Program-made: the position numbers and the translations under genes
Assembly: GCA_945860265.1 (NCBI GenBank)
Contig: CAMAQF010000005.1
Span: 20,320-84,319, forward strand
Length of the DNA: 64,000 bases
Direction of reading: 5' to 3'
Origin: Emticicia agri
GTDB taxonomy: Bacteria; Bacteroidota; Bacteroidia; Cytophagales; Spirosomataceae
Notes under the pieces: model-generated
The model's input: only the letters and a program-made list of their open reading frames with translations
The model's database searches: none
Told to the model about the DNA's origin: nothing
Shown: piece by piece, positions 1-64,000 of the stretch
How the letters are laid out: each line of letters begins with the position of its first letter
Position numbering within the stretch: the first letter of the stretch is position 1

Positions 1-31
1 TTTTTATTTACTAATTTTAAATCAAAATGTT

Positions 32-223
32 ATGCCAACAGGTACAGTAAAATTATATAATGAGTCCAAAGGATTTGGTTTTATCTTAGATGAAGCTGGT
101 TCAGATGTATTTGTCCATGCCTCAGGCTTAATTGATCAAATCAGGCAGGGAAATGAAGTAAGTTTCATTGTTGAACGCGGGAAAAAAGGAGATAATGCAG
201 TACAAGTAAAGGTTATTGGGTAA
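32..223 (+). CDS. Cold-shock protein (CspA family)
   Basis: 63 aa ORF with GTVKLYNESKGFGFI and DVFVHASGL, matching the RNP1/RNP2 motifs of CSD proteins. Confidence 0.93.
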   Translation: MPTGTVKLYNESKGFGFILDEAGSDVFVHASGLIDQIRQGNEVSFIVERGKKGDNAVQVKVIG

Positions 224-470
224 AATCAAAAAATTATTACTGTTTAGTGGAAAAAACAGTTCGGCATTTAAACAAAAGCTCAAATATCTAATTTGAGCTT
301 TTGTCGCATTTAAATAACCGCTTCTAGTAGTAGCGAACCACAAAAAGGGAGTTTCCGTAAAAGTTATGTAAAACGAGTAATAAAGAAAATACTCATTTTA
401 TGATTGTTCTTATTCAAAAGCGGTTTCAGGAGGGACTCGGTTCGACTAGAGCTAATTAGAGGTTTTAATT

Positions 471-1763
471 CTATGGCAATTTTGCAAAATCAATCGTGGG
501 CGTTTTACCTTTTAATGGTCTTGTAAATTTCTGATTTAGCGTAGTATTATCATTGAAAAATCCACAATTTCTCAAATAAAACTGCCCATTTTTCATACCT
601 CCGTCATAATCTACTCTATATCCCTTGCGAGCAGTATTATCGGCAGTGAGCGTAATTTGATTCAATTCCGTCCAAGCATTTTTGGAAGTATAAACCCATT
701 GATTATCAAAATTTACCATACGTTCTTGATTACCAGTTTCGGGATTAAAATTTTCAAGAAAAGAATACAAGCTTTTCAAATAAGTCGATATTTTCGGCCT
801 TTTGAAACTCGCAATTAATCGCCACTGGTTTTCTTCGGGAGCGAAAAAATAAGCTGTATAATTAGTATAATTGTCGGCGGTTGGCTTTCCTTGCAACAAA
901 AATTGATAAGTAATTCCAGCTTTCCAATTATACTTTAAATAGCTTTGTCCACCCGAACCTTCATTGCCAAACTCGCCTGCATAAACGCCATCACCTTTTT
1001 TTAGAAGTAAAATCTTTTGGTCTTGTGGAATTGCGGCGGGATTATCAGTTGTAAACGGACTCCAAACCGAAAACAAAATTCTTCGCTCAGTTTCCGAATT
1101 TACCTGCATTCCAAAATAACCTTCGCCAAAACCATTTGCCATAAAATACGAGCCAATCACATCATTCCCTTTCGGAATCGTAACTTCATTATAAAACCAT
1201 TCTATATTTTCTAAGCCATCAGTTGGATAACGTAAATGAACCGAAGGCCCTCTTCTACCCCAATAAAAGTAATTTCCTTCATTATTTTTTACAAAAGTAA
1301 GCTCAGAAGTGACCGAAGTTCCACTCACAAGCAAACTAGAAATTGTGCCAAAGTTAGCATTTGTTTTAGTCATACCATTTATATCGACCGAAACATAACC
1401 CGCCTGTGGTAAATTCCATTCTCCAACAAAAAACTCTTTTTCGGAATCGCCTTCCGCCACAAACTCAATACTTTTACCTAAAATACTGACATTAATTTTA
1501 TTTTTATTACCCTTTGGATTCATCAAGACCGATACTTTGAGCGTACCCTGTTGAGCAACTTTAAAATAAGTTCGGCAAATCGTCAAATCAGAACTCCAGT
1601 TTACTAAGCCCTCTTCCTTAATAGCTGCTCCATTTGTTGTCCAAGCATTTCCTCCTAGAGGAATCGTTTGTTTGTTTACGTCATGCTCAATATCAAGCAC
1701 TATATCGGCTTTGCATTGCAAAAAAGTTGTCAGAAATAGGAGAATTAAAAACTGGATATTCAT
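471..1763 (-). CDS. Secreted DUF3472/DUF5077-like protein
   Basis: 430 aa ORF with signal peptide; WGRRGPSVHLRY...EWFYNEVTIP...SYFMANGFGEGYFGMQVNS typical of DUF3472. Confidence 0.75.
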   Translation of the reverse strand: MNIQFLILLFLTTFLQCKADIVLDIEHDVNKQTIPLGGNAWTTNGAAIKEEGLVNWSSDLTICRTYFKVAQQGTLKVSVLMNPKGNKNKINVSILGKSIEFVAEGDSEKEFFVGEWNLPQAGYVSVDINGMTKTNANFGTISSLLVSGTSVTSELTFVKNNEGNYFYWGRRGPSVHLRYPTDGLENIEWFYNEVTIPKGNDVIGSYFMANGFGEGYFGMQVNSETERRILFSVWSPFTTDNPAAIPQDQKILLLKKGDGVYAGEFGNEGSGGQSYLKYNWKAGITYQFLLQGKPTADNYTNYTAYFFAPEENQWRLIASFKRPKISTYLKSLYSFLENFNPETGNQERMVNFDNQWVYTSKNAWTELNQITLTADNTARKGYRVDYDGGMKNGQFYLRNCGFFNDNTTLNQKFTRPLKGKTPTIDFAKLP

Positions 1764-1911
1764 TTTTTAAAAGAAGGTTGATAAAATTTATTTAGTATTT
1801 TTTATTATGGTAATTAAAAAAAGCTGCTTAAACGTTGAGCAACTTATTTTAGTCTCATATAATATCTTTAAGCACTGAGATATTTACAGTTAGGATAAAA
1901 CACTCTTACTT

Positions 1912-2592
1912 TCATTTCTGATAAATTCTTCCTCCAAAAATCTTGCTACCGACTCGAATTATGGTGCTTCCTTCTTCTATTGCAATACCATAATCCCCAC
2001 TCATGCCCATAGATAAAATGGTTAATGATGGATGTGGCAGCCGCTGCGGATTGAAAGTTAATGTTTGGTAAAAATCTTTTAACTTTTTGAATTCTTTTCT
2101 GATTTGAGTTTCATCATCGGTGAGGGTTGTCATGCCCATTAGGCCAACGATTCGTACATTTTGTAGTTTTTCGAGCGTTTCAGCTTTCATAATCTCCAAA
2201 CATTCTTCTTCAGTCATGCCGCTTTTGGTGTCTTCTTCGGCAATATAAATTTGTAGCAAGCAAGCAATCACTCGGTTATTTTTGGTCGCTTGTTTATTGA
2301 TTTCCTGCAAAAGTTTTAAGCTATCGACTGAATGAATCAAACTTACAAACGATGCAATATATTTCACCTTATTCGATTGTAAATGACCAATAAAATGCCA
2401 TTCAATGTCCTTTGGCATCAATTCATGTTTATCGACTAATTCCTGCACATAGTTTTCGCCAAAACGCCTAAAACCAGCATTATAGGCCTCCATTAGCATT
2501 TCTACAGGCTTGGTTTTTGACACAGCCACCAACGTTACACCTTTACCTTCAATTTCTTTTTCTATAAACTGAATATTTTCTATAACTGCCAT
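1912..2592 (-). CDS. YggS family PLP-binding homeostasis protein
   Basis: VTLVAVSKTKPVEM, FGENYVQELVDK, WHFIGHLQSNKVK, LSMGMSGDYGIAIEEGSTIIRVGSKIFG. Confidence 0.95.
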   Translation of the reverse strand: MAVIENIQFIEKEIEGKGVTLVAVSKTKPVEMLMEAYNAGFRRFGENYVQELVDKHELMPKDIEWHFIGHLQSNKVKYIASFVSLIHSVDSLKLLQEINKQATKNNRVIACLLQIYIAEEDTKSGMTEEECLEIMKAETLEKLQNVRIVGLMGMTTLTDDETQIRKEFKKLKDFYQTLTFNPQRLPHPSLTILSMGMSGDYGIAIEEGSTIIRVGSKIFGGRIYQK

Positions 2593-2663
2593 GGTTTTTA
2601 CATAAGAATTTTCGATTCAACTAAATGAGAAAAATCATTCTTAATTTTTAATTCTTAATTTAA

Positions 2664-3539
2664 TTATGATGCCACTGTGGTTTTGTAAATATCGTACCAA
2701 TCTTCACGGCTTAATTTAATATCTGAGGCACTGGCAGCATTACGAATACGGGCTTCTGACAATGAGCCAATGATTGGTAAAGTACCCAATTGCATCAACC
2801 ACGCAACGGCCGTTTGCTCTACATTAGCCTCATATTTTTTACCGATTGCTTCCAATTTTGTTTTCAAAACTGCTGATTTCCCTTCTTTTCCTTCTAGTAT
2901 TTCACCACCAGCGAGCGGAGCCCAAGCCAAAGGTTTACTAAAACTTTGCTTGATAAAATCCAAACGACCATCTTCGATAGCAGAAATATTCATTAAATTT
3001 AATTCAATATGATTGGTTACTATTGGAATCGTGAGATAAGAAGCCAATAATTGGTGTTGGAATGCAGTAAAATTAGCAACTCCAATATGTTTTACTTTTC
3101 CTGAATTAACGATTTCGGCCAAAGTCATGGCTGTTTGCTCTGGGTCGGCCAAAAAATCGCTTTGATTCAGTAAGAAAATATCTAAATAATCAGTTTTGAG
3201 TTTTTTCAAAGAACTTTCAACGCTACTTACAATATAATTATGAGAGTTATCGAAATAACTTACCTTTCCGTTGCTTGATTTACGAATACCACATTTGCTA
3301 AAAAGCACAATGTCTTCACGCTTGAAAGACTTATTACTAATTATCTTTCCGAAATGCTCTTCTATGGTCGAATCGCCATAAATATCAGCATGGTCAAAGG
3401 TATTAATGCCCAATTCTAAGCATAAATTAATGATTTGCTCCATTTTGGCTGGAGTGTTTTCTAAATTTTCCCAACGCCAAAATCCATAAATGGCTTCCGA
3501 TACTTTCGGCCCTGAATCACTGAGATATACTTTTTTCAT
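2664..3539 (-). CDS. Aldo/keto reductase
   Basis: NTFDHADIYGDSTIEEHFG, SLKKLKTDYLDIFLLNQSD, VKHIGVANFT. Confidence 0.93.
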   Translation of the reverse strand: MKKVYLSDSGPKVSEAIYGFWRWENLENTPAKMEQIINLCLELGINTFDHADIYGDSTIEEHFGKIISNKSFKREDIVLFSKCGIRKSSNGKVSYFDNSHNYIVSSVESSLKKLKTDYLDIFLLNQSDFLADPEQTAMTLAEIVNSGKVKHIGVANFTAFQHQLLASYLTIPIVTNHIELNLMNISAIEDGRLDFIKQSFSKPLAWAPLAGGEILEGKEGKSAVLKTKLEAIGKKYEANVEQTAVAWLMQLGTLPIIGSLSEARIRNAASASDIKLSREDWYDIYKTTVAS

Positions 3540-3698
3540 GTTGTACAGTTTTTGATTAAAGTGTGTAAATATAATAGTTTTAGTTTAGAAATAGTCTGAG
3601 AATTCAATTCTGGATATATAAATGATAAATTTACCCCAAATGGGTTATACAACAAAATCAGCATACGATTATCTCGGTTGTAGTGGCTAGATTCGAAC

Positions 3699-3945
3699 TA
3701 CCAATAAAGGGCACTTTTCAATAGAGTTTGATTAGGTGGTTCATTCAAGAAATATCCACCGTTTCTTCCTTATGAACTTTGCAAAATTCCATCTCGACAC
3801 AAATCAAAAAGAATTAATTCAAAAAATCGGCAAGGTAAACTTTCTTTGGCGATAATAACAGGCAAAGTCATCGGAAAGTTTTCGCCAAAATGTTTTGCCA
3901 AAATTCGGGGTGATTTAGGGCGTATTTTGTCTTTTTAGAAATCAT
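3699..3945 (-). pseudogene. Rrf2 family transcriptional regulator remnant
   Basis: Manual reverse-strand translation: MISKKTKYAL, then after a frame change ...AKHFGENFPMTLPVIIAKESLPCRFFELILFDLCRDGILQSS*GRNGGYFLNEPPNQTLLKSALYW*. Resembles Rrf2 wHTH (MISKKTKYA; FLExILxDLxxxGIL; GxxGGYxL). Confidence 0.72.
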
Positions 3946-3949
3946 AATC

Positions 3950-4699
3950 TTATTTCTTTTTCTTTCTAAAATCAAGGTTTTGAAAATAGAAAAGTCTTAT
4001 ACTATTAATGTTTCTGAATTTATTTCCTGCAGCCAATTGTTGGTAAACATTCATGTAGCCAAACTGGAAATTTGAGTGAGAATCAATATTATAGGCCAGT
4101 CCAACAAAAAAACGATTTTGATCAAAAACATTATAAACATTATTTTTTGATAGATTCACCATGATTTCATCATTCAGAATAGCCGAAAAGGTCTTTGGTA
4201 CAATACCTTTTTTGCTCAGTGGAATATTGATGAGCATATTTGCTCTTATTCGCTCATCGAATCTATAGCCATCGGCCAACTCATTATCATTTTTTATCTT
4301 TCTTCTGAAACGCTCTTCCAATCGAATCCACTGCATGGTTCGGACTTTTCCGTATTTCGTATGTAATTGCAATTGGTGCCAAATCCGATGTTCGGGTTGA
4401 GAAATATTGGCATGACCTTCCTCGGGAAAATGATTTACAAAATTATAAGCATTTGTAAACTTCAAATCGTCGTTTATATAGTACATTACACCCAAACGGC
4501 CAAGAAATTTTGATGGCTCTTTTATGAAATGCTCGGTTGTACGAAAATGAGTATCAAACCAAATGCCCCATTTATCAGTGAGGCGAGTTTGATTGAAATA
4601 TCCGAGCCAAAGTTGTTCTTCGTCGCGTACCACTCGTGTTGTTTGAGCCAAAATCGAGCATGAACATAGCATTAAAGCGAGTAAAATTATGTTTTTCAT
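3950..4699 (-). CDS. DUF2490 domain-containing outer membrane protein
   Basis: Signal peptide; EEQLWLGYFNQTRLTDKWGIWFDTHFRT...HRIWHQLQ...RLEERFRRK. Confidence 0.85.
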   Translation of the reverse strand: MKNIILLALMLCSCSILAQTTRVVRDEEQLWLGYFNQTRLTDKWGIWFDTHFRTTEHFIKEPSKFLGRLGVMYYINDDLKFTNAYNFVNHFPEEGHANISQPEHRIWHQLQLHTKYGKVRTMQWIRLEERFRRKIKNDNELADGYRFDERIRANMLINIPLSKKGIVPKTFSAILNDEIMVNLSKNNVYNVFDQNRFFVGLAYNIDSHSNFQFGYMNVYQQLAAGNKFRNINSIRLFYFQNLDFRKKKK

Positions 4700-4732
4700 A
4701 GGGTTTTAATAGTTTTTGAAGATTAATTTATA

Positions 4733-5626
4733 TCAATGATTTCCGTAGTTTTTCTCGCCAGCCTTTATCTCAATCGGTAAAAGATTTTGCTTTGGTGGCA
4801 GCGGACAAGTTGCGTAAGGCGTGAAAGCACATGGTGGGTTATATGCTTTATTAAAATCAAGATAAGTGAAACCATCGGCATTGGGCTTAGCTGTATATAC
4901 GAATCTTCCCGCTCCATAGGTTTCTTTTTTATTGGTTTTGTCGCCGAAAATGACAAAAAACTCTTCGCCCTCGGCCAAAGCATCTAATTTATATTCTTTT
5001 CCTGAAATAGTAAAGACCAAAACCCCGGGTGAATCTTGTTGTGAAGTTTGACCTGTAATGTCCAAAATTGCGATTTTCTTTCTTTCGGTTGGAACAAACT
5101 TGGCTTTCAATTTCCATTTTGGGTCAATCTTGTAGTTTTCAATGCCTTGAAATTCTTTCAAAAATGGACTTTCTAAATCTCTCAGTCTAATTGCAAAGCG
5201 TTCGCCACGTTTTATCACAAACCAACGTAAAGTATTGTGCTTCAGTACGACTGGTTTTTCAGCAGGAAATATTTTCAGTTTTTCAACCTTCGCATTTTCA
5301 TTAAAAATAGCTGCATCGGCTTTTGTTTCAACAAAAACTTCTCCTTTCGATAAAATAATATCTCCCAAAAAGGCATTACTTCTATCATTCGGAAAAACAA
5401 TTTTATTTTCAGTATTTCCACCAAATGAATTTCGTCCTTCTTCTAACCAAAACAAACCCGCCAAATTAAGCCAACCATTTTCTTTTTTTAGTCCTTCAAT
5501 ACGATTTTGATGCCACGCTTTTATTTCTTTTTCGTAGTCAGAATCATCGGTTTTGGTGTTAAACGAAAATAAGATTATCGAAGTTAAAACTCCTAAAATG
5601 CTGAATTGAATTCGATTTTTTTTCAT
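4733..5626 (-). CDS. DUF1684 domain-containing protein
   Basis: ENGWLNLAGLFWLEEGRNSFGG, FVIKRGERFAIRLRD, DFNKAYNPPCAFTPYATCPLPP. Confidence 0.9.
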   Translation of the reverse strand: MKKNRIQFSILGVLTSIILFSFNTKTDDSDYEKEIKAWHQNRIEGLKKENGWLNLAGLFWLEEGRNSFGGNTENKIVFPNDRSNAFLGDIILSKGEVFVETKADAAIFNENAKVEKLKIFPAEKPVVLKHNTLRWFVIKRGERFAIRLRDLESPFLKEFQGIENYKIDPKWKLKAKFVPTERKKIAILDITGQTSQQDSPGVLVFTISGKEYKLDALAEGEEFFVIFGDKTNKKETYGAGRFVYTAKPNADGFTYLDFNKAYNPPCAFTPYATCPLPPKQNLLPIEIKAGEKNYGNH

Positions 5627-5731
5627 ACTAAATATTATCTTTAAAAGTCAAAATTAATAAAAAAGCTAAATTTAAGGGCAAGATATTATCATATTTAATT
5701 GTGTCACACCATATTTTCGGCTTAAAAGGCC

Positions 5732-6117
5732 TTACACGAAACATATTAAAACGAATATCGAAGCATTTCGAGGGTCGCCTAAAATACCTGCATATTGCCC
5801 TGCACTGCCTGGAGCAGCCAATAATTGCTCGAAATAGTCTTTATTCGCAAGGTTTCTACTCCAAACAAAAAGTGAAATACCATTTGATGCTCTGAATCCA
5901 ATTCGACCATTTAGCAGCGAATATCCATTAATATTCAAGAATTGAGAAGGTGATGGACTTCATGAAAATTCCGAACGGAAGTACACATCAACAGCAGCAA
6001 AATAATTGCCTTTTAAGCCTAACAAATTTCCTTTGGTTGTTGCTTCTACACCAAACGAACCCGACCATTTTGAAATACCTGATAAACGTCCGCCCGAAAC
6101 ATCGATCTGAATTTAAA
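5732..6117 (-). pseudogene. C-terminal remnant of a TonB-dependent receptor
   Basis: Reverse-strand reading IDVSGGRLSGISKWSGSFGVEATTKGNLLGLKGNYFAAVDVYFRSEFS*SPSPSQFLNINGYSLLNGRIGFRASNGISLFVWSRNLANKDYFEQLLAAPGSAGQYAGILGDPR. Internal TGA, altered C-terminus, no N-terminal portion. Confidence 0.8.
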
Positions 6118-6256
6118 TATTGCCCCAAAATCCAAAAATTGCATTACTAAGAAAATAGTTGTATCAATTTTTAAACACATTCTGAGCAGTCCAATCATTG
6201 TAAAAAAAATATACCAAAGAATTTTTATCTTTACCGCACCAAAATTGCCAAAACCA

Positions 6257-6625
6257 ATGCCAATCAAAGATTTATTAAAACCCGAAAAAACGTTTCGAAT
6301 AACAGGAATGCTCAGAATTGAGAGCGAAGACGACCGTTTTCTCGGCCCTGGTAGGCTTGAATTGCTCGAAAGTATTATCGAAACTGGTTCGATTAGTCAA
6401 GCAGCCAAACAAATGGGAATGTCGTACAAAAAAGCTTGGGATTTAGTAAATTCGATAAATCAACATACAATTAAGCCCATTGTCAATACACAAACTGGTG
6501 GTGAAAAAGGTGGCGGAACGATTGTTACCGAGGAAGGAAAACAACTGATTACGGCTTTCAGAAAGCTACACGAAGAGTTTCAGCAGTCGTTTGATGAAAA
6601 AATAAAAATCTTTTTACAATCATAA
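6257..6625 (+). CDS. ModE-like winged-helix transcriptional regulator, DNA-binding domain only
   Basis: FLGPGRLELLESIIETGSISQAAKQMGMSYKKAWDLVNSIN...GGEKGGGTIVTEEGKQLI matches ModE N-terminal wHTH. ORF track opens at TTG 6245; ATG at 6257 preferred. Confidence 0.88.
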   Translation: MPIKDLLKPEKTFRITGMLRIESEDDRFLGPGRLELLESIIETGSISQAAKQMGMSYKKAWDLVNSINQHTIKPIVNTQTGGEKGGGTIVTEEGKQLITAFRKLHEEFQQSFDEKIKIFLQS

Positions 6626-6635
6626 AATTTTGCCC

Positions 6636-6664
6636 GTAAGAACGTCCAAATTGGACGTTCTTAC
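6636..6664. repeat. Palindromic hairpin, copy 1 of a dispersed repeat (whole copy about 6624-6680)
   Basis: GTAAGAACGTCC-AAATT-GGACGTTCTTAC, 12-bp perfect arms between convergent genes. Confidence 0.85.
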
Positions 6665-6695
6665 AAAATTCGTTAGAATTGCCATTATCTGAACA

Positions 6696-7427
6696 CTAGG
6701 TAAAAATCAACTTTAAACAAGCAATGACCAAACCCACTGCTAAAAGTTTTTTTAGCGTCGGTATTTTGAATTTTTGACTACCAAAATAAGACCCAGCCAA
6801 ACCACCGATAATTGTAGCTAAAACCGCCCATTGCATATTTTCGGGGAGACTAATGCCTCCTTTTTGAAGCTGACCGTAAAGACCTGAAAGTGAATTAACA
6901 AAGATAAAAAGTGCTGAAACTGCCGCCGTTTCTTTCAAATTCGCCCACCGCATCAATAGCATCAAAGGGCTTAAAATAATTCCTCCACCAATGCCAATCA
7001 TTCCCGAAAGTAAGCCAATCAAGCCACCCGATAGGATTCCTGCCCAAATTGGAATTGGTCTGTTTTTTTCATTGGTATCAAATTTATAAATTAATCGAAC
7101 AATTGAAAACAAGATACATACGGCAAGAATTTTCTTATAAATAGAATCAGAAAGCGTCATTGTTCCTCCCAAAAATGCCATCGGAATACTGGCCAGAGCA
7201 AATGGTAAGAAGAGTTTTAAACGAAAATGTCCTGCTCGGTAAAATCCAATAAATGAAAATAAAGAAACAGCCAAATTCATGACCAATGCCGATGATTTCA
7301 TCATTGCGGGAGCTACGCCCATAATTGCCATAATGGCCAAATATCCGCTTGCTCCGCCATGCCCGACCGAAGAGTACAAAAAGGCAACTAAGCTCAATAG
7401 CAATAAAAGCAATAATAGTGATGTCAT
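6696..7427 (-). CDS. TauE/SafE family sulfite exporter-like permease
   Basis: SSVGHGGASGYLAIMAIMG, GGLIGLLSGMIGIGGGIILSPLMLLM; multiple TM segments. Confidence 0.93.
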   Translation of the reverse strand: MTSLLLLLLLLSLVAFLYSSVGHGGASGYLAIMAIMGVAPAMMKSSALVMNLAVSLFSFIGFYRAGHFRLKLFLPFALASIPMAFLGGTMTLSDSIYKKILAVCILFSIVRLIYKFDTNEKNRPIPIWAGILSGGLIGLLSGMIGIGGGIILSPLMLLMRWANLKETAAVSALFIFVNSLSGLYGQLQKGGISLPENMQWAVLATIIGGLAGSYFGSQKFKIPTLKKLLAVGLVIACLKLIFT

Positions 7428-7530
7428 AAGATATTTTTAGAATTATATAATCTATCTTTTTGGGGATTTGAGTTTGGTATTTATGCAGATGATTATCTAA
7501 AAACTCATTATTTTTTTCATTAACAATTCA

Positions 7531-7558
7531 TTCGTTATATATTTGCAAATTTAACGAA
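7531..7558. promoter_or_regulatory. Putative ModE operator, box 1
   Basis: TTCGTTATAT-ATTTGCAA-ATTTAACGAA; 10-bp arms with one mismatch, 8-nt spacer; contains TATATTTG (7538-7545), a Bacteroidota -7-like element. Confidence 0.65.
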
Positions 7559-7592
7559 CTGTTTTCGTAAAATCCTTAAAAAATCACCAATA

Positions 7593-10169
7593 ATGCCAAA
7601 AAAAATACTTTTTTATGCCTATCGTTATATTTTATTATATATAACGATTTTTGAAACAGTATTTCCACAAATAAGCCAAGCTCAGGAAGCTGATACACTA
7701 AAATCACAAATCTTGAATGAAGTTGTAATTTCAGCTTCAAGGGTCAAAGAAAATTCTCTTAAATCGGCAACAAGTATTGAATTGTTGACATTGAAACAAA
7801 TGCAGCAAAGTGCAGCATTGAGTTATTTTGATGCCATCGAAAACCTAAAAGGGGTGCAATTGATAAGCCCTAGTTTGGGTTTTAGAGTCTATAATGCACG
7901 TGGGTTTACGAACACAACCAATGTGCGATTTATACAACTCGTTGATGGGATTGACAACCAAGCCCCACACATAGGCTCTCCGATTGCTTCGGGAATGGGG
8001 CCAACTGACCTTGATATTCGCCAAGTTGAGATGATTCCAGGAGTTGCTTCGGCACTATACGGGATGAATTCTTTGAATGGCTTGGTAAATTTACAAACAC
8101 TCAATCCATTTGAATCGGAAGGTTTTAGAATTCAACAAAAAACTGGGGTCAACCACTTAACGAATCCAAGTATCAACCTTAAAATATTTTCTGAAACGAA
8201 CTTACGATATGCCAAGAAACTCAGCGAAAAGTGGGCGTTTAAAATCAACTTTGGGTATCAGAAAGGTTATGATTGGATTGCCAACTCAACGCTTGACCTT
8301 AATCCCACGGTCAATACTTCGATGAATTTACTCGGTAAAGATAATGTCGGAGCCGACTATGTAAATTCTTACGGAAATGAATCATCGAATCGAAGAACAC
8401 TGACGCTCGTTGGAAAAAGATATGTAGTTGCTCGAACTGGCTATTTTGAAGAAGAAGTAACCGACTATTCTATCAATAATCTCAAAGCTGATTTTTCTTT
8501 AAACTATCGCTTCAAAACTCAACATGAACTTGCTTATAGTTTCAAAATCGCTCAGCTTGATAATGTTTATCAACGCACTAATCGTTTTCGCCTGAATGAT
8601 TATCGTTTATCTCAAAATGCGATTACTTATCAGAGTCCAAGCACACAAATTAGAGCTTATTTGACAAGCGAAAATACAGGAAAGTCTTATAATATTCGTT
8701 CGATGGCCGAAAATATCGATCGTAGTTTCAAGTCGGATAATGTTTGGTTTACTGATTTTACAAACGAATATAATATTCAAACCAAAGCTGGTAAAAGCGT
8801 GATTGATGCCCTAAATTTGGCCAGAACGCAAGCGGATAAAGGTCGCCCACAGCCAAATACGCCAACTTTTGATGACTTGATTACAAAATTAGGTGACATC
8901 AATAATTGGGATATTGGGGCGGCTCTGCGAGTGCAATCTTACATGTTTCACACCGAAGGCTTAACTGATTTGAGTAAAAAGCTTTCAACCACACTTCAAA
9001 AGACAGGTTTTGGTTTATTGGCTGGTTTCGATTATCGAAATTATATCGTTGTTCCTGATGGAAATTATTTCATCAATCCAAAAGAGAGCGGCAAAAATAT
9101 CAATTATTGGAAAGCGGGTGGTTTTGTGCAAGGAAGTAAAACTTTTTTCGATGAAAAACTCAAATTTTTACTAGCGCTTAGAGCTGACAAAAACCAATAT
9201 TTCGATATACGTTTTAATCCACGAGCGTCTTTAGTTTATTCACACAACGAAAACAATCATTTCCGACTTTCTTATCAAAATGGCTATCGTTTTCCGAGTT
9301 TGTTTGAGTCCTTTTCAAACATAAATAGTGGTGGAGTAAAGCGTGTGGGTGGCTTGCCGATAATGTCGCAAGGTATTTTTGAGAATTCGTATTTACGAAA
9401 AACCATTGATGATTTCACAGCGGCAGTGAACCAAGCTATAAATATCAATAAACTCACTCAAAATGAGGCCATCATAAAAAACAAAAATCTTCTCCGCAAA
9501 AACGATTATACTTATCTGAAACCAGAGTATGTTAATAGTTTTGAAATTGGCTACAGAGGTTCTCCTGTGGGCAAAAAACTATTTGTCGATGCTGATTTCT
9601 ACTATAATGTTTACCGAAACTTCATGGCTCAAATTGAGGCCAATGTACCGCTTGGTACGAATGCCGATTCGCTGGCATTTTACATGTATGACCGCAATAA
9701 ACAAGCTCGCTATCGTCTGTGGACAAACTCAAAAACTATCGTGAAAAACTACGGTGCGAGTATCGGATTAAACTATAATTTCTATAAAAACTTCTCACTA
9801 AACGTGAATACGTCTTTTTCAAAACTACAAAACACTGCCAATAATGATGGTTTTGAAGAAGCATTCAATACCCCACGTTGGATTATGAATATCGGTCTCG
9901 GCAATGAAAACTTACAAAAAATATTGGTTTTGGCATAAACTATAAATATCAAGAAGGATTTCTGTGGCAGTCGGCACTGGCAACTGGCAATGTACCAGCT
10001 ATTCATAATGTTGATTGCACAGTTTACGTATTATGCCAGAAAACAAGGTTTACAATTTAAAGTTGCAGGAACAAATATTTTGAATCGGCCTTATATAAGT
10101 TTCGTTGCAGGGCCAACGGTCGGAACATTTTATTATTTGACGATTACGGCAGATTTGGGGAAGAAATGA
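7593..10169 (+). CDS. TonB-dependent receptor (ORF broken by two compensating frameshifts)
   Basis: Signal peptide, plug domain (LNEVVISASRVKEN...IRQVEMIPGVASALYGMNSLNGLVNLQT). The tracked ORF ends at TAA 9936-9938, but the reading continues KNIGFGINYKYQEGFLWQSALATGNVPAIHNVD / AQFTYYARKQGLQFKVAGTNILNRPYISFVAGPTVGTFYYLTITADLGKK*, returning to the original frame. Confidence 0.85.
7621..7648. promoter_or_regulatory. Putative ModE operator, box 2 (inside the 5' end of the receptor ORF)
   Basis: ATCGTTATAT-TTTATTAT-ATATAACGAT; perfect 10-bp arms, 8-nt spacer, offset exactly 90 bp from box 1. Confidence 0.68.
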
Positions 10170-10381
10170 TTTTTGTTAGATTGAAGGAGTATTTCATATA
10201 AATTACCTAAATTCGTCCATAGCAACGGGAATGCAAAACCTTTGCTATGAACGAAAATAATTTATAAAAATGACATCGCAATCTCACCTTTCTCTATGTA
10301 CGCTATGGATTGATAGGAATAAAGATTTATTGAACATTTTCATTATTTTTACGCCCAATTGTAATCTTCAAACTATTAAAC

Positions 10382-12535
10382 ATGAAAAAAACTCTATTGC
10401 TTCTCTGCCTTGCCAGTACAGCAGTTTTTGCTCAAAAGAAGGATTTTGACGAAAAAGAATTAATGACGGGCAAAACACCCAAAAATTTTACCCAAACCTT
10501 ACCTGTAATTCAACGTTGGCTTGATGATGAGCGAGTATTAATCTCTCAAAAAACCACCCCCGATTCAGAAACAAAATCAATGGTTTTGGAAATCAGCAGC
10601 GGAAAAATGACCGAAGCAAGCGAGGAAATCCTCCGCCCAAAAGCAAAACCTGTAAAAACCATTATAAGTAAAAATGGTAACCTTTTTTTGAAAAGCGGTG
10701 ATTCGGAAACGCAATTAACCAACGATGCTGTGGAAGAAAAAAACGCTATGTTTTCTCCCGATAGCAACTACATTGCTTATACGAAAGAAAATAACCTTTA
10801 TTCGTATGATTTCAAAACTAAGAAAGAATTAAAACTCACAAACGATGGCACAAAAACTACCCTAAATGGCTACGCTACATGGGTTTATTGGGAAGAAATT
10901 TTTGGTCGTCCAACTCGTTTCCGTGCGTTTTGGTGGAGCCCCGATAGCAAGAAAATTGCTTACATGCGTTTTGATGAGTCAAAAACGATGATGTTTCCAC
11001 TTTATAGCAGCGAAGGTCAACACGGTTTTATAGAAGAAACTCGCTACCCAAAAAGTGGAGACCCGAATCCCGAAGCAAAAGTTGGTTTTGTTTCGCCAAC
11101 AGGTGGAAAAACTACTTGGGCAGCTTTTAATGAGCAAGACGAGCAATATTTTGGTTGGCCGACATGGCTGCCAGATGGAAGTGGTTTGATGCTTCAGTGG
11201 ATTAACCGCGGCAATGATAATCTCAAACTCTATAATGTTTCGCCAAAAGATGGTAGTAAAAAAGAAATTTATAACGAAACTCAAAAATCTTGGATTGGAA
11301 TTGATGAAGCCGACGAACGCCTAACGATAATGGATGGAGGTAAAGAAATGATGATAATCAGCGATAAAACGGGTTGGAAACAATTGTATTTATATGACAT
11401 TAACGGCAAATTCATCAATAATATCACTGAAGGAAAATATACCGTAAAAAACGTTGAAGGCATCGACCAAAAGAATCGTGTAGTATATTTCTATGCTCGT
11501 GGTATCGAAAGCACAGCTCGCTTCGACGTGTACAAAGTTGGTTTTGATGGAAAAGGCCTGAAACGCCTGACTTTTGGTGCATTTAACAACCGAAATATCA
11601 ATGCTTCACCAAATCTGAAATATTTTATTACAACTTACTCAAATATCAATACGCCTACAAGCATGGCAATTGTTGATAATGAAGGTAAAATACTTCGTGA
11701 ATTGGGCAGTATCAAAGGTGCAGAAATGGAAAATTATAATTTGGCCAAAACCGAACTTTTGAGAGTAAAAAGTGATGATGGAATTTACGATTTGCCGATG
11801 ACCATCACTTACCCACAGAATATGGTGGCTGGGAAAAAATATCCTGTTTTGGTGAGTATATATGGTGGTCCAGATGCAGGCACAGTTTATGACCAATGGA
11901 CGTGGTCGGCTCGCCAACAATGGTACGCAAAAGAAGGAATCATTCAGGTTGCTCTTGACCACCGTGCAAGCGGGCATTTCGGTAAAGAAGGCGTGGCATA
12001 TATGCACCGCAATTTAGGTTACTGGGAAATAAAAGATTATAAAACGCTCGTTAAGTCATTGATAGACAAAGGCGTAGCTGACCCAACAAAAATCTGTATT
12101 ACTGGTTTTAGTTATGGTGGGTATATGAGTTGCTATGCTTTGACCTACGGAAGTGATGTATTTACACACGGAATGGCAGGCGGAAGCGTTGTAGATTGGA
12201 GTTTGTATGACAGTGCCTATACTGAAAGGTACATGGACACGCCTGCTGAAAATCCGGAAGGTTACAAATCGGCCAACGTACTGACACACACTAGCAAACT
12301 AAAAGGTGTTTTGCAGATTGTTCACGGCACAATGGACGACAACGTTCACATGCAAAATAGCATTCAGTTAATTAGCAAATTGCAAGATGAAAAGAAGAAT
12401 TTTGAGTTTATGATTTACCCGAATGGCCGTCATGGTTGGGGAGGTAATAAAGGCGTTCATTTCGATAATCTTAAAACGCAGTTTATTTACAAGAATTTAT
12501 TAGAAAAACCGATTCCAGAAGGACTTCTTAAATAG
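10382..12535 (+). CDS. Dipeptidyl peptidase IV-like S9 family peptidase
   Basis: GYATWVYWEEIFGRPTRFRAFWWSPDSKKIAYMRFDES; catalytic ITGFSYGGYMS; HGTMDDNVH; PNGRHGW. Confidence 0.95.
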   Translation: MKKTLLLLCLASTAVFAQKKDFDEKELMTGKTPKNFTQTLPVIQRWLDDERVLISQKTTPDSETKSMVLEISSGKMTEASEEILRPKAKPVKTIISKNGNLFLKSGDSETQLTNDAVEEKNAMFSPDSNYIAYTKENNLYSYDFKTKKELKLTNDGTKTTLNGYATWVYWEEIFGRPTRFRAFWWSPDSKKIAYMRFDESKTMMFPLYSSEGQHGFIEETRYPKSGDPNPEAKVGFVSPTGGKTTWAAFNEQDEQYFGWPTWLPDGSGLMLQWINRGNDNLKLYNVSPKDGSKKEIYNETQKSWIGIDEADERLTIMDGGKEMMIISDKTGWKQLYLYDINGKFINNITEGKYTVKNVEGIDQKNRVVYFYARGIESTARFDVYKVGFDGKGLKRLTFGAFNNRNINASPNLKYFITTYSNINTPTSMAIVDNEGKILRELGSIKGAEMENYNLAKTELLRVKSDDGIYDLPMTITYPQNMVAGKKYPVLVSIYGGPDAGTVYDQWTWSARQQWYAKEGIIQVALDHRASGHFGKEGVAYMHRNLGYWEIKDYKTLVKSLIDKGVADPTKICITGFSYGGYMSCYALTYGSDVFTHGMAGGSVVDWSLYDSAYTERYMDTPAENPEGYKSANVLTHTSKLKGVLQIVHGTMDDNVHMQNSIQLISKLQDEKKNFEFMIYPNGRHGWGGNKGVHFDNLKTQFIYKNLLEKPIPEGLLK

Positions 12536-12542
12536 TTCTGAA

Positions 12543-12587
12543 TTCTGAGTTCTGAGTTGAGAGTGATAAAAAACTCAGAACTCAGAA
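12543..12587. terminator. Inverted, internally repeated hairpin between convergent genes
   Basis: TTCTGAGTTCTGAGTT (12543-12558) and AACTCAGAACTCAGAA (12572-12587). Confidence 0.7.
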
Positions 12588-12607
12588 CTCTAAACTCAGC
12601 ACTTACA

Positions 12608-14269
12608 TCATTCCCAAATCACTGCTTCTGATTTATTATACCAGCCATCAACTTTTGAGGCAAACTCTGTTTCTATAATATTCCGCTTAATTTTTAGGGT
12701 TGGTGTCATTTTATTGTTTTCTATCGTCCAAGGTTCACGTAAAACTACCAATTTTTGTACCCGTTCGTAGCTCTTTAGTTTTGGGTTTACCTCTTTTAGT
12801 GTCGTTTCCAAACTTTCTCTAACTACCTGTTTATCAGTTGCTTTTCCCAAATCAGACAAGACCAAAAGTCCGATTGGTTGTGGTAAATGATTACCAACTA
12901 CACATATTTGTTCAATAAAATTATTATCTGCAAAACCAAATTCGATCTGTGACGGAGCAACATACTCTCCTTTCGAGGTCTTATACATTTCTTTCACTCG
13001 TCCAGTAATTTTTAGATAATTTTCAGCATCTAATTCTCCTACATCACCAGTATGAATCCAATTATCAGAATCAATTGTTTCGGCCGTTAGGTCCGGTTCT
13101 TTGTAGTAGCCATCCATATTCCAATTTGAGCGGGTTAAAATTTCACCAGAACCTTCGGCAATTTTCACCTCCATACCTGGGTAAATCTTTCCGACTGTTC
13201 CATCTTTAACATGCTCTTTTGTCATCATACAAACTGCACCTACATTTTCGGTCATTCCATAGGCTTCTTGAATAATTATGCCCAATTTTCTAAACCATAC
13301 AATCAAACTATTTGGCATAGGTGCGGCACCAGTCAAAATGACAATCGCTTTATCTAAACCTAAGCCTTTTCTGATTTTCTTCTTAACGATGCTATTCAAA
13401 ATCGGAATTTTCAACAAGGTATTGAGTTTCTTTTCGGGCATTTTCCCCAAAATTCCCAACTGAAACTTTGTCCATATTCGAGGAACGGCCAAGAAATGCG
13501 TTGGTTCGGCTGCAGCCAAGTTTTTCGCAAAACTATCAAGGGTTTCGGCAAAATAAATCGTTGCACCCATCGTGATTGCTGCAGCTTCAATAATATTTCG
13601 TTCGGCAATGTGGCAAAGTGGTAAATACGAGAAAAAACGGGCATTTTCGGTGTGAAGTTTTGCAATATCATAAGTATGATAAATCACACTTGCCATAGCA
13701 CCATATTTCAACATCACACCTTTTGGATTGCCCGTTGTGCCAGAAGTATAAATTATCGTAAAAATATCTTCCAAATTTGGCAAATAATTCTCAGTCATTG
13801 GTGAATGATTTGCCAAAATATCATTCCATTGCATGTGCGAAGAATCAGGATTATAAGTAGGAAACGAAATACATTTCACTTTGTCAGGAATACCCGATTT
13901 CATGCCCGACCAATCATCCAATTTTCCCACAAAAAGCACTTCACAAGCACTATGGGTAAGTACTTGATTGATTTGAGCATCGGTTAAAGTAGCATAAAAA
14001 GGCACTGAAATATGACCCGACATCATAATTGCAAAATCAGCAATAAGCCATTCGGCACAGTTTTTTGAAACTAAACCTATATTGCTTTTAGAAGGAAGAT
14101 TTAGCGATTTCAGATAAGCGGCCAAACTTCGTGCTTGTTGACCAACTTCTTTGTAAGTATAATCAACAAAATCATCATCAAAAGGTTGACGCAAGTAAAT
14201 TTTATTAGGAGTTGTTGCCTCCCAATGATAAAAATAATCAAGTAGCGTTTTATTAGGTGAAATTTCCAT
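12608..14269 (-). CDS. AMP-binding long-chain acyl-CoA synthetase-like protein
   Basis: IIYTSGTTGNPKGVMLKY, QEAYGMTENVG, WIHTGDVGELD. Start MEISPNKTLLDYF at 14269 preferred over the ORF-track start. Confidence 0.94.
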   Translation of the reverse strand: MEISPNKTLLDYFYHWEATTPNKIYLRQPFDDDFVDYTYKEVGQQARSLAAYLKSLNLPSKSNIGLVSKNCAEWLIADFAIMMSGHISVPFYATLTDAQINQVLTHSACEVLFVGKLDDWSGMKSGIPDKVKCISFPTYNPDSSHMQWNDILANHSPMTENYLPNLEDIFTIIYTSGTTGNPKGVMLKYGAMASVIYHTYDIAKLHTENARFFSYLPLCHIAERNIIEAAAITMGATIYFAETLDSFAKNLAAAEPTHFLAVPRIWTKFQLGILGKMPEKKLNTLLKIPILNSIVKKKIRKGLGLDKAIVILTGAAPMPNSLIVWFRKLGIIIQEAYGMTENVGAVCMMTKEHVKDGTVGKIYPGMEVKIAEGSGEILTRSNWNMDGYYKEPDLTAETIDSDNWIHTGDVGELDAENYLKITGRVKEMYKTSKGEYVAPSQIEFGFADNNFIEQICVVGNHLPQPIGLLVLSDLGKATDKQVVRESLETTLKEVNPKLKSYERVQKLVVLREPWTIENNKMTPTLKIKRNIIETEFASKVDGWYNKSEAVIWE

Positions 14270-14389
14270 AATTATATTAGTGGGTTTTATTATATAACAC
14301 AAATTTGTACAAATTAATGAAAGAATTTCAAATTTTAAAGAAAAAGGTACTAGATTTGGCTTACGGAACATAAAATAAATATTCATCAA

Positions 14390-15349
14390 ATGAAACTGCT
14401 AATTATAGCCTTAAAATACCTTTTCATATTTATTCTCACATTAACAGTCGGAATGTCGGCATTGTATTGGAAAAGTGATATTCCCCTCGAGACACTCAAA
14501 GAAAAATACGCTAATTCTGACTCAAAATTTATCGAAGTTGATGGTATGTCGGTGCATTATCGTATTGAAGGTTTGGCACAAGACAGCATTCCTCTTGTAC
14601 TTTTGCACGGAACAGGTGCGAGCCTACAAACATGGGATGGTTGGGTAAACGCTCTAAAAACCGAACGAAAAATCATCCGATTAGATTTACCTGCCTATGG
14701 TCTAACTGGCCCAAACCCAAAAAGCGATTACTCCCAAGAATTTTATGCAAGCTTCATTAATGATTTTTTGATAAAACTTGGAGTAAAGCAGTGTATTATT
14801 GCAGGAAACTCTCTCGGTGGCTCAATAGCGTGGAATTATGCGGTAAAATACCCAGAAAAAGTTTCAAAAATGATTTTGGTGGATGCTGGCGGCTATGCCA
14901 TAAAGTCGAAATCGGTACCGATTGCCTTTCAGGTAGCAGGTTTGCCAGTTATAAAGAATTTGTTTAAATTCGTAACGCCTCGCTCTATTGTACAAAAAAG
15001 TATAGAAAATGTATATGCCGATAAAAGCAAAGTAACTGAAGTTTTAGTTGACCGTTATTTTGAATTATCACTCCGAGAAGGCAATCGCCAAGCATTTATT
15101 GATAGAATGTCGGAGTTTAGAAACAAAGGCATTATAAATATCGCAACCGCCAAAATAAAAGATTTAAAAATGCCAACGCTCATTATTTGGGGCGATAAAG
15201 ACCTTCTGATTCCGCTTGAAGTAGGCGAAAAATTTCACGCAGATTTACCGAACGATACCTTGGTAGTTTTTAAAAATTTAGGGCATACGCCAATGGAAGA
15301 GGATGCTGGAAAAACGGTTGCAGTAGTGAAGGATTTTTTAAAGAGATAA
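14390..15349 (+). CDS. Alpha/beta hydrolase
   Basis: VLLHGTGASLQTWDGW, IIAGNSLGGSIAWNYA, LIIWGDKD, LGHTPMEE. Confidence 0.94.
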   Translation: MKLLIIALKYLFIFILTLTVGMSALYWKSDIPLETLKEKYANSDSKFIEVDGMSVHYRIEGLAQDSIPLVLLHGTGASLQTWDGWVNALKTERKIIRLDLPAYGLTGPNPKSDYSQEFYASFINDFLIKLGVKQCIIAGNSLGGSIAWNYAVKYPEKVSKMILVDAGGYAIKSKSVPIAFQVAGLPVIKNLFKFVTPRSIVQKSIENVYADKSKVTEVLVDRYFELSLREGNRQAFIDRMSEFRNKGIINIATAKIKDLKMPTLIIWGDKDLLIPLEVGEKFHADLPNDTLVVFKNLGHTPMEEDAGKTVAVVKDFLKR

Positions 15350-15397
15350 GATTATTTATTAATATAGTGGAAAATAAATAAATCGCGATTATCATAC

Positions 15398-15425
15398 GTA
15401 GAGACAAGGCATGCCTTGTCTCTAC
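15398..15425. repeat. Perfect 28-bp palindrome
   Basis: GTAGAGACAAGGCA|TGCCTTGTCTCTAC; 14-bp arms, no spacer, between convergent genes. Confidence 0.9.
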
Positions 15426-15528
15426 AACATAATATCATTGTAAAATCAAAAATTGTCAAATATCCATAAATAAAAAACTTCTAATACTGATTTCTTATTT
15501 AGGCAAACATGACACAGAATTTAATAAT

Positions 15529-16794
15529 TTAAGAACGTTGTTCCCAAATTTGTACTAAGTTAATAATTACTTGGGTAGCTTTTTCCATATCTTGCACCGA
15601 AACCCATTCAAGTTTTGAATGAAAAGCGTGTTCACCCGCAAAAATATTCGGACAAGGTAAACCCATAAATGATAACCTCGAACCATCGGTTCCTCCTCTA
15701 ATACTGCGTTTTTCTGCCTTCAAGCCGGCTTGTTCGATAGCTTCCAAAGCAAATTCAACAACTTGCGGATAATTCACCAAAACTTCTTTCATATTACGAT
15801 ACTGCTCAACTACTTTAAAATCTACTGTTGAGTTCGGATAATTGAGAAGTATTTGATTTACAATATTTTGTAAGTAAGCTTCTTTTTCATGTAGCCCAAC
15901 CATCGTAAAATCTCGAATAATAAAATCAAGTTTTACTGATTCTTGAATCCCTGAAATTTGGGTCGGATGAATAAATCCTTCAATTCCCTCGGTAGTTTCG
16001 GGCGAAAGAGAGTCTTTTGATAAGGCGGCCAAAATATCACCAGCAATCTTCAAAGCATTTTCAAGCTTACCTTTCGCAAAACCTGGATGTGTACTCACTC
16101 CATGAATTGTTAAGCCCATGGCATCGGCCGAAAAAGTTTCATCTTCGAGTGTTCCAAGACTTTCTCCATCCATTGTATAGCCAAAATCTGCACCGAGTTT
16201 TACCAAATCAACTTTTTCGGTTCCACGTCCTATTTCTTCATCGGGCGTAAACAAAATCTTTATTGTTCCGTGCTTCACTTCTGGGTTTTGCATCAAATAC
16301 TAAACCGCAGCCATTATTTCGGCAACTCCTGCTTTATTATATGCACCTAACAGCGTAGTACCACTTGCCGTAATAATTTCATTATTGATTTGCTTCTTTA
16401 AATCAGGATGATCCAAAACCTTAATTACTTGCGTAGTGTCATCGGGCAAAACAATATCTGAACCAACCCAATTAAAATGAATAATCGGCTTCACACCTGC
16501 TCCACTACAATCAGGCGAAGTATCAACATGCGAACACAAACAAATCGTTGCCACATTCTTAATTGAATTGCTCGGAATTGTGGCATAAACATATCCCCAT
16601 TCATCAAGATGAGCATCCGTTATACCTAAATCCAACAATTCTTGCACCAATAAACGGCTCAAATCCTTCTGCTTTTCGGTCGATGGAAACGATTTTGAGT
16701 TTGGATCAGATTGCGTATCAATCAAAACATATTTGAGGAAGCGTGCCGCTGCAATTTTCTCAGACTCTAAAGGGGAGAATAGGTCTCTTTTCAT
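15529..16794 (-). pseudogene. pepT: Peptidase T (tripeptide aminopeptidase) interrupted by an in-frame TAG
   Basis: Two same-frame ORFs (16300..16794 and 15529..16296) separated by TAG at 16300-16302 (GCT GCG GTT TAG TAT TTG ATG CAA). SHVDTSPDCSG and FTPDEEIGRGT are PepT motifs. Confidence 0.88.
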
Positions 16795-16843
16795 TGATAA
16801 TCTTATACCTTAATTATTTATTAGTTGATACGAAACATTCTTA

Positions 16844-17317
16844 TTATTGGTGGTGAGCAATAATACTTTTTAAGTCAGCCGGCGAGTAATTGATATTCTT
16901 CAATGTCTTATCATCACCCTTTCTATAAACCAAAAACTTCCCTTCTATTTCCTTATAATAGGACTCCGTTCCTTTATCGGCGTAATGCTTCATAGTGGCC
17001 TCGGCTTCTGCTACTGAATTACAAGCTTTGCTCATATTTGAGCGTTGAACCTCATCGAATAAAGTTCTGAACTTTTCTCCCAAGCCAAACTCCAAAATCG
17101 CACCTGCCAGAACATACTGAATATCGGCCAAAGCATCAGCGATTTCAACTATGTTATTATCATCTATTGCTTCTTGAAGTTCTTTTAATTCTTCGGCTAT
17201 TAGAGACACACGAAGGTCGCAGCGTTGCTTCGATGGAATCTGGGGCGTATCTAAAATTGGGTGATTAAATGTTCGATGAAACTCAGCGACTTGATTGAGA
17301 CAATCTAAATTTTGCAT
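16844..17317 (-). CDS. MazG-like/all-alpha NTP pyrophosphohydrolase family protein
   Basis: LRVSLIAEELKELQEAIDDNNIVEIADALADIQYVLAGAILEFG; EExxE and EIADAxxD motifs. Confidence 0.85.
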   Translation of the reverse strand: MQNLDCLNQVAEFHRTFNHPILDTPQIPSKQRCDLRVSLIAEELKELQEAIDDNNIVEIADALADIQYVLAGAILEFGLGEKFRTLFDEVQRSNMSKACNSVAEAEATMKHYADKGTESYYKEIEGKFLVYRKGDDKTLKNINYSPADLKSIIAHHQ

Positions 17318-17543
17318 AATGATAAAATATCTGATATTTGGATTTTATTTATTTATTTTTGATAGAATTTAAGCAAAATAAGTATATTTTAGAATATAAA
17401 TGATAGACAAAGACTATAAAATTGATTTTTTGAAAATATTTTTTGCCGTAAAATAAATAAAGCGATACTTGTGTTTGCAAATTTGAACATATTTCAATAA
17501 TATTGTATTGTAACTGAAGCAAAAAATCAAAACCCAACAAATC

Positions 17544-18143
17544 ATGAACAAATTTTATAGAGTTCTTTCAGCAGTTTCATTAACATTATCTATTGCTTTA
17601 TGGTCATGCAGAGGCGACCAAGGCCCTCAAGGTCCTGCTGGTGCTCAGGGTCCTACTGGTGCTGCTGGCACTAACGGTACAAATGGCACAAACGGTACAA
17701 ACGGTAATGCCAATGTAAAGGGTGCAGAAGTAATTGTAAAAGTAGCTGACTGGAAAACAGTTGACGCTGCTAGCATTGGTACAGGTGCGACTGGTAAAAC
17801 AGGTGCTTATACAGCAACTGACGCTAACGTAAAAGCAACAATGTTTGTTTTTGCTTTCGTTAAAGTTGGTACTCAATTTGTCGCTTTACCACGTGTAATT
17901 ATCAAAGAAACTGACGGTGCAACTGAGCAGGTAAACTTTGCTTATGAAACTGGCAAAGTAACGTTCTATTACAGTTCACAAACTGCAGCTATTGGCGGAA
18001 TAAAAGCTTATGCTCCACAAACTGACCTAACTTTCTCTTACGTAACAGTTGAGAAAACAGTTGGTCAAGCTATGCAAAACGAAGGTGTAAACCTTAGAAG
18101 CCGTGACGCTGTAATGACTTATTTACAAGAACACAAGTATTAA
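17544..18143 (+). CDS. Lipoprotein with collagen-like Gly-X-Y repeats
   Basis: Lipobox LWSC followed by GDQGPQGPAGAQGPTGAAGTNGTNGTNGTNG. Confidence 0.85.
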   Translation: MNKFYRVLSAVSLTLSIALWSCRGDQGPQGPAGAQGPTGAAGTNGTNGTNGTNGNANVKGAEVIVKVADWKTVDAASIGTGATGKTGAYTATDANVKATMFVFAFVKVGTQFVALPRVIIKETDGATEQVNFAYETGKVTFYYSSQTAAIGGIKAYAPQTDLTFSYVTVEKTVGQAMQNEGVNLRSRDAVMTYLQEHKY

Positions 18144-18178
18144 TCGTTAACTACACAAAATAGTAAGTTACGAAGTAA

Positions 18179-18212
18179 AAAAAAGCCTCCTAAACAGGAG
18201 GCTTTTTTTCAT
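18179..18212. terminator. Intrinsic terminator
   Basis: AAAAAGCCTCC-taaaca-GGAGGCTTTTTTT. Confidence 0.9.
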
Positions 18213-18247
18213 TTTATTCGTTAACAAATAAATAACACTTCGATTTC

Positions 18248-19357
18248 ATGAAACAACTTTTTGGGATTTTACTTTTTTTGTGCTTTTCAGCTTCATCATT
18301 TGCACAACTTCTAAATGACAATGACTCTAAACAATTCATTATTAAAGGTTTGGACAAACTCTATAATTATGAATTCAAAGAAGCAGACACTTACTTTAAA
18401 AATGTAAAAGTCAAATACCCTAAACATCCAGTTACTCCTTTGCTAAGTGCATTACAAGTTCAATGGCAAAATCTACCCGTTGAGCAAAACCCTAAGGCTA
18501 TTGCTCAATATCTTGCATTGCTCGAAAAATGTATAACATCTGCTGAAATCCTACTTCAAGATCCAAGTAAAAAAGCCGAAGCAATTTTCTTTCTTACAGC
18601 ATCGCATGGCTATATAGCCTTGGTGCTTAACTATAAAAAAGAGCAGGTAAAAGCTGCTAATGAAGCCAGAAAAGCCTACGTTTATCTCAAAGATGGCAAA
18701 AAATTGACCGAAAAGAATCCAGAATTTTTGTTTACATCAGGTTTATATAATTTTTATCGCATTCAGTACCCCGAAACCCATCCTATTGTTAAACCAATAA
18801 TGCTCTTCTTTGAAAATGGCAATAAGAAACTTGGTATGCAACAACTTGAGCAATGCGTGCAAAAATCAGTTTTTTCACGTATTGAAGCTGCATATTATTT
18901 AACGGGTCTTTATATAAAATATGAATCAAATTATCCCAAAGCTTTAGTTTATTCAAATTGGCTACACGAACGATACCCCAATAATCTAATTTATATGATG
19001 CGACATGCAGAAACATTAATAATGAATGGAAAAATTGATGATGCTTTGCCAATTATTCAACAATTAAAACGTACTAATGATAAAGTTTATCTTTTGGCAG
19101 GAAGTTTGTTTGAAGGAATAGTCAACGAAAAATTTAAAAAAAATGATAAAACCGCAAGCGAACAATACGTAAATATTTTAAAAATGCAGCCTAACGACCG
19201 ATATACAAATGATTACTTCGCAATGGCTTACGCCGGTTTGGCTAGAATTTCTATACGCTCCGGCAATAAAAAACGTGCCGAAGAGCTTTATCGCAGATGT
19301 TTAGAATATGCCGAGTATAAATCGACTGTCAATGAAGCAAATAATTTTTTAAAATAG
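18248..19357 (+). CDS. Tetratricopeptide-repeat protein
   Basis: Signal peptide; helical repeat pattern, LARISIRSGNKKRAEELYRRCLEYAEYKS. Confidence 0.65.
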   Translation: MKQLFGILLFLCFSASSFAQLLNDNDSKQFIIKGLDKLYNYEFKEADTYFKNVKVKYPKHPVTPLLSALQVQWQNLPVEQNPKAIAQYLALLEKCITSAEILLQDPSKKAEAIFFLTASHGYIALVLNYKKEQVKAANEARKAYVYLKDGKKLTEKNPEFLFTSGLYNFYRIQYPETHPIVKPIMLFFENGNKKLGMQQLEQCVQKSVFSRIEAAYYLTGLYIKYESNYPKALVYSNWLHERYPNNLIYMMRHAETLIMNGKIDDALPIIQQLKRTNDKVYLLAGSLFEGIVNEKFKKNDKTASEQYVNILKMQPNDRYTNDYFAMAYAGLARISIRSGNKKRAEELYRRCLEYAEYKSTVNEANNFLK

Positions 19358-19446
19358 ATTTCTCGACTTAAATTTACTGATTGTAGGCACCTCCTGCCAA
19401 TATAAAGTTGAACCTTTGACTGATGACTCCTTAATTTTTCTTTTAC

Positions 19447-22083
19447 ATGAAAAGAACCATTACCTTATTTTTGGTAGTATATAGCTTTGTTGCAGCGGCA
19501 CAATCAATTTCCGAAAATATTCCGACATTAAATGAATCGAAGAATTTATTTCAACATGAACAAAAATTCAGAGATTGGCTATTTCAACAACCTAAAGAAA
19601 CGAGTGGATGGAAATGGATGGCTCGATACGAGCACGAACTTCTCCGCCGAATAGATACTTCTGGCAATATGCCTTCAAGTGAGATTTTACTTTCCACCAA
19701 TAAGAACATAGAAAATCTTAGAAAAAATAGCCAAAACACACGTCAAAAAGCATCAGCATGGGTTCCAGTTGGACCTTATGGAAGTGCTGATTTATTTGGA
19801 ATTGGTAGAGTAAACTGCATAGCTTTTCACCCAAAAGATAGCTTAACTTTTTACATAGGTTTTGGACAAGGGGGAATATGGAAAACTACAAATGGTGGAG
19901 AATCATACACTCCAATTGGTGATAATCTTCCGATTCTGAGAGTAAGCGGTATTACACTTGACCCCAATAATCCTGAAATCATTTATAGCTCATTGGCCGA
20001 CTTTGCTTATATCGGCTATGACCTTTATACCGCAGACCGCAAACGCAATACTTATTACGGAATCGGGGTTTGGAAAAGTAATAATGGTGGTAAAACTTGG
20101 CAACAAACAGGCCTTAAAAACCAACTCTCTGAAGGAATTACCTCAATTACTCGTACGATTTGGGTCAACCCCAAAAACTCCAAAGAAGTCGTTGTTGTAG
20201 GAACAAAAGGGATTTTCAAATCATTCGATGGTGGGGATTCTTGGTCGAATAAAGTTTTGGATAAAATGACTTCGGCTCTATTACAGCATCCAACTAATGC
20301 TAATATTCTTTTTGCGGCTTCGGTTTATGTAGCCACTACTAAGCAAGGAGAAGCAGGAATTTGGAAATCAGAAGATGCAGGAAATACCTGGAGATATTTG
20401 ACAACTGGTATAGGAAAAACGACTGTACAACGGGTAGAAATGGCGATTTCGCCAACTAATCCAAATTTGATCTATGCAGTTAGCTGCGATAATAACAATG
20501 GTTTTGAAGGCTTCTATAAAAGTAACGATAATGGCGAAACTTGGCAAAAATCAGCCTTTAAAGGTAATTTATTGTCAACCGCATATTCGGCTACTGGTGG
20601 ACAAGGCTTTTATGATTTATGTATTTTAGTTCATCCAACTAAACCTCAGACGGTCTATGTTGGAGGCTTGGTTTTGAATGAAACAACCGACGGAGGCAAT
20701 TCGTGGCGACAAGCGACTGGCTATACAACTATTCATCCCGACCAGCATGCTTTTGGGTATAATCCACTCAATAAGATAATTTATTTATGTAATGATGGGG
20801 GCGTTTATGCTACCAAAGAAATTATTGCCAGTACAGTTGCTAATATTTCGTGGAAATTCATCTCGAAAGGCGTAAATGCAACTTCATGTTATCGTTTAGG
20901 TCTTTCACAGGATGGAACAAAAATTCTGGCTGGAGCTCAGGACAATAATATGTTTTTAACGCAGGATAACAAGCCCTGGACCAATGAGTTTGGCGGCGAT
21001 GGTATGGAAGGAGCTTTGAGTAAAAACTATGTCTATGGTTCTTCACAGTACGGCTTTATATCTTTTTTTAGTCTAAATGATGTAAAAAAACAACAAACAC
21101 CCGCTTTTCCACCTTCCAATAATATTGATACTGGCGAGTGGACTACCCCTTTTGTTATTAATGAAAAGAGTAATCAAATAATTATTGCTGGCGGGAATAT
21201 ACATAAAATGGAAGTAGCCCAAGAAAGAAGTAAACTCAATACTATTTCAAACTTTAAGATTTACGGCACTACTCGGTATCCCCAAGTTTCAACAGCTTTG
21301 GCAGTTCCGAAATCTGATGCAAATACTATATATATTGCAAAAAAATCTACTCCAATGCTCAAACAATCATCCGAGCTTTGGCGAACTGTCAACAATGGTA
21401 AATTTTGGGAGAATATTACGAATGATATTTATAAGGATTCTTATGTAACATATCTCACAGTTGATGATAATTTTCCAGACCGTGTTTGGGCAACATTGAG
21501 CAATTTTGAGGAAGGCCAAAAAGTGTTTTATTCAAGTAATGGAGGAAAAAACTGGGAAAATATCAGTTATAATTTACCCAATCTTCCTGCGAATAGCATT
21601 GTGTATCAGTCTGATACTGAAACCGATATTTTATATGTGGGTATGGATATTGGTGTATATTATATGGTAGAAGGCACAAAAGAATGGAAACCACTCATAA
21701 CCAACCTTCCAAATGTAATTATTCATGAACTTGAAATAAATCAGGCTACTAAAAAACTTTACGCAGCAACCTTTGGTAGAGGAATCTGGATGACCGACTT
21801 ACTTTCAGAAAAATCACCACAATCAGATGACTTTTATGGAATGGAAGTTTCTTTGTATCCAAACCCTAATAATGGTACATTTAAGCTGAAAACCAATTAT
21901 AATAATATTGAAAAAATTCAGGTAATTGATATTTTGGGAAGGGTACGCTTTGAAGAATCGCTACAAACAAAAGCTTTAAAATTTGGAAAACAGTTTGAAG
22001 TAAATACAATCAATTCAGGGCTTTATTTTATAAGATTAGTGTCTGGTAATTTAAGCAAAATCATAAAAATGGTGGTAAATTAA
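19447..22083 (+). CDS. T9SS type A sorting-domain protein with sortilin/BNR-like repeats
   Basis: Repeated GIWKTTNGGESYTPI / GVWKSNNGGKTWQQT / GIFKSFDGGDSW motifs; C-terminal LYPNPNNGTFKL...SGLYFIRL. Confidence 0.92.
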   Translation: MKRTITLFLVVYSFVAAAQSISENIPTLNESKNLFQHEQKFRDWLFQQPKETSGWKWMARYEHELLRRIDTSGNMPSSEILLSTNKNIENLRKNSQNTRQKASAWVPVGPYGSADLFGIGRVNCIAFHPKDSLTFYIGFGQGGIWKTTNGGESYTPIGDNLPILRVSGITLDPNNPEIIYSSLADFAYIGYDLYTADRKRNTYYGIGVWKSNNGGKTWQQTGLKNQLSEGITSITRTIWVNPKNSKEVVVVGTKGIFKSFDGGDSWSNKVLDKMTSALLQHPTNANILFAASVYVATTKQGEAGIWKSEDAGNTWRYLTTGIGKTTVQRVEMAISPTNPNLIYAVSCDNNNGFEGFYKSNDNGETWQKSAFKGNLLSTAYSATGGQGFYDLCILVHPTKPQTVYVGGLVLNETTDGGNSWRQATGYTTIHPDQHAFGYNPLNKIIYLCNDGGVYATKEIIASTVANISWKFISKGVNATSCYRLGLSQDGTKILAGAQDNNMFLTQDNKPWTNEFGGDGMEGALSKNYVYGSSQYGFISFFSLNDVKKQQTPAFPPSNNIDTGEWTTPFVINEKSNQIIIAGGNIHKMEVAQERSKLNTISNFKIYGTTRYPQVSTALAVPKSDANTIYIAKKSTPMLKQSSELWRTVNNGKFWENITNDIYKDSYVTYLTVDDNFPDRVWATLSNFEEGQKVFYSSNGGKNWENISYNLPNLPANSIVYQSDTETDILYVGMDIGVYYMVEGTKEWKPLITNLPNVIIHELEINQATKKLYAATFGRGIWMTDLLSEKSPQSDDFYGMEVSLYPNPNNGTFKLKTNYNNIEKIQVIDILGRVRFEESLQTKALKFGKQFEVNTINSGLYFIRLVSGNLSKIIKMVVN

Positions 22084-22885
22084 ACTACAAATAGCTTCTA
22101 AAAATGATTTTAAAGTAATATTTCTTAATTTGGCATTTATATCGCAATTTGAATGCTAAACTTTTAAGACTACAAAACCATACAAGAATTCATTCAAATT
22201 TTGACTGAATACATTGAATAAGTACTAGAAAAAACCTTGAGTGTAAAACCTAATGTTCAAGTGGAATTAGTTTAGCTTCGCACGTCATCAAGCTATCTCT
22301 GAGAAGGTATGAGTGTAGAAGAAGCAACCAATTTAGCCACGATTGATTATCTGATGTTAAGTTAGTCCTACGAAAAATTTCGATAATTTAGTATGCTTTC
22401 AATGGGTAAAAACTGAGAAGTATCAAAAAATACATTCAAAAAGAAAGACTATTTTTCGAAAAACATTAATAATTTATGGTCTTAAAAAAACAGAGGTAGT
22501 AATTTACGAAAAGTAATAAAAAAGAGAAATTCAACCCATTACAAATATTTCGAAATAAATTTTATTTTTTGTATTGGATTGAACAAACAATCAAAATTTT
22601 ATTTAATACCAAAAGTAACCTTACTAATTCTTGTAAAGTTTAGGTTCTTGAAAAAATCAAAAAAATATCAGCAACATTAAAGATAAAATGTAACGAAAGA
22701 AAGGAGAATGTTCGCCGCAGCGACAAAATACAAACTATCAATAAGTTATATCATTCCAATTTGTCGATTAATATTTTCATTACACTTAATCGTGTATATG
22801 TCAATTTACTAAAATTACCAATAAAACATTGATTATAAAGTATTTAGGAATTAATATTTAACTTCAGAATACCGTATAAAGTAAT

Positions 22886-23374
22886 TTATAAAAGTTCCTT
22901 ACGCTTCAAAATTGACTCAAATAGTTTCAAATCGTGCTCACTATTAAATACAGAAAACGGAAAACGTAAAAATTGACCTTTACCAATAATTAGCAAAAAG
23001 GCATCAGCCATGCGTTCGGCTGACTGAATACTATCCCATTTCATAACTCCGCCTTCTTTCTGATTTATTTTTACTAAAATCTGGCGGCTATCAATTTCAT
23101 ACATAAATTTATCAAACATTTGCTTGTTTTGATCCATCTGCGAGGCTGCATAAAACTGTACATACCAAAATAACACATAAAGCCCACCACCAACAACTGC
23201 TACCACCGGGATCCACCAATTTTTGTATGTTCCAGTAAAATGAAGAACTAATCCCAGCAAAAAAAATGCGGCTGGAATCAACAACCACTTCCATTCAGCG
23301 GTCATGTGACGCTTAAAAGAGATACTAACATATTGTTTGGGGTCTAAGGCAAATTTTTTAGTTTTTACTATCAT
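22886..23374 (-). CDS. YcxB-like membrane protein
   Basis: Two TM helices followed by C-terminal WDSIQSAERMADAFLLIIGKGQFLRFPFSVF. Confidence 0.65.
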   Translation of the reverse strand: MIVKTKKFALDPKQYVSISFKRHMTAEWKWLLIPAAFFLLGLVLHFTGTYKNWWIPVVAVVGGGLYVLFWYVQFYAASQMDQNKQMFDKFMYEIDSRQILVKINQKEGGVMKWDSIQSAERMADAFLLIIGKGQFLRFPFSVFNSEHDLKLFESILKRKELL

Positions 23375-23492
23375 CTTATTTTTGTTAAAATTAAGTTTCT
23401 AATCGGTGCTTGAATATCGGTCTAATTTTCGACACTTAACTTCTATCTCACATTCATTCAGATTTTATTCTTCATTTGAAAGCACAAAAATA

Positions 23493-23523
23493 GAAAAAGG
23501 CTCTGACAATTTTAGAGCCTTTC
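23493..23523 (-). terminator. Intrinsic terminator downstream of the DUF4783 gene
   Basis: AAAGGCTCT-gacaattt-tAGAGCCTTT. Confidence 0.75.
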
Positions 23524-23570
23524 CTATTATTTTGTAATAAGTATGAATAATATTCTTGTGTAGAGCAATA

Positions 23571-24014
23571 TCACCCTTCCCTAAACTGAATAGTATCAAT
23601 CACATATTTGTTGGCATCAGCACGACGAACCAAGATATAAATCAAAAAATCTTTGTTTCGACTGCGGTAAGTGCCTACATTATATCGCAGGTCGGCGTTT
23701 GATGCTCCCTGATAGACATATTGAAATGTCAAGGGAGGGTTTTTCTGAAAGAATGACTTAAGAATCTGTTCTGCCTGTTGAGAGGAAATTTTTCGGAAAT
23801 CAATTTTTTCTGAATCTATCACCAGTTCAACTTGCTGGTTTAGACAACTTGCCAACATTCGAGAATTCCCCCCTCTAAACGACATTCTAATTCTATCGGC
23901 CAATTCTTTATCTTCTTTACTTACCTTAGAATCATCCTTTTTTGGACGAGTAGCACTTGTAAGAAAAATAAAAATGATTGCCGACATTAAGTATTTCATG
24001 GACTTCATAATCAT
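23571..24014 (-). CDS. DUF4783-like protein
   Basis: Signal peptide; ADRIRMSFRGGNSRMLASCLNQQVELVIDSE...ILKSFFQKNPP. Start shortened to MIMKSMKYLM. Confidence 0.75.
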   Translation of the reverse strand: MIMKSMKYLMSAIIFIFLTSATRPKKDDSKVSKEDKELADRIRMSFRGGNSRMLASCLNQQVELVIDSEKIDFRKISSQQAEQILKSFFQKNPPLTFQYVYQGASNADLRYNVGTYRSRNKDFLIYILVRRADANKYVIDTIQFREG

Positions 24015-24211
24015 TAAGTTTTGAGTATCTTTGTAAATTATTATTGTATAATAAAGTCTTTTGCACAAACTATGCCAAAAAGTGATTGAATGGATATGTT
24101 TTTATTTATGTCGCTTCTTTAAAAATGGCTATAAAATCTTAATTAGTAAATTTCTAACCAAACATTGTATAGACACGCTTTGGCTCAAAAGTCATAGAAA
24201 AATTTCATTTT

Positions 24212-24712
24212 ATGTCGAATCAATTATTAAATAAAACCCAAACTCTTCAAAAAATTCGTAGAATTGCTTATCAAGTATTTGAGGAAAATTTTGAGGAATC
24301 TTCTATAATTATCGCAGGAATTAATGGAGAAGGTTATACTTTCGCTGAAATTCTTGTACATGAACTCAGACAAATCTCAGAAATAGATGTGCGTATCGCA
24401 CGAGTATCTTTTGATAAAACAGCAACAGAACAACCAGAGATAAATATTGAAAGTGAAGTAGATACTTTTCACAATAAAAACATCGTTTTATGTGATGACG
24501 TACTTAATACGGGAAAAACCTTGGCATTTAGTTTACGTCCATTTCTGAATATTCCCATTAAAAAATTACAGGTTGCAGTAATTGTTGACCGTAATCATCC
24601 AAATTTTCCAATTTCTGCTGATTATGTAGGATATTCCTTATCAACAACGCTCAATGAGCATATTCAAGTAGTGTTGAGCGATGAAGAAAAAACAGGAGTT
24701 TACATTTATTAA
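24212..24712 (+). CDS. Phosphoribosyltransferase (PyrR-like type I PRTase)
   Basis: NIVLCDDVLNTGKTLAFSL PRPP-binding motif; AVIVDRNHPNFPISADYVGYSL. Confidence 0.9.
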   Translation: MSNQLLNKTQTLQKIRRIAYQVFEENFEESSIIIAGINGEGYTFAEILVHELRQISEIDVRIARVSFDKTATEQPEINIESEVDTFHNKNIVLCDDVLNTGKTLAFSLRPFLNIPIKKLQVAVIVDRNHPNFPISADYVGYSLSTTLNEHIQVVLSDEEKTGVYIY

Positions 24713-24722
24713 GAATTAATAT

Positions 24723-25319
24723 ATGAACCAAATAAAGGTTGTAAAAGTATTATCAGTAATTATATTAAGCATTTGGCTCGGAAGTTGCAAAAGTTCAATT
24801 CAAGATTATACGCCAAAACCTCGTGGCTTCAATCGCATAGATTTGCCTCAACACCGCTACCAAACTTTGCCTAAAGTCTATCCATACTCTTTTGAATACT
24901 CTAAAGAAGCTATTATACAACTTGATACTTTCAAAAATGCCGAACCACATTGGATAATTATTTATTATCCAAAACTAAATACTCGCATCCAATTTACTTA
25001 CAAAAAAGTTAATAATGATCTCGGTAGCTTACAAAAAATGATGGGAGATGCCGCAAAATTAGCATTTAACCACGATAAAAAAGCGTATTCAATAACCGAT
25101 AAACTATTGATAACTAAGAGCGGCAAAAAAGCAGTAATCTTTGAATTAGAGGGTGAAGTGCCAAGTCCATATCAGTTTTTTGTGACTGATAGCACTAAGC
25201 ATTATCTCAGAGGGGCAGTATATTTAATGACAGCCACTGAAAACGATTCACTTAAACCCATAATCGATTATATGAAAGTCGATTCGAGACATATTCTCGA
25301 ATCGCTTAAATGGCAGTAA
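24723..25319 (+). CDS. gldD: Gliding motility lipoprotein GldD
   Basis: Lipobox LGSC; YTPKPRGFNRIDLPQHRYQ, YPYSFEYSK, full-length match to the remembered GldD pattern. Confidence 0.9.
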   Translation: MNQIKVVKVLSVIILSIWLGSCKSSIQDYTPKPRGFNRIDLPQHRYQTLPKVYPYSFEYSKEAIIQLDTFKNAEPHWIIIYYPKLNTRIQFTYKKVNNDLGSLQKMMGDAAKLAFNHDKKAYSITDKLLITKSGKKAVIFELEGEVPSPYQFFVTDSTKHYLRGAVYLMTATENDSLKPIIDYMKVDSRHILESLKWQ

Positions 25320-25634
25320 ATTCCCATTTCTTAATAAGTTAGAATTTGAAATTCATTATATCTTCGGTCTTCATACCAAATATTGAAGGCTTTTCAAGCT
25401 TTTAAACGAACGATTGGCAATATATAAAATTTACCTTCAAAGACTCATTCGTTTACAAAATCTTCATTAGTTCAAAGTATATATTATGACAGGGCAGACG
25501 TCTTTCATGATTATCATTTCGGCTTCTACTTTGATTTTTTTAATTACAAAAATTGACTTTTGTAATTTCAATGTTCTTGAAATTCTTAACTTTAAAAAAT
25601 ACACTATTTTAATCTGTATGAGTTTAAATAGTTA

Positions 25635-26156
25635 TTATGACTTAATTTTTAAGGAGTTATTATTATTCAAAAGTTCAGTTTTAAAAACAGTAAGAGATTG
25701 TGCTGCTGGACCAGCTTGCACGGTACCATCAAGCTTAAACTGTGAACCATGAGTTGGACAAAAGAAATCGTTAGTACCATTTCTATAATTAATGGTAGTT
25801 GCTTGATGCGTGCAATCCTTTGATAATGCTATAAAAACACCTTTAGCATTGGCTATGATTATTCCATCTACGTAAGCAAACTCGCCTTGGGTTTTCAATT
25901 TCGAAAAATTAGCATTCGTTAAATCAATTGTAAAATCAATTGTACCAGATGTGCTTCCAGTGACTCCTGAAGACACTCCATTCGTTCCTCCGCCATTTGT
26001 TCCTCCGCCAGTGGTTCCTTTAAGAGGAGCAGGTTCAGAACCATCTTTTGAACAAGAAGTTAGCACCGTACCTAAACAATAAAATGACATTAAAGCCGCA
26101 CTACTCAATCCGAGTTGCTTCAAAAATTGTCCTCTATTTAATTGTGATGTTTCCAT
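25635..26156 (-). CDS. Rieske (2Fe-2S) domain-containing lipoprotein
   Basis: CTHQATTINYRNGTNDFFCPTHGSQFKLDG (CxH...CxxH); Gly/Ser/Thr-rich linker. Confidence 0.93.
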   Translation of the reverse strand: METSQLNRGQFLKQLGLSSAALMSFYCLGTVLTSCSKDGSEPAPLKGTTGGGTNGGGTNGVSSGVTGSTSGTIDFTIDLTNANFSKLKTQGEFAYVDGIIIANAKGVFIALSKDCTHQATTINYRNGTNDFFCPTHGSQFKLDGTVQAGPAAQSLTVFKTELLNNNNSLKIKS

Positions 26157-26337
26157 AAACCAAAAATAATTTTTAGATAAAATTTAAACTTCATTGAAAT
26201 TATGGAATTCCTTTTTTAATGACTTTGTAAAAGAATTCTTATTGTTTATTTTTAAATACAAAAATAAGGATAGCAAAGTTTCGTAAAAATAAAAAAACTT
26301 CAAAACAAAGGAAAGCAACGATAATACGTATAAAAAT

Positions 26338-26371
26338 AAAACGCCTGTTAGCAAATTACTAACAGGCGTTT
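26338..26371 (-). terminator. Terminator downstream of the tRNA-Glu pair
   Basis: AACGCCTGTTAG-caaatta-CTAACAGGCGTT, with T-rich tract on the minus strand. Confidence 0.85.
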
Positions 26372-26398
26372 ATGATTTTATTAATCGCAGCGACTTCG

Positions 26399-26470
26399 TG
26401 ACCCTACGGGGAATCGAACCCCGGTTTAATCCGTGAAAGGGACTTGTCCTAACCGCTAGACGATAGGGCC
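26399..26470 (-). tRNA. tRNA-Glu (anticodon TTC)
   Basis: Minus strand GGCCCTATCGTCTAGCGGTTAGGAC...CCCTTTCACGG...CGGGGTTCGATTCCCCGTAGGGTCA; acceptor, D, anticodon and T arms pair. Confidence 0.95.
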
Positions 26471-26593
26471 GACTGGTTCCATTTATCGTCTACAATTAAA
26501 AATCGTTGTTCAAAAGTACAATAATATTTTCGAACTACAATAGCCTAAAATATTATACCCTTGCATAAAATTCATCAAATCGCAGCGATTTGG

Positions 26594-26665
26594 TGACCCT
26601 ACGGGAAATCGAACCCCGGTTTAATCCGTGAAAGGGACTTGTCCTAACCGCTAGGCGATAGGGCC
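26594..26665 (-). tRNA. tRNA-Glu (anticodon TTC), second copy
   Basis: Same structure with two substitutions (D arm GTC to GCC; T stem CCCCG to TCCCG). Confidence 0.93.
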
Positions 26666-26929
26666 GGCTGGTTCCATTTATCGTCTGCGTAAGCGAATTG
26701 TGGTGCAAAAGTACGGCAAAAAACTTAACACACAATAGCCCACTTCAAAAAAAAAACAAAATGCTCAAAGTTCTTACTAACATTATATCAAAAATAAGAA
26801 ATATTACATTTAAAGATTAAAAAAGAAAATATCTTCGAATTTCACGAAAAACTTTGTCTGACTTTCGTAAATCCCCTTTCTCTTATCTATCTTTGAAAAA
26901 ACTTAACACTTAAAATCACTCAGCGTCAA

Positions 26930-29422
26930 ATGAGAAAGGTTTATTATTGTTTTTTCTTAATCTGCAGTTTTTTAAATTTATCGGCTCAAACCAAAACTCC
27001 CGACGAATTTTTAGGGTATACGCTCGGCACAAAGTTTAGCTTTCATCATCGTATAGTTGATTATGTGCGTCATGTAGCAGCACAAAACCCAAGCCAAGTA
27101 AAAACTGTTGATTATGGTATGACCTTTGAAGGTCGCCCACTTATGGTTGCTATCATTGCATCTCCCGAAAACCTAGTTAAGATTGAAGAAATTCGCACAA
27201 ACAACCTAAAAAGTATAGGCCTTATGGAAGGCAAACCAACAGGCAAAGTACCTGCAATTGCATGGTTAAGCTACAATGTGCATGGCAATGAAGCCGTTAG
27301 TTCAGAGGCAGTTTTAAAAGTTTTGTATGAACTTCTTAATAAAAATAATGCCACCACACAAAATGTATTAAAAAATACGGTCGTCATTCTCGACCCATGT
27401 ATCAATCCTGACGGACGTGACCGTTATGCTCAATGGTACAACCGTGTAGCTAATCAAGGCGGAAACGCTGCTCCATTTGCCATCGAACACAACGAACCTT
27501 GGCCAGGAGGGCGTTTTTCTCATTATATCTTCGACCCAAACCGTGATTGGGCTTGGCAAACGCAAGAAATTACGCAACAACGTGTAAAACTTTACAACCA
27601 ATGGATGCCACATCTTCACGCCGATTTTCACGAAATGGGCTATAACACACCGTACTATTTTCCGCCATCAGCTAAACCTTATCACGAAGATTTGAGCAAA
27701 TGGCAACGTGAGTTTCAGCAAACTTTGGGTGAATTCAGTAAAAAATATTTTGATAAAAATTACTGGCTATATTTCTCAAAAGAAAATTACGATTTACTTT
27801 ATCCAAGCTATGGTGATACTTATCCATCCTACAATGGTGCAATCGGTATGACTTATGAGCAAGGTGGCGGCGGTCGTGCTGGCTTGGCAATTGCAAAAGA
27901 CGACGGTGATACGCTTACACTTACGCAACGTATCTCACATCATTTTGCCACAAGTATGGGTTCTTTGGAGGCAATTTCAAGCCGTGCCGATAAAACTGTT
28001 GAGGAATTTACAAAGTTTTTTACTGAAAAAACTGCCAACGGCTACGGCACCTACAAATCATTTGTGATGAAAACCAAAGGAGATGAAGCGAAGATTCAAG
28101 CCCTAACGAGCCTTTTGGATAAACTACAAATCAATTATGGTTATGCGGCAAAAGAATCTATGGTAACAGGTTTTGGTTATCAAAGTTTAAAGGATGAAAA
28201 TTTAAAAGTCGAGGCTAATGACCTAATTATCAGCACCTTTCAACCAAAAGGAACATTTGTAAAGATTTTGTTTGAACCAAAAACAGCTTTAGAAGATTCA
28301 GTAACTTATGACCTAACTTCTTGGTCATTGGCCTACGCTTATGGATTAAAAGCTTTCGCAACCAAAGAAAAGTTGGCAATAGGCAGCTCAATGTTGTCAA
28401 CCACAAAAAATGCATCTTACGATGCGAAGCCTTATGCTTATGTAGCAGCATGGAAATCTTTTGAAGATGTGAAATTTTTATCAAAAATTTTGGCTGCAGG
28501 AATTAAAGTAAGATTTAATGAAAATCCGTTTGAAACTGCTGGTAGAAAATTTGATGCAGGCTCATTGATTATTACTCGAACCAATAATGAACGTTTGGGC
28601 GATAAATTTGACAAGACAATTCAGGACGCCGCTCTGGAATTTAATATCAATCTTTTAGGAACAACATCTGGAATGGTTTTGAGTGGAAATGACTTTGGTT
28701 CAGGTTCGGTCAATGTACTTAAAAATCCAAGAGTTGCTTTGATTGCTGGTGAAGGCGTTGTTTCGACAGCCTTTGGCGAGGTTTGGCATTTCTTTGAGCA
28801 GCAAATCAAATATCCTATTACGGTAATTGAAGGAAGTTCATTTACAAAAGTTCCGCTCGACCAACTCGATGTTATTGTTTTGGCTGATGGCAACTATGAA
28901 AAAATATTTGGTAATGGTGATGCATTAAAAAAATGGATACAAGGTGGAGGAAAAGTGATTGCCCTAGAAGGAGCAACTGGTTACTTTGCTGATAAAGATG
29001 GGTTTGCATTGAAACGTAAAAAAGACACCTTAGCAACCGATAAGGCTGAACTCAAAACTTATGGCACAAGAGAACGTGAAGGTATCATGGAGCAAATTCC
29101 AGGAGCGATTTTCAAGGTGGAAATTGACAAAACGCATCCGCTTGGCTATGGTACTGATGGAATTTATTACTCATTGGTGCGTGATGTTTATGCTTACGAT
29201 TACTTGAAAGATGGCTGGAATGTAGGTTACATCAAAGAGAATAATCATGTGACGGGCTTTGCAGGAAAAATTGCGAAAGAAAAAATGAAAAATACGCTAA
29301 CCTTCGGTGTGCAAGAAATCGGTCGTGGAAAAATCGTTTATATGGCAGATTCTCCTCTTTTCCGAGGTTTTTGGTATTCGGGAAAACTGATTTTTGGAAA
29401 TGCTTTATTTACTGTGAATTAG
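26930..29422 (+). CDS. M14 family zinc carboxypeptidase
   Basis: NVHGNEAVSSEA (HxxE), DPCINPDGRDRYAQW, HADFHEMGYNTPYYFPPSA. Confidence 0.93.
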   Translation: MRKVYYCFFLICSFLNLSAQTKTPDEFLGYTLGTKFSFHHRIVDYVRHVAAQNPSQVKTVDYGMTFEGRPLMVAIIASPENLVKIEEIRTNNLKSIGLMEGKPTGKVPAIAWLSYNVHGNEAVSSEAVLKVLYELLNKNNATTQNVLKNTVVILDPCINPDGRDRYAQWYNRVANQGGNAAPFAIEHNEPWPGGRFSHYIFDPNRDWAWQTQEITQQRVKLYNQWMPHLHADFHEMGYNTPYYFPPSAKPYHEDLSKWQREFQQTLGEFSKKYFDKNYWLYFSKENYDLLYPSYGDTYPSYNGAIGMTYEQGGGGRAGLAIAKDDGDTLTLTQRISHHFATSMGSLEAISSRADKTVEEFTKFFTEKTANGYGTYKSFVMKTKGDEAKIQALTSLLDKLQINYGYAAKESMVTGFGYQSLKDENLKVEANDLIISTFQPKGTFVKILFEPKTALEDSVTYDLTSWSLAYAYGLKAFATKEKLAIGSSMLSTTKNASYDAKPYAYVAAWKSFEDVKFLSKILAAGIKVRFNENPFETAGRKFDAGSLIITRTNNERLGDKFDKTIQDAALEFNINLLGTTSGMVLSGNDFGSGSVNVLKNPRVALIAGEGVVSTAFGEVWHFFEQQIKYPITVIEGSSFTKVPLDQLDVIVLADGNYEKIFGNGDALKKWIQGGGKVIALEGATGYFADKDGFALKRKKDTLATDKAELKTYGTREREGIMEQIPGAIFKVEIDKTHPLGYGTDGIYYSLVRDVYAYDYLKDGWNVGYIKENNHVTGFAGKIAKEKMKNTLTFGVQEIGRGKIVYMADSPLFRGFWYSGKLIFGNALFTVN

Positions 29423-29533
29423 ACACAATATGCGAGATTGGATATACGAGATGAAAAAAGCTCATTTCTTGTATCTCGAATCTTGTATCTCCTATCTCAA
29501 ATCTCGTATCTCGTATCTCAAATCTATAAAACT

Positions 29534-30466
29534 ATGAACAATACTCGACGCTCATTTTTAAAAACAGTTCCATTGGCTATTGGTGGAGCTTCATTGACAA
29601 GTTCATCTTATGCCGAACCAAAGAAAACTCCACAAGTGAGTAGCCGAATAAAACTCAGTGTATCGAGTTATTCATATTGGCATTTTAAGGGTGATAAATT
29701 TCCGATTGAAAAAGTAATCGACGAAGCTGCAAAATTAGGCTTAGATGGTATTGATGTTCTTCACCGACAAATGGCTGGAGAAGACAATGCTTATTTACAA
29801 AAACTAAAAAAGCACGCCTTTGTAAATGGAATTCCTATGACTTGTTTATCGATTCATCAAGGTTTTGTTTCGCCCGATAAAGCAGTTTTGAAAGAACACA
29901 TTGACCATACAATACATTGTATCGAATTGGCCTACAAAATGGGCATTCCGTGTATGCGTTTGAATACAGGTCGATGGGGAACTATCAAATCCTTCGATGA
30001 TTTTATGGCTAAACGTGGTATAGAACCTGCCATTGCTGGTTATACCGAAAATGAAGCTTTCAAGTGGTGCATTGATAGTATTCAGCAATGCCTGAAAAAA
30101 GCTGAAGAATGTGGAATTTTGTTGGCTCTCGAAAACCATTGGGGACTTGGCTCTACACCAGAAGGAATGCTTCGCATCAAAAATGCCATTGATTCGCCGT
30201 GGTTGGGGCTATTGATGGATACAGGCAATTTCTTGGAAAATCCTTATGATAAACTAGAGAAAATTGCTCCACAAACTAATTTCGTTCAAGCCAAAACCTA
30301 TTATGGTGGCGGAGAATGGTACTCGCTCGATTTGGACTACAAACGTATTGTTGATATGCTGAAAAAAGTAAATTATCAAGGCTATATTTCGATTGAATTT
30401 GAAGGAAAAGAAGACCCAAAAACTGGCGTTCAAAAAAGCGTTGATTTGTTGAGAAGTGTCTTATAA
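29534..30466 (+). CDS. Sugar phosphate isomerase/epimerase (TIM barrel), exported
   Basis: MNNTRRSFLKTVPLAIGG twin-arginine-like leader; LALENHWGLGSTPEGML, LLMDTGNFLENPYDKLE, YQGYISIEFEGKEDP. Start 29534 preferred. Confidence 0.92.
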   Translation: MNNTRRSFLKTVPLAIGGASLTSSSYAEPKKTPQVSSRIKLSVSSYSYWHFKGDKFPIEKVIDEAAKLGLDGIDVLHRQMAGEDNAYLQKLKKHAFVNGIPMTCLSIHQGFVSPDKAVLKEHIDHTIHCIELAYKMGIPCMRLNTGRWGTIKSFDDFMAKRGIEPAIAGYTENEAFKWCIDSIQQCLKKAEECGILLALENHWGLGSTPEGMLRIKNAIDSPWLGLLMDTGNFLENPYDKLEKIAPQTNFVQAKTYYGGGEWYSLDLDYKRIVDMLKKVNYQGYISIEFEGKEDPKTGVQKSVDLLRSVL

Positions 30467-30545
30467 AATACCTACTACTAATATAATAGAAAAAATATTG
30501 TGAATAGTGGCGTAGATGATACGCCACTATTTTGCGTCAACAAAA

Positions 30546-32945
30546 ATGAAGAAAGCTTTAACAATTACCCTATTATTTTTTATTTCAAATTTTGCTTTTT
30601 CACAAACTATTCCTATAAACATACGATTTATTGACATCAATAAAAATCCAATTATCGGTGCCAGTGTGAAGTTTTTCAACAGAAATGACAGTACAAAAAT
30701 TTTGTATAATTTAACTGATACTTCGGGGATTGTGAAGTTCTTGACAACATTGGGTCAATATACAATCAAGGCAACTTCAATTGGCTACAAAAATTTTGAA
30801 AAAGGTGTTTCAATAAATACTAAAAACACTTCTTTTGAATTTGTGATGCAAGATGATGCGAAGGCTTTGGCAACCGTAACTGTTGTTGCACAAAAGCCTT
30901 TGGTGAGCCAAGAAGACGACAAAACGATTATTGACCCCGAACCAATAGCCAATTCTAGTACAAGTGCTTATGAAATCATCGAGAAAACACCTGGCCTTTT
31001 TCTCGACCAAGATGGCAACATATACATCAGTAGTACATCGCCCGCTACAGTTTACATCAATGGTCGAGAGCAAAAAATGAGTTCAAGCGATATTGCTACG
31101 ATTTTGAAGACTTTACCGCCCAATAGTATCCAAAAAATTGAAATATTACGTACACCATCAGCAAAATTTGACGCCAGTAGTTCAGGTGGAATTGTGAATG
31201 TAATTTTGAAAAAAGGCGTAAAAATTGGCCGGAATGGTAGCATAAATACAGGCATGAACCAAGGGCGTTTCGGCAATCAGCTCGTGGGTTTAAATCTTAC
31301 AAATAATGATGGCAACAGAAGTTCGTATCTTAATGTAAATTATACCAATCGAAATTCTTATGACCAAATCGAAACCGCTCGAAAACTTTCGAGTGAGAAT
31401 ATTTTAGACCAAAAATCATATTCTACAACTCCAGCTCAGATTTTTTATAGTGGCTACGGTCTAAGTTTTGATGTTAATAAAAAATGGAATTTAAGCCTTG
31501 ATGGAAGAGGAACTTTTAATACCAATAAATCCGATTCAGAAAACGAAAATATCATCAAAAATTTAAGCACAAATAATGTATTTTCTAATAATTTGAATAC
31601 TGTTCAAAATAATTCCAGTGGCTTAACTTTAAATCAGGGTTTATCAACCAAGTATAAAATTGATACAATTGGCTCAGAATTGACAAGTGATTTTTCGTAT
31701 AATTATTTTTCAAATGGTGCTACCCAAAATTTCAATACTAAATTTACATATCCTACCCAAGATGCTTTGGGTGGCAACGGCGACATTCAAACCAAAAGAC
31801 AATCATTTGTTGGCCAAGTTGATTTGAAATACAAGACTTTCCAGCAAATTACCTTAGAAACAGGAATAAAAAGCTCAAATTTGTTTTTTGCCAATGTAAC
31901 CAAATATTTTACAAAAGTTGGTAGTCAACAAAGCATTGATTTGTCTCGAACTAACACTTTTGATTATCAAGAAATGATACATGCGGGGTATGTTCAAGCC
32001 TCAAAATCATTTAACAAAGTTTTAATAAAATTGGGTACACGCATCGAAAATACAAATATGTATGGGCATCAACGAATTCCAAGAGATACGACTTTCAAAA
32101 TTAATCGAACCGATTTCTTTCCATACATTTATGTTAGTAGAACAATTACGAAAATTGCGGGTTTCGACCTTACGAGTTATCTCATTTATCGTCGGTCAAT
32201 TACACGCCCTGTCTATGATTACCTCAATCCATCGCCTAGATACATTGACCAATATTTGTATGAAGCAGGAAATCCAACATTAAAACCGCAATTTACACAA
32301 AACGTTGAAGCAAATATTAGTGTTGATAATCGGCCAATTTTTGCTTTTGGACGAAATTATACACAAGATATTTTCACAAATGTAATTTATCAAAACCCAT
32401 CAAATCCGAGTGTTGCGTATAGAACTTATGATAATTTGGGTAAAAATCAAGAAACTTATTTCAGAATATTGGGGGCAATTCCCCCAGGAAAAACATACTT
32501 TTTTGTGGTTGGAACCCAATATAATCTCAATAAATATGAAGGTTTTTATCAAAATAAACCATTAACATTCGACAAAGCGAGTTGGACATTTTTTACGTTT
32601 CATCAACTAAAAATCAATAAAAATTCATCGCTTACGATGAATGGTTTTCTCCGTTTGAAAGGTCAATTACAATTTTATGAATTAAGTAATTTTGGCAGTT
32701 TGAATTTAAGTTTCAATCGTTCGTTTATGGACAAAAAATTACTCTTGACTTTATCAGCAAATGATGTTTTTTTTACCAACAATAATCAGTTTCTAATCAA
32801 TCAAGGTTCGATTTCGGCCAATGGTTTCCGAAAATCAGATTCTCGTCGATTGGGTTTCAATATTCGATATAATTTTGGTTTAAAGAAGAAAGAAAACCAA
32901 AACAATATGATGAATTTTGAGAATTTAGAAAATAATTCGAAGTAG
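30546..32945 (+). CDS. TonB-dependent receptor / outer membrane beta-barrel family protein
   Basis: Carboxypeptidase-like domain, plug (PGLFLDQDGNIYISSTSPATVYINGREQKMSSSDIATILKTLPPNSIQKIEILRTPSAKFDASSSGGIVNVILKKG), beta-barrel C-terminus. Confidence 0.93.
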   Translation: MKKALTITLLFFISNFAFSQTIPINIRFIDINKNPIIGASVKFFNRNDSTKILYNLTDTSGIVKFLTTLGQYTIKATSIGYKNFEKGVSINTKNTSFEFVMQDDAKALATVTVVAQKPLVSQEDDKTIIDPEPIANSSTSAYEIIEKTPGLFLDQDGNIYISSTSPATVYINGREQKMSSSDIATILKTLPPNSIQKIEILRTPSAKFDASSSGGIVNVILKKGVKIGRNGSINTGMNQGRFGNQLVGLNLTNNDGNRSSYLNVNYTNRNSYDQIETARKLSSENILDQKSYSTTPAQIFYSGYGLSFDVNKKWNLSLDGRGTFNTNKSDSENENIIKNLSTNNVFSNNLNTVQNNSSGLTLNQGLSTKYKIDTIGSELTSDFSYNYFSNGATQNFNTKFTYPTQDALGGNGDIQTKRQSFVGQVDLKYKTFQQITLETGIKSSNLFFANVTKYFTKVGSQQSIDLSRTNTFDYQEMIHAGYVQASKSFNKVLIKLGTRIENTNMYGHQRIPRDTTFKINRTDFFPYIYVSRTITKIAGFDLTSYLIYRRSITRPVYDYLNPSPRYIDQYLYEAGNPTLKPQFTQNVEANISVDNRPIFAFGRNYTQDIFTNVIYQNPSNPSVAYRTYDNLGKNQETYFRILGAIPPGKTYFFVVGTQYNLNKYEGFYQNKPLTFDKASWTFFTFHQLKINKNSSLTMNGFLRLKGQLQFYELSNFGSLNLSFNRSFMDKKLLLTLSANDVFFTNNNQFLINQGSISANGFRKSDSRRLGFNIRYNFGLKKKENQNNMMNFENLENNSK

Positions 32946-32969
32946 TTAATAATCAATACATTACAAGCA

Positions 32970-33332
32970 ATGAGTTATAATATTCAAGTTTATACAGCAC
33001 AAACAATGATGGCTGAAATCGAAGCCGAATCGGAAGATTTTTTTGATAATGACAAAAACTTAATTCCGTTTACTGAAAAACAACTTATCAAATTAAGAGA
33101 GAATATTTTAAGGCATAACTTTGAAATTACGAAAGAAGATAAAAAGGGAGTTACCTTTAGAAACGACCAGTTTGAGGGCATGAAGGCAATTTTGACTTCA
33201 AATGCTCTTTACTTTCGTTCGAGTTATGATGATTCTTTTGAAATCGGAATGATTGCTTCTGAACTGACCGATTCTGACGAATTTGCTAAATATGACCCTC
33301 AAGCTGATGGCTGGGAAATTTTAGGGGAGTAA
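32970..33332 (+). CDS. Conserved-looking hypothetical protein (120 aa)
   Basis: Acidic soluble ORF directly downstream of the receptor; no family recognised. Confidence 0.7.
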   Translation: MSYNIQVYTAQTMMAEIEAESEDFFDNDKNLIPFTEKQLIKLRENILRHNFEITKEDKKGVTFRNDQFEGMKAILTSNALYFRSSYDDSFEIGMIASELTDSDEFAKYDPQADGWEILGE

Positions 33333-33576
33333 TTCAATGATAGTAAAAATGTCGACGGTTAAACATCGTAGAATGAGATTAGTTAAAATTGAATTACTCT
33401 CATTTTAGGTATAATAAAACTAGAAATTCCTAATAATCTTGAAGTTAAACCAAGATTTTTATAGCCCAGGGTCAATAGTAGACAAGTCCACAATAAGGTA
33501 ATAAGTTTATAAACAGATATTTAGCTGTCGACCAAATTTACGATTAATTTTATTCTATTACTTAATTTAAGCGGTT

Positions 33577-33630
33577 AAATTTTGCCCGTAGGAACATCAA
33601 ATTTGGACATTCGCACAAAATTCATTAAAA
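33577..33630. repeat. Copy 2 of the dispersed palindromic repeat
   Basis: AATTTTGCCCGTAGGAACATCAAATTTGGACATTCGCACAAAATTCATTAAAAT aligns with 6625-6679 in core and both flanks. Confidence 0.8.
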
Positions 33631-34500
33631 TCAAATATCACAAATATTTACGCCCTGTTTCAAAGAAGCCAATTTATCGGCACGAATAGGAAAGAATTCT
33701 TGGGCAACGAAGCCTTTAAAACCTGTTTCGGCAATGGCACTCATAATAGCTGGATAATAAATCTCTTGAGTTTCGTCAATTTCATGACGCCCTGGCACTC
33801 CACCAGTATGATAATGAGCAATATATTTATGATTATCACGTATTCGGCGAATGATGTCTCCCTCCATTATCTGCATGTGATAAATGTCGTATAGTATCTT
33901 AAAATTATCAGATTCAATATTTTTACAAAGTTCAACGCCCCAATCAGTGTGGTCGCACATATAATCTGGGTGGTCAACTCTACTATTGAGTAATTCCATT
34001 ACGATTGTCACGTTTTTCTTTTCGGCATATTTCATAATTTTCTTCAATCCTATTGCAGCGTTTTTTAGGCCATCTTCATCGCTAAGTTTTTTCTCACGAT
34101 TTCCCGAAAAACATATTAAATTCTTGAATCCTGCCTTCGATGTTTCATCAATCAAATATTTATACCATTCTTCCAAACCTTCGTGGTTTTCTTTTTTATT
34201 CCAGCCATTTATTATGCCAAATTCTTTGCCGATTCCGGAAACCATCGCACAAGTAAGGTCGTATTTTTTTACGGTTTCAAACTCATCAACATTTAGCAAT
34301 TCGATTGATTGTAAGCCTATATTTTTGGCTGCTCGACAAAGAGAATCAAGGTCGATAGAGTCGTAGCACCAACGACAAACTGAGTGATTGATACGTCCTT
34401 GGAGTGAGGCTCCCATGATATTATCGGCAGCCTCAAGGCGAGAAGCGACTGCTTCTGTCATAACAACTGAGGCGGTTGCTCCTTCTACAGTTTTTTTCAT
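33631..34500 (-). CDS. Hydroxypyruvate isomerase-like TIM barrel protein
   Basis: QGRINHSVCRWCYD, IELLNVDEFETVKKYDLTCAMVSG, NVTIVMELLNSRVDHPDYMCDHTDWGVEL, ILYDIYHMQIMEGDIIRRI. Confidence 0.92.
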   Translation of the reverse strand: MKKTVEGATASVVMTEAVASRLEAADNIMGASLQGRINHSVCRWCYDSIDLDSLCRAAKNIGLQSIELLNVDEFETVKKYDLTCAMVSGIGKEFGIINGWNKKENHEGLEEWYKYLIDETSKAGFKNLICFSGNREKKLSDEDGLKNAAIGLKKIMKYAEKKNVTIVMELLNSRVDHPDYMCDHTDWGVELCKNIESDNFKILYDIYHMQIMEGDIIRRIRDNHKYIAHYHTGGVPGRHEIDETQEIYYPAIMSAIAETGFKGFVAQEFFPIRADKLASLKQGVNICDI

Positions 34501-34838
34501 AGCATTTCGGTTAGATCTGTTGTTTTCTATCAGTATATTTTTTCCTCACAAAATAGGGCCTAGTGTGTAAATCAGTTGATTTGAATAGATGAGCAATTTA
34601 ATGCAAAAAAATTAATTGTAAACTACTTACAATCAAAATAGCATTGAAATAGAATAAAAAACTTGGTTAAGGGTATTAGGATATGAAAGTTTACAAAACG
34701 TATATTTTATACATATCGACCAAAACAAATTAACACACAGGAGATAAAAAATTTAGCTTCCAAGGTAAGTAGGAGGCACAAATAAATGACCGCCAATGGA
34801 ACATTTAGTATGAGTATTGTTTTGTAAAATAGTCACAT

Positions 34839-34881
34839 AAAAAACAGCATGATAAATCAAAAGCTTATGACGCTGTTTTTT
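34839..34881 (-). terminator. Hairpin terminator of the DUF1593 gene
   Basis: AAAAAACAGC (34839-34848) and GCTGTTTTTT (34872-34881). Confidence 0.65.
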
Positions 34882-34890
34882 GTCAAATTA

Positions 34891-36420
34891 TCACTTCACA
34901 GTCAGTACCACACGTTGATAACGAGTCAGAGAAGGACTTCCGTTATCGCTTGCCTCTACAATTATGTGAAAGGTATCGCCACTTTTTAAACTATCGGTAT
35001 TTTCGATGCTGATTTCGGCATTATTCTCATTTTGTTTGATAATTAGATTTGCTTTAGCTGATCCTACTTCTTTATATTGCCAAAACTTTATGCTTACCTT
35101 ATCTTTATCAGGGTCAGAAAATTTGGGCTTCAAAGTAATTTGGTGGAATTTACTAATTGATGAACGGGACACTGTCCGTCGTTTATTACTAATTGAAACT
35201 CTCGGAGCATGATTGGCTGATTTAAAATCTTTTATACACCAATCAGCACGAGCGGCAAAATCATATTGAATGGCAGGAATCCAACGGGTTTGAGCAAAAG
35301 CATCATCTATTTTCTTTGTAAAAGGATTAAAATCGGCAGCAGCTTTGCCATCTTCCCATCGGCTTGGAGTTATAGTAGATTGTACCAAACGACCTCCCCA
35401 GCCGCCATCTTGGGGATTATCGAGATTATTCAAACCTATATCAACTAAGTGTAAGAAAGCAGGAGAATCGCCTTCTGAAATAAAATCATATTGCCCGAAA
35501 CTTCCCCATTGGTTCTTTTTGGCTTTTTCCATACTGCTGTATATATCATCAATTTCGCCCTTTGGAGGATTTCCATCGCCATAACTATAATACATTTTGA
35601 GGAGTGGCCCATGATTATTTATTATTTCCCCCATAAATTTACCTTCTAAGTATTGGTGAAATTCGGTTGGCACTGACCTTTTCCAAAAATAAGCAAAACT
35701 CCAAAACTGATTAGAATTATAATAAACCTTCATGTCTTTCCAGTTTGGCTCTATATATTTTTTGTAGGTAGCATCTTGGTCAAGTATGGCATAAATAATT
35801 GCTTTTTGACAAACTTTTTTATAAATTTTGTTCCATTGAAGAGTGTTTTTGTATTCATCTTCAATAGATTTCAATGCACGGGCAATCGTATTTGTTCCAC
35901 CCCAAACCTGTAAATAGAGTGGTGTCATATCCTCGTCAAGTAATTTGGCTTTTATAAAATCTGAGCCCTCGGTATCTTTTGTCATTTCACCTTCAAAATC
36001 TATATTTCCGATACGAATTTGATTTTTTAAATCCATCGGTTTCGGAAAATCGATTGAATGTTTAAGTAAATTCGTATAAACTTTTCCGTAGGCATCAACC
36101 AAATCGTAAATCCATTGTTCGCCCGGCCAACGCAGTTCTGTTCGTTCGCCATACATTTTTTTTGTCATCTCCATTTCAGAGGTAAACTTGGTACCTTTTC
36201 CATCACCTTTATAGTGCCACTGAGAACTACTTATGATTAAACCTTCTAACCTAAATTCATTGGAAAATAACAAAAGTCTTATGAATGAATCTACGTCATC
36301 TAATTCGCCATCGGTCGTAACGATAGTGCGAGCCTTAGCGGTTTTAGAAACTTGCCCTAAAGCAGCACAATTTATAAGACAAACAAAAAAGATATAGAAA
36401 TAAAATTTATTAAATTTCAT
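34891..36420 (-). CDS. DUF1593 (nucleoside hydrolase-like) secreted protein
   Basis: ARTIVTTDGELDDVDSFIRLLLFSNEFRLEGLIISSSQWH; LQVWGGTNTIARAL; C-terminal Ig-like region. Start at MKFNKFYFY. Confidence 0.9.
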   Translation of the reverse strand: MKFNKFYFYIFFVCLINCAALGQVSKTAKARTIVTTDGELDDVDSFIRLLLFSNEFRLEGLIISSSQWHYKGDGKGTKFTSEMEMTKKMYGERTELRWPGEQWIYDLVDAYGKVYTNLLKHSIDFPKPMDLKNQIRIGNIDFEGEMTKDTEGSDFIKAKLLDEDMTPLYLQVWGGTNTIARALKSIEDEYKNTLQWNKIYKKVCQKAIIYAILDQDATYKKYIEPNWKDMKVYYNSNQFWSFAYFWKRSVPTEFHQYLEGKFMGEIINNHGPLLKMYYSYGDGNPPKGEIDDIYSSMEKAKKNQWGSFGQYDFISEGDSPAFLHLVDIGLNNLDNPQDGGWGGRLVQSTITPSRWEDGKAAADFNPFTKKIDDAFAQTRWIPAIQYDFAARADWCIKDFKSANHAPRVSISNKRRTVSRSSISKFHQITLKPKFSDPDKDKVSIKFWQYKEVGSAKANLIIKQNENNAEISIENTDSLKSGDTFHIIVEASDNGSPSLTRYQRVVLTVK

Positions 36421-36648
36421 GTTTTGGAATAATTGGAATAGTGTTAATAGATAAGTAAGTAATTGAGTACGCTTTTTGTATGACTCGGAGAAACAAATAT
36501 ATAGCAAATAAATATTTTAATCGATGTGCAGTGCCTTTATTGTAATTTTAATGATAAATTAAAGCGTTTGTCAAACATATTCCTTTTTTTGTTGAACGGT
36601 GGTATAATTTTAGATGTTATCATTCTAACAATTTTAAAGTTGAGTCTC

Positions 36649-37455
36649 ATGAAAAAAGAATTTTTCCAACACATCTTCGACAAACATCAACAAGCTGAGC
36701 CAGTTCCTCCAACCAAAGAGATTGCAACATGGGCTTTACGCATTATTCGATTGTTATTTCCTGAGCAAACCAAGGAATATTTTCGTTCGGAAGAAGAAAT
36801 TGAGATTCAGTTTAAAAACCTCGGATTGGATTTAAGAAACATTCTAATTTCAACTTATCAATGCAAAAATTGTAACCCCGAAAACGAAGCAAACGAATTT
36901 ATCGAACAAATACCTGAAGTTTACCGTACATTAAAGACTGATATTAAAGCGATTATTGAAGGCGACCCGGCAGCCAAAAGTGAATTTGAGGTTGTGAGAG
37001 CATATCCTGGGTTCTTTGCAATAATGTTTTACAGAATCGCTCACGAATTGCACAAATTGGATATTCCATTACTACCAAGAATATTGACGGAATATGCACA
37101 TTCGAAAACTGGAATCGATATTCATCCGGCCGCTCAAATCGATGAATATTTCTTTATTGACCACGGCACAGGAATTGTAATTGGTGAAAGTTGTATTATC
37201 GGTAAACACGTAAAACTTTATCAAGGTGTTACACTCGGTGCATTAAGTGTCGAGAAAAGTTTGGCAAATACCAAACGTCATCCAACCGTAGAAAATAACG
37301 TCGTTATATACTCAGGAGCCACTATTTTGGGAGGAAATACCGTGATTGGCGAACATTCAATCATCGGCGGAAACGTCTGGCTCACGAAATCAGTACCTTC
37401 ATACTCAACGGTTTATCACAAACCTGAAATTAAGGTTGTGGAACGTGTAATGTAA
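36649..37455 (+). CDS. cysE: Serine O-acetyltransferase
   Basis: TGIDIHPAAQIDEYFFIDHGTGIVIGESCIIGKHVKLYQGVTLGALS; hexapeptide repeats. Start MKKEFFQHIF preferred. Confidence 0.93.
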   Translation: MKKEFFQHIFDKHQQAEPVPPTKEIATWALRIIRLLFPEQTKEYFRSEEEIEIQFKNLGLDLRNILISTYQCKNCNPENEANEFIEQIPEVYRTLKTDIKAIIEGDPAAKSEFEVVRAYPGFFAIMFYRIAHELHKLDIPLLPRILTEYAHSKTGIDIHPAAQIDEYFFIDHGTGIVIGESCIIGKHVKLYQGVTLGALSVEKSLANTKRHPTVENNVVIYSGATILGGNTVIGEHSIIGGNVWLTKSVPSYSTVYHKPEIKVVERVM

Positions 37456-37560
37456 AAAGTTAACAGTCAACAGTTTACAGTCAACAGTTTACACCCGACA
37501 GTTCACTATTATTGAGATTTTACATTATCAATTATTCATTTTACATTCTCCATTAAAAAA

Positions 37561-38433
37561 ATGGCATCAATCATAGACCTTGTAGGAAATACTCCACTCG
37601 TTGAATTGACTAAACTCAATCCAAATCCAAACGTAAAGATTTACGGCAAACTCGAAGGCAATAATCCCGCGGGAAGTGTAAAAGACCGCCCTGCTTTGAA
37701 TATGATTAGGAGTGCAGTTGAGCGTGGCGATATTAAACCTGGCATGAAACTTATCGAAGCAACAAGCGGAAATACCGGCATTGCATTAGCGATGATTGCC
37801 CGAATATTTAATTTAGAGATTGAACTCGTGATGCCCTCAAACTCAACTCGTGAGCGAACGCTGACGATGGAAGCCTTCGGTGCAAAGGTGATTTTGCTTG
37901 AAAATATTGAAAAATGTAGAGATTATGCCGAAGAACAAGCAAAAACAGATGAGTACTTTATGCTCGACCAATTTGCGAATCCTGACAATTATTTAGCTCA
38001 TTACAAAACCACTGGCCCAGAAATATGGAGAGACACGAACCAAAAAGTAACGCATTTTGTGAGTTCGATGGGAACAACTGGTACAATCATGGGAACTTCG
38101 ATGTTTTTGAAAGAAGTGAATCCCGATATTCAGATTGTGGGCTGTCAGCCAACTGAAGGTTCGTCAATTCCGGGCATTAGACGTTGGCCTGCAGCATATT
38201 TACCCAAAATATTTGATGCAAACAGAGTAGATAGAATAATGGATATTGACCAAAATGAAGCTACCGAAATGGCTCAAAAATTGGCCAAAACCGAAGGAAT
38301 TTTTGCAGGAATGAGTTCAGGCGGAGGGGCCTCGGCAGCAATCAGATTAGCTCAAGAATTAGAATCTGGCGTAATTGTCTTCATCTGCTGCGATCGTGGC
38401 GATAGATATTTATCGAGTAATTTGTTTGGGTGA
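37561..38433 (+). CDS. cysM: Cysteine synthase B
   Basis: IDLVGNTPLVELTKLN, GNNPAGSVKDRPAL, EATSGNTGIALAMIA, GCQPTEGSSIPGIRRWP. Confidence 0.95.
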   Translation: MASIIDLVGNTPLVELTKLNPNPNVKIYGKLEGNNPAGSVKDRPALNMIRSAVERGDIKPGMKLIEATSGNTGIALAMIARIFNLEIELVMPSNSTRERTLTMEAFGAKVILLENIEKCRDYAEEQAKTDEYFMLDQFANPDNYLAHYKTTGPEIWRDTNQKVTHFVSSMGTTGTIMGTSMFLKEVNPDIQIVGCQPTEGSSIPGIRRWPAAYLPKIFDANRVDRIMDIDQNEATEMAQKLAKTEGIFAGMSSGGGASAAIRLAQELESGVIVFICCDRGDRYLSSNLFG

Positions 38434-38565
38434 TATGGAGAATAAAGATTTAATTTTCAAGACATAAGGTTCTAAATGTTTAGTAATTTTACATCATAAT
38501 TTAAGATTTTGAAGACAAAACTTATATTCTGGTGCAATTTAGAGTTAAAAAAAAAATTGATCAAA

Positions 38566-39078
38566 ATGATATTTAAAGCTACAATTCCTGACATTCCTGC
38601 ACTAAATATATTAATTAATTCTGCTTACCGAGGAGAAACTTCAAAAAAAGGTTGGACCACTGAAGAACATTTACTCGGTGGAATCCGAACTGACGAAGAA
38701 AATCTTACCGAACTTCTTTTAAAAGAAAATGTAACTATTTTAAAATACACTGAACAAAATAAAATCATTGGTTCGGTTTATCTCGAAGAACAAGATAAAA
38801 AGTTGTATCTCGGTATGCTTACTGTTTCGCCCGAACTACAAGGTAGTGGTGTTGGCAAGAAATTAATGCAAGCTGCAGATAATTTTGCCCGAAATGCTCA
38901 GCTTAAAACAATTTCAATGACAGTGATTTCGGTAAGAAAAGAATTGATAGCATTTTACGAAAGAAGAGGTTATAAAAACACAGGTGAAACAAAGCCTTTC
39001 CCGATGACAGAGCCAAAGTTTGGTTTACCCAAACAACATTTAGAATTTATTGTAATGGAGAAAGAAATATCCCAATAA
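38566..39078 (+). CDS. GNAT family N-acetyltransferase
   Basis: LYLGMLTVSPELQGSGVGKKLMQAADNFAR, SVRKELIAFYERRGYKNTGE. Confidence 0.93.
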   Translation: MIFKATIPDIPALNILINSAYRGETSKKGWTTEEHLLGGIRTDEENLTELLLKENVTILKYTEQNKIIGSVYLEEQDKKLYLGMLTVSPELQGSGVGKKLMQAADNFARNAQLKTISMTVISVRKELIAFYERRGYKNTGETKPFPMTEPKFGLPKQHLEFIVMEKEISQ

Positions 39079-39314
39079 TTCCCCTAATTTCTATTTTAAT
39101 GAGCCAATTACGGTTTTTTGGGCTCGTTCAAACACATTATAAAATCATTTCAAATTCACCTACCTTGGAAGGAATCAATATTTTTTGTCTAAAAACTTAT
39201 GTTATTTAGCTCTTTACTATTGTTTTTCAAAGAATATTGTACAAATTGTCAGTTTTTTTCGTATATTTACATACTTTTTTGGAAGCACCTCCCACTAATC
39301 AATATATTTTAGAT

Positions 39315-40127
39315 ATGCGTAAACTTCGTATTCTGTACGTAGCAAGTGAGATAAATCCCTTCCTGCAAGTTTCAGAAGTAGCTGATTTTCTTCGTAAACT
39401 TCCGCAAGCCATGCAAGAGAAAGGCATGGAGATCAGAATTTTAGTTCCTCGTTTTGGATCAATCAATGAGCGAAAAAATCGACTTCATGAAGTTGTACGA
39501 CTATCAGGCATCAATATTACCGTTGGAGATGAGGAAAAACCTTTGATTATCAAGGTTGCTTCAATTCCTACTGCAAAATTACAGGTTTATTTTTTAGACA
39601 ACGAAGACTATTTTAACAGAAAATACGTTTTCCTAGATAAAGAAGGAAGTTTTTATGACGACAATGACGAAAGAACAATTTTCTTTTGCAAAGGAGTTCT
39701 AGAAACAGTAAAAAAATTAGGTTGGGCACCGGATATTGTACATTGCACCGATTGGATGACAGCATTGATTCCGTTGTATTTAAAAACAACTTACAAAAAC
39801 GACCCTGTTTTTAAAGATACAAAATCAGTATTCACCGTCTATAACAACACTTTTGAGCATAAATTCGATGAAAGCATCATCGAAAAAGCCAAATCAATGG
39901 ATGTTTCTGATGAAAATTTAGCCAATTTACGCTCGGCTGACTTTGAAGGATTTATTAAGATAGGTTGTCAATATGCTGATGCAATTGTTAGAGCCAACGA
40001 GGAAACGAATGAAAAATTAAGTAAACTTTTGAATGAAATTGCAGCAAACACAATCGAAGCAAGTATCGAAGATGACAACGTTACGGAAACGTATTTTAAC
40101 CTTTACACAGATCTTGTTCCTGAATAA
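39315..40127 (+). CDS. Glycogen/starch synthase-like protein (GT5 N-terminal domain only)
   Basis: MRKLRILYVASEINPFLQVSEVADFLRKLPQAMQEKGMEIRILVPRFGSINERKN; DIVHCTDWMTALIPLYLK. Confidence 0.88.
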   Translation: MRKLRILYVASEINPFLQVSEVADFLRKLPQAMQEKGMEIRILVPRFGSINERKNRLHEVVRLSGINITVGDEEKPLIIKVASIPTAKLQVYFLDNEDYFNRKYVFLDKEGSFYDDNDERTIFFCKGVLETVKKLGWAPDIVHCTDWMTALIPLYLKTTYKNDPVFKDTKSVFTVYNNTFEHKFDESIIEKAKSMDVSDENLANLRSADFEGFIKIGCQYADAIVRANEETNEKLSKLLNEIAANTIEASIEDDNVTETYFNLYTDLVPE

Positions 40128-40164
40128 TATTTGGAAATATGTGAAGTTTTTACATCCTATATCA

Positions 40165-41499
40165 ATGCGGAATTTAGCGGTAATGCTACTTTCCGCATTA
40201 TTTTTCTCATGTCAAGACCCCATTGGTATAGTTATTGATACACCCAGCACTGGTGGACAAATTACCACTGTTTTTACGGATACTTTGAAAGTAGCTACGT
40301 CAACGATTTTGTTTGATTCTACTTTTACCTCAGGTCAAGCTGATGCAGTTGTTGGACGCTACAAAGACCCAATTTTTGGTGAAGTTTCTGCTAAAACATT
40401 TGCTCAAATTACCCTTCCATTACTCAGTTCTGATGCTTTTACAGCATTGAAATTTCCTAAGGCAGACTCTGGATTAACTGTTTATGATTCTGTTTATGTA
40501 TATATTACACATAATGGTTTTACTTATGGAGACACAACAAAAAGCTATAACTTGTCATTACACCGCCTGACTCAAGATTTTGTAAGTACTAAAAGATATA
40601 CAAAAGATGATGTTTTGGGTTATAATTCTACGACCATGGCAAGTGGATCTTTTAAGTACGCCGATATCAAACGTGCCAACTCAACAGCACAGGATAGTCT
40701 TTTGAAATTCAAATTACCTAATACAATAGGTAAAGAATTATATGATTTGGTAAATACAGATACAGGAACTACAATCGAAAAATTTACAGCTGCTGTAAAA
40801 GGACTGGCTTTCGTATCAAATTCTACTAGCGAAAATGCTTATGGATTAGCAATTTCAGGTAGCTATATTCAATTGTATTATCACACTACCAATTCTACTG
40901 ATAGAAAAAGTATTCCTTTGACTTTTTATTCTCAACGTTTTAGTCAAATTATTGGAAATAGAAATGGGACTGTTTTACAGAATTTAAAAACACTACAATC
41001 CATTTCGTCGAGTGCTACAAACAATCGTACTTACTTGCAGACAGGTATTGGCGTCTCACCAAAATTAACATTCCCTAATTTGACGTCTTTGCAGAAAAAC
41101 GGAAATATTACTATAAATAAAGCTGAATTAATTTTTGAACCAGATTTAGACCAAATTTCAGGTAATTATAGGGTACCATCACAGGTAGCCTTAGTGCAAC
41201 TCGAATCAACTAATCGTATCAAAAAAGCTAATGGCAGTTTAATTGATTTTGTTGCATTAGATGGACTTTCGGGTACACAATATGTAGCATCTTATAATTC
41301 GACATCCAATAATTATACTTTTAATTTTACCTCTTTCTTGCAGGATTTGGTTTCAAAAAAGAAGACAACTAATGGCATTGCCTTAGTCCCAAGTTTATTA
41401 AATACGACCAACGCTACCATTTCTGTTTATAACAGTAATGTAGCAAGAATGGTAATTAAGAATGTAAAACTCAATATTTATTATTCTACGAAGAAATAA
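40165..41499 (+). CDS. DUF4270 lipoprotein
   Basis: Lipobox LFFSC; DTLKVATSTILFDSTFTSGQADAVVGRYKDPIFGEVSAKTFAQI typical of DUF4270. Confidence 0.88.
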   Translation: MRNLAVMLLSALFFSCQDPIGIVIDTPSTGGQITTVFTDTLKVATSTILFDSTFTSGQADAVVGRYKDPIFGEVSAKTFAQITLPLLSSDAFTALKFPKADSGLTVYDSVYVYITHNGFTYGDTTKSYNLSLHRLTQDFVSTKRYTKDDVLGYNSTTMASGSFKYADIKRANSTAQDSLLKFKLPNTIGKELYDLVNTDTGTTIEKFTAAVKGLAFVSNSTSENAYGLAISGSYIQLYYHTTNSTDRKSIPLTFYSQRFSQIIGNRNGTVLQNLKTLQSISSSATNNRTYLQTGIGVSPKLTFPNLTSLQKNGNITINKAELIFEPDLDQISGNYRVPSQVALVQLESTNRIKKANGSLIDFVALDGLSGTQYVASYNSTSNNYTFNFTSFLQDLVSKKKTTNGIALVPSLLNTTNATISVYNSNVARMVIKNVKLNIYYSTKK

Positions 41500-41516
41500 T
41501 AATCAGTATTTAAGAA

Positions 41517-41552
41517 AATCCCAGTTTGAAGTTTTCAAACGGGGATTTTTGT
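41517..41552. terminator. Intrinsic terminator
   Basis: AATCCCaGTTTGAA-gtt-TTCAAACggGGATTTTTG. Confidence 0.75.
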
Positions 41553-41888
41553 TTTTCTGTAACAATAAACGACCATTTAATTTTTAATTAAAAACAGGTC
41601 AATTCTTTATGCTTATTCTATGTTTTATAAAAAAATAAATTTTCATTGCTGAGTGTTTTTTAAATATTTATAAAATATATACAGCTTCTTTGAATTATTT
41701 TTTAAAGCCTTGTTTAAATAAAATATTGTCGATATGAACTTCTTTTTATGCTATATTTTTTATCTACATTTTAATTAGTATCTCACAAATAGCACTTTAT
41801 GTTATTTTTCTTAGATATAGTATTACTTTTTCTTTAAATATTGCAATTATAATTTTTTAATTAAAAACAATCAATAATCAAACTAGAT

Positions 41889-43727
41889 ATGTGTGGAATT
41901 GTAGCTTATGTGGGCAGTCGTGAAGCAGCCCCACTTATTATTAAAGGACTAAAAAGATTAGAATATCGTGGGTATGACAGTGCTGGCATTGCTCTTTTGA
42001 ATGGTGATGGACTAAAAATTTATAAAAAGAAAGGTAAGGTTTCGGAACTCGAAAATGAGATAAAAGATAAAACATTACTCGCCACAATAGGAATCGGCCA
42101 TACTCGTTGGGCTACTCATGGCGAACCTAATGATGTAAATGCTCATCCGCATTATTCAAATAGTGGGCGTTTTGCTATTATTCATAATGGTATCATCGAA
42201 AACTATGGTTCTATCAAGCAAAGTTTGATAAATAAAGGATACACTTTTCAGAGCCAAACTGACACTGAAGTTTTGGTAAACTTTGTGGAAGATATTCAGA
42301 AAAACAAAAATTGTTCGCTCGAAGAAGCGGTAAGAATTGCCCTTCATGAAGTAGTTGGTGCGTATGCCATCGTGATTATGGATGCCGAAAATCCCACGCA
42401 ACTAATTGCTGCACGAAAAGGCAGTCCGTTGGTAATTGGTGTGGGCGAAGATGAATATTTCTTTGCATCTGATGCTACTCCGATTATCGAATATACAAAA
42501 GAAGTAATTTATCTGGATGATTACGAAATTGGAATCGTGAAAGATAATGAATTGACTGTCAAGAACTTATCGAACGAAGAAATCGACCCGTATATTCAGA
42601 CTGTTGAGTTAGAACTCGAAGCGATTGAAAAAGGTGGCTATGAGCATTTTATGCTAAAAGAGATTTTTGAACAACCTCGTTCGATTGCCGATTCAATGCG
42701 TGGACGTATCAATCCAGAAGATGCAACTTTACTTTTGGGTGGATTGGGCAGCTATCTAGATAAAATCGCTAAAACTAAACGTATTGTAATTGTGGCTTGT
42801 GGAACTTCGTGGCACGCTGGTTTAGTGGGGGAATATTTATTAGAAGAATTGGCACGAATCAATGTAGAAGTTGAATATGCTTCTGAATTTAGATATAGAA
42901 ACCCAATTATCAAAGAGGGTGACATCGTGATTGCGATTTCACAATCGGGTGAAACTGCCGATACAATGGCGGCTTTAGAACTGGCAAAATCGAAAGGTGC
43001 GATTATTTTAGGGGTTTGCAATGTGGTTGGTTCGTCAATTGCACGTATCACTCATGCGGGAGTTTACACGCACGCTGGCCCAGAAATTGGTGTGGCAAGC
43101 ACAAAGGCTTTTACGGCACAAGTAACGGTTTTGAGTTTGATTGCAATTGCAGTTGCTCAGAAAAAAGGCATCATCAGCAATGAACTTTACCGTGAATTAA
43201 TCTTTGGTTTAGATGCGATTCCTGCGAAAGTTGAGAAGATTTTGAAAAGTGCCGATAAAATAAAAGATATTGCCAAACTCTTTACATTTGCCTCAAACTT
43301 TATATTTTTAGGCCGTGGTTTAAACTTTCCTGTTGCCTTGGAAGGTGCTTTGAAACTAAAAGAAATTTCGTACATCCATGCCGAAGGCTACCCAGCGGCA
43401 GAAATGAAACACGGCCCAATTGCCTTGATTGACGAAGATATGCCTGTTGTATTTATTGCCATCAAAGATAGTTCTTATGAAAAAATTGTATCGAATATTC
43501 AAGAAGTGAAGGCTCGTAAAGGTCGAGTGATTGCGATTGTAACGGAAGGAGATACGCAAATTCCGAGCATGGTTGATTTTACGATGGAGGTTCCTAAAAC
43601 CAACGAGTTATTTTCTCCGCTATTGACTTCAATTCCTTTACAATTGATTTCATATTATATTGCCGTAATGCGTGGTAGAAACGTTGATCAACCTCGCAAT
43701 TTGGCAAAATCAGTTACCGTGGAATAA
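41889..43727 (+). CDS. glmS: Glutamine--fructose-6-phosphate aminotransferase (isomerizing)
   Basis: MCGIVAYVGSREAAPLIIKGLKRLEYRGYDSAGIA; two SIS domains; C-terminal NLAKSVTVE. Confidence 0.98.
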   Translation: MCGIVAYVGSREAAPLIIKGLKRLEYRGYDSAGIALLNGDGLKIYKKKGKVSELENEIKDKTLLATIGIGHTRWATHGEPNDVNAHPHYSNSGRFAIIHNGIIENYGSIKQSLINKGYTFQSQTDTEVLVNFVEDIQKNKNCSLEEAVRIALHEVVGAYAIVIMDAENPTQLIAARKGSPLVIGVGEDEYFFASDATPIIEYTKEVIYLDDYEIGIVKDNELTVKNLSNEEIDPYIQTVELELEAIEKGGYEHFMLKEIFEQPRSIADSMRGRINPEDATLLLGGLGSYLDKIAKTKRIVIVACGTSWHAGLVGEYLLEELARINVEVEYASEFRYRNPIIKEGDIVIAISQSGETADTMAALELAKSKGAIILGVCNVVGSSIARITHAGVYTHAGPEIGVASTKAFTAQVTVLSLIAIAVAQKKGIISNELYRELIFGLDAIPAKVEKILKSADKIKDIAKLFTFASNFIFLGRGLNFPVALEGALKLKEISYIHAEGYPAAEMKHGPIALIDEDMPVVFIAIKDSSYEKIVSNIQEVKARKGRVIAIVTEGDTQIPSMVDFTMEVPKTNELFSPLLTSIPLQLISYYIAVMRGRNVDQPRNLAKSVTVE

Positions 43728-43735
43728 AATATATG

Positions 43736-43800
43736 AACGCAGATATTTATGATTTTTATGATGAAAGTATGATTCATATTTTACCAAAAATATCTGCGTT
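43736..43800. repeat. Inverted repeat between convergent glmS and fdhF-like genes
   Basis: AACGCAGATATTT ... AAATATCTGCGTT, 13-bp arms separated by about 39 nt. Confidence 0.75.
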
Positions 43801-43806
43801 TCTCTA

Positions 43807-46089
43807 TTATACAGCTTTTATTGTAATCACTACTGACTTTGAAGTTGGCGTTTTACTAATATCGGCAAAGCTATCAATCGGCACTAAAACATTGGCTTCA
43901 GGAAAGTAAGTGGCTACACATTTTCGAGGAATATTATAAGGTACGACGATGAATTTTTGGGCTAATCGTTCGATTCCTCCATGACGATTATAAAGATTTA
44001 CTACTTGGTATTTTTCTAATTTTGCTTCCGCCATATCCGATTCATTCATCATAATAATTCTTCGCTCATTATAAATACCACGGTAACGGTCATCTAAGCC
44101 ATAAATTGTTGTGTTAAACTGGTCATGACTACGAATAGTCATCATAATATATTCATTATAAAGTAATTGAATCGTTTCCAATTTATTGATTGAAAACTTT
44201 GCTTTTGCCGAATCTGTACCAAATTTTCGTTCACGCGGGAGGTTTGGCAAATAAAAACCACCATCTTGACGCACTCGGACATTATAATTATCAAAACCTA
44301 CGATGGTCTTTTCAATCAAATCTCTAATATTATCATAATTCGCCACAAGTTTATCCCAGTCGAGACTTTTATTTACTAAAGTAGCTTTTGCCATTCCTGC
44401 AACAATAGCTGATTCTGACAAAAGATGCTCTGAAATTGGCTCTAAAACTCCTTTACTACTATGCACGACTCCCATCGAATTTTCAACGGTCACAAACTGC
44501 TCGCCATCGGTTTGCAAATCAAGGTCAGTTCTACCCAAAGTTGGTAGAATTAAGGCCGTTTTACCATGAATTAAATGACTACGATTGAGTTTTGTAGAAA
44601 TTTGAACAGTTAAATCACAATTTTGTAGAGCCTTAGCCGTAAACTCAGTATCGGGCGTAGCAGAAAGGAAATTCCCACCCATTGCTATAAAAACTTTTGC
44701 TTTGCCTTCTGACATCGCCTTTATAGATGCTACTGTATCAAAACCATGTTTCCGTGGAGGGTCAAAACCGAAGACTTTTTGCAGATTATCAAGTAAAACT
44801 TTTGGAGGTTTTTCGTAAATACCCATCGTGCGGTCGCCCTGAACATTTGAATGTCCACGCACAGGGCAAGTGCCTCCTCCTTCAATACCGATACTTCCTT
44901 TTAGTAAAAGTAAGTTGACTACTTCACGAATCGTAACGACTGAGTTTTTATGTTGGGTAAGGCCCATAGCCCAACAAACAATGATTTTTTTATGGTCAAT
45001 GAGTAGTTGAGTTGCAGCCTTAATTTCATCTAAGGCTATTCCACAAGCTTCTGAAAGTTGGTCTAAATCTTCACTTTCGAGGCTTTGTATATAACTTTCA
45101 TAATTTTCTGATTGATTTATAATAAAATCTTTATCAAATACATTTCCTAATTTTTTTTCGGCTTCAAGCAAGAGTTTATTCATTGCTTTGAGCAAAGCCA
45201 AATCACCATTGATTCTGATTTGCAAGTAAATATCTGTCAGTTTTTCTCCTCCGAAAAACATATCTCGTACTTCTTGTGGATGTTTAAATTTCAATAAACC
45301 TGCTTCAATTAACGGATTAATTGAAAAAATCTTTGCACCTGCACGTTTGGCTTTTTCGAGAGCCGAAAGCATTCTAGGGTGGTTTGTGCCAGGATTTTGC
45401 CCCAAAATCATTATAACTTCTGCTTTCTCAAAATCATCCAATTTCACCGAACCTTTACCCAAACCCAAAGTTTCTACCAAAGCCGAACCGCTTGATTCAT
45501 GGCACATATTAGAGCAATCAGGCATATTATTTGTGCCATACATTCGAATAAAAAGTTGGTATAAAAATGCCGCTTCGTTGCTCGTTCTGCCCGAAGTGTA
45601 GAAAATTGCTTCATCGGGTGAAGGCAAACTATTCAACTGATTACCAATAAGTTTAAAAGATTCTTCCCAAGAAACTTCCTGGTAATGTGTTTGTCCTTCT
45701 CTCAAAACCAATGGCTGCGTCAAACGCCCCTGCTGACCTAGCCAATAATCAGATTTTTGAGAAAGTTCGGTTACCGAATATTTTTGAAAAAAAACAGGTG
45801 TCACCTTTCGAGTAGTTGCTTCTTCGACTATGGCTTTTGCACCATTTTCGCAATATTCAGCAATTTTCGAGCGTTCGCCGTCAGGGTCTGGCCACGCACA
45901 ACTTGGACAATCAACACCCCCTTTTTGGTTGAGATTCAATAAAGATTTTAAACCTCTCCTGATTGGCATTGCACCAAAAACGTGCTTCATTGATGAAAAC
46001 ACTGCCGTGAAACCAGCGGCTTCGGTAGCAGGTTTTGAAGTTTCGATTCCTGTAAAATCGGTTGGTGCTTGGGGGTTTATTTTTGGCAT
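43807..46089 (-). CDS. FdhF/YdeP family molybdopterin oxidoreductase
   Basis: CPSCAWPDPDGERSKIAEYCENGAKAI; FYTSGRTSNEAAFLYQLF; NMCHESSGSALVETLG; GTCPVRGHSNVQGDRTMGI; RSHDQFNTTIYGLDDRYRG. Confidence 0.95.
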   Translation of the reverse strand: MPKINPQAPTDFTGIETSKPATEAAGFTAVFSSMKHVFGAMPIRRGLKSLLNLNQKGGVDCPSCAWPDPDGERSKIAEYCENGAKAIVEEATTRKVTPVFFQKYSVTELSQKSDYWLGQQGRLTQPLVLREGQTHYQEVSWEESFKLIGNQLNSLPSPDEAIFYTSGRTSNEAAFLYQLFIRMYGTNNMPDCSNMCHESSGSALVETLGLGKGSVKLDDFEKAEVIMILGQNPGTNHPRMLSALEKAKRAGAKIFSINPLIEAGLLKFKHPQEVRDMFFGGEKLTDIYLQIRINGDLALLKAMNKLLLEAEKKLGNVFDKDFIINQSENYESYIQSLESEDLDQLSEACGIALDEIKAATQLLIDHKKIIVCWAMGLTQHKNSVVTIREVVNLLLLKGSIGIEGGGTCPVRGHSNVQGDRTMGIYEKPPKVLLDNLQKVFGFDPPRKHGFDTVASIKAMSEGKAKVFIAMGGNFLSATPDTEFTAKALQNCDLTVQISTKLNRSHLIHGKTALILPTLGRTDLDLQTDGEQFVTVENSMGVVHSSKGVLEPISEHLLSESAIVAGMAKATLVNKSLDWDKLVANYDNIRDLIEKTIVGFDNYNVRVRQDGGFYLPNLPRERKFGTDSAKAKFSINKLETIQLLYNEYIMMTIRSHDQFNTTIYGLDDRYRGIYNERRIIMMNESDMAEAKLEKYQVVNLYNRHGGIERLAQKFIVVPYNIPRKCVATYFPEANVLVPIDSFADISKTPTSKSVVITIKAV

Positions 46090-46490
46090 TAGAATATTAA
46101 GTCTGGATAAACTTTTTGGAACATTTCTACAATCTTAGGTATGAGTTCATGAAAGTTTTTATTCTTCTTATTTGCCATTAAATAGGCACTTATTGAAGAT
46201 TCTTCGAGGTGGGAGAAAGCTGTTTTTGCGAAAAAATTTAACATCAATTTAGTATATATCCTAAAACGTTGGGTATTTGTCTCTCCTTCACTTTCTCCAT
46301 TACTTATGGTATTAGCCCCGATAAACCCAAAACTTGCTGAGGGTTTTTCAGCTAAAATATCAAGCATAATATTAATACAAGTCCGAATTACACGAGGAGC
46401 ATCATAATCATTAAAGATGACATTATATTTTTTATCTGAAAGCTTATGGCTAACGGGAAAGAATTTAACAATAAAAAATTTGGAATTCAT
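46089..46490 (-). CDS. Hypothetical protein, stop codon overlapping the fdhF-like start
   Basis: 134 aa from MNSKFFIVKFFP; TAA and ATG share one base at 46089. Confidence 0.75.
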   Translation of the reverse strand: MNSKFFIVKFFPVSHKLSDKKYNVIFNDYDAPRVIRTCINIMLDILAEKPSASFGFIGANTISNGESEGETNTQRFRIYTKLMLNFFAKTAFSHLEESSISAYLMANKKNKNFHELIPKIVEMFQKVYPDLIF

Positions 46491-46617
46491 ATTCTTCAAC
46501 AACTGCAATATATCGGCGTTTTGAAGCACGAAAATTGTATAAATGCTGTCTTAAAAATAGTTTCTCCGATACTTTTGTTATACTAATTCGATGATATTTA
46601 TGTCCACTATCAAACAT

Positions 46618-46785
46618 TTATTCTACCAAATATTTATACGCAGGATTTCTTCGAGCATCAATTTCTGCATCAGTCAAAACATGATAATTTATCTTGCCAT
46701 CGGGGCGAGGCTTACGAGGTGGATCATTTGGATTTTTGAGTTTTTTGGTTGCAAGTGGTTTGCGTTTTTCAACAAGAGTTTCCAT
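46618..46785 (-). CDS. Small basic, Pro/Lys-rich hypothetical protein (55 aa, absent from ORF track)
   Basis: METLVEKRKPLATKKLKNPNDPPRKPRPDGKINYHVLTDAEIDARRNPAYKYLVE*, read manually between fdhD and the hypothetical gene. Confidence 0.6.
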   Translation of the reverse strand: METLVEKRKPLATKKLKNPNDPPRKPRPDGKINYHVLTDAEIDARRNPAYKYLVE

Positions 46786-46842
46786 TTTGCTTTTATTTAA
46801 TAGTCAAATCTACTTACTTTTTACGAATAATAAGCATTTTTG

Positions 46843-47676
46843 TCAAAAAATTCTATCGGTGTGCGTATATACATTAAAGCTCTCTTCTCGAAGAAATCCT
46901 ATCAAAGTAATACCCAAAACTTGGGCAGTCTCAATGGCCAAACTCGAAGGCGAGCCTACACAAGCCATAATCGGAATACCAGCCATTGCGGCCTTTTGAA
47001 TCAGTTCAAAACTCGCTCTACTACTCATTATCAACACAAAGTCTGTCAAGGGTAAAAGTTTTTGTTGTAGAGCAGCACCGATTACTTTATCAAGAGCGTT
47101 GTGGCGACCGATGTCTTCTCTCAAAAAACATTTTTCTACCTTATTTAGAATCATTGCAGCATGAAGCCCACCGGTATGTTTGAAAAAAACTTGATTATTC
47201 GCTAAAACTTCAGGTAAAGTTTTTATAAACTCTCCTGAAACTTTGAAACCAGTTTTTGGTAAAATTATGCATTTTTTTTCGATAGCTTCGAGTGAGGCCT
47301 TCCCACATATTCCACAACTTGAGGTGGAATAAAAATGACGTTCGAGGCTTTGTAAATTTACTTCAATTTGGGGTTTTAGCTCAACTCTTACGATATTTTC
47401 TTCAGCTTGCCGGCCAGTATCTTTGCAATAATGAATGGATAAGACATCATCAAACGAAGAAATAATTCCTTCAGTAAACAAAAAACCTAAAGCCAATTCA
47501 AAATCATGGCCTGTTGGTGTTCGCATAGTTACGGAAATACTTTTTTGCTTTCGGCTGTCTTCTACTTCAAAACCTAAACGAATCTCCAAAGGCTCTTCAA
47601 TTACCACCAAATCGGCAATTTCTTCGATACCTTTTGGCTTGAATTTCTTTATTTCAAAAGATTTTATTCCGTACAT
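46843..47676 (-). CDS. fdhD: Formate dehydrogenase accessory sulfurtransferase FdhD
   Basis: TSSCGICGKASLEAI (CxxC), FKHTGGLHAAMI, REDIGRHNALDKVIGAAL, SSRASFELIQKAAMAGIPIMACVGSPSSLAIETA. Confidence 0.96.
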   Translation of the reverse strand: MYGIKSFEIKKFKPKGIEEIADLVVIEEPLEIRLGFEVEDSRKQKSISVTMRTPTGHDFELALGFLFTEGIISSFDDVLSIHYCKDTGRQAEENIVRVELKPQIEVNLQSLERHFYSTSSCGICGKASLEAIEKKCIILPKTGFKVSGEFIKTLPEVLANNQVFFKHTGGLHAAMILNKVEKCFLREDIGRHNALDKVIGAALQQKLLPLTDFVLIMSSRASFELIQKAAMAGIPIMACVGSPSSLAIETAQVLGITLIGFLREESFNVYTHTDRIF

Positions 47677-47890
47677 TTGCTTTGCATTTTGTTGTTAGGC
47701 TAATTTAGTAAAACTTCTTTGATTGGCTTTTGTTTATCACTTAAAAAGTAAGTTGTGATTAAATTTACAGTAAAATTACATTTACAATTCAACAGCCATT
47801 TAAAAAATTGTTAAACAATTAATTTCATCAATAACAAAAATCATTCATCAATAACAAATATAATCAGACGCATCATCAGACCTTAAAACT

Positions 47891-49984
47891 ATGAAAAAAA
47901 TCCTTATTTCTCTCTTGTTCCCCAGTTTAGCAATGGCACAGTACAATTATCCAGTTACAAAAAAAATCGACCACACAGACAATTATCACGGCACGACCGT
48001 TGCCGATCCGTACCGTTGGCTCGAAGATGACCGCTCGGCGGAAACTTCCGAGTGGGTGAAGCAACAAAATGCGGTCACGACAAAGTATTTCGAGCAAATT
48101 CCTTATCGTGCGGATGTGATGAAAAGGTTGGAAAAAATCTTTAACTATGCCAAATACTCATCACCTTCCCGCAAAGGAGAGTGGTTTTATTTCTACAAAA
48201 ATGATGGCCTACAAAATCAGTCGGTATTTTATCGCCAAAAAGGCTTGAATGGAACGCCCGAACTGGTGATTGACCCGAATAAACTTTCGACAGATGGCAC
48301 TACTCGTTTAGTACAGTTTGTATTATCGAAAGATGGAAAATACGGTGCAATGGCTTTATCAAAAGGTGGTTCCGATTGGCAAGATATTTTGATTATGGAT
48401 ATGGCAACGAAAAAAAACCTCAGCGATAAACTTGAATGGGTGAAAGTTTCAGGAATTTCGTGGCAAGGAAAAGGCTTCTATTATAGCCGATATCCGAAAC
48501 CCGAAGGAAGTGCTTTGGCCGCCAAAAACGAAAATCACCAAGTGTTTTTTCATAAAGTGGGTACAAGTCAAGAAGTTGATGAATTAGTATTTGAAGACAA
48601 AGCAAATCCGCAACGTTTCAATGGTGTTTACGCAACCGAAGATGAGAAATTTGCGTTCTTGAGCATCAGCGACCGTGGCAAAGGGAAAGATGGTAACGCC
48701 TTGTATTACAGAGCTTTAGGTCAAAAAGAATTCAAACCGATTATTTCAGAAATCACTGATTTTAGCTTTTCAATAATTGATAATGTTGGACAAGCATTTT
48801 TGATTAAAACAAACAAAGATGCCCCGAATGATAAGGTAGAAAAATATGATATTGCAACTGGAAAATGGAGTAGTATTTTACCCGAAAAACCTGAGCCATT
48901 ACAAGGCGTAGGAACGGCTGGCGGAAAATTATTTGCAACTTATTTGAAGGATGTTACAACTCGTGCCTACGTTTTTGATTTGAAAGGAAAACTCGAAAAC
49001 GAAGTACAATTGCCAAGCTTAGGTTCGGCTGGTGGCTTTGGTGGCGAAGCTGACGATAAATTTGTGTTTTATACTTTCAGCACTTTCAACTACCCTCCTA
49101 CTATTTTCAGATACGATATTGCAAGCAAGAAAAGCACGGTTTTCCGATCTCCAGAAGTTGATTTTAAGGCAACCGATTTTGAGACAAAACAAGTTTTTTA
49201 TACAAGCAAAGACGGCACGAAAGTCCCGATGTTTATCGTTTATAAAAAAGGCTTGAAACTCAACGGACAAAATCCAACTTTGCTTTATGGCTACGGTGGT
49301 TTCAATATAAATTTGAATCCAAGTTTTAGTCCAACTTTGATACCGTTTTTGGAGCAAGGTGGTGTTTATGCTTCGGCAAACTTGCGTGGTGGCGGCGAAT
49401 ATGGTGAAAAATGGCACGAACAAGGCATGAAACTCAAAAAACAGAACGTTTTTGATGATTTTATTGCGGCAGGGGAATATTTGATAGCTCAAAAATATTG
49501 TGATAATTCACATTTGGCTATTCGTGGTGGCTCAAACGGTGGACTTTTGGTTGGGGCAGTAATGAACCAAAGACCAGATTTGGCAAAAGTTGCTATTCCG
49601 CAAGTGGGTGTGATGGATATGTTGCGTTTTCAAAAATTTACAATTGGCTGGAATTGGATTGCAGATTATGGTTCGTCAGATAATGCTGAAGAATTTAAAG
49701 TTCAATATACCTATTCGCCATTGCATAACATTAAGGCTGGTATTAATTATCCTGCAACACTCATCACAACGGCAGACCACGATGATAGAGTTGTACCTGC
49801 ACATTCATTCAAATATGCAGCCACTTTGCAAGAAATCGGAGCAGCAAGCAGCAAAAATCCATTATTGATAAAAATTGACACAAACTCTGGGCACGGAGCA
49901 AGTAATACAAAGAAAAACCTAGAATCAACGGCTGATATTTATGCCTTTATTTGGTGGAATATGGGTTTTGTTCCGAAGTTTTAA
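47891..49984 (+). CDS. Prolyl oligopeptidase family protein (S9A)
   Basis: DNYHGTTVADPYRWLEDDRS; NLRGGGEYGEKWHEQG; IRGGSNGGLLVGAVMNQRPDL; DHDDRVVPAHSFKYAA. Confidence 0.97.
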   Translation: MKKILISLLFPSLAMAQYNYPVTKKIDHTDNYHGTTVADPYRWLEDDRSAETSEWVKQQNAVTTKYFEQIPYRADVMKRLEKIFNYAKYSSPSRKGEWFYFYKNDGLQNQSVFYRQKGLNGTPELVIDPNKLSTDGTTRLVQFVLSKDGKYGAMALSKGGSDWQDILIMDMATKKNLSDKLEWVKVSGISWQGKGFYYSRYPKPEGSALAAKNENHQVFFHKVGTSQEVDELVFEDKANPQRFNGVYATEDEKFAFLSISDRGKGKDGNALYYRALGQKEFKPIISEITDFSFSIIDNVGQAFLIKTNKDAPNDKVEKYDIATGKWSSILPEKPEPLQGVGTAGGKLFATYLKDVTTRAYVFDLKGKLENEVQLPSLGSAGGFGGEADDKFVFYTFSTFNYPPTIFRYDIASKKSTVFRSPEVDFKATDFETKQVFYTSKDGTKVPMFIVYKKGLKLNGQNPTLLYGYGGFNINLNPSFSPTLIPFLEQGGVYASANLRGGGEYGEKWHEQGMKLKKQNVFDDFIAAGEYLIAQKYCDNSHLAIRGGSNGGLLVGAVMNQRPDLAKVAIPQVGVMDMLRFQKFTIGWNWIADYGSSDNAEEFKVQYTYSPLHNIKAGINYPATLITTADHDDRVVPAHSFKYAATLQEIGAASSKNPLLIKIDTNSGHGASNTKKNLESTADIYAFIWWNMGFVPKF

Positions 49985-50551
49985 ATGAAAAAGCAGCCAA
50001 CTTTTATTAATATCTTAAATTTTACTGAATGGAAGTGGGAAAGAAATAAAGCAATGGCTGCTTTGGTGAAAGGATTGAAAAAGTAGAATTTTGAACATAT
50101 TAAAATTAATAATTAGAATTTTAAATACAATCATTCCATAGAATACTTATTCTTGATCAAACATAAAAAAAGCATACAGAAAAAATAAACACATTGATTA
50201 CAGTATAGCGGATACTTCTTGCATCTAAAACCCTGGAAAATTTTAACCAAACAAGAGACAAGCGAAACGCTCACGTTCTGCGTGGGCATTGCTTGACTTT
50301 GTGAGAATGCTTACCAAAGCCTTAGAAGCGGAGTCGTTGACGATTCACGCTATTTTTATGTGTAAACCATACCTTATTAACGAAAAATAAATAAAAAGGC
50401 TGGTCGGCACACAGATTGATTTGGTGTATTGAATAATACGATAATATTAATCGACAATTTTGCGAGCAGCTAAATGGCGGTCTGTATGCTAATAAACTTA
50501 CCGTGTGGCCTTAGCTATTGACGATGAGCTACTTAAGGTCTAAAATAAGAC

Positions 50552-50587
50552 CAAACAAATTTATTTAGCTTGCAAATTTGTTTTTTT
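50552..50587. terminator. Hairpin with T tract in unannotated intergenic region
   Basis: AACAAATTT-atttagcttgc-AAATTTGTTTTTTT. Confidence 0.55.
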
Positions 50588-50661
50588 AATATGGAAATCT
50601 TAAGTTTGATACAATTAAAATCATTTAAGTAAATATTATTTAAAATTTAAAACACATCAAA

Positions 50662-51378
50662 ATGAAGTTATTTTTAATCGGTTTATTTATTGTTTTGGGT
50701 TCAACTTATGCAATTTCTCAATCTGCTTTTAATGGTTTTTATGTTCAAGTTAGTGGTGGTTATGGAACTACCACACCCGATAGTAAAGGCGGGTCTGGAG
50801 CAGCTGTGATTGGCGGCAAATCAAATCCTTTTACTTTTGTTACTGATCACAAAACCCATAATGATTTTATGGGAACAGCAACCGTAGGATATACGTTTAG
50901 CATTAGCAAAAAATTCTTGTTAGGTGTCGGTGCTGAATTTACCAAAAATGATGGTAGCTGGACAACTATTACAACAACTAACAACTACAATGTGAAAACC
51001 GTAGATGAGTATAGAATATTGCACAGCTATGATTTCTTCTTGTCTCCAGCGTATGCGATTGATGAAAATAAATTAGTTAGTGCAAAGGTTGGTTATGCTC
51101 GTTCTTTGACTGATAATGAAATTACTGGAACAGTTAGTGCTCACCACCAAACCGGGGGCTATATAGCAGGCGTAGGGTACAAGCAAATCATCAAGAGGCG
51201 TTGTTATGGCCTTGCTGAGGTTGAATACAATCGTACTGCAAATCAAACATACGATAACAGTGGAGTTTCTGTTAATGGTTATCCATTTACATCTACATTA
51301 GAATTAAGTTCACATAGCTTTCGCTTTCAAGTTGGTATAGGTTTTCTTATTAAGGGAAAAATACTAACCACGAAATAA
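50662..51378 (+). CDS. Outer membrane beta-barrel (opacity-like) protein
   Basis: Signal peptide; alternating amphipathic strands, GFYVQVSGGYG, terminal SFRFQVGIGFLI. Confidence 0.75.
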   Translation: MKLFLIGLFIVLGSTYAISQSAFNGFYVQVSGGYGTTTPDSKGGSGAAVIGGKSNPFTFVTDHKTHNDFMGTATVGYTFSISKKFLLGVGAEFTKNDGSWTTITTTNNYNVKTVDEYRILHSYDFFLSPAYAIDENKLVSAKVGYARSLTDNEITGTVSAHHQTGGYIAGVGYKQIIKRRCYGLAEVEYNRTANQTYDNSGVSVNGYPFTSTLELSSHSFRFQVGIGFLIKGKILTTK

Positions 51379-51490
51379 CTTCTAACCAACTAAAAGTTGG
51401 TGATAGGTTATATTGTGTAATTGATTAAGTGTTAAAATTAGCAACGATTTTTTTTATCTTTACTAAATTGAAGTAAGCTTCACTAATTCT

Positions 51491-51528
51491 AAAAAAACTT
51501 CCTGTCAATCGATAGGAAGTTTTTTTGT
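51491..51528. terminator. Intrinsic terminator
   Basis: AAAAAACTTCCTgtcaatcgatAGGAAGTTTTTTTG. Confidence 0.85.
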
Positions 51529-51809
51529 CTCTAATCTACTGCTTAGCTTCCTCCTAACTGTAACGTTTCAAAACAGTCGCTCGCACAATTGCCGATTTAG
51601 ATAGAAAGGAAAAAATCGAAACCGCCAATCTCTCAGAAGCCATACTATACCGATAAGGGCTTATTTATGGCTTGCTTAAAAAGTCCTAACTATTTTGACT
51701 ATCAAATATATAGATGGATATTTTGTGCCTATTCTTAATTCGACATAAAAACGTTCTTTTTCAAAAAAAACAATCCTAATTCCAATATTCTAACTTATTG
51801 ATGACCTGC

Positions 51810-52139
51810 TCAATTTGATATTTGAAACTTTTTCAGCAAACCATAAATATTTTGTTGACTTTCAAACAGAATTTTAGCTTGAAAATACGCAGCTTGTTCA
51901 CGCTCCAATTCAGCAAATTTCTTATTCAATAAATCATACCAAATAGATTTCATCGTAGGCGTTTCAAGGTCTCTAACATCTTGAAAAGCTTCGTTCATAC
52001 GTTGTTTTGTAGCTTCAATTTTGATATAATCGGCAGCTTGAACTCGCTTTGCTTCTTGTATTTTCTGTGCAATTTGCTTTCTATTTTCAAGCTTTTGGCT
52101 AATGTTTAATAATTCGGCATTGAGTGAATCTGGAATCAT
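51810..52139 (-). CDS. Predicted coiled-coil hypothetical protein (109 aa)
   Basis: ORF with heptad-like Leu/Ile/Gln pattern; family not recognised. Confidence 0.65.
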   Translation of the reverse strand: MIPDSLNAELLNISQKLENRKQIAQKIQEAKRVQAADYIKIEATKQRMNEAFQDVRDLETPTMKSIWYDLLNKKFAELEREQAAYFQAKILFESQQNIYGLLKKFQISN

Positions 52140-52300
52140 ATTTTTCGGTTTAATTTGGAAACGAATCTTGAATTAAAACTTTCAATATCAAATCATTTTT
52201 TAGCTGAAAGACCTGTTTTGAGATTTTATGACGAAAATTGATATAAATTTTATTAATTCAAGAAAAATTACCAAAAACCAACACAATTCATAAAATCACT

Positions 52301-54541
52301 TTACAAATTCAACCAATAAGTCACTTTTGCCAAAATTGCTCGGTTTTTTGGCATCCAAGTTTCGGTGTTGTAATTATCGGTATAAACCAAGAAGATGTCA
52401 GACACAGGAGCAAAACGCCATTGCAAACGAGAATTGACGTTTACGTTTTTAAATTGGCTATTATACTGCACATAAGTTGTCCAAAACAGACTTTTTGTAA
52501 ATGTTAAATCAAGTTTTGGACCAACTAAATATACTTGATTTTTGCCAGTTGAAAGATTGATATTGTTGTAACTAAAATTGACGGAGAAAAAACCATAAGG
52601 CTGAAAACGATAAGAAGCATTTCCGACTAAACTCACGATATTTCCATCAAAATACTGCCCAATGAGTGGCTGGAAAAATACCGCCAGTTTTTTACGTTGG
52701 TCAGTAACATAAGTTGTCGAAAAATTATAGTAAGTATAGCTTGTACTCTTTTTGAGCGAAGGCAATTTTCGATTGCTACGCAAAGCATCAAAATCATTGA
52801 AAAGAAAAGTATAATTTTGGTTGAAAGTGATCAATAAATTTGATGTATTCTGAAAACCCAAAAGTAAAAACGGCCCCGCTTGGCGGTCGGTAAGTCCCAA
52901 ACCCAGCTGATTGAATTGGTCATAAGCCAGTCCATAACTCACCCTATTGAGTAAACGTGAATTCGGAAAATAATTAAAACCAATCGTTGGGTTGATATGA
53001 AAGAAATTTTTGCGAGGCACAAAACCCACTTCCGCATCAAAGCCCTTACCTACCCAATCATGCGACCACTTAGCAATTAATTTACGAACGCTATAATTGA
53101 GCATGAAGCCGTGAGCAAATTTTTCGTTTATATCGGTCGGACTGAACACTTGATGATAAAATGCTTTTCCTGTCCAACGATTATCTTTCGAAGCCAAATT
53201 ATACTCCAAACCAGCCACTCCATTATAACGATTAACTCCTTCCCTTTCTCTTCCTAAAACTTGTTTATTAACAAATATCGCCGCAATATTCGAGCGTCCA
53301 AATACTTTTCGTTGCAGAGCAGCAACCGAATAATTCATACTTGGCGTTCCTTTAAAATCGTCGGCCAATGTTTGCGTATTTAGAACTCCAACTCGCCAAT
53401 TATCATCAATTTTTCCACTGATTCTTGCTCCATATAAAATCCTATTCTGCACATTTGTACCCGTTACAGTATCGAGACTAATACCAATTTGTCGAGAGAA
53501 AAATGGACTTACTAACTGATTACCAGCCGATGTGCCGAGCGTTCCCGATGGTGGCACAAATGGATTAGTATTAAAGCTTCCAAAACCCGTAAATAGGTCG
53601 GAATTTTCTAAGAAAAACTGTCGCTGCTCAGGAAAATTTACATCAAAACGAGTCAAGTTTACAACTTGTCGGTCAGCCTCGACATTTGAAAAGTCGGGAT
53701 TTGCGGTCAAATCTAGGTTAAGCCCCGAAGTAATTCCGATTTTTGCATCGCCTCCAAAATTAAGCTTATTTCCAGCGGCAGGGTTTTCGGGATGCTCAAA
53801 ATCATGGGTAGAACTGGCAGACAAATAAGGTATAAAGGAAATATTTGCACCCGATTTTTTTAGTGGTTTTTCAAAAATGATTGGCATTGAATATCCCAAA
53901 TTCATGATAATCTGATTCTGTGGAATCCGCATCAAAGTCGATTGTTCATTGGCTTGGGTATCAAATCTATATGCCTTAAAATTCCATTGTTTACTTCCTT
54001 CTTTAAAACGTAGAGTTGTCAATGGAATTGACAACTCACATATCCAATAACCCTCATACATTTTCGAAATAGCACTCCATTTATTATCCCAATACATATT
54101 GAAATACTCGTTGGCCGTTCCTCCGTTATAAAGCAATGCTTCACGCATGACTCCGTAGGGATTCATCCCAAACAAAAAACTATTGGTTTTGTCATTGAAG
54201 GTATCAAACAAAAAACTCACATTATCATTTCCCCCTGCCCTAAAATCTCGCCTAAAAGAAGGAGTCACATAATTATTCCCAGGCGAATATAATTTTGCAC
54301 CGATGTAAATATTTTTCTCATCATAAGCCAACAAGATTTCGGTCTGATATTTTGCTTTTATGCTATCTTTTGGAAAAAATTCCCAAAACGAAGGCATTTT
54401 TTCGGCAGTTTGCCAGGCTTGTTCATCCAAAGCACCATCAAGTTTAATCTTTTCAGTAATAAATTTTACTGTTGGTGCTTGTTGAGCTTGGGTTTGAAGT
54501 AAAAATAAAAATGAGATAAACAATAGAAGAAGTCTATTCAT
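52301..54541 (-). CDS. DUF5916 domain-containing protein (N-terminal carbohydrate-binding-like, membrane barrel)
   Basis: KLDGALDEQAWQTAEKMPSFWEFFPKD...YDEKNIYIGAKLYSP; NPDFSNVEADRQVVNLTRFDVNFPEQRQFFLENSDLF. Confidence 0.92.
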   Translation of the reverse strand: MNRLLLLFISFLFLLQTQAQQAPTVKFITEKIKLDGALDEQAWQTAEKMPSFWEFFPKDSIKAKYQTEILLAYDEKNIYIGAKLYSPGNNYVTPSFRRDFRAGGNDNVSFLFDTFNDKTNSFLFGMNPYGVMREALLYNGGTANEYFNMYWDNKWSAISKMYEGYWICELSIPLTTLRFKEGSKQWNFKAYRFDTQANEQSTLMRIPQNQIIMNLGYSMPIIFEKPLKKSGANISFIPYLSASSTHDFEHPENPAAGNKLNFGGDAKIGITSGLNLDLTANPDFSNVEADRQVVNLTRFDVNFPEQRQFFLENSDLFTGFGSFNTNPFVPPSGTLGTSAGNQLVSPFFSRQIGISLDTVTGTNVQNRILYGARISGKIDDNWRVGVLNTQTLADDFKGTPSMNYSVAALQRKVFGRSNIAAIFVNKQVLGREREGVNRYNGVAGLEYNLASKDNRWTGKAFYHQVFSPTDINEKFAHGFMLNYSVRKLIAKWSHDWVGKGFDAEVGFVPRKNFFHINPTIGFNYFPNSRLLNRVSYGLAYDQFNQLGLGLTDRQAGPFLLLGFQNTSNLLITFNQNYTFLFNDFDALRSNRKLPSLKKSTSYTYYNFSTTYVTDQRKKLAVFFQPLIGQYFDGNIVSLVGNASYRFQPYGFFSVNFSYNNINLSTGKNQVYLVGPKLDLTFTKSLFWTTYVQYNSQFKNVNVNSRLQWRFAPVSDIFLVYTDNYNTETWMPKNRAILAKVTYWLNL

Positions 54542-54738
54542 AATAACAGTAGCGTTAAAAATAAGCTACAAAAATACACTTTTATTAGCCTTATTATGCC
54601 TATTCAAGATTTATTTTAGAGTTTTTTTAAGCATTTTTAATTATTTTTTATAAAAAACATATTCTGTCATACCTTTGCTACACAAAATACAATTTTGCTG
54701 AAATACGAATAAACTCAAATTTTTAATCATTCAATTAT

Positions 54739-55791
54739 ATGAAATCCATTTTTGTTATTTTCACACTGATTACTGTTAATTACTCTCTTATTTTTGCACA
54801 AACACCTGACGAAAAACACCTTAAAAACCTTCGGCAATTGACTTTTGGAGGTAATAATGCAGAGGCCTATTTTAGCCGTGATAGTAAATACATTAGTTTC
54901 CAATCTGATAACCCTGCATGGGGACTTTCATGTGACCAAATTTTTTATATGGATGTTGAAAAAGGTTTGAAAGACCCAAAGCAGCGTCCCGATTTTATAA
55001 GTACTAGTTTTGGACGCACAACTTGTAGCTTTTTTATGCCAAACGGCAAAGAAATTCTTTACGGAAGTACGCACGAAGTGGGTGGACATGCTTGTCCTCC
55101 AATACCTGAAACGGGCAAAAAATATCTCTGGGCAATCTACGATAGTTTTGATATTTACGTGGCTGATTTGAAAGGTAAAGTAAAAAGACGCTTAACAAAT
55201 ACGCCAGGCTACGATGCCGAAGCGACGGTTTCACCCGATGGCAAAAAAATTGTTTTTACCAGTACTCGAAATGGTGATTTAGATTTATATATCATGGATA
55301 TTGATGGCAAAAATGTAAAGCAAATCACCAACGAATTGGGATACGATGGCGGTGCGTTTTTCTCGCCCGATAGTAAGAAATTGGTTTTTCGTGCATCACG
55401 TTTTGCAAGTGAAGAAGAACGTACAGAGTACAAAGAAAACCTAAAGAAAAACTTGGTTGCTCCAACCAATATGGAGATTTTTACTTGTAATGTTGATGGT
55501 TCGGATTTGAAACAAATCACAAAATTAGGCAAAGCCAACTGGGCTCCATATTTCACACCCAAAGGAGATAAAATCATTTTTGCATCGAATCATCATTCAC
55601 AACGTGGTTATGATTTTCAGTTGTATTTAATAAATATTGATGGAACAAATCTTCAAAAAATCACAAGCGAAAGCAATTTCAATGCTTTCCCGATGTTTAG
55701 TTATGATGGTAAGAAATTGATTTTCAGTTCAAACCGCAATAATGGTGGCACAAGAGATACCAATCTTTTTATTGCCGATTGGGTAGATTGA
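54739..55791 (+). CDS. TolB-like PD40 beta-propeller protein
   Basis: Repeats AYFSRDSKYISFQSD, ATVSPDGKKIVFTSTRNGDLDLYIMDIDGKN, AFFSPDSKKLVFRAS. Confidence 0.92.
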   Translation: MKSIFVIFTLITVNYSLIFAQTPDEKHLKNLRQLTFGGNNAEAYFSRDSKYISFQSDNPAWGLSCDQIFYMDVEKGLKDPKQRPDFISTSFGRTTCSFFMPNGKEILYGSTHEVGGHACPPIPETGKKYLWAIYDSFDIYVADLKGKVKRRLTNTPGYDAEATVSPDGKKIVFTSTRNGDLDLYIMDIDGKNVKQITNELGYDGGAFFSPDSKKLVFRASRFASEEERTEYKENLKKNLVAPTNMEIFTCNVDGSDLKQITKLGKANWAPYFTPKGDKIIFASNHHSQRGYDFQLYLINIDGTNLQKITSESNFNAFPMFSYDGKKLIFSSNRNNGGTRDTNLFIADWVD

Positions 55792-55866
55792 TACACCAAT
55801 AATTAATTGAAAAAAGTACTTGGTTATCAAATAAATAGTATATTTGTACAAAACAAATAAAGCATT

Positions 55867-56349
55867 ATGACAGCATTTATTGAGCAAATTGATGTAGAAG
55901 CCGAATATTTACTCGAACGTGGAAAACCTATGCCAAGTAAAAATCATTCAAAATTAGAATCAAGACTTGCTCGACTTTTGGGTAATGATTAAAAAGAAAA
56001 ATATGATGTATTCGTAGAATTAAGTTTAGAGTTAAATACTGGACGAGTAACCCCTGATTTATGCTTTTTCAAGCCCGAAGTCTCCGATTGGCTTGAAGAT
56101 GAAATAAGAGTAAAAAATGCTCCATTGGGTGTGATTGAAATTGTTTCTCCAAAACAAAGCACGCAAGATTTAGTTGATAATTTAGATTTGTATTTCGGTG
56201 CGGGTGTATTAACGTGTTGGATAGTAATTTCAACCTTCAAAATGATTAATATTTTTCATAGCAAACATAATTATAAAACCTTCATGAGTGGCGAACTTCT
56301 TGATGAAAAGTTGGACATTCGACTAAATTTAGAAGAGGTTTTTAAATAA
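55867..56349 (+). pseudogene. Uma2 family (DUF820, PD-(D/E)XK-like) endonuclease with in-frame TAA
   Basis: Continuous frame MTAFIEQIDVEAEYLLERGKPMPSKNHSKLESRLARLLGND*KEKYDVFVELSLELNTGRVTPDLCFFKPEVSDWLEDEIRVKNAPLGVIEIVSPKQSTQDLVDNLDLYFGAGV...; TAA at 55990-55992. Confidence 0.85.
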
Positions 56350-56395
56350 CATAAATGGCCATTGCCTGTGAGGATACAGCCAATGGCGATACTAT

Positions 56396-57769
56396 TTATC
56401 CTCTCAAAGCCTCAACTTCATCTACAGTTTTCGGAATTGGATTTCCAAGAGTTTTGCTACCAGTTTCCGTGACCAAGCAGTTATCTTCGATTCTGACTCC
56501 ACCAAAATCTCGATAAACATCGAGTTTTGCATAATTTACAAAATTCGTAAACTTGTTTTCTGCCTTCCATTTATCAATCAATTCTGGAATAAAATAGATA
56601 CCTGGTTCAACCGTTAACACATTTCCTGCCTCTAATTCTTTTGCAAATCGTAGTGATTTTAAGCCCAATTGTGTACTTCGCTCCAAACCATCACGGTAGC
56701 CCACATATTTTTCACCCAAATCTTCCATATCATGTACGTCGAGACCAATAGCATGACCTAAACCATGAGGCATAAAAAGCCCTTGTACACCTTCGGCAAG
56801 CATTTCGGTTACGTCTCCATTCAAGAAACCTAAACCTTTCATTCCTTCAAGCATAATTCTATTGGCCGAAATGTGAATTTCTCTATATTGAATATTTGGT
56901 CGAAGTGCTGCAATTGACTCAGTTTCCATTTTCAATACCAAATTATAAATTTCCTTCTGCTTTTCGGTGAATCGTTTGCTAACGGGAATTGTTCGAGTAA
57001 TATCGCCTGCATAAAACATGGCATTTTCGGCACCAGAGTCGTTAATAACCAAACGACCGTCGGTCATTGTCTTTCCATGATAATGATTGTGCAGCGTTTG
57101 TCCATTAACAGTAAAAATAATAGGATAAGATAATTCTCCACCACCTTCCAATGCTTTGGCATGAATCGCTGCCACAATTTCATACTCTTTTTTTCCTGCT
57201 TGAGTCAACTGCATAGCAATAATGTGCATTTCACGAGTGATATTGACGGCGTGTTCCATTTGCACAATTTCTTCATCAGTCTTTATTGAACGTAATGCCA
57301 CAATCGCTTTGACAAGTTCAACCGATGCTTTTTCTTTCAATTGAGCAGTCTGAATACCCAACCACTCACTCATTCGAATCATATTATCGAAGCGATACGG
57401 TGGCGTAAAATGCACTTTTGAAGACTTTTTAAGCCTTTCTGGCAATTTTGAAGGTTCTTCAGTGCGGTATACACCAACCATTCGAGCTTGCTCAGCCAAA
57501 GTTGCTTGAGGGCCGACCCAAATTATATCGTCAATCGTAAAATCGTGTCCGAAGATAATTTCTTCGCCCGAATCTACATCAATGATGCCTGCCAAGCCTG
57601 CGTGACTGATACCAAAAAAATATAAAAAATTGCTATCTTGGCGAAAACGGTATGTATTATCGTGGTAATTCATGGGGGCTTCTTCATTGCCCATTATCAA
57701 AATTAAGCCACTTCCAACTGCTTTTTTTAGTGCGTTACGACGCTCGGTATAGGTCTGTACAGAAAACAT
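56396..57769 (-). CDS. Aminopeptidase P family (M24) Xaa-Pro peptidase
   Basis: MNYHDNTYRFRQDSNFLYFFG; VINDSGAENAMFYAGDITRTIPVS; GLGHAIGLDVHDMEDLGE; LTVEPGIYFIPE; GGVRIEDNCLVTE. Confidence 0.96.
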   Translation of the reverse strand: MFSVQTYTERRNALKKAVGSGLILIMGNEEAPMNYHDNTYRFRQDSNFLYFFGISHAGLAGIIDVDSGEEIIFGHDFTIDDIIWVGPQATLAEQARMVGVYRTEEPSKLPERLKKSSKVHFTPPYRFDNMIRMSEWLGIQTAQLKEKASVELVKAIVALRSIKTDEEIVQMEHAVNITREMHIIAMQLTQAGKKEYEIVAAIHAKALEGGGELSYPIIFTVNGQTLHNHYHGKTMTDGRLVINDSGAENAMFYAGDITRTIPVSKRFTEKQKEIYNLVLKMETESIAALRPNIQYREIHISANRIMLEGMKGLGFLNGDVTEMLAEGVQGLFMPHGLGHAIGLDVHDMEDLGEKYVGYRDGLERSTQLGLKSLRFAKELEAGNVLTVEPGIYFIPELIDKWKAENKFTNFVNYAKLDVYRDFGGVRIEDNCLVTETGSKTLGNPIPKTVDEVEALRG

Positions 57770-58145
57770 AATTTTTTGTTTTTTTTATACCACGAAATAA
57801 AGAAAAGATAGGCAAATTGTCATTATGAAAGCCAAGTATTATTTGATTCAACAAAAAAGGTAAGACTCATTTCTTTATCACCAAAAAACTTTTTATGCTA
57901 TTTTTAAGTATTTTTATCTTATTTAAAGAGAATATGCATTTTTATGTAGGCAATAAAAATATTGATAAAGGGATAGCAAAATCCTAAACAACTATCAATC
58001 AAAGATTTAAGTTTCATACTATTTGATAAATTGGAAAAATAAAAATAAAAAAACTTTCAGAATATTTTGAAAATTCAAAAAGATTATTTTAATTTGTGAT
58101 ACAAATACACTTACGTGCTTAAATATAAAAAGTTAAAAAATTAAG

Positions 58146-58661
58146 ATGGCTCTCATGGAATTAAAAGAAGCGAAAGATAAATTTATCCATACATGGGGTA
58201 CGCTTGCCACACAATGGGGTATAAACCGAACAATGGCTCAGATACATGCATTGCTTTTGCTTTCGTCTAAATCAATGAATGCTGATGAAATCATGGCTGA
58301 CCTACAAATTTCGAGAGGAAACGTGAACATGAACCTCAGAGATTTAATGGATTGGAAATTGATTTATAAACAACTCTTACCAGGTGAAAGAAAGGAGTTT
58401 TTCATAGCGGAAAAAGATATTTGGAAAGTTGCCAAGCAAATTGCAAAAGAGCGACGACGTAGAGAAATTGGGCCACTAATCGAGGCAATGGAAGATTTGA
58501 AAGAGGGAATACAACCCGATACTGTTGAGAAAGAAGAATTTTTGAAAATAGTAAACGACATCAGCAAGGTTTCGATATTTGCCGATAATACAATGACATC
58601 TTTACTAAAATCCGATGAAAATTGGTTAATGAATAATTTTATAAAGGTTTTTAATAAGTAG
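58146..58661 (+). CDS. GbsR/MarR family transcriptional regulator
   Basis: WGTLATQWGINRTMAQIHALLLLSSKSMNADEIMADLQISRGNVNMNLRDLMDWKLI. Confidence 0.92.
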   Translation: MALMELKEAKDKFIHTWGTLATQWGINRTMAQIHALLLLSSKSMNADEIMADLQISRGNVNMNLRDLMDWKLIYKQLLPGERKEFFIAEKDIWKVAKQIAKERRRREIGPLIEAMEDLKEGIQPDTVEKEEFLKIVNDISKVSIFADNTMTSLLKSDENWLMNNFIKVFNK

Positions 58662-58708
58662 TTACATGACTTTTCGGAGTCATGGTTTTTTGGAGTTTTT
58701 GTAGTCAT

Positions 58709-58748
58709 GCAGTAATTTTCTCATAGATAGAGAATTACTGCTTTTTTA
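58709..58748. terminator. Intrinsic terminator
   Basis: GCAGTAATTtTCTC-atagata-GAGAATTACTGCTTTTTT. Confidence 0.8.
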
Positions 58749-58894
58749 TGTGAAAAATGTCATTGATAAGTACTATGGCAAAAGTAGCTAACAAAAAAAC
58801 ACTCTTTAATTTACTAATAATTAAGATTTTTTAGCTGCGGCGAAACGTATCGAATTATTTATCTCGTAACTGTCTAAATACTTAATGTGCCCTT

Positions 58895-59047
58895 CTAAAA
58901 TGACCTTTCAATATTTTTCTTCTTTTTCCAAGGTGCGGTAGTTTGTCGAGATAAATCATATAAAAAATACAAGACTGCTCCCAAAAAAATAAGAAAAATG
59001 ATTCGAAAAATTTTTTGATTCCGATTTGTAGAATTATTATTTGACAT
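58895..59047 (-). CDS. Small single-pass membrane protein (50 aa, absent from ORF track)
   Basis: MSNNNSTNRNQKIFRIIFLIFLGAVLYFLYDLSRQTTAPWKKKKNIERSF*; one hydrophobic helix with a basic C-terminus. Confidence 0.55.
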   Translation of the reverse strand: MSNNNSTNRNQKIFRIIFLIFLGAVLYFLYDLSRQTTAPWKKKKNIERSF

Positions 59048-59224
59048 GATAAATGCTTTTTCTAAACTTTTCGATTAAGTATTAAGACAAAAAATAAGCG
59101 GTAAAAAAATATTTCTAATTTGTTAATATTCAAACTTTTACCGTTGCGGAAAATCATTGCTGCGGCATACCGTCTTGAATCTCGTTTCTTGTTTCTCAGT
59201 AGTTAAATAAAGTATTATTATTTA

Positions 59225-59764
59225 TTATTGGCTGATATTCTGTGGAGAATAATAACCCAAAAACATAGCCATTTTGCTTGATACTTCCGCCCATTTGATG
59301 TTTTCAAACGATAAAATCATGACACCTGATTTATCCATTGAGCCACCAACATCAGCACGGGTAAGATACTCTGAAAAAAATGTAACATCTGGATTATGAC
59401 CAAAAATAGCTACAACATTAACTGCTTCATCTAATTGGTTAACGGCAGATAAATAACTGCGAGGCCCACCACCATATATGTTATCATTGATTAAAATTGA
59501 ATCGGCATCGTAGTTTAATTGTTCGGCAAAAATCTTTGCAGTTGCTTTGGTTCGTTCGGATGCACTACTTACAATAAGGTCGAATTTGACACCAGTTGCG
59601 GCCAAAAACTTCCCCATTCGGGCCGACTCAATAATACCAGTTGAGGTTAAATTTCGATCGAAATCACGAAACATTGGAGAGTTTCCTCCATCTTCAGCTG
59701 TCGCATGACGAATTAAATATAGGATTTTATTCATAGTTTCCTTGGTTTTGGCACGAATATACAA
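59225..59764 (-). CDS. SixA-like histidine phosphatase
   Basis: LYLIRHATAEDGG (RHG-like motif), DLIVSSASERTKATAKIF, VAIFGHNPDVTFFSEYL. Likely ATG at MNKILYLIRHA (59731). Confidence 0.92.
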   Translation of the reverse strand: MYIRAKTKETMNKILYLIRHATAEDGGNSPMFRDFDRNLTSTGIIESARMGKFLAATGVKFDLIVSSASERTKATAKIFAEQLNYDADSILINDNIYGGGPRSYLSAVNQLDEAVNVVAIFGHNPDVTFFSEYLTRADVGGSMDKSGVMILSFENIKWAEVSSKMAMFLGYYSPQNISQ

Positions 59765-60179
59765 GCAATACTAAAAAAAAATTTAATTTTTCTGAATTTT
59801 TTTTTAGTATAAATTGAATATTCTACCGAAGTATTTTATTAATAGATTAATTATTGATTATTAAAATGGCATTTATTTTTCATTGCGAAAGCTATTTAAT
59901 GATTTTCCATTTCTTAGGAAAATAATTCTAGGTTTTTACCAACATCGATTTTTGGCAAATATGCAAGCGAAAGTAATACCAGTAAATCCAAAATAATTTC
60001 GATCGGTGTTTTCTTGAATTCGAGATTAATGTTATTTTTGTGATGATTGAAAAAATCTAAACCTCAATCTTTAACAAAATTATGCCACGAATATTTTCAA
60101 TTCAAAAATATTAAAAAACTATATCTTTGTAAGTAAAAATCAATTAAAATCTATCAATAAAACACTCTTGAATAGTATT

Positions 60180-61052
60180 ATGTTTAATTATAATCCAAAA
60201 GATTGGTGGAAACTCATTTTTTATTTCCATAAAGCCGACACTTTTCGTAAACTTTTACCATCAATGGCGGGTGTAATGGTTTATACATTTTTTATTTCTT
60301 TTCTAGAAAATGAAGTTTTACATTTTTTGCCTATCAAAAACCCGTTAGCCATTCACTCTTTGGTTGGTTTTATACTTTCATTATTATTGGTTTTCCGTAC
60401 GAATAGCTCTTATGACCGTTGGTGGGAAGGGCGTAAAATTTGGGGAAGTTTCACGAATAATTCTCGAAATCTCGCTTTAAAACTCAATGCTTTTCTTCCC
60501 GAGAAGCATGAAAGTCGAGAAATTTTTAGGGTTTTGATTGGCAATTATATATACATGGTAAAAGACCATCTTCGCAATAATATAAATCATAAACATTTAG
60601 AGTTTGTGGCCAACTATGATGAAGGTTTTTACGTAAATTATAAACACATTCCCAATAGAATCGGACAAGCTATTTATTTGGAAATCCATCGTTTGTATAA
60701 ACTAGGTATAATCAACGGGGAACAGTTATTGATTTTGAATAATGAGTTGAGTTCGTTTTCCGATAATTTGGGGGCTTGTGAACGAATCCGTAATACACCG
60801 ATTCCATCATCATATAATATTTTTATAAAAAAAATGATATTTTTGTATGTTTTCACGATGCCACTGGGTTTTGTTTTGGAGTTTAAATATTGGGCAGCAC
60901 CAATTGTTACGTTGATATTTTATGCTTTTGCAGGAATCGAAATGATTGCCGAAGAAATCGAAGACCCATTTGGAACCGATAACAATGATTTACAACTTGA
61001 TAGCATTGTAAAAAATGTAAAAGGCAACTTAATCGAAATTTTTAAAAATTAA
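60180..61052 (+). CDS. Bestrophin family ion channel
   Basis: IHSLVGFILSLLLVFRTNSSYDRWWEGRKIWGSFTNNSRNL; GIEMIAEEIEDPFGTDNNDLQLD. TATCTTTG promoter-like box at about 60122. Confidence 0.95.
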   Translation: MFNYNPKDWWKLIFYFHKADTFRKLLPSMAGVMVYTFFISFLENEVLHFLPIKNPLAIHSLVGFILSLLLVFRTNSSYDRWWEGRKIWGSFTNNSRNLALKLNAFLPEKHESREIFRVLIGNYIYMVKDHLRNNINHKHLEFVANYDEGFYVNYKHIPNRIGQAIYLEIHRLYKLGIINGEQLLILNNELSSFSDNLGACERIRNTPIPSSYNIFIKKMIFLYVFTMPLGFVLEFKYWAAPIVTLIFYAFAGIEMIAEEIEDPFGTDNNDLQLDSIVKNVKGNLIEIFKN

Positions 61053-61142
61053 TTTATTTTTGAACGAATATACGTTATAACATTCCGAAAAACCTATCGT
61101 TTATGGTTTACGTCATTAAATTCAATAAATAATAAAAAATAT

Positions 61143-62582
61143 ATGAAGACCAAATTGAATAAGTATTTATTTTTAATTCTATTAGTTGGAGCTTTTTCTT
61201 GTAAAAAAGATACCGTAGAGCCTACAACAACAACTACAGGCACTACAACAGGCACTACAACAAACCCTAATGCTGCTGCAAATAGTTGGGTCTATGACCA
61301 ACTAAAGGAGTGGTATTTATGGTCGGATAAACTACCAAGTAAAGACAAAACCAATTTGAATTTGGTGACAGGTAAAGATGGAGAAAGCGATATAACGAAA
61401 TATTATTTCTATTCGTTGCTCAATGATTACCCAAATACTGATCGATTTTCATGGATACGTGAAAATATTGCCGATCTTACAGCTTCTTTGAGTGGTGTAA
61501 GCACTTCTTTTGGATTTTCTCGTAGTGCTGTTTATTTAGATAATACACAAACAAACGTAGTATTCTTTATTTCAAACGTTACTACCAACAGTCCAGCCGA
61601 CAAAGCAGGTTTAAAACGTGGAGATATTGTTTTGACCATAAACGGTACACAAATAAACGGCACAAACTACGTAACATTAATAAGTAATAATGAAATTGCT
61701 ACTTTTGGTCTTGCTGAATACAAAAATAATACTTATGTTTTATCAGGTAAGACTATTACGGCAACCAAAGCGGTTGTACAAAATGACCCAGTTCAATATT
61801 GGAAAGTAATTGAAAAAGGCAATAAAAAAATTGGATATTTGCTCTATACACAATTTCTTGGTGCCTATGACGATAAACTCAAACAAGTTTTTGCCGAGTT
61901 TAAAACCAAAGGTATAAATGAATTAGTGCTTGATCTGAGGATTAATGGCGGTGGTCTGATTTCAACGGCTGATTTACTTTCATCATTGATTGTAAAAAAT
62001 CCAAATACCAATAATGTGATTCATCAAGATGAATGGAATGCGAATATAAAAGCAAAATACCCATCGGTTGCTACTCCAGCGAAGTTTACTATTCAAGCTA
62101 GTAATTTGAATCTTAACCGTTTGGTTGTACTTACTTCAAACGGAACAGCCTCTGCCAGTGAACTGATAATCAACAGTTTACGCCCATATATGGAAGTTGT
62201 GATTGTTGGTCAAAACACTTACGGTAAAAATGTGGGTTCGATAACAATTAAAGACGAAACATCTCCAGCTCGTTGGGCTTGGGGTATGCAACCAATTGTA
62301 TTGCGTACTGTAAATTCAAAGGGAGAATCGGCTTATGGCACAAAAACAGGTTTTACTCCAGATTATTTAGTATCTGATAATGTGTACCCTTTCAAACCAT
62401 GGGGCGATGAAAGTGAGACTTTACTAAAAAAAGCTCTTGAAGTTATTACAGGGGTGGTTATTCCTGCCGAAGCAACGGCGAACCGTTCGTTTAGAACTAT
62501 GAGTACCAAATTGCTTGAACAGAATATTTCTGATAATCCTGAAGATAATAATAAAGATATGTTTGTAACTTTTCCAAAGTAA
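61143..62582 (+). CDS. S41 family peptidase (C-terminal processing peptidase-like lipoprotein)
   Basis: Lipobox FSC; PDZ SPADKAGLKRGDIVLTING; ELVLDLRINGGGLISTADLL; VLTSNGTASASELIINSL. Confidence 0.95.
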   Translation: MKTKLNKYLFLILLVGAFSCKKDTVEPTTTTTGTTTGTTTNPNAAANSWVYDQLKEWYLWSDKLPSKDKTNLNLVTGKDGESDITKYYFYSLLNDYPNTDRFSWIRENIADLTASLSGVSTSFGFSRSAVYLDNTQTNVVFFISNVTTNSPADKAGLKRGDIVLTINGTQINGTNYVTLISNNEIATFGLAEYKNNTYVLSGKTITATKAVVQNDPVQYWKVIEKGNKKIGYLLYTQFLGAYDDKLKQVFAEFKTKGINELVLDLRINGGGLISTADLLSSLIVKNPNTNNVIHQDEWNANIKAKYPSVATPAKFTIQASNLNLNRLVVLTSNGTASASELIINSLRPYMEVVIVGQNTYGKNVGSITIKDETSPARWAWGMQPIVLRTVNSKGESAYGTKTGFTPDYLVSDNVYPFKPWGDESETLLKKALEVITGVVIPAEATANRSFRTMSTKLLEQNISDNPEDNNKDMFVTFPK

Positions 62583-62605
62583 AAAACCTTGTAAGAAAGA
62601 AAAAG

Positions 62606-62637
62606 AAGCTGCCTTTGAGGTGGCTTCTTTTTTTATA
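62606..62637. terminator. Intrinsic terminator
   Basis: AAGAAGCTGCCT-ttg-AGGTGGCTTCTTTTTTT. Confidence 0.8.
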
Positions 62638-62779
62638 TTTTTTGCCAAAGCACCGTCACGATTCTACGATTATCTCTTCAAAAACCCTGTATTAATGTCA
62701 ATATAAAAGTGCTATTTTGAACGTTTTTTTTTATATTTGATTATTCAAAAATTCCTAAAACCTTATCGATAGAAGCCTT

Positions 62780-64000
62780 ATGAAAATTCGACACCGAGTC
62801 CTCTTTTTGCTATTCTTACTTTCGATTATTACTTTTCTCGACCGTGTGTGTATGAATGTCGTAAGTAAGTATGTAAAAGCAGATTTACACCTCGATAACC
62901 AATCTTTTGGCTATATTTTGGGGGCATTTTCGTTGGCTTATGCTCTTTTTGAATTACCAACGGGTATTCTTGGTGATCGAATTGGCCCTCAAAAAATTTT
63001 AACTCGTGTTGTATTTTGGTGGTCGGGTTTTACGGCTCTAACCGGAACGGCTTTTGGATTTGTTTATTTACTCATAGTCAGATTTTTATTTGGTGTTGGT
63101 GAGGCGGGTGCATACCCGAATGCTTCAATTGTAATTTCTCGATGGTTTCCAGCGGTTGAAGTTGGTAGAGCTCAATCCGTAATTTGGGCAGCTGGCCGCA
63201 TCGGTGGAGCATTAACTCCACTTTTGGTTATTCCTTTGGTGCATACATTTGGTTGGCGATATGCGTTTTTCATACTTGGAGTGGTTGGCTCTGCATGGGC
63301 GGTGGTTTGGTATTTTTGGTTTCGTGATAATCCTGCCGAACATAAAGGTATAACTTCAGAAGAAATAGAAGAAATAGAATCAGCTCGCCGACAAGCACCA
63401 GTCAGTCATAAAATCAGTTGGCAGACCATTATCCGAAATCCTAATATTTGGGTGCTAATGCTTATGTGTCATTTGTTTTTTTATGCCTCTTATTTTTTCA
63501 CAAATTGGTCATCGACTTACTTCCAAGAAGGCCGCCAAATGAGCGAAGAACAAGCCAAAAACTTTGTTTCATTATCGTATTTTTTGGGAGCAATCGGCTG
63601 TGTAGTGGGTGGATTTGCAAGTGATATTTTGAGTAAAAAGTTGGGTTTAAAACTCGGACGAAGAATTGTTGGAATTGCAGGTTTAGGCTTATCGAGCATT
63701 TGTTTTTTGAGTGCCGGGCTAACTACTGATAATGAATTGGCAGGGTACTTATTGGCTCTTTGCGTATTTCTGAAAGACCTAACATTACCAGTGGCTTTTG
63801 CAGTGTGTGTAGATATTGGCAAACGAAATTCCGGCACGGTGACAGGAGCAATGAATTTTGCTGGACAAATGGGTGGTTTTTTTATCACCATTATTTTTGG
63901 TACAATCGTGCAGCAAACTGGTAATTTCAATTATCCGCTATTCTTGATTGCGGGCTGCTTAATTGTGGCTTCGGCACTTTGGTTTTTTATTGATCCAACT
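62780..64000 (+). CDS. MFS transporter (3' end beyond window; absent from ORF track)
   Basis: MKIRHRVLFLLFLLSIITFLDRVCMNVVSKYVKADLHLDNQSFGYILGAFSLAYALFELPTGILGDRIGPQKILTRVVFWWSGFTALTG...; open to the window end. Confidence 0.93.
   Translation, partial: MKIRHRVLFLLFLLSIITFLDRVCMNVVSKYVKADLHLDNQSFGYILGAFSLAYALFELPTGILGDRIGPQKILTRVVFWWSGFTALTGTAFGFVYLLIVRFLFGVGEAGAYPNASIVISRWFPAVEVGRAQSVIWAAGRIGGALTPLLVIPLVHTFGWRYAFFILGVVGSAWAVVWYFWFRDNPAEHKGITSEEIEEIESARRQAPVSHKISWQTIIRNPNIWVLMLMCHLFFYASYFFTNWSSTYFQEGRQMSEEQAKNFVSLSYFLGAIGCVVGGFASDILSKKLGLKLGRRIVGIAGLGLSSICFLSAGLTTDNELAGYLLALCVFLKDLTLPVAFAVCVDIGKRNSGTVTGAMNFAGQMGGFFITIIFGTIVQQTGNFNYPLFLIAGCLIVASALWFFIDPT

Follow-up and report, generated by a model that had tools for sequence, protein, structure and literature searches.

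In the genome of a freshwater Emticicia bacterium, the gene for a ModE-type DNA-binding protein shares a locus with those for a TauE/SafE (TSUP) permease and for a TonB receptor. We analyzed this locus within a stretch of 64,000 nucleotides (the window), which is part of a 4.43 Mb draft assembly with a completeness of about 90%. Named public relatives whose receptors are 78-94% identical to the one found here are Emticicia or Cytophagaceae MAGs, and the window can thus be assigned to the genus Emticicia. A preliminary description had reported a ModE-type winged-helix gene next to a TauE/SafE permease that is divergent from a TonB-dependent receptor, two inverted repeats in the receptor 5' region, and an FdhF-like enzyme together with FdhD elsewhere in the window. 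All of these genes were recovered where they had been placed, and family matches supported the FdhF-like and FdhD assignments (Table 1). The two repeats were also confirmed, with the amendment that box 2 falls within the coding part of the receptor gene. The FdhF-like enzyme is likely a consumer of Mo, and the FdhD/NarQ protein likely acts in Mo enzyme maturation, as inferred from sequence alone; both are encoded outside the uptake locus proper. A moaA gene was found in the source genome.

Table 1. Positions of the genes, gene remnants and boxes in the window
Feature	Position	Strand	Remarks
Gene remnant beside modE	5768-6103	-	
Gene remnant beside modE	6109-6207	-	
ModE-type wHTH ORF	6245-6625, ATG at 6257	+	122 aa; PF00126
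TauE/SafE (TSUP) permease	6696-7427	-	243 aa; PF01925 at residues 8-240, E 1.2e-32
Box 1, CGTTATAT-ATTTGCAA-ATTTAACG	7533-7556		1 mismatch; TauE-receptor divergent region
TonB-dependent receptor	7593-10169 (ORF open to 9938)	+	plug and beta-barrel domains, PF07715 + PF00593
Box 2, CGTTATAT-TTTATTAT-ATATAACG	7623-7646		0 mismatches; receptor signal-peptide codons
FdhF-like molybdopterin oxidoreductase	43807-46089	-	PF00384 + PF01568
FdhD/NarQ family protein	46843-47676	-	PF02634

The receptor end at 10169, as given in the preliminary description, held only in part. The frame is lost shortly before the stop of the open reading frame, and the original frame then resumes and runs to that position. 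In the congeners examined the receptor gene is intact, with about 858 codons; a full-length frame is missing in this contig. Loss and regain of the frame at about 9900-10169 could reflect an assembly error in the draft genome or real decay. On the other side of the locus, one of the two remnants adjoining modE is 94% identical to a C-terminal portion of another, second TonB receptor (L042:5434-8001, minus strand), and the other is a fragment resembling a 169-aa protein to which no function is assigned. A congener has both of the corresponding genes. The 169-aa protein, which lies beside ModE in the congener, was considered as a molybdopterin-fold protein and rejected, as it had no family match and no similarity to PF00174 proteins.

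The regulator has the N-terminal winged-helix DNA-binding domain of ModE proteins. It matched TIGR00637 with an E-value of 1.7e-26 and 92.2 bits, slightly below the cut-off of 98.5 bits, and it aligned over residues 19-113 to the DNA-binding domain of ModE from E. coli (PDB 1b9m). Profile searches revealed no C-terminal Mop (molybdate-binding) domains in the protein. A hidden Mop sensor was also searched for across the source genome, without any match, and Mop matches were obtained in just 2 of the 59 genomes searched. We conclude that the regulator is likely ModE-like at the DNA level, yet falls short of full membership in the E. coli type of ModE; binding data do not exist. Sensing of Mo by this Mop-less protein can only be inferred, again from sequence alone, and its mode is unexplained.

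The start of the receptor gene carries two boxes of the form CGTTATAT-N8-ATATAACG. Box 2 is perfect and covers about codons 11-18 of the receptor ORF, while the single mismatch of box 1 sits in the right arm. Throughout the assembly these are the sole sites with 0 or 1 mismatch; sites with exactly two mismatches are absent, and 24 sites have three. Shuffling of the window alone revealed that the pair is mildly unusual at most, with 2 hits at ≤3 mismatches where 0.48 are expected, a number that is reached in 9 of 100 shuffles for 2 hits. The E. coli modA operator given in the preliminary description proved correct: CGTTATATTGTCGCCTACATAACG is located a few bases upstream of modA in K-12 (NC_000913.3), has one mismatch to the pattern, and agrees in arms and 8-base spacer. 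A ModE protein reduced to DNA binding but paired with an E. coli-type operator poses the question of how Mo can be sensed without Mop domains.

The sequence TAnnTTTG is the consensus of the -7 element in Bacteroidota promoters. As read from the window sequence, box 1 overlaps this motif on both strands, and the motif is present in 28 of 44 distinct boxes, compared to 2.4 ± 1.5 expected from spacer shuffling. Since box 1 carries a -7-like element on both strands, we would expect a bound regulator to block the two divergent genes. Such promoter blocking is a possibility that we infer, as no transcription start is known, and the TTTG signal might in part be extended operator sequence.

The preliminary description had suggested to look for conservation of the boxes upstream of orthologous receptors and modABC, and for their co-occurrence with the regulator. 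Our survey covered 40 regions around ModE homologues, most of them spanning about 20 kb, in which ModE, box and receptor or TauE recur together. For a systematic analysis, the best match to the E. coli-derived pattern was determined between 350 bases upstream and 75 bases inside each gene. A box with ≤2 mismatches was found at 37 of 44 receptor orthologues, but at 0 of 20 receptor paralogues and in 0 of 1320 shuffled or resampled sequences. The seven orthologues without a box comprise two from ModE-less members of genus g3, three second copies and two Flavobacterium genes, where ModE is more distant. The 8-base spacer was the sole spacer that yielded the receptor box signal. Among 119 relatives, 42 genomes contain a box with ≤1 mismatch, and ModE is encoded in 40 of them; in the two remaining genomes the site lies inside coding sequence. 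In a comparison of seven species of Emticicia, each of the two boxes has 14 identical columns among the 16 columns of its arms; identical background columns number 12 of 60 upstream, 21 of 66 in the stretch that separates the boxes, and 6 of 36 downstream. The co-occurrence check was hence positive, and conservation was confirmed for the receptors and, for modA, in some relatives only. Fisher and other P values in this work ignore kinship among the genomes and therefore overstate independence.

In some relatives that keep modABC, a box is found directly before modA in G039, G053, G064 and G067, and in G058 it heads a PF00174-MbnH-modABC operon. A box immediately before the gene is missing from most of the remaining modA genes tested, and from about half of the modA genes in ModE-bearing genomes. 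The box also precedes small secreted PF00174-fold proteins and MbnH/MauG-like di-haem enzymes. Because it stands before modA and before molybdopterin-fold and di-haem genes, the box is tied to molybdenum independently of the receptor. An operator-type box before the receptor, TauE and some modA genes is what a ModE operator should show, bearing in mind that binding data are lacking.

Several neighbours of the boxes deserve mention on their own. The secreted proteins of about 160-200 aa with the PF00174 fold of molybdopterin oxidoreductases (L163, L164, L202, L204, L211, L216, L244 and L139) recur beside ModE boxes, TauE/moaA or the receptor. Their aligned domain contains no conserved cysteine by eye and, for this reason, they may be no ordinary enzymes. 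MbnH/MauG-like di-haem enzymes adjoin PF00174 proteins under ModE boxes at L160, L162, L202, L211 and L216, and one such gene sits at the head of a modABC operon. In genus g21 (L210, L211, L213) the box is found beside an MFS transporter of the oxalate/formate-like type, and L210 and L213 have a different TonB receptor beside the box as well. Possibly these are further uptake genes with ModE boxes.

We obtained no modA match in the source genome (G000) or in the other 11 Emticicia genomes, 12 genomes being searched in total. The source genome is incomplete, as stated above, and all congeners agree on the absence. Among the 119 relatives, a TauE orthologue is present in 55 and modA in 32, with both in a single genome (Fisher 1e-9, not corrected for kinship). 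Within the family, with TauE counted at ≥45% identity, 44 genomes have TauE only, 21 have modA only and 1 has both, and in genera g5, g20 and g21 the two genes are alternative states within the genus. A convincing MOT1 was detected solely in five genomes (G075, G083, G094, G100 and G115), all of which are without TauE and modA. MOT1 was also considered as the inner-membrane carrier of Emticicia and rejected, as only weak SulP-like matches are present.

TauE is repeatedly found in the context of molybdenum cofactor (Moco) genes. Outside the family, in other Bacteroidia, 24 of 26 TauE loci lie beside moeA, moeB, mobA, moaA or moaE, and a ModE-type gene is also present in six of these 24; in G031, G043 and G056, which are members of the order, moaA adjoins TauE or lies near it. 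A box at TauE (≤3 mismatches) was found in 20 of 30 ModE-bearing genomes, but in 0 of 14 genomes without ModE. The genus without modA, the near-exclusivity of TauE and modA, and the placement of TauE among Moco biosynthesis genes go beyond the preliminary description; they are shown for the genomes searched. Linkage to Moco genes and replacement of known importers are both expected of a molybdate importer, and TauE fulfills both, transport itself being inferred. Based on the near-exclusive distribution with modA and the Moco-gene context, TauE is likely the inner-membrane molybdate importer, with the receptor as its outer-membrane partner. A PDB search gave no hint of the TauE substrate. Since the TauE-family protein TK06_RS10770 imports sulfate (PMC11535334), a tetrahedral oxyanion is a plausible import substrate in the TSUP family. 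No TSUP molybdate transporter was found in the literature searched, which excludes most subscription papers and regulon databases. In a survey of 3683 Mo-using bacteria, 278 were without a known Mo transporter (PMC6147048), and the TSUP clade is a concrete, testable candidate for part of this gap.

The receptor orthologue (about 47% identity and above) tracks ModE in 36 of 39 cases. It adjoins ModE in several families, even in Flavobacterium, where a PF00174 protein comes next after it, and in L269 it adjoins moaA. Family searches revealed no feature of the receptor sequence that names a substrate; the best matches score low and are to receptors for siderophores, haem and B12, and a PDB search returned generic plug matches only. 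Since porins could let free molybdate through, we regard a chelated form of Mo or W as no less probable a substrate than the free anion. Molybdate import by the receptor is an inference without experimental support. To our knowledge, no outer-membrane receptor for molybdenum has been established, and a molybdate TonB receptor was not found in the literature searched (with the same exclusions as for the TSUP transporter). Now that a receptor is placed under a conserved ModE box, the question of such a receptor becomes directly testable.

On balance, we lean toward the view that the locus mediates ModE-box-controlled uptake of molybdate (or tungstate, or a Mo-chelate) in an organism without ModABC; TupABC and WtpABC were outside the search. 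The receptor would carry the Mo species over the outer membrane, driven by TonB, and the TSUP permease, standing in for ModABC, would take molybdate over the inner membrane. The boxes would be bound by the small ModE-type protein. At sufficient Mo, binding to box 1 would shut off both divergent genes, and box 2 inside the receptor gene may act as a second operator or as a roadblock. The genes, the boxes, their conservation and co-occurrence, the near-exclusivity with modA and the occurrence of TauE in Moco operons are shown by computation. The import of molybdate, tungstate or a chelate under ModE control, as proposed in the preliminary description, is hence supported comparatively, with import, binding and repression inferred. 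That proposal needs to be amended: the regulator lacks a Mop domain, with no separate Mop protein detected, and TauE is likely part of the uptake route itself, a TSUP permease replacing ModABC.

A bolder reading is a complete ABC-free molybdate route, in which a TonB receptor and a TSUP permease are both controlled by a sensor-less ModE acting on boxes of the E. coli type; here we see no clear balance for or against. If this is true, part of the transporter that is missing from Mo-using bacteria without a known one would be found in the TSUP clade. Against our model stand the missing Mop sensor, a receptor whose substrate is not named by its sequence, and the disrupted receptor frame in this contig. 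A SulP carrier in the source genome, with a weak PF16983 match, could also move molybdate unspecifically. DNA binding, repression, substrate, Mo sensing by a sensor-less protein and transport remain inferences for which there are no binding, expression or uptake data.

Several alternative explanations have to be considered. TauE might move a sulfur compound (sulfite, sulfate or another) for Moco dithiolene synthesis or for a sulfite-oxidising molybdoenzyme, while molybdate enters by an unspecific carrier. Characterised TSUP proteins indeed handle sulfur compounds (PMC5840216, PMC11535334), Moco synthesis needs sulfur, and PF00174 sulfite-oxidase-fold proteins occur in the same regulon. However, this explanation predicts neither the near-exclusivity with modA, nor the absence of TauE where MOT1 is present, nor the ModE box on TauE, and we consider it unlikely. 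It also seems improbable that the receptor imports a substrate other than Mo or W, such as an iron siderophore, a pterin or another cofactor, and is merely coordinated with Mo status. The generic receptor family with its low-scoring siderophore, haem and B12 matches, and the possible passage of free molybdate through porins unaided, speak for this idea. Against it, the receptor shares its box with TauE and with modA in relatives, and its gene neighbours ModE in several families and moaA in one.

It is harder to dismiss that the regulon responds to something else, for example to Moco itself or to a partner protein, although we consider this less likely than not. The ModE-like protein would then be no molybdate repressor, in line with its sole DNA-binding domain, the failure to find Mop, and the equally unknown sensing in single-domain ModE proteins of Desulfovibrio (PMC545781). 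Yet an E. coli-type operator and Mo-related targets speak against this view. That the boxes are chance AT-rich palindromes is all but excluded. The window shuffles alone would allow it, as 9 of 100 contain two hits at ≤3 mismatches, but the genome-wide counts, with both sites of ≤1 mismatch at the receptor, the spacer specificity, the conservation across families and the conserved arm footprint rule it out.

Compared to known systems, our favored model of ModE-box-controlled Mo uptake shares with E. coli ModE/modABC a homologous DNA-binding domain, the same operator arms and 8-base spacer, and Mo-uptake targets in relatives. It differs in that the Emticicia regulator is without Mop, its main targets are a TonB receptor and a TSUP permease, and the genome is without modA. 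The single-domain ModE of Desulfovibrio likewise has a DNA-binding domain without Mop and an unknown mode of sensing, but it uses the operator CGGTCACG-N14-CGTGACCG and targets modABC (PMC545781), whereas the Emticicia operator is of the E. coli type. Metal-regulated TonB receptors exist for iron, nickel and zinc. Here, too, receptor expression is predicted to be tied to metal status by a metal-type regulator, but the predicted metal is Mo or W, for which no such receptor was found in the literature searched. TauE is proposed to act at the same step as MOT1 and ModABC, inner-membrane molybdate import, but these belong to unrelated protein families and show a near-exclusive distribution with it. 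Finally, TSUP permeases including TK06_RS10770 share the Pfam family of TauE, and import of a tetrahedral oxyanion is documented for this family member (PMC11535334); in contrast, the predicted substrate of the Emticicia TauE is molybdate, and Moco operons and ModE boxes are associated with this permease.
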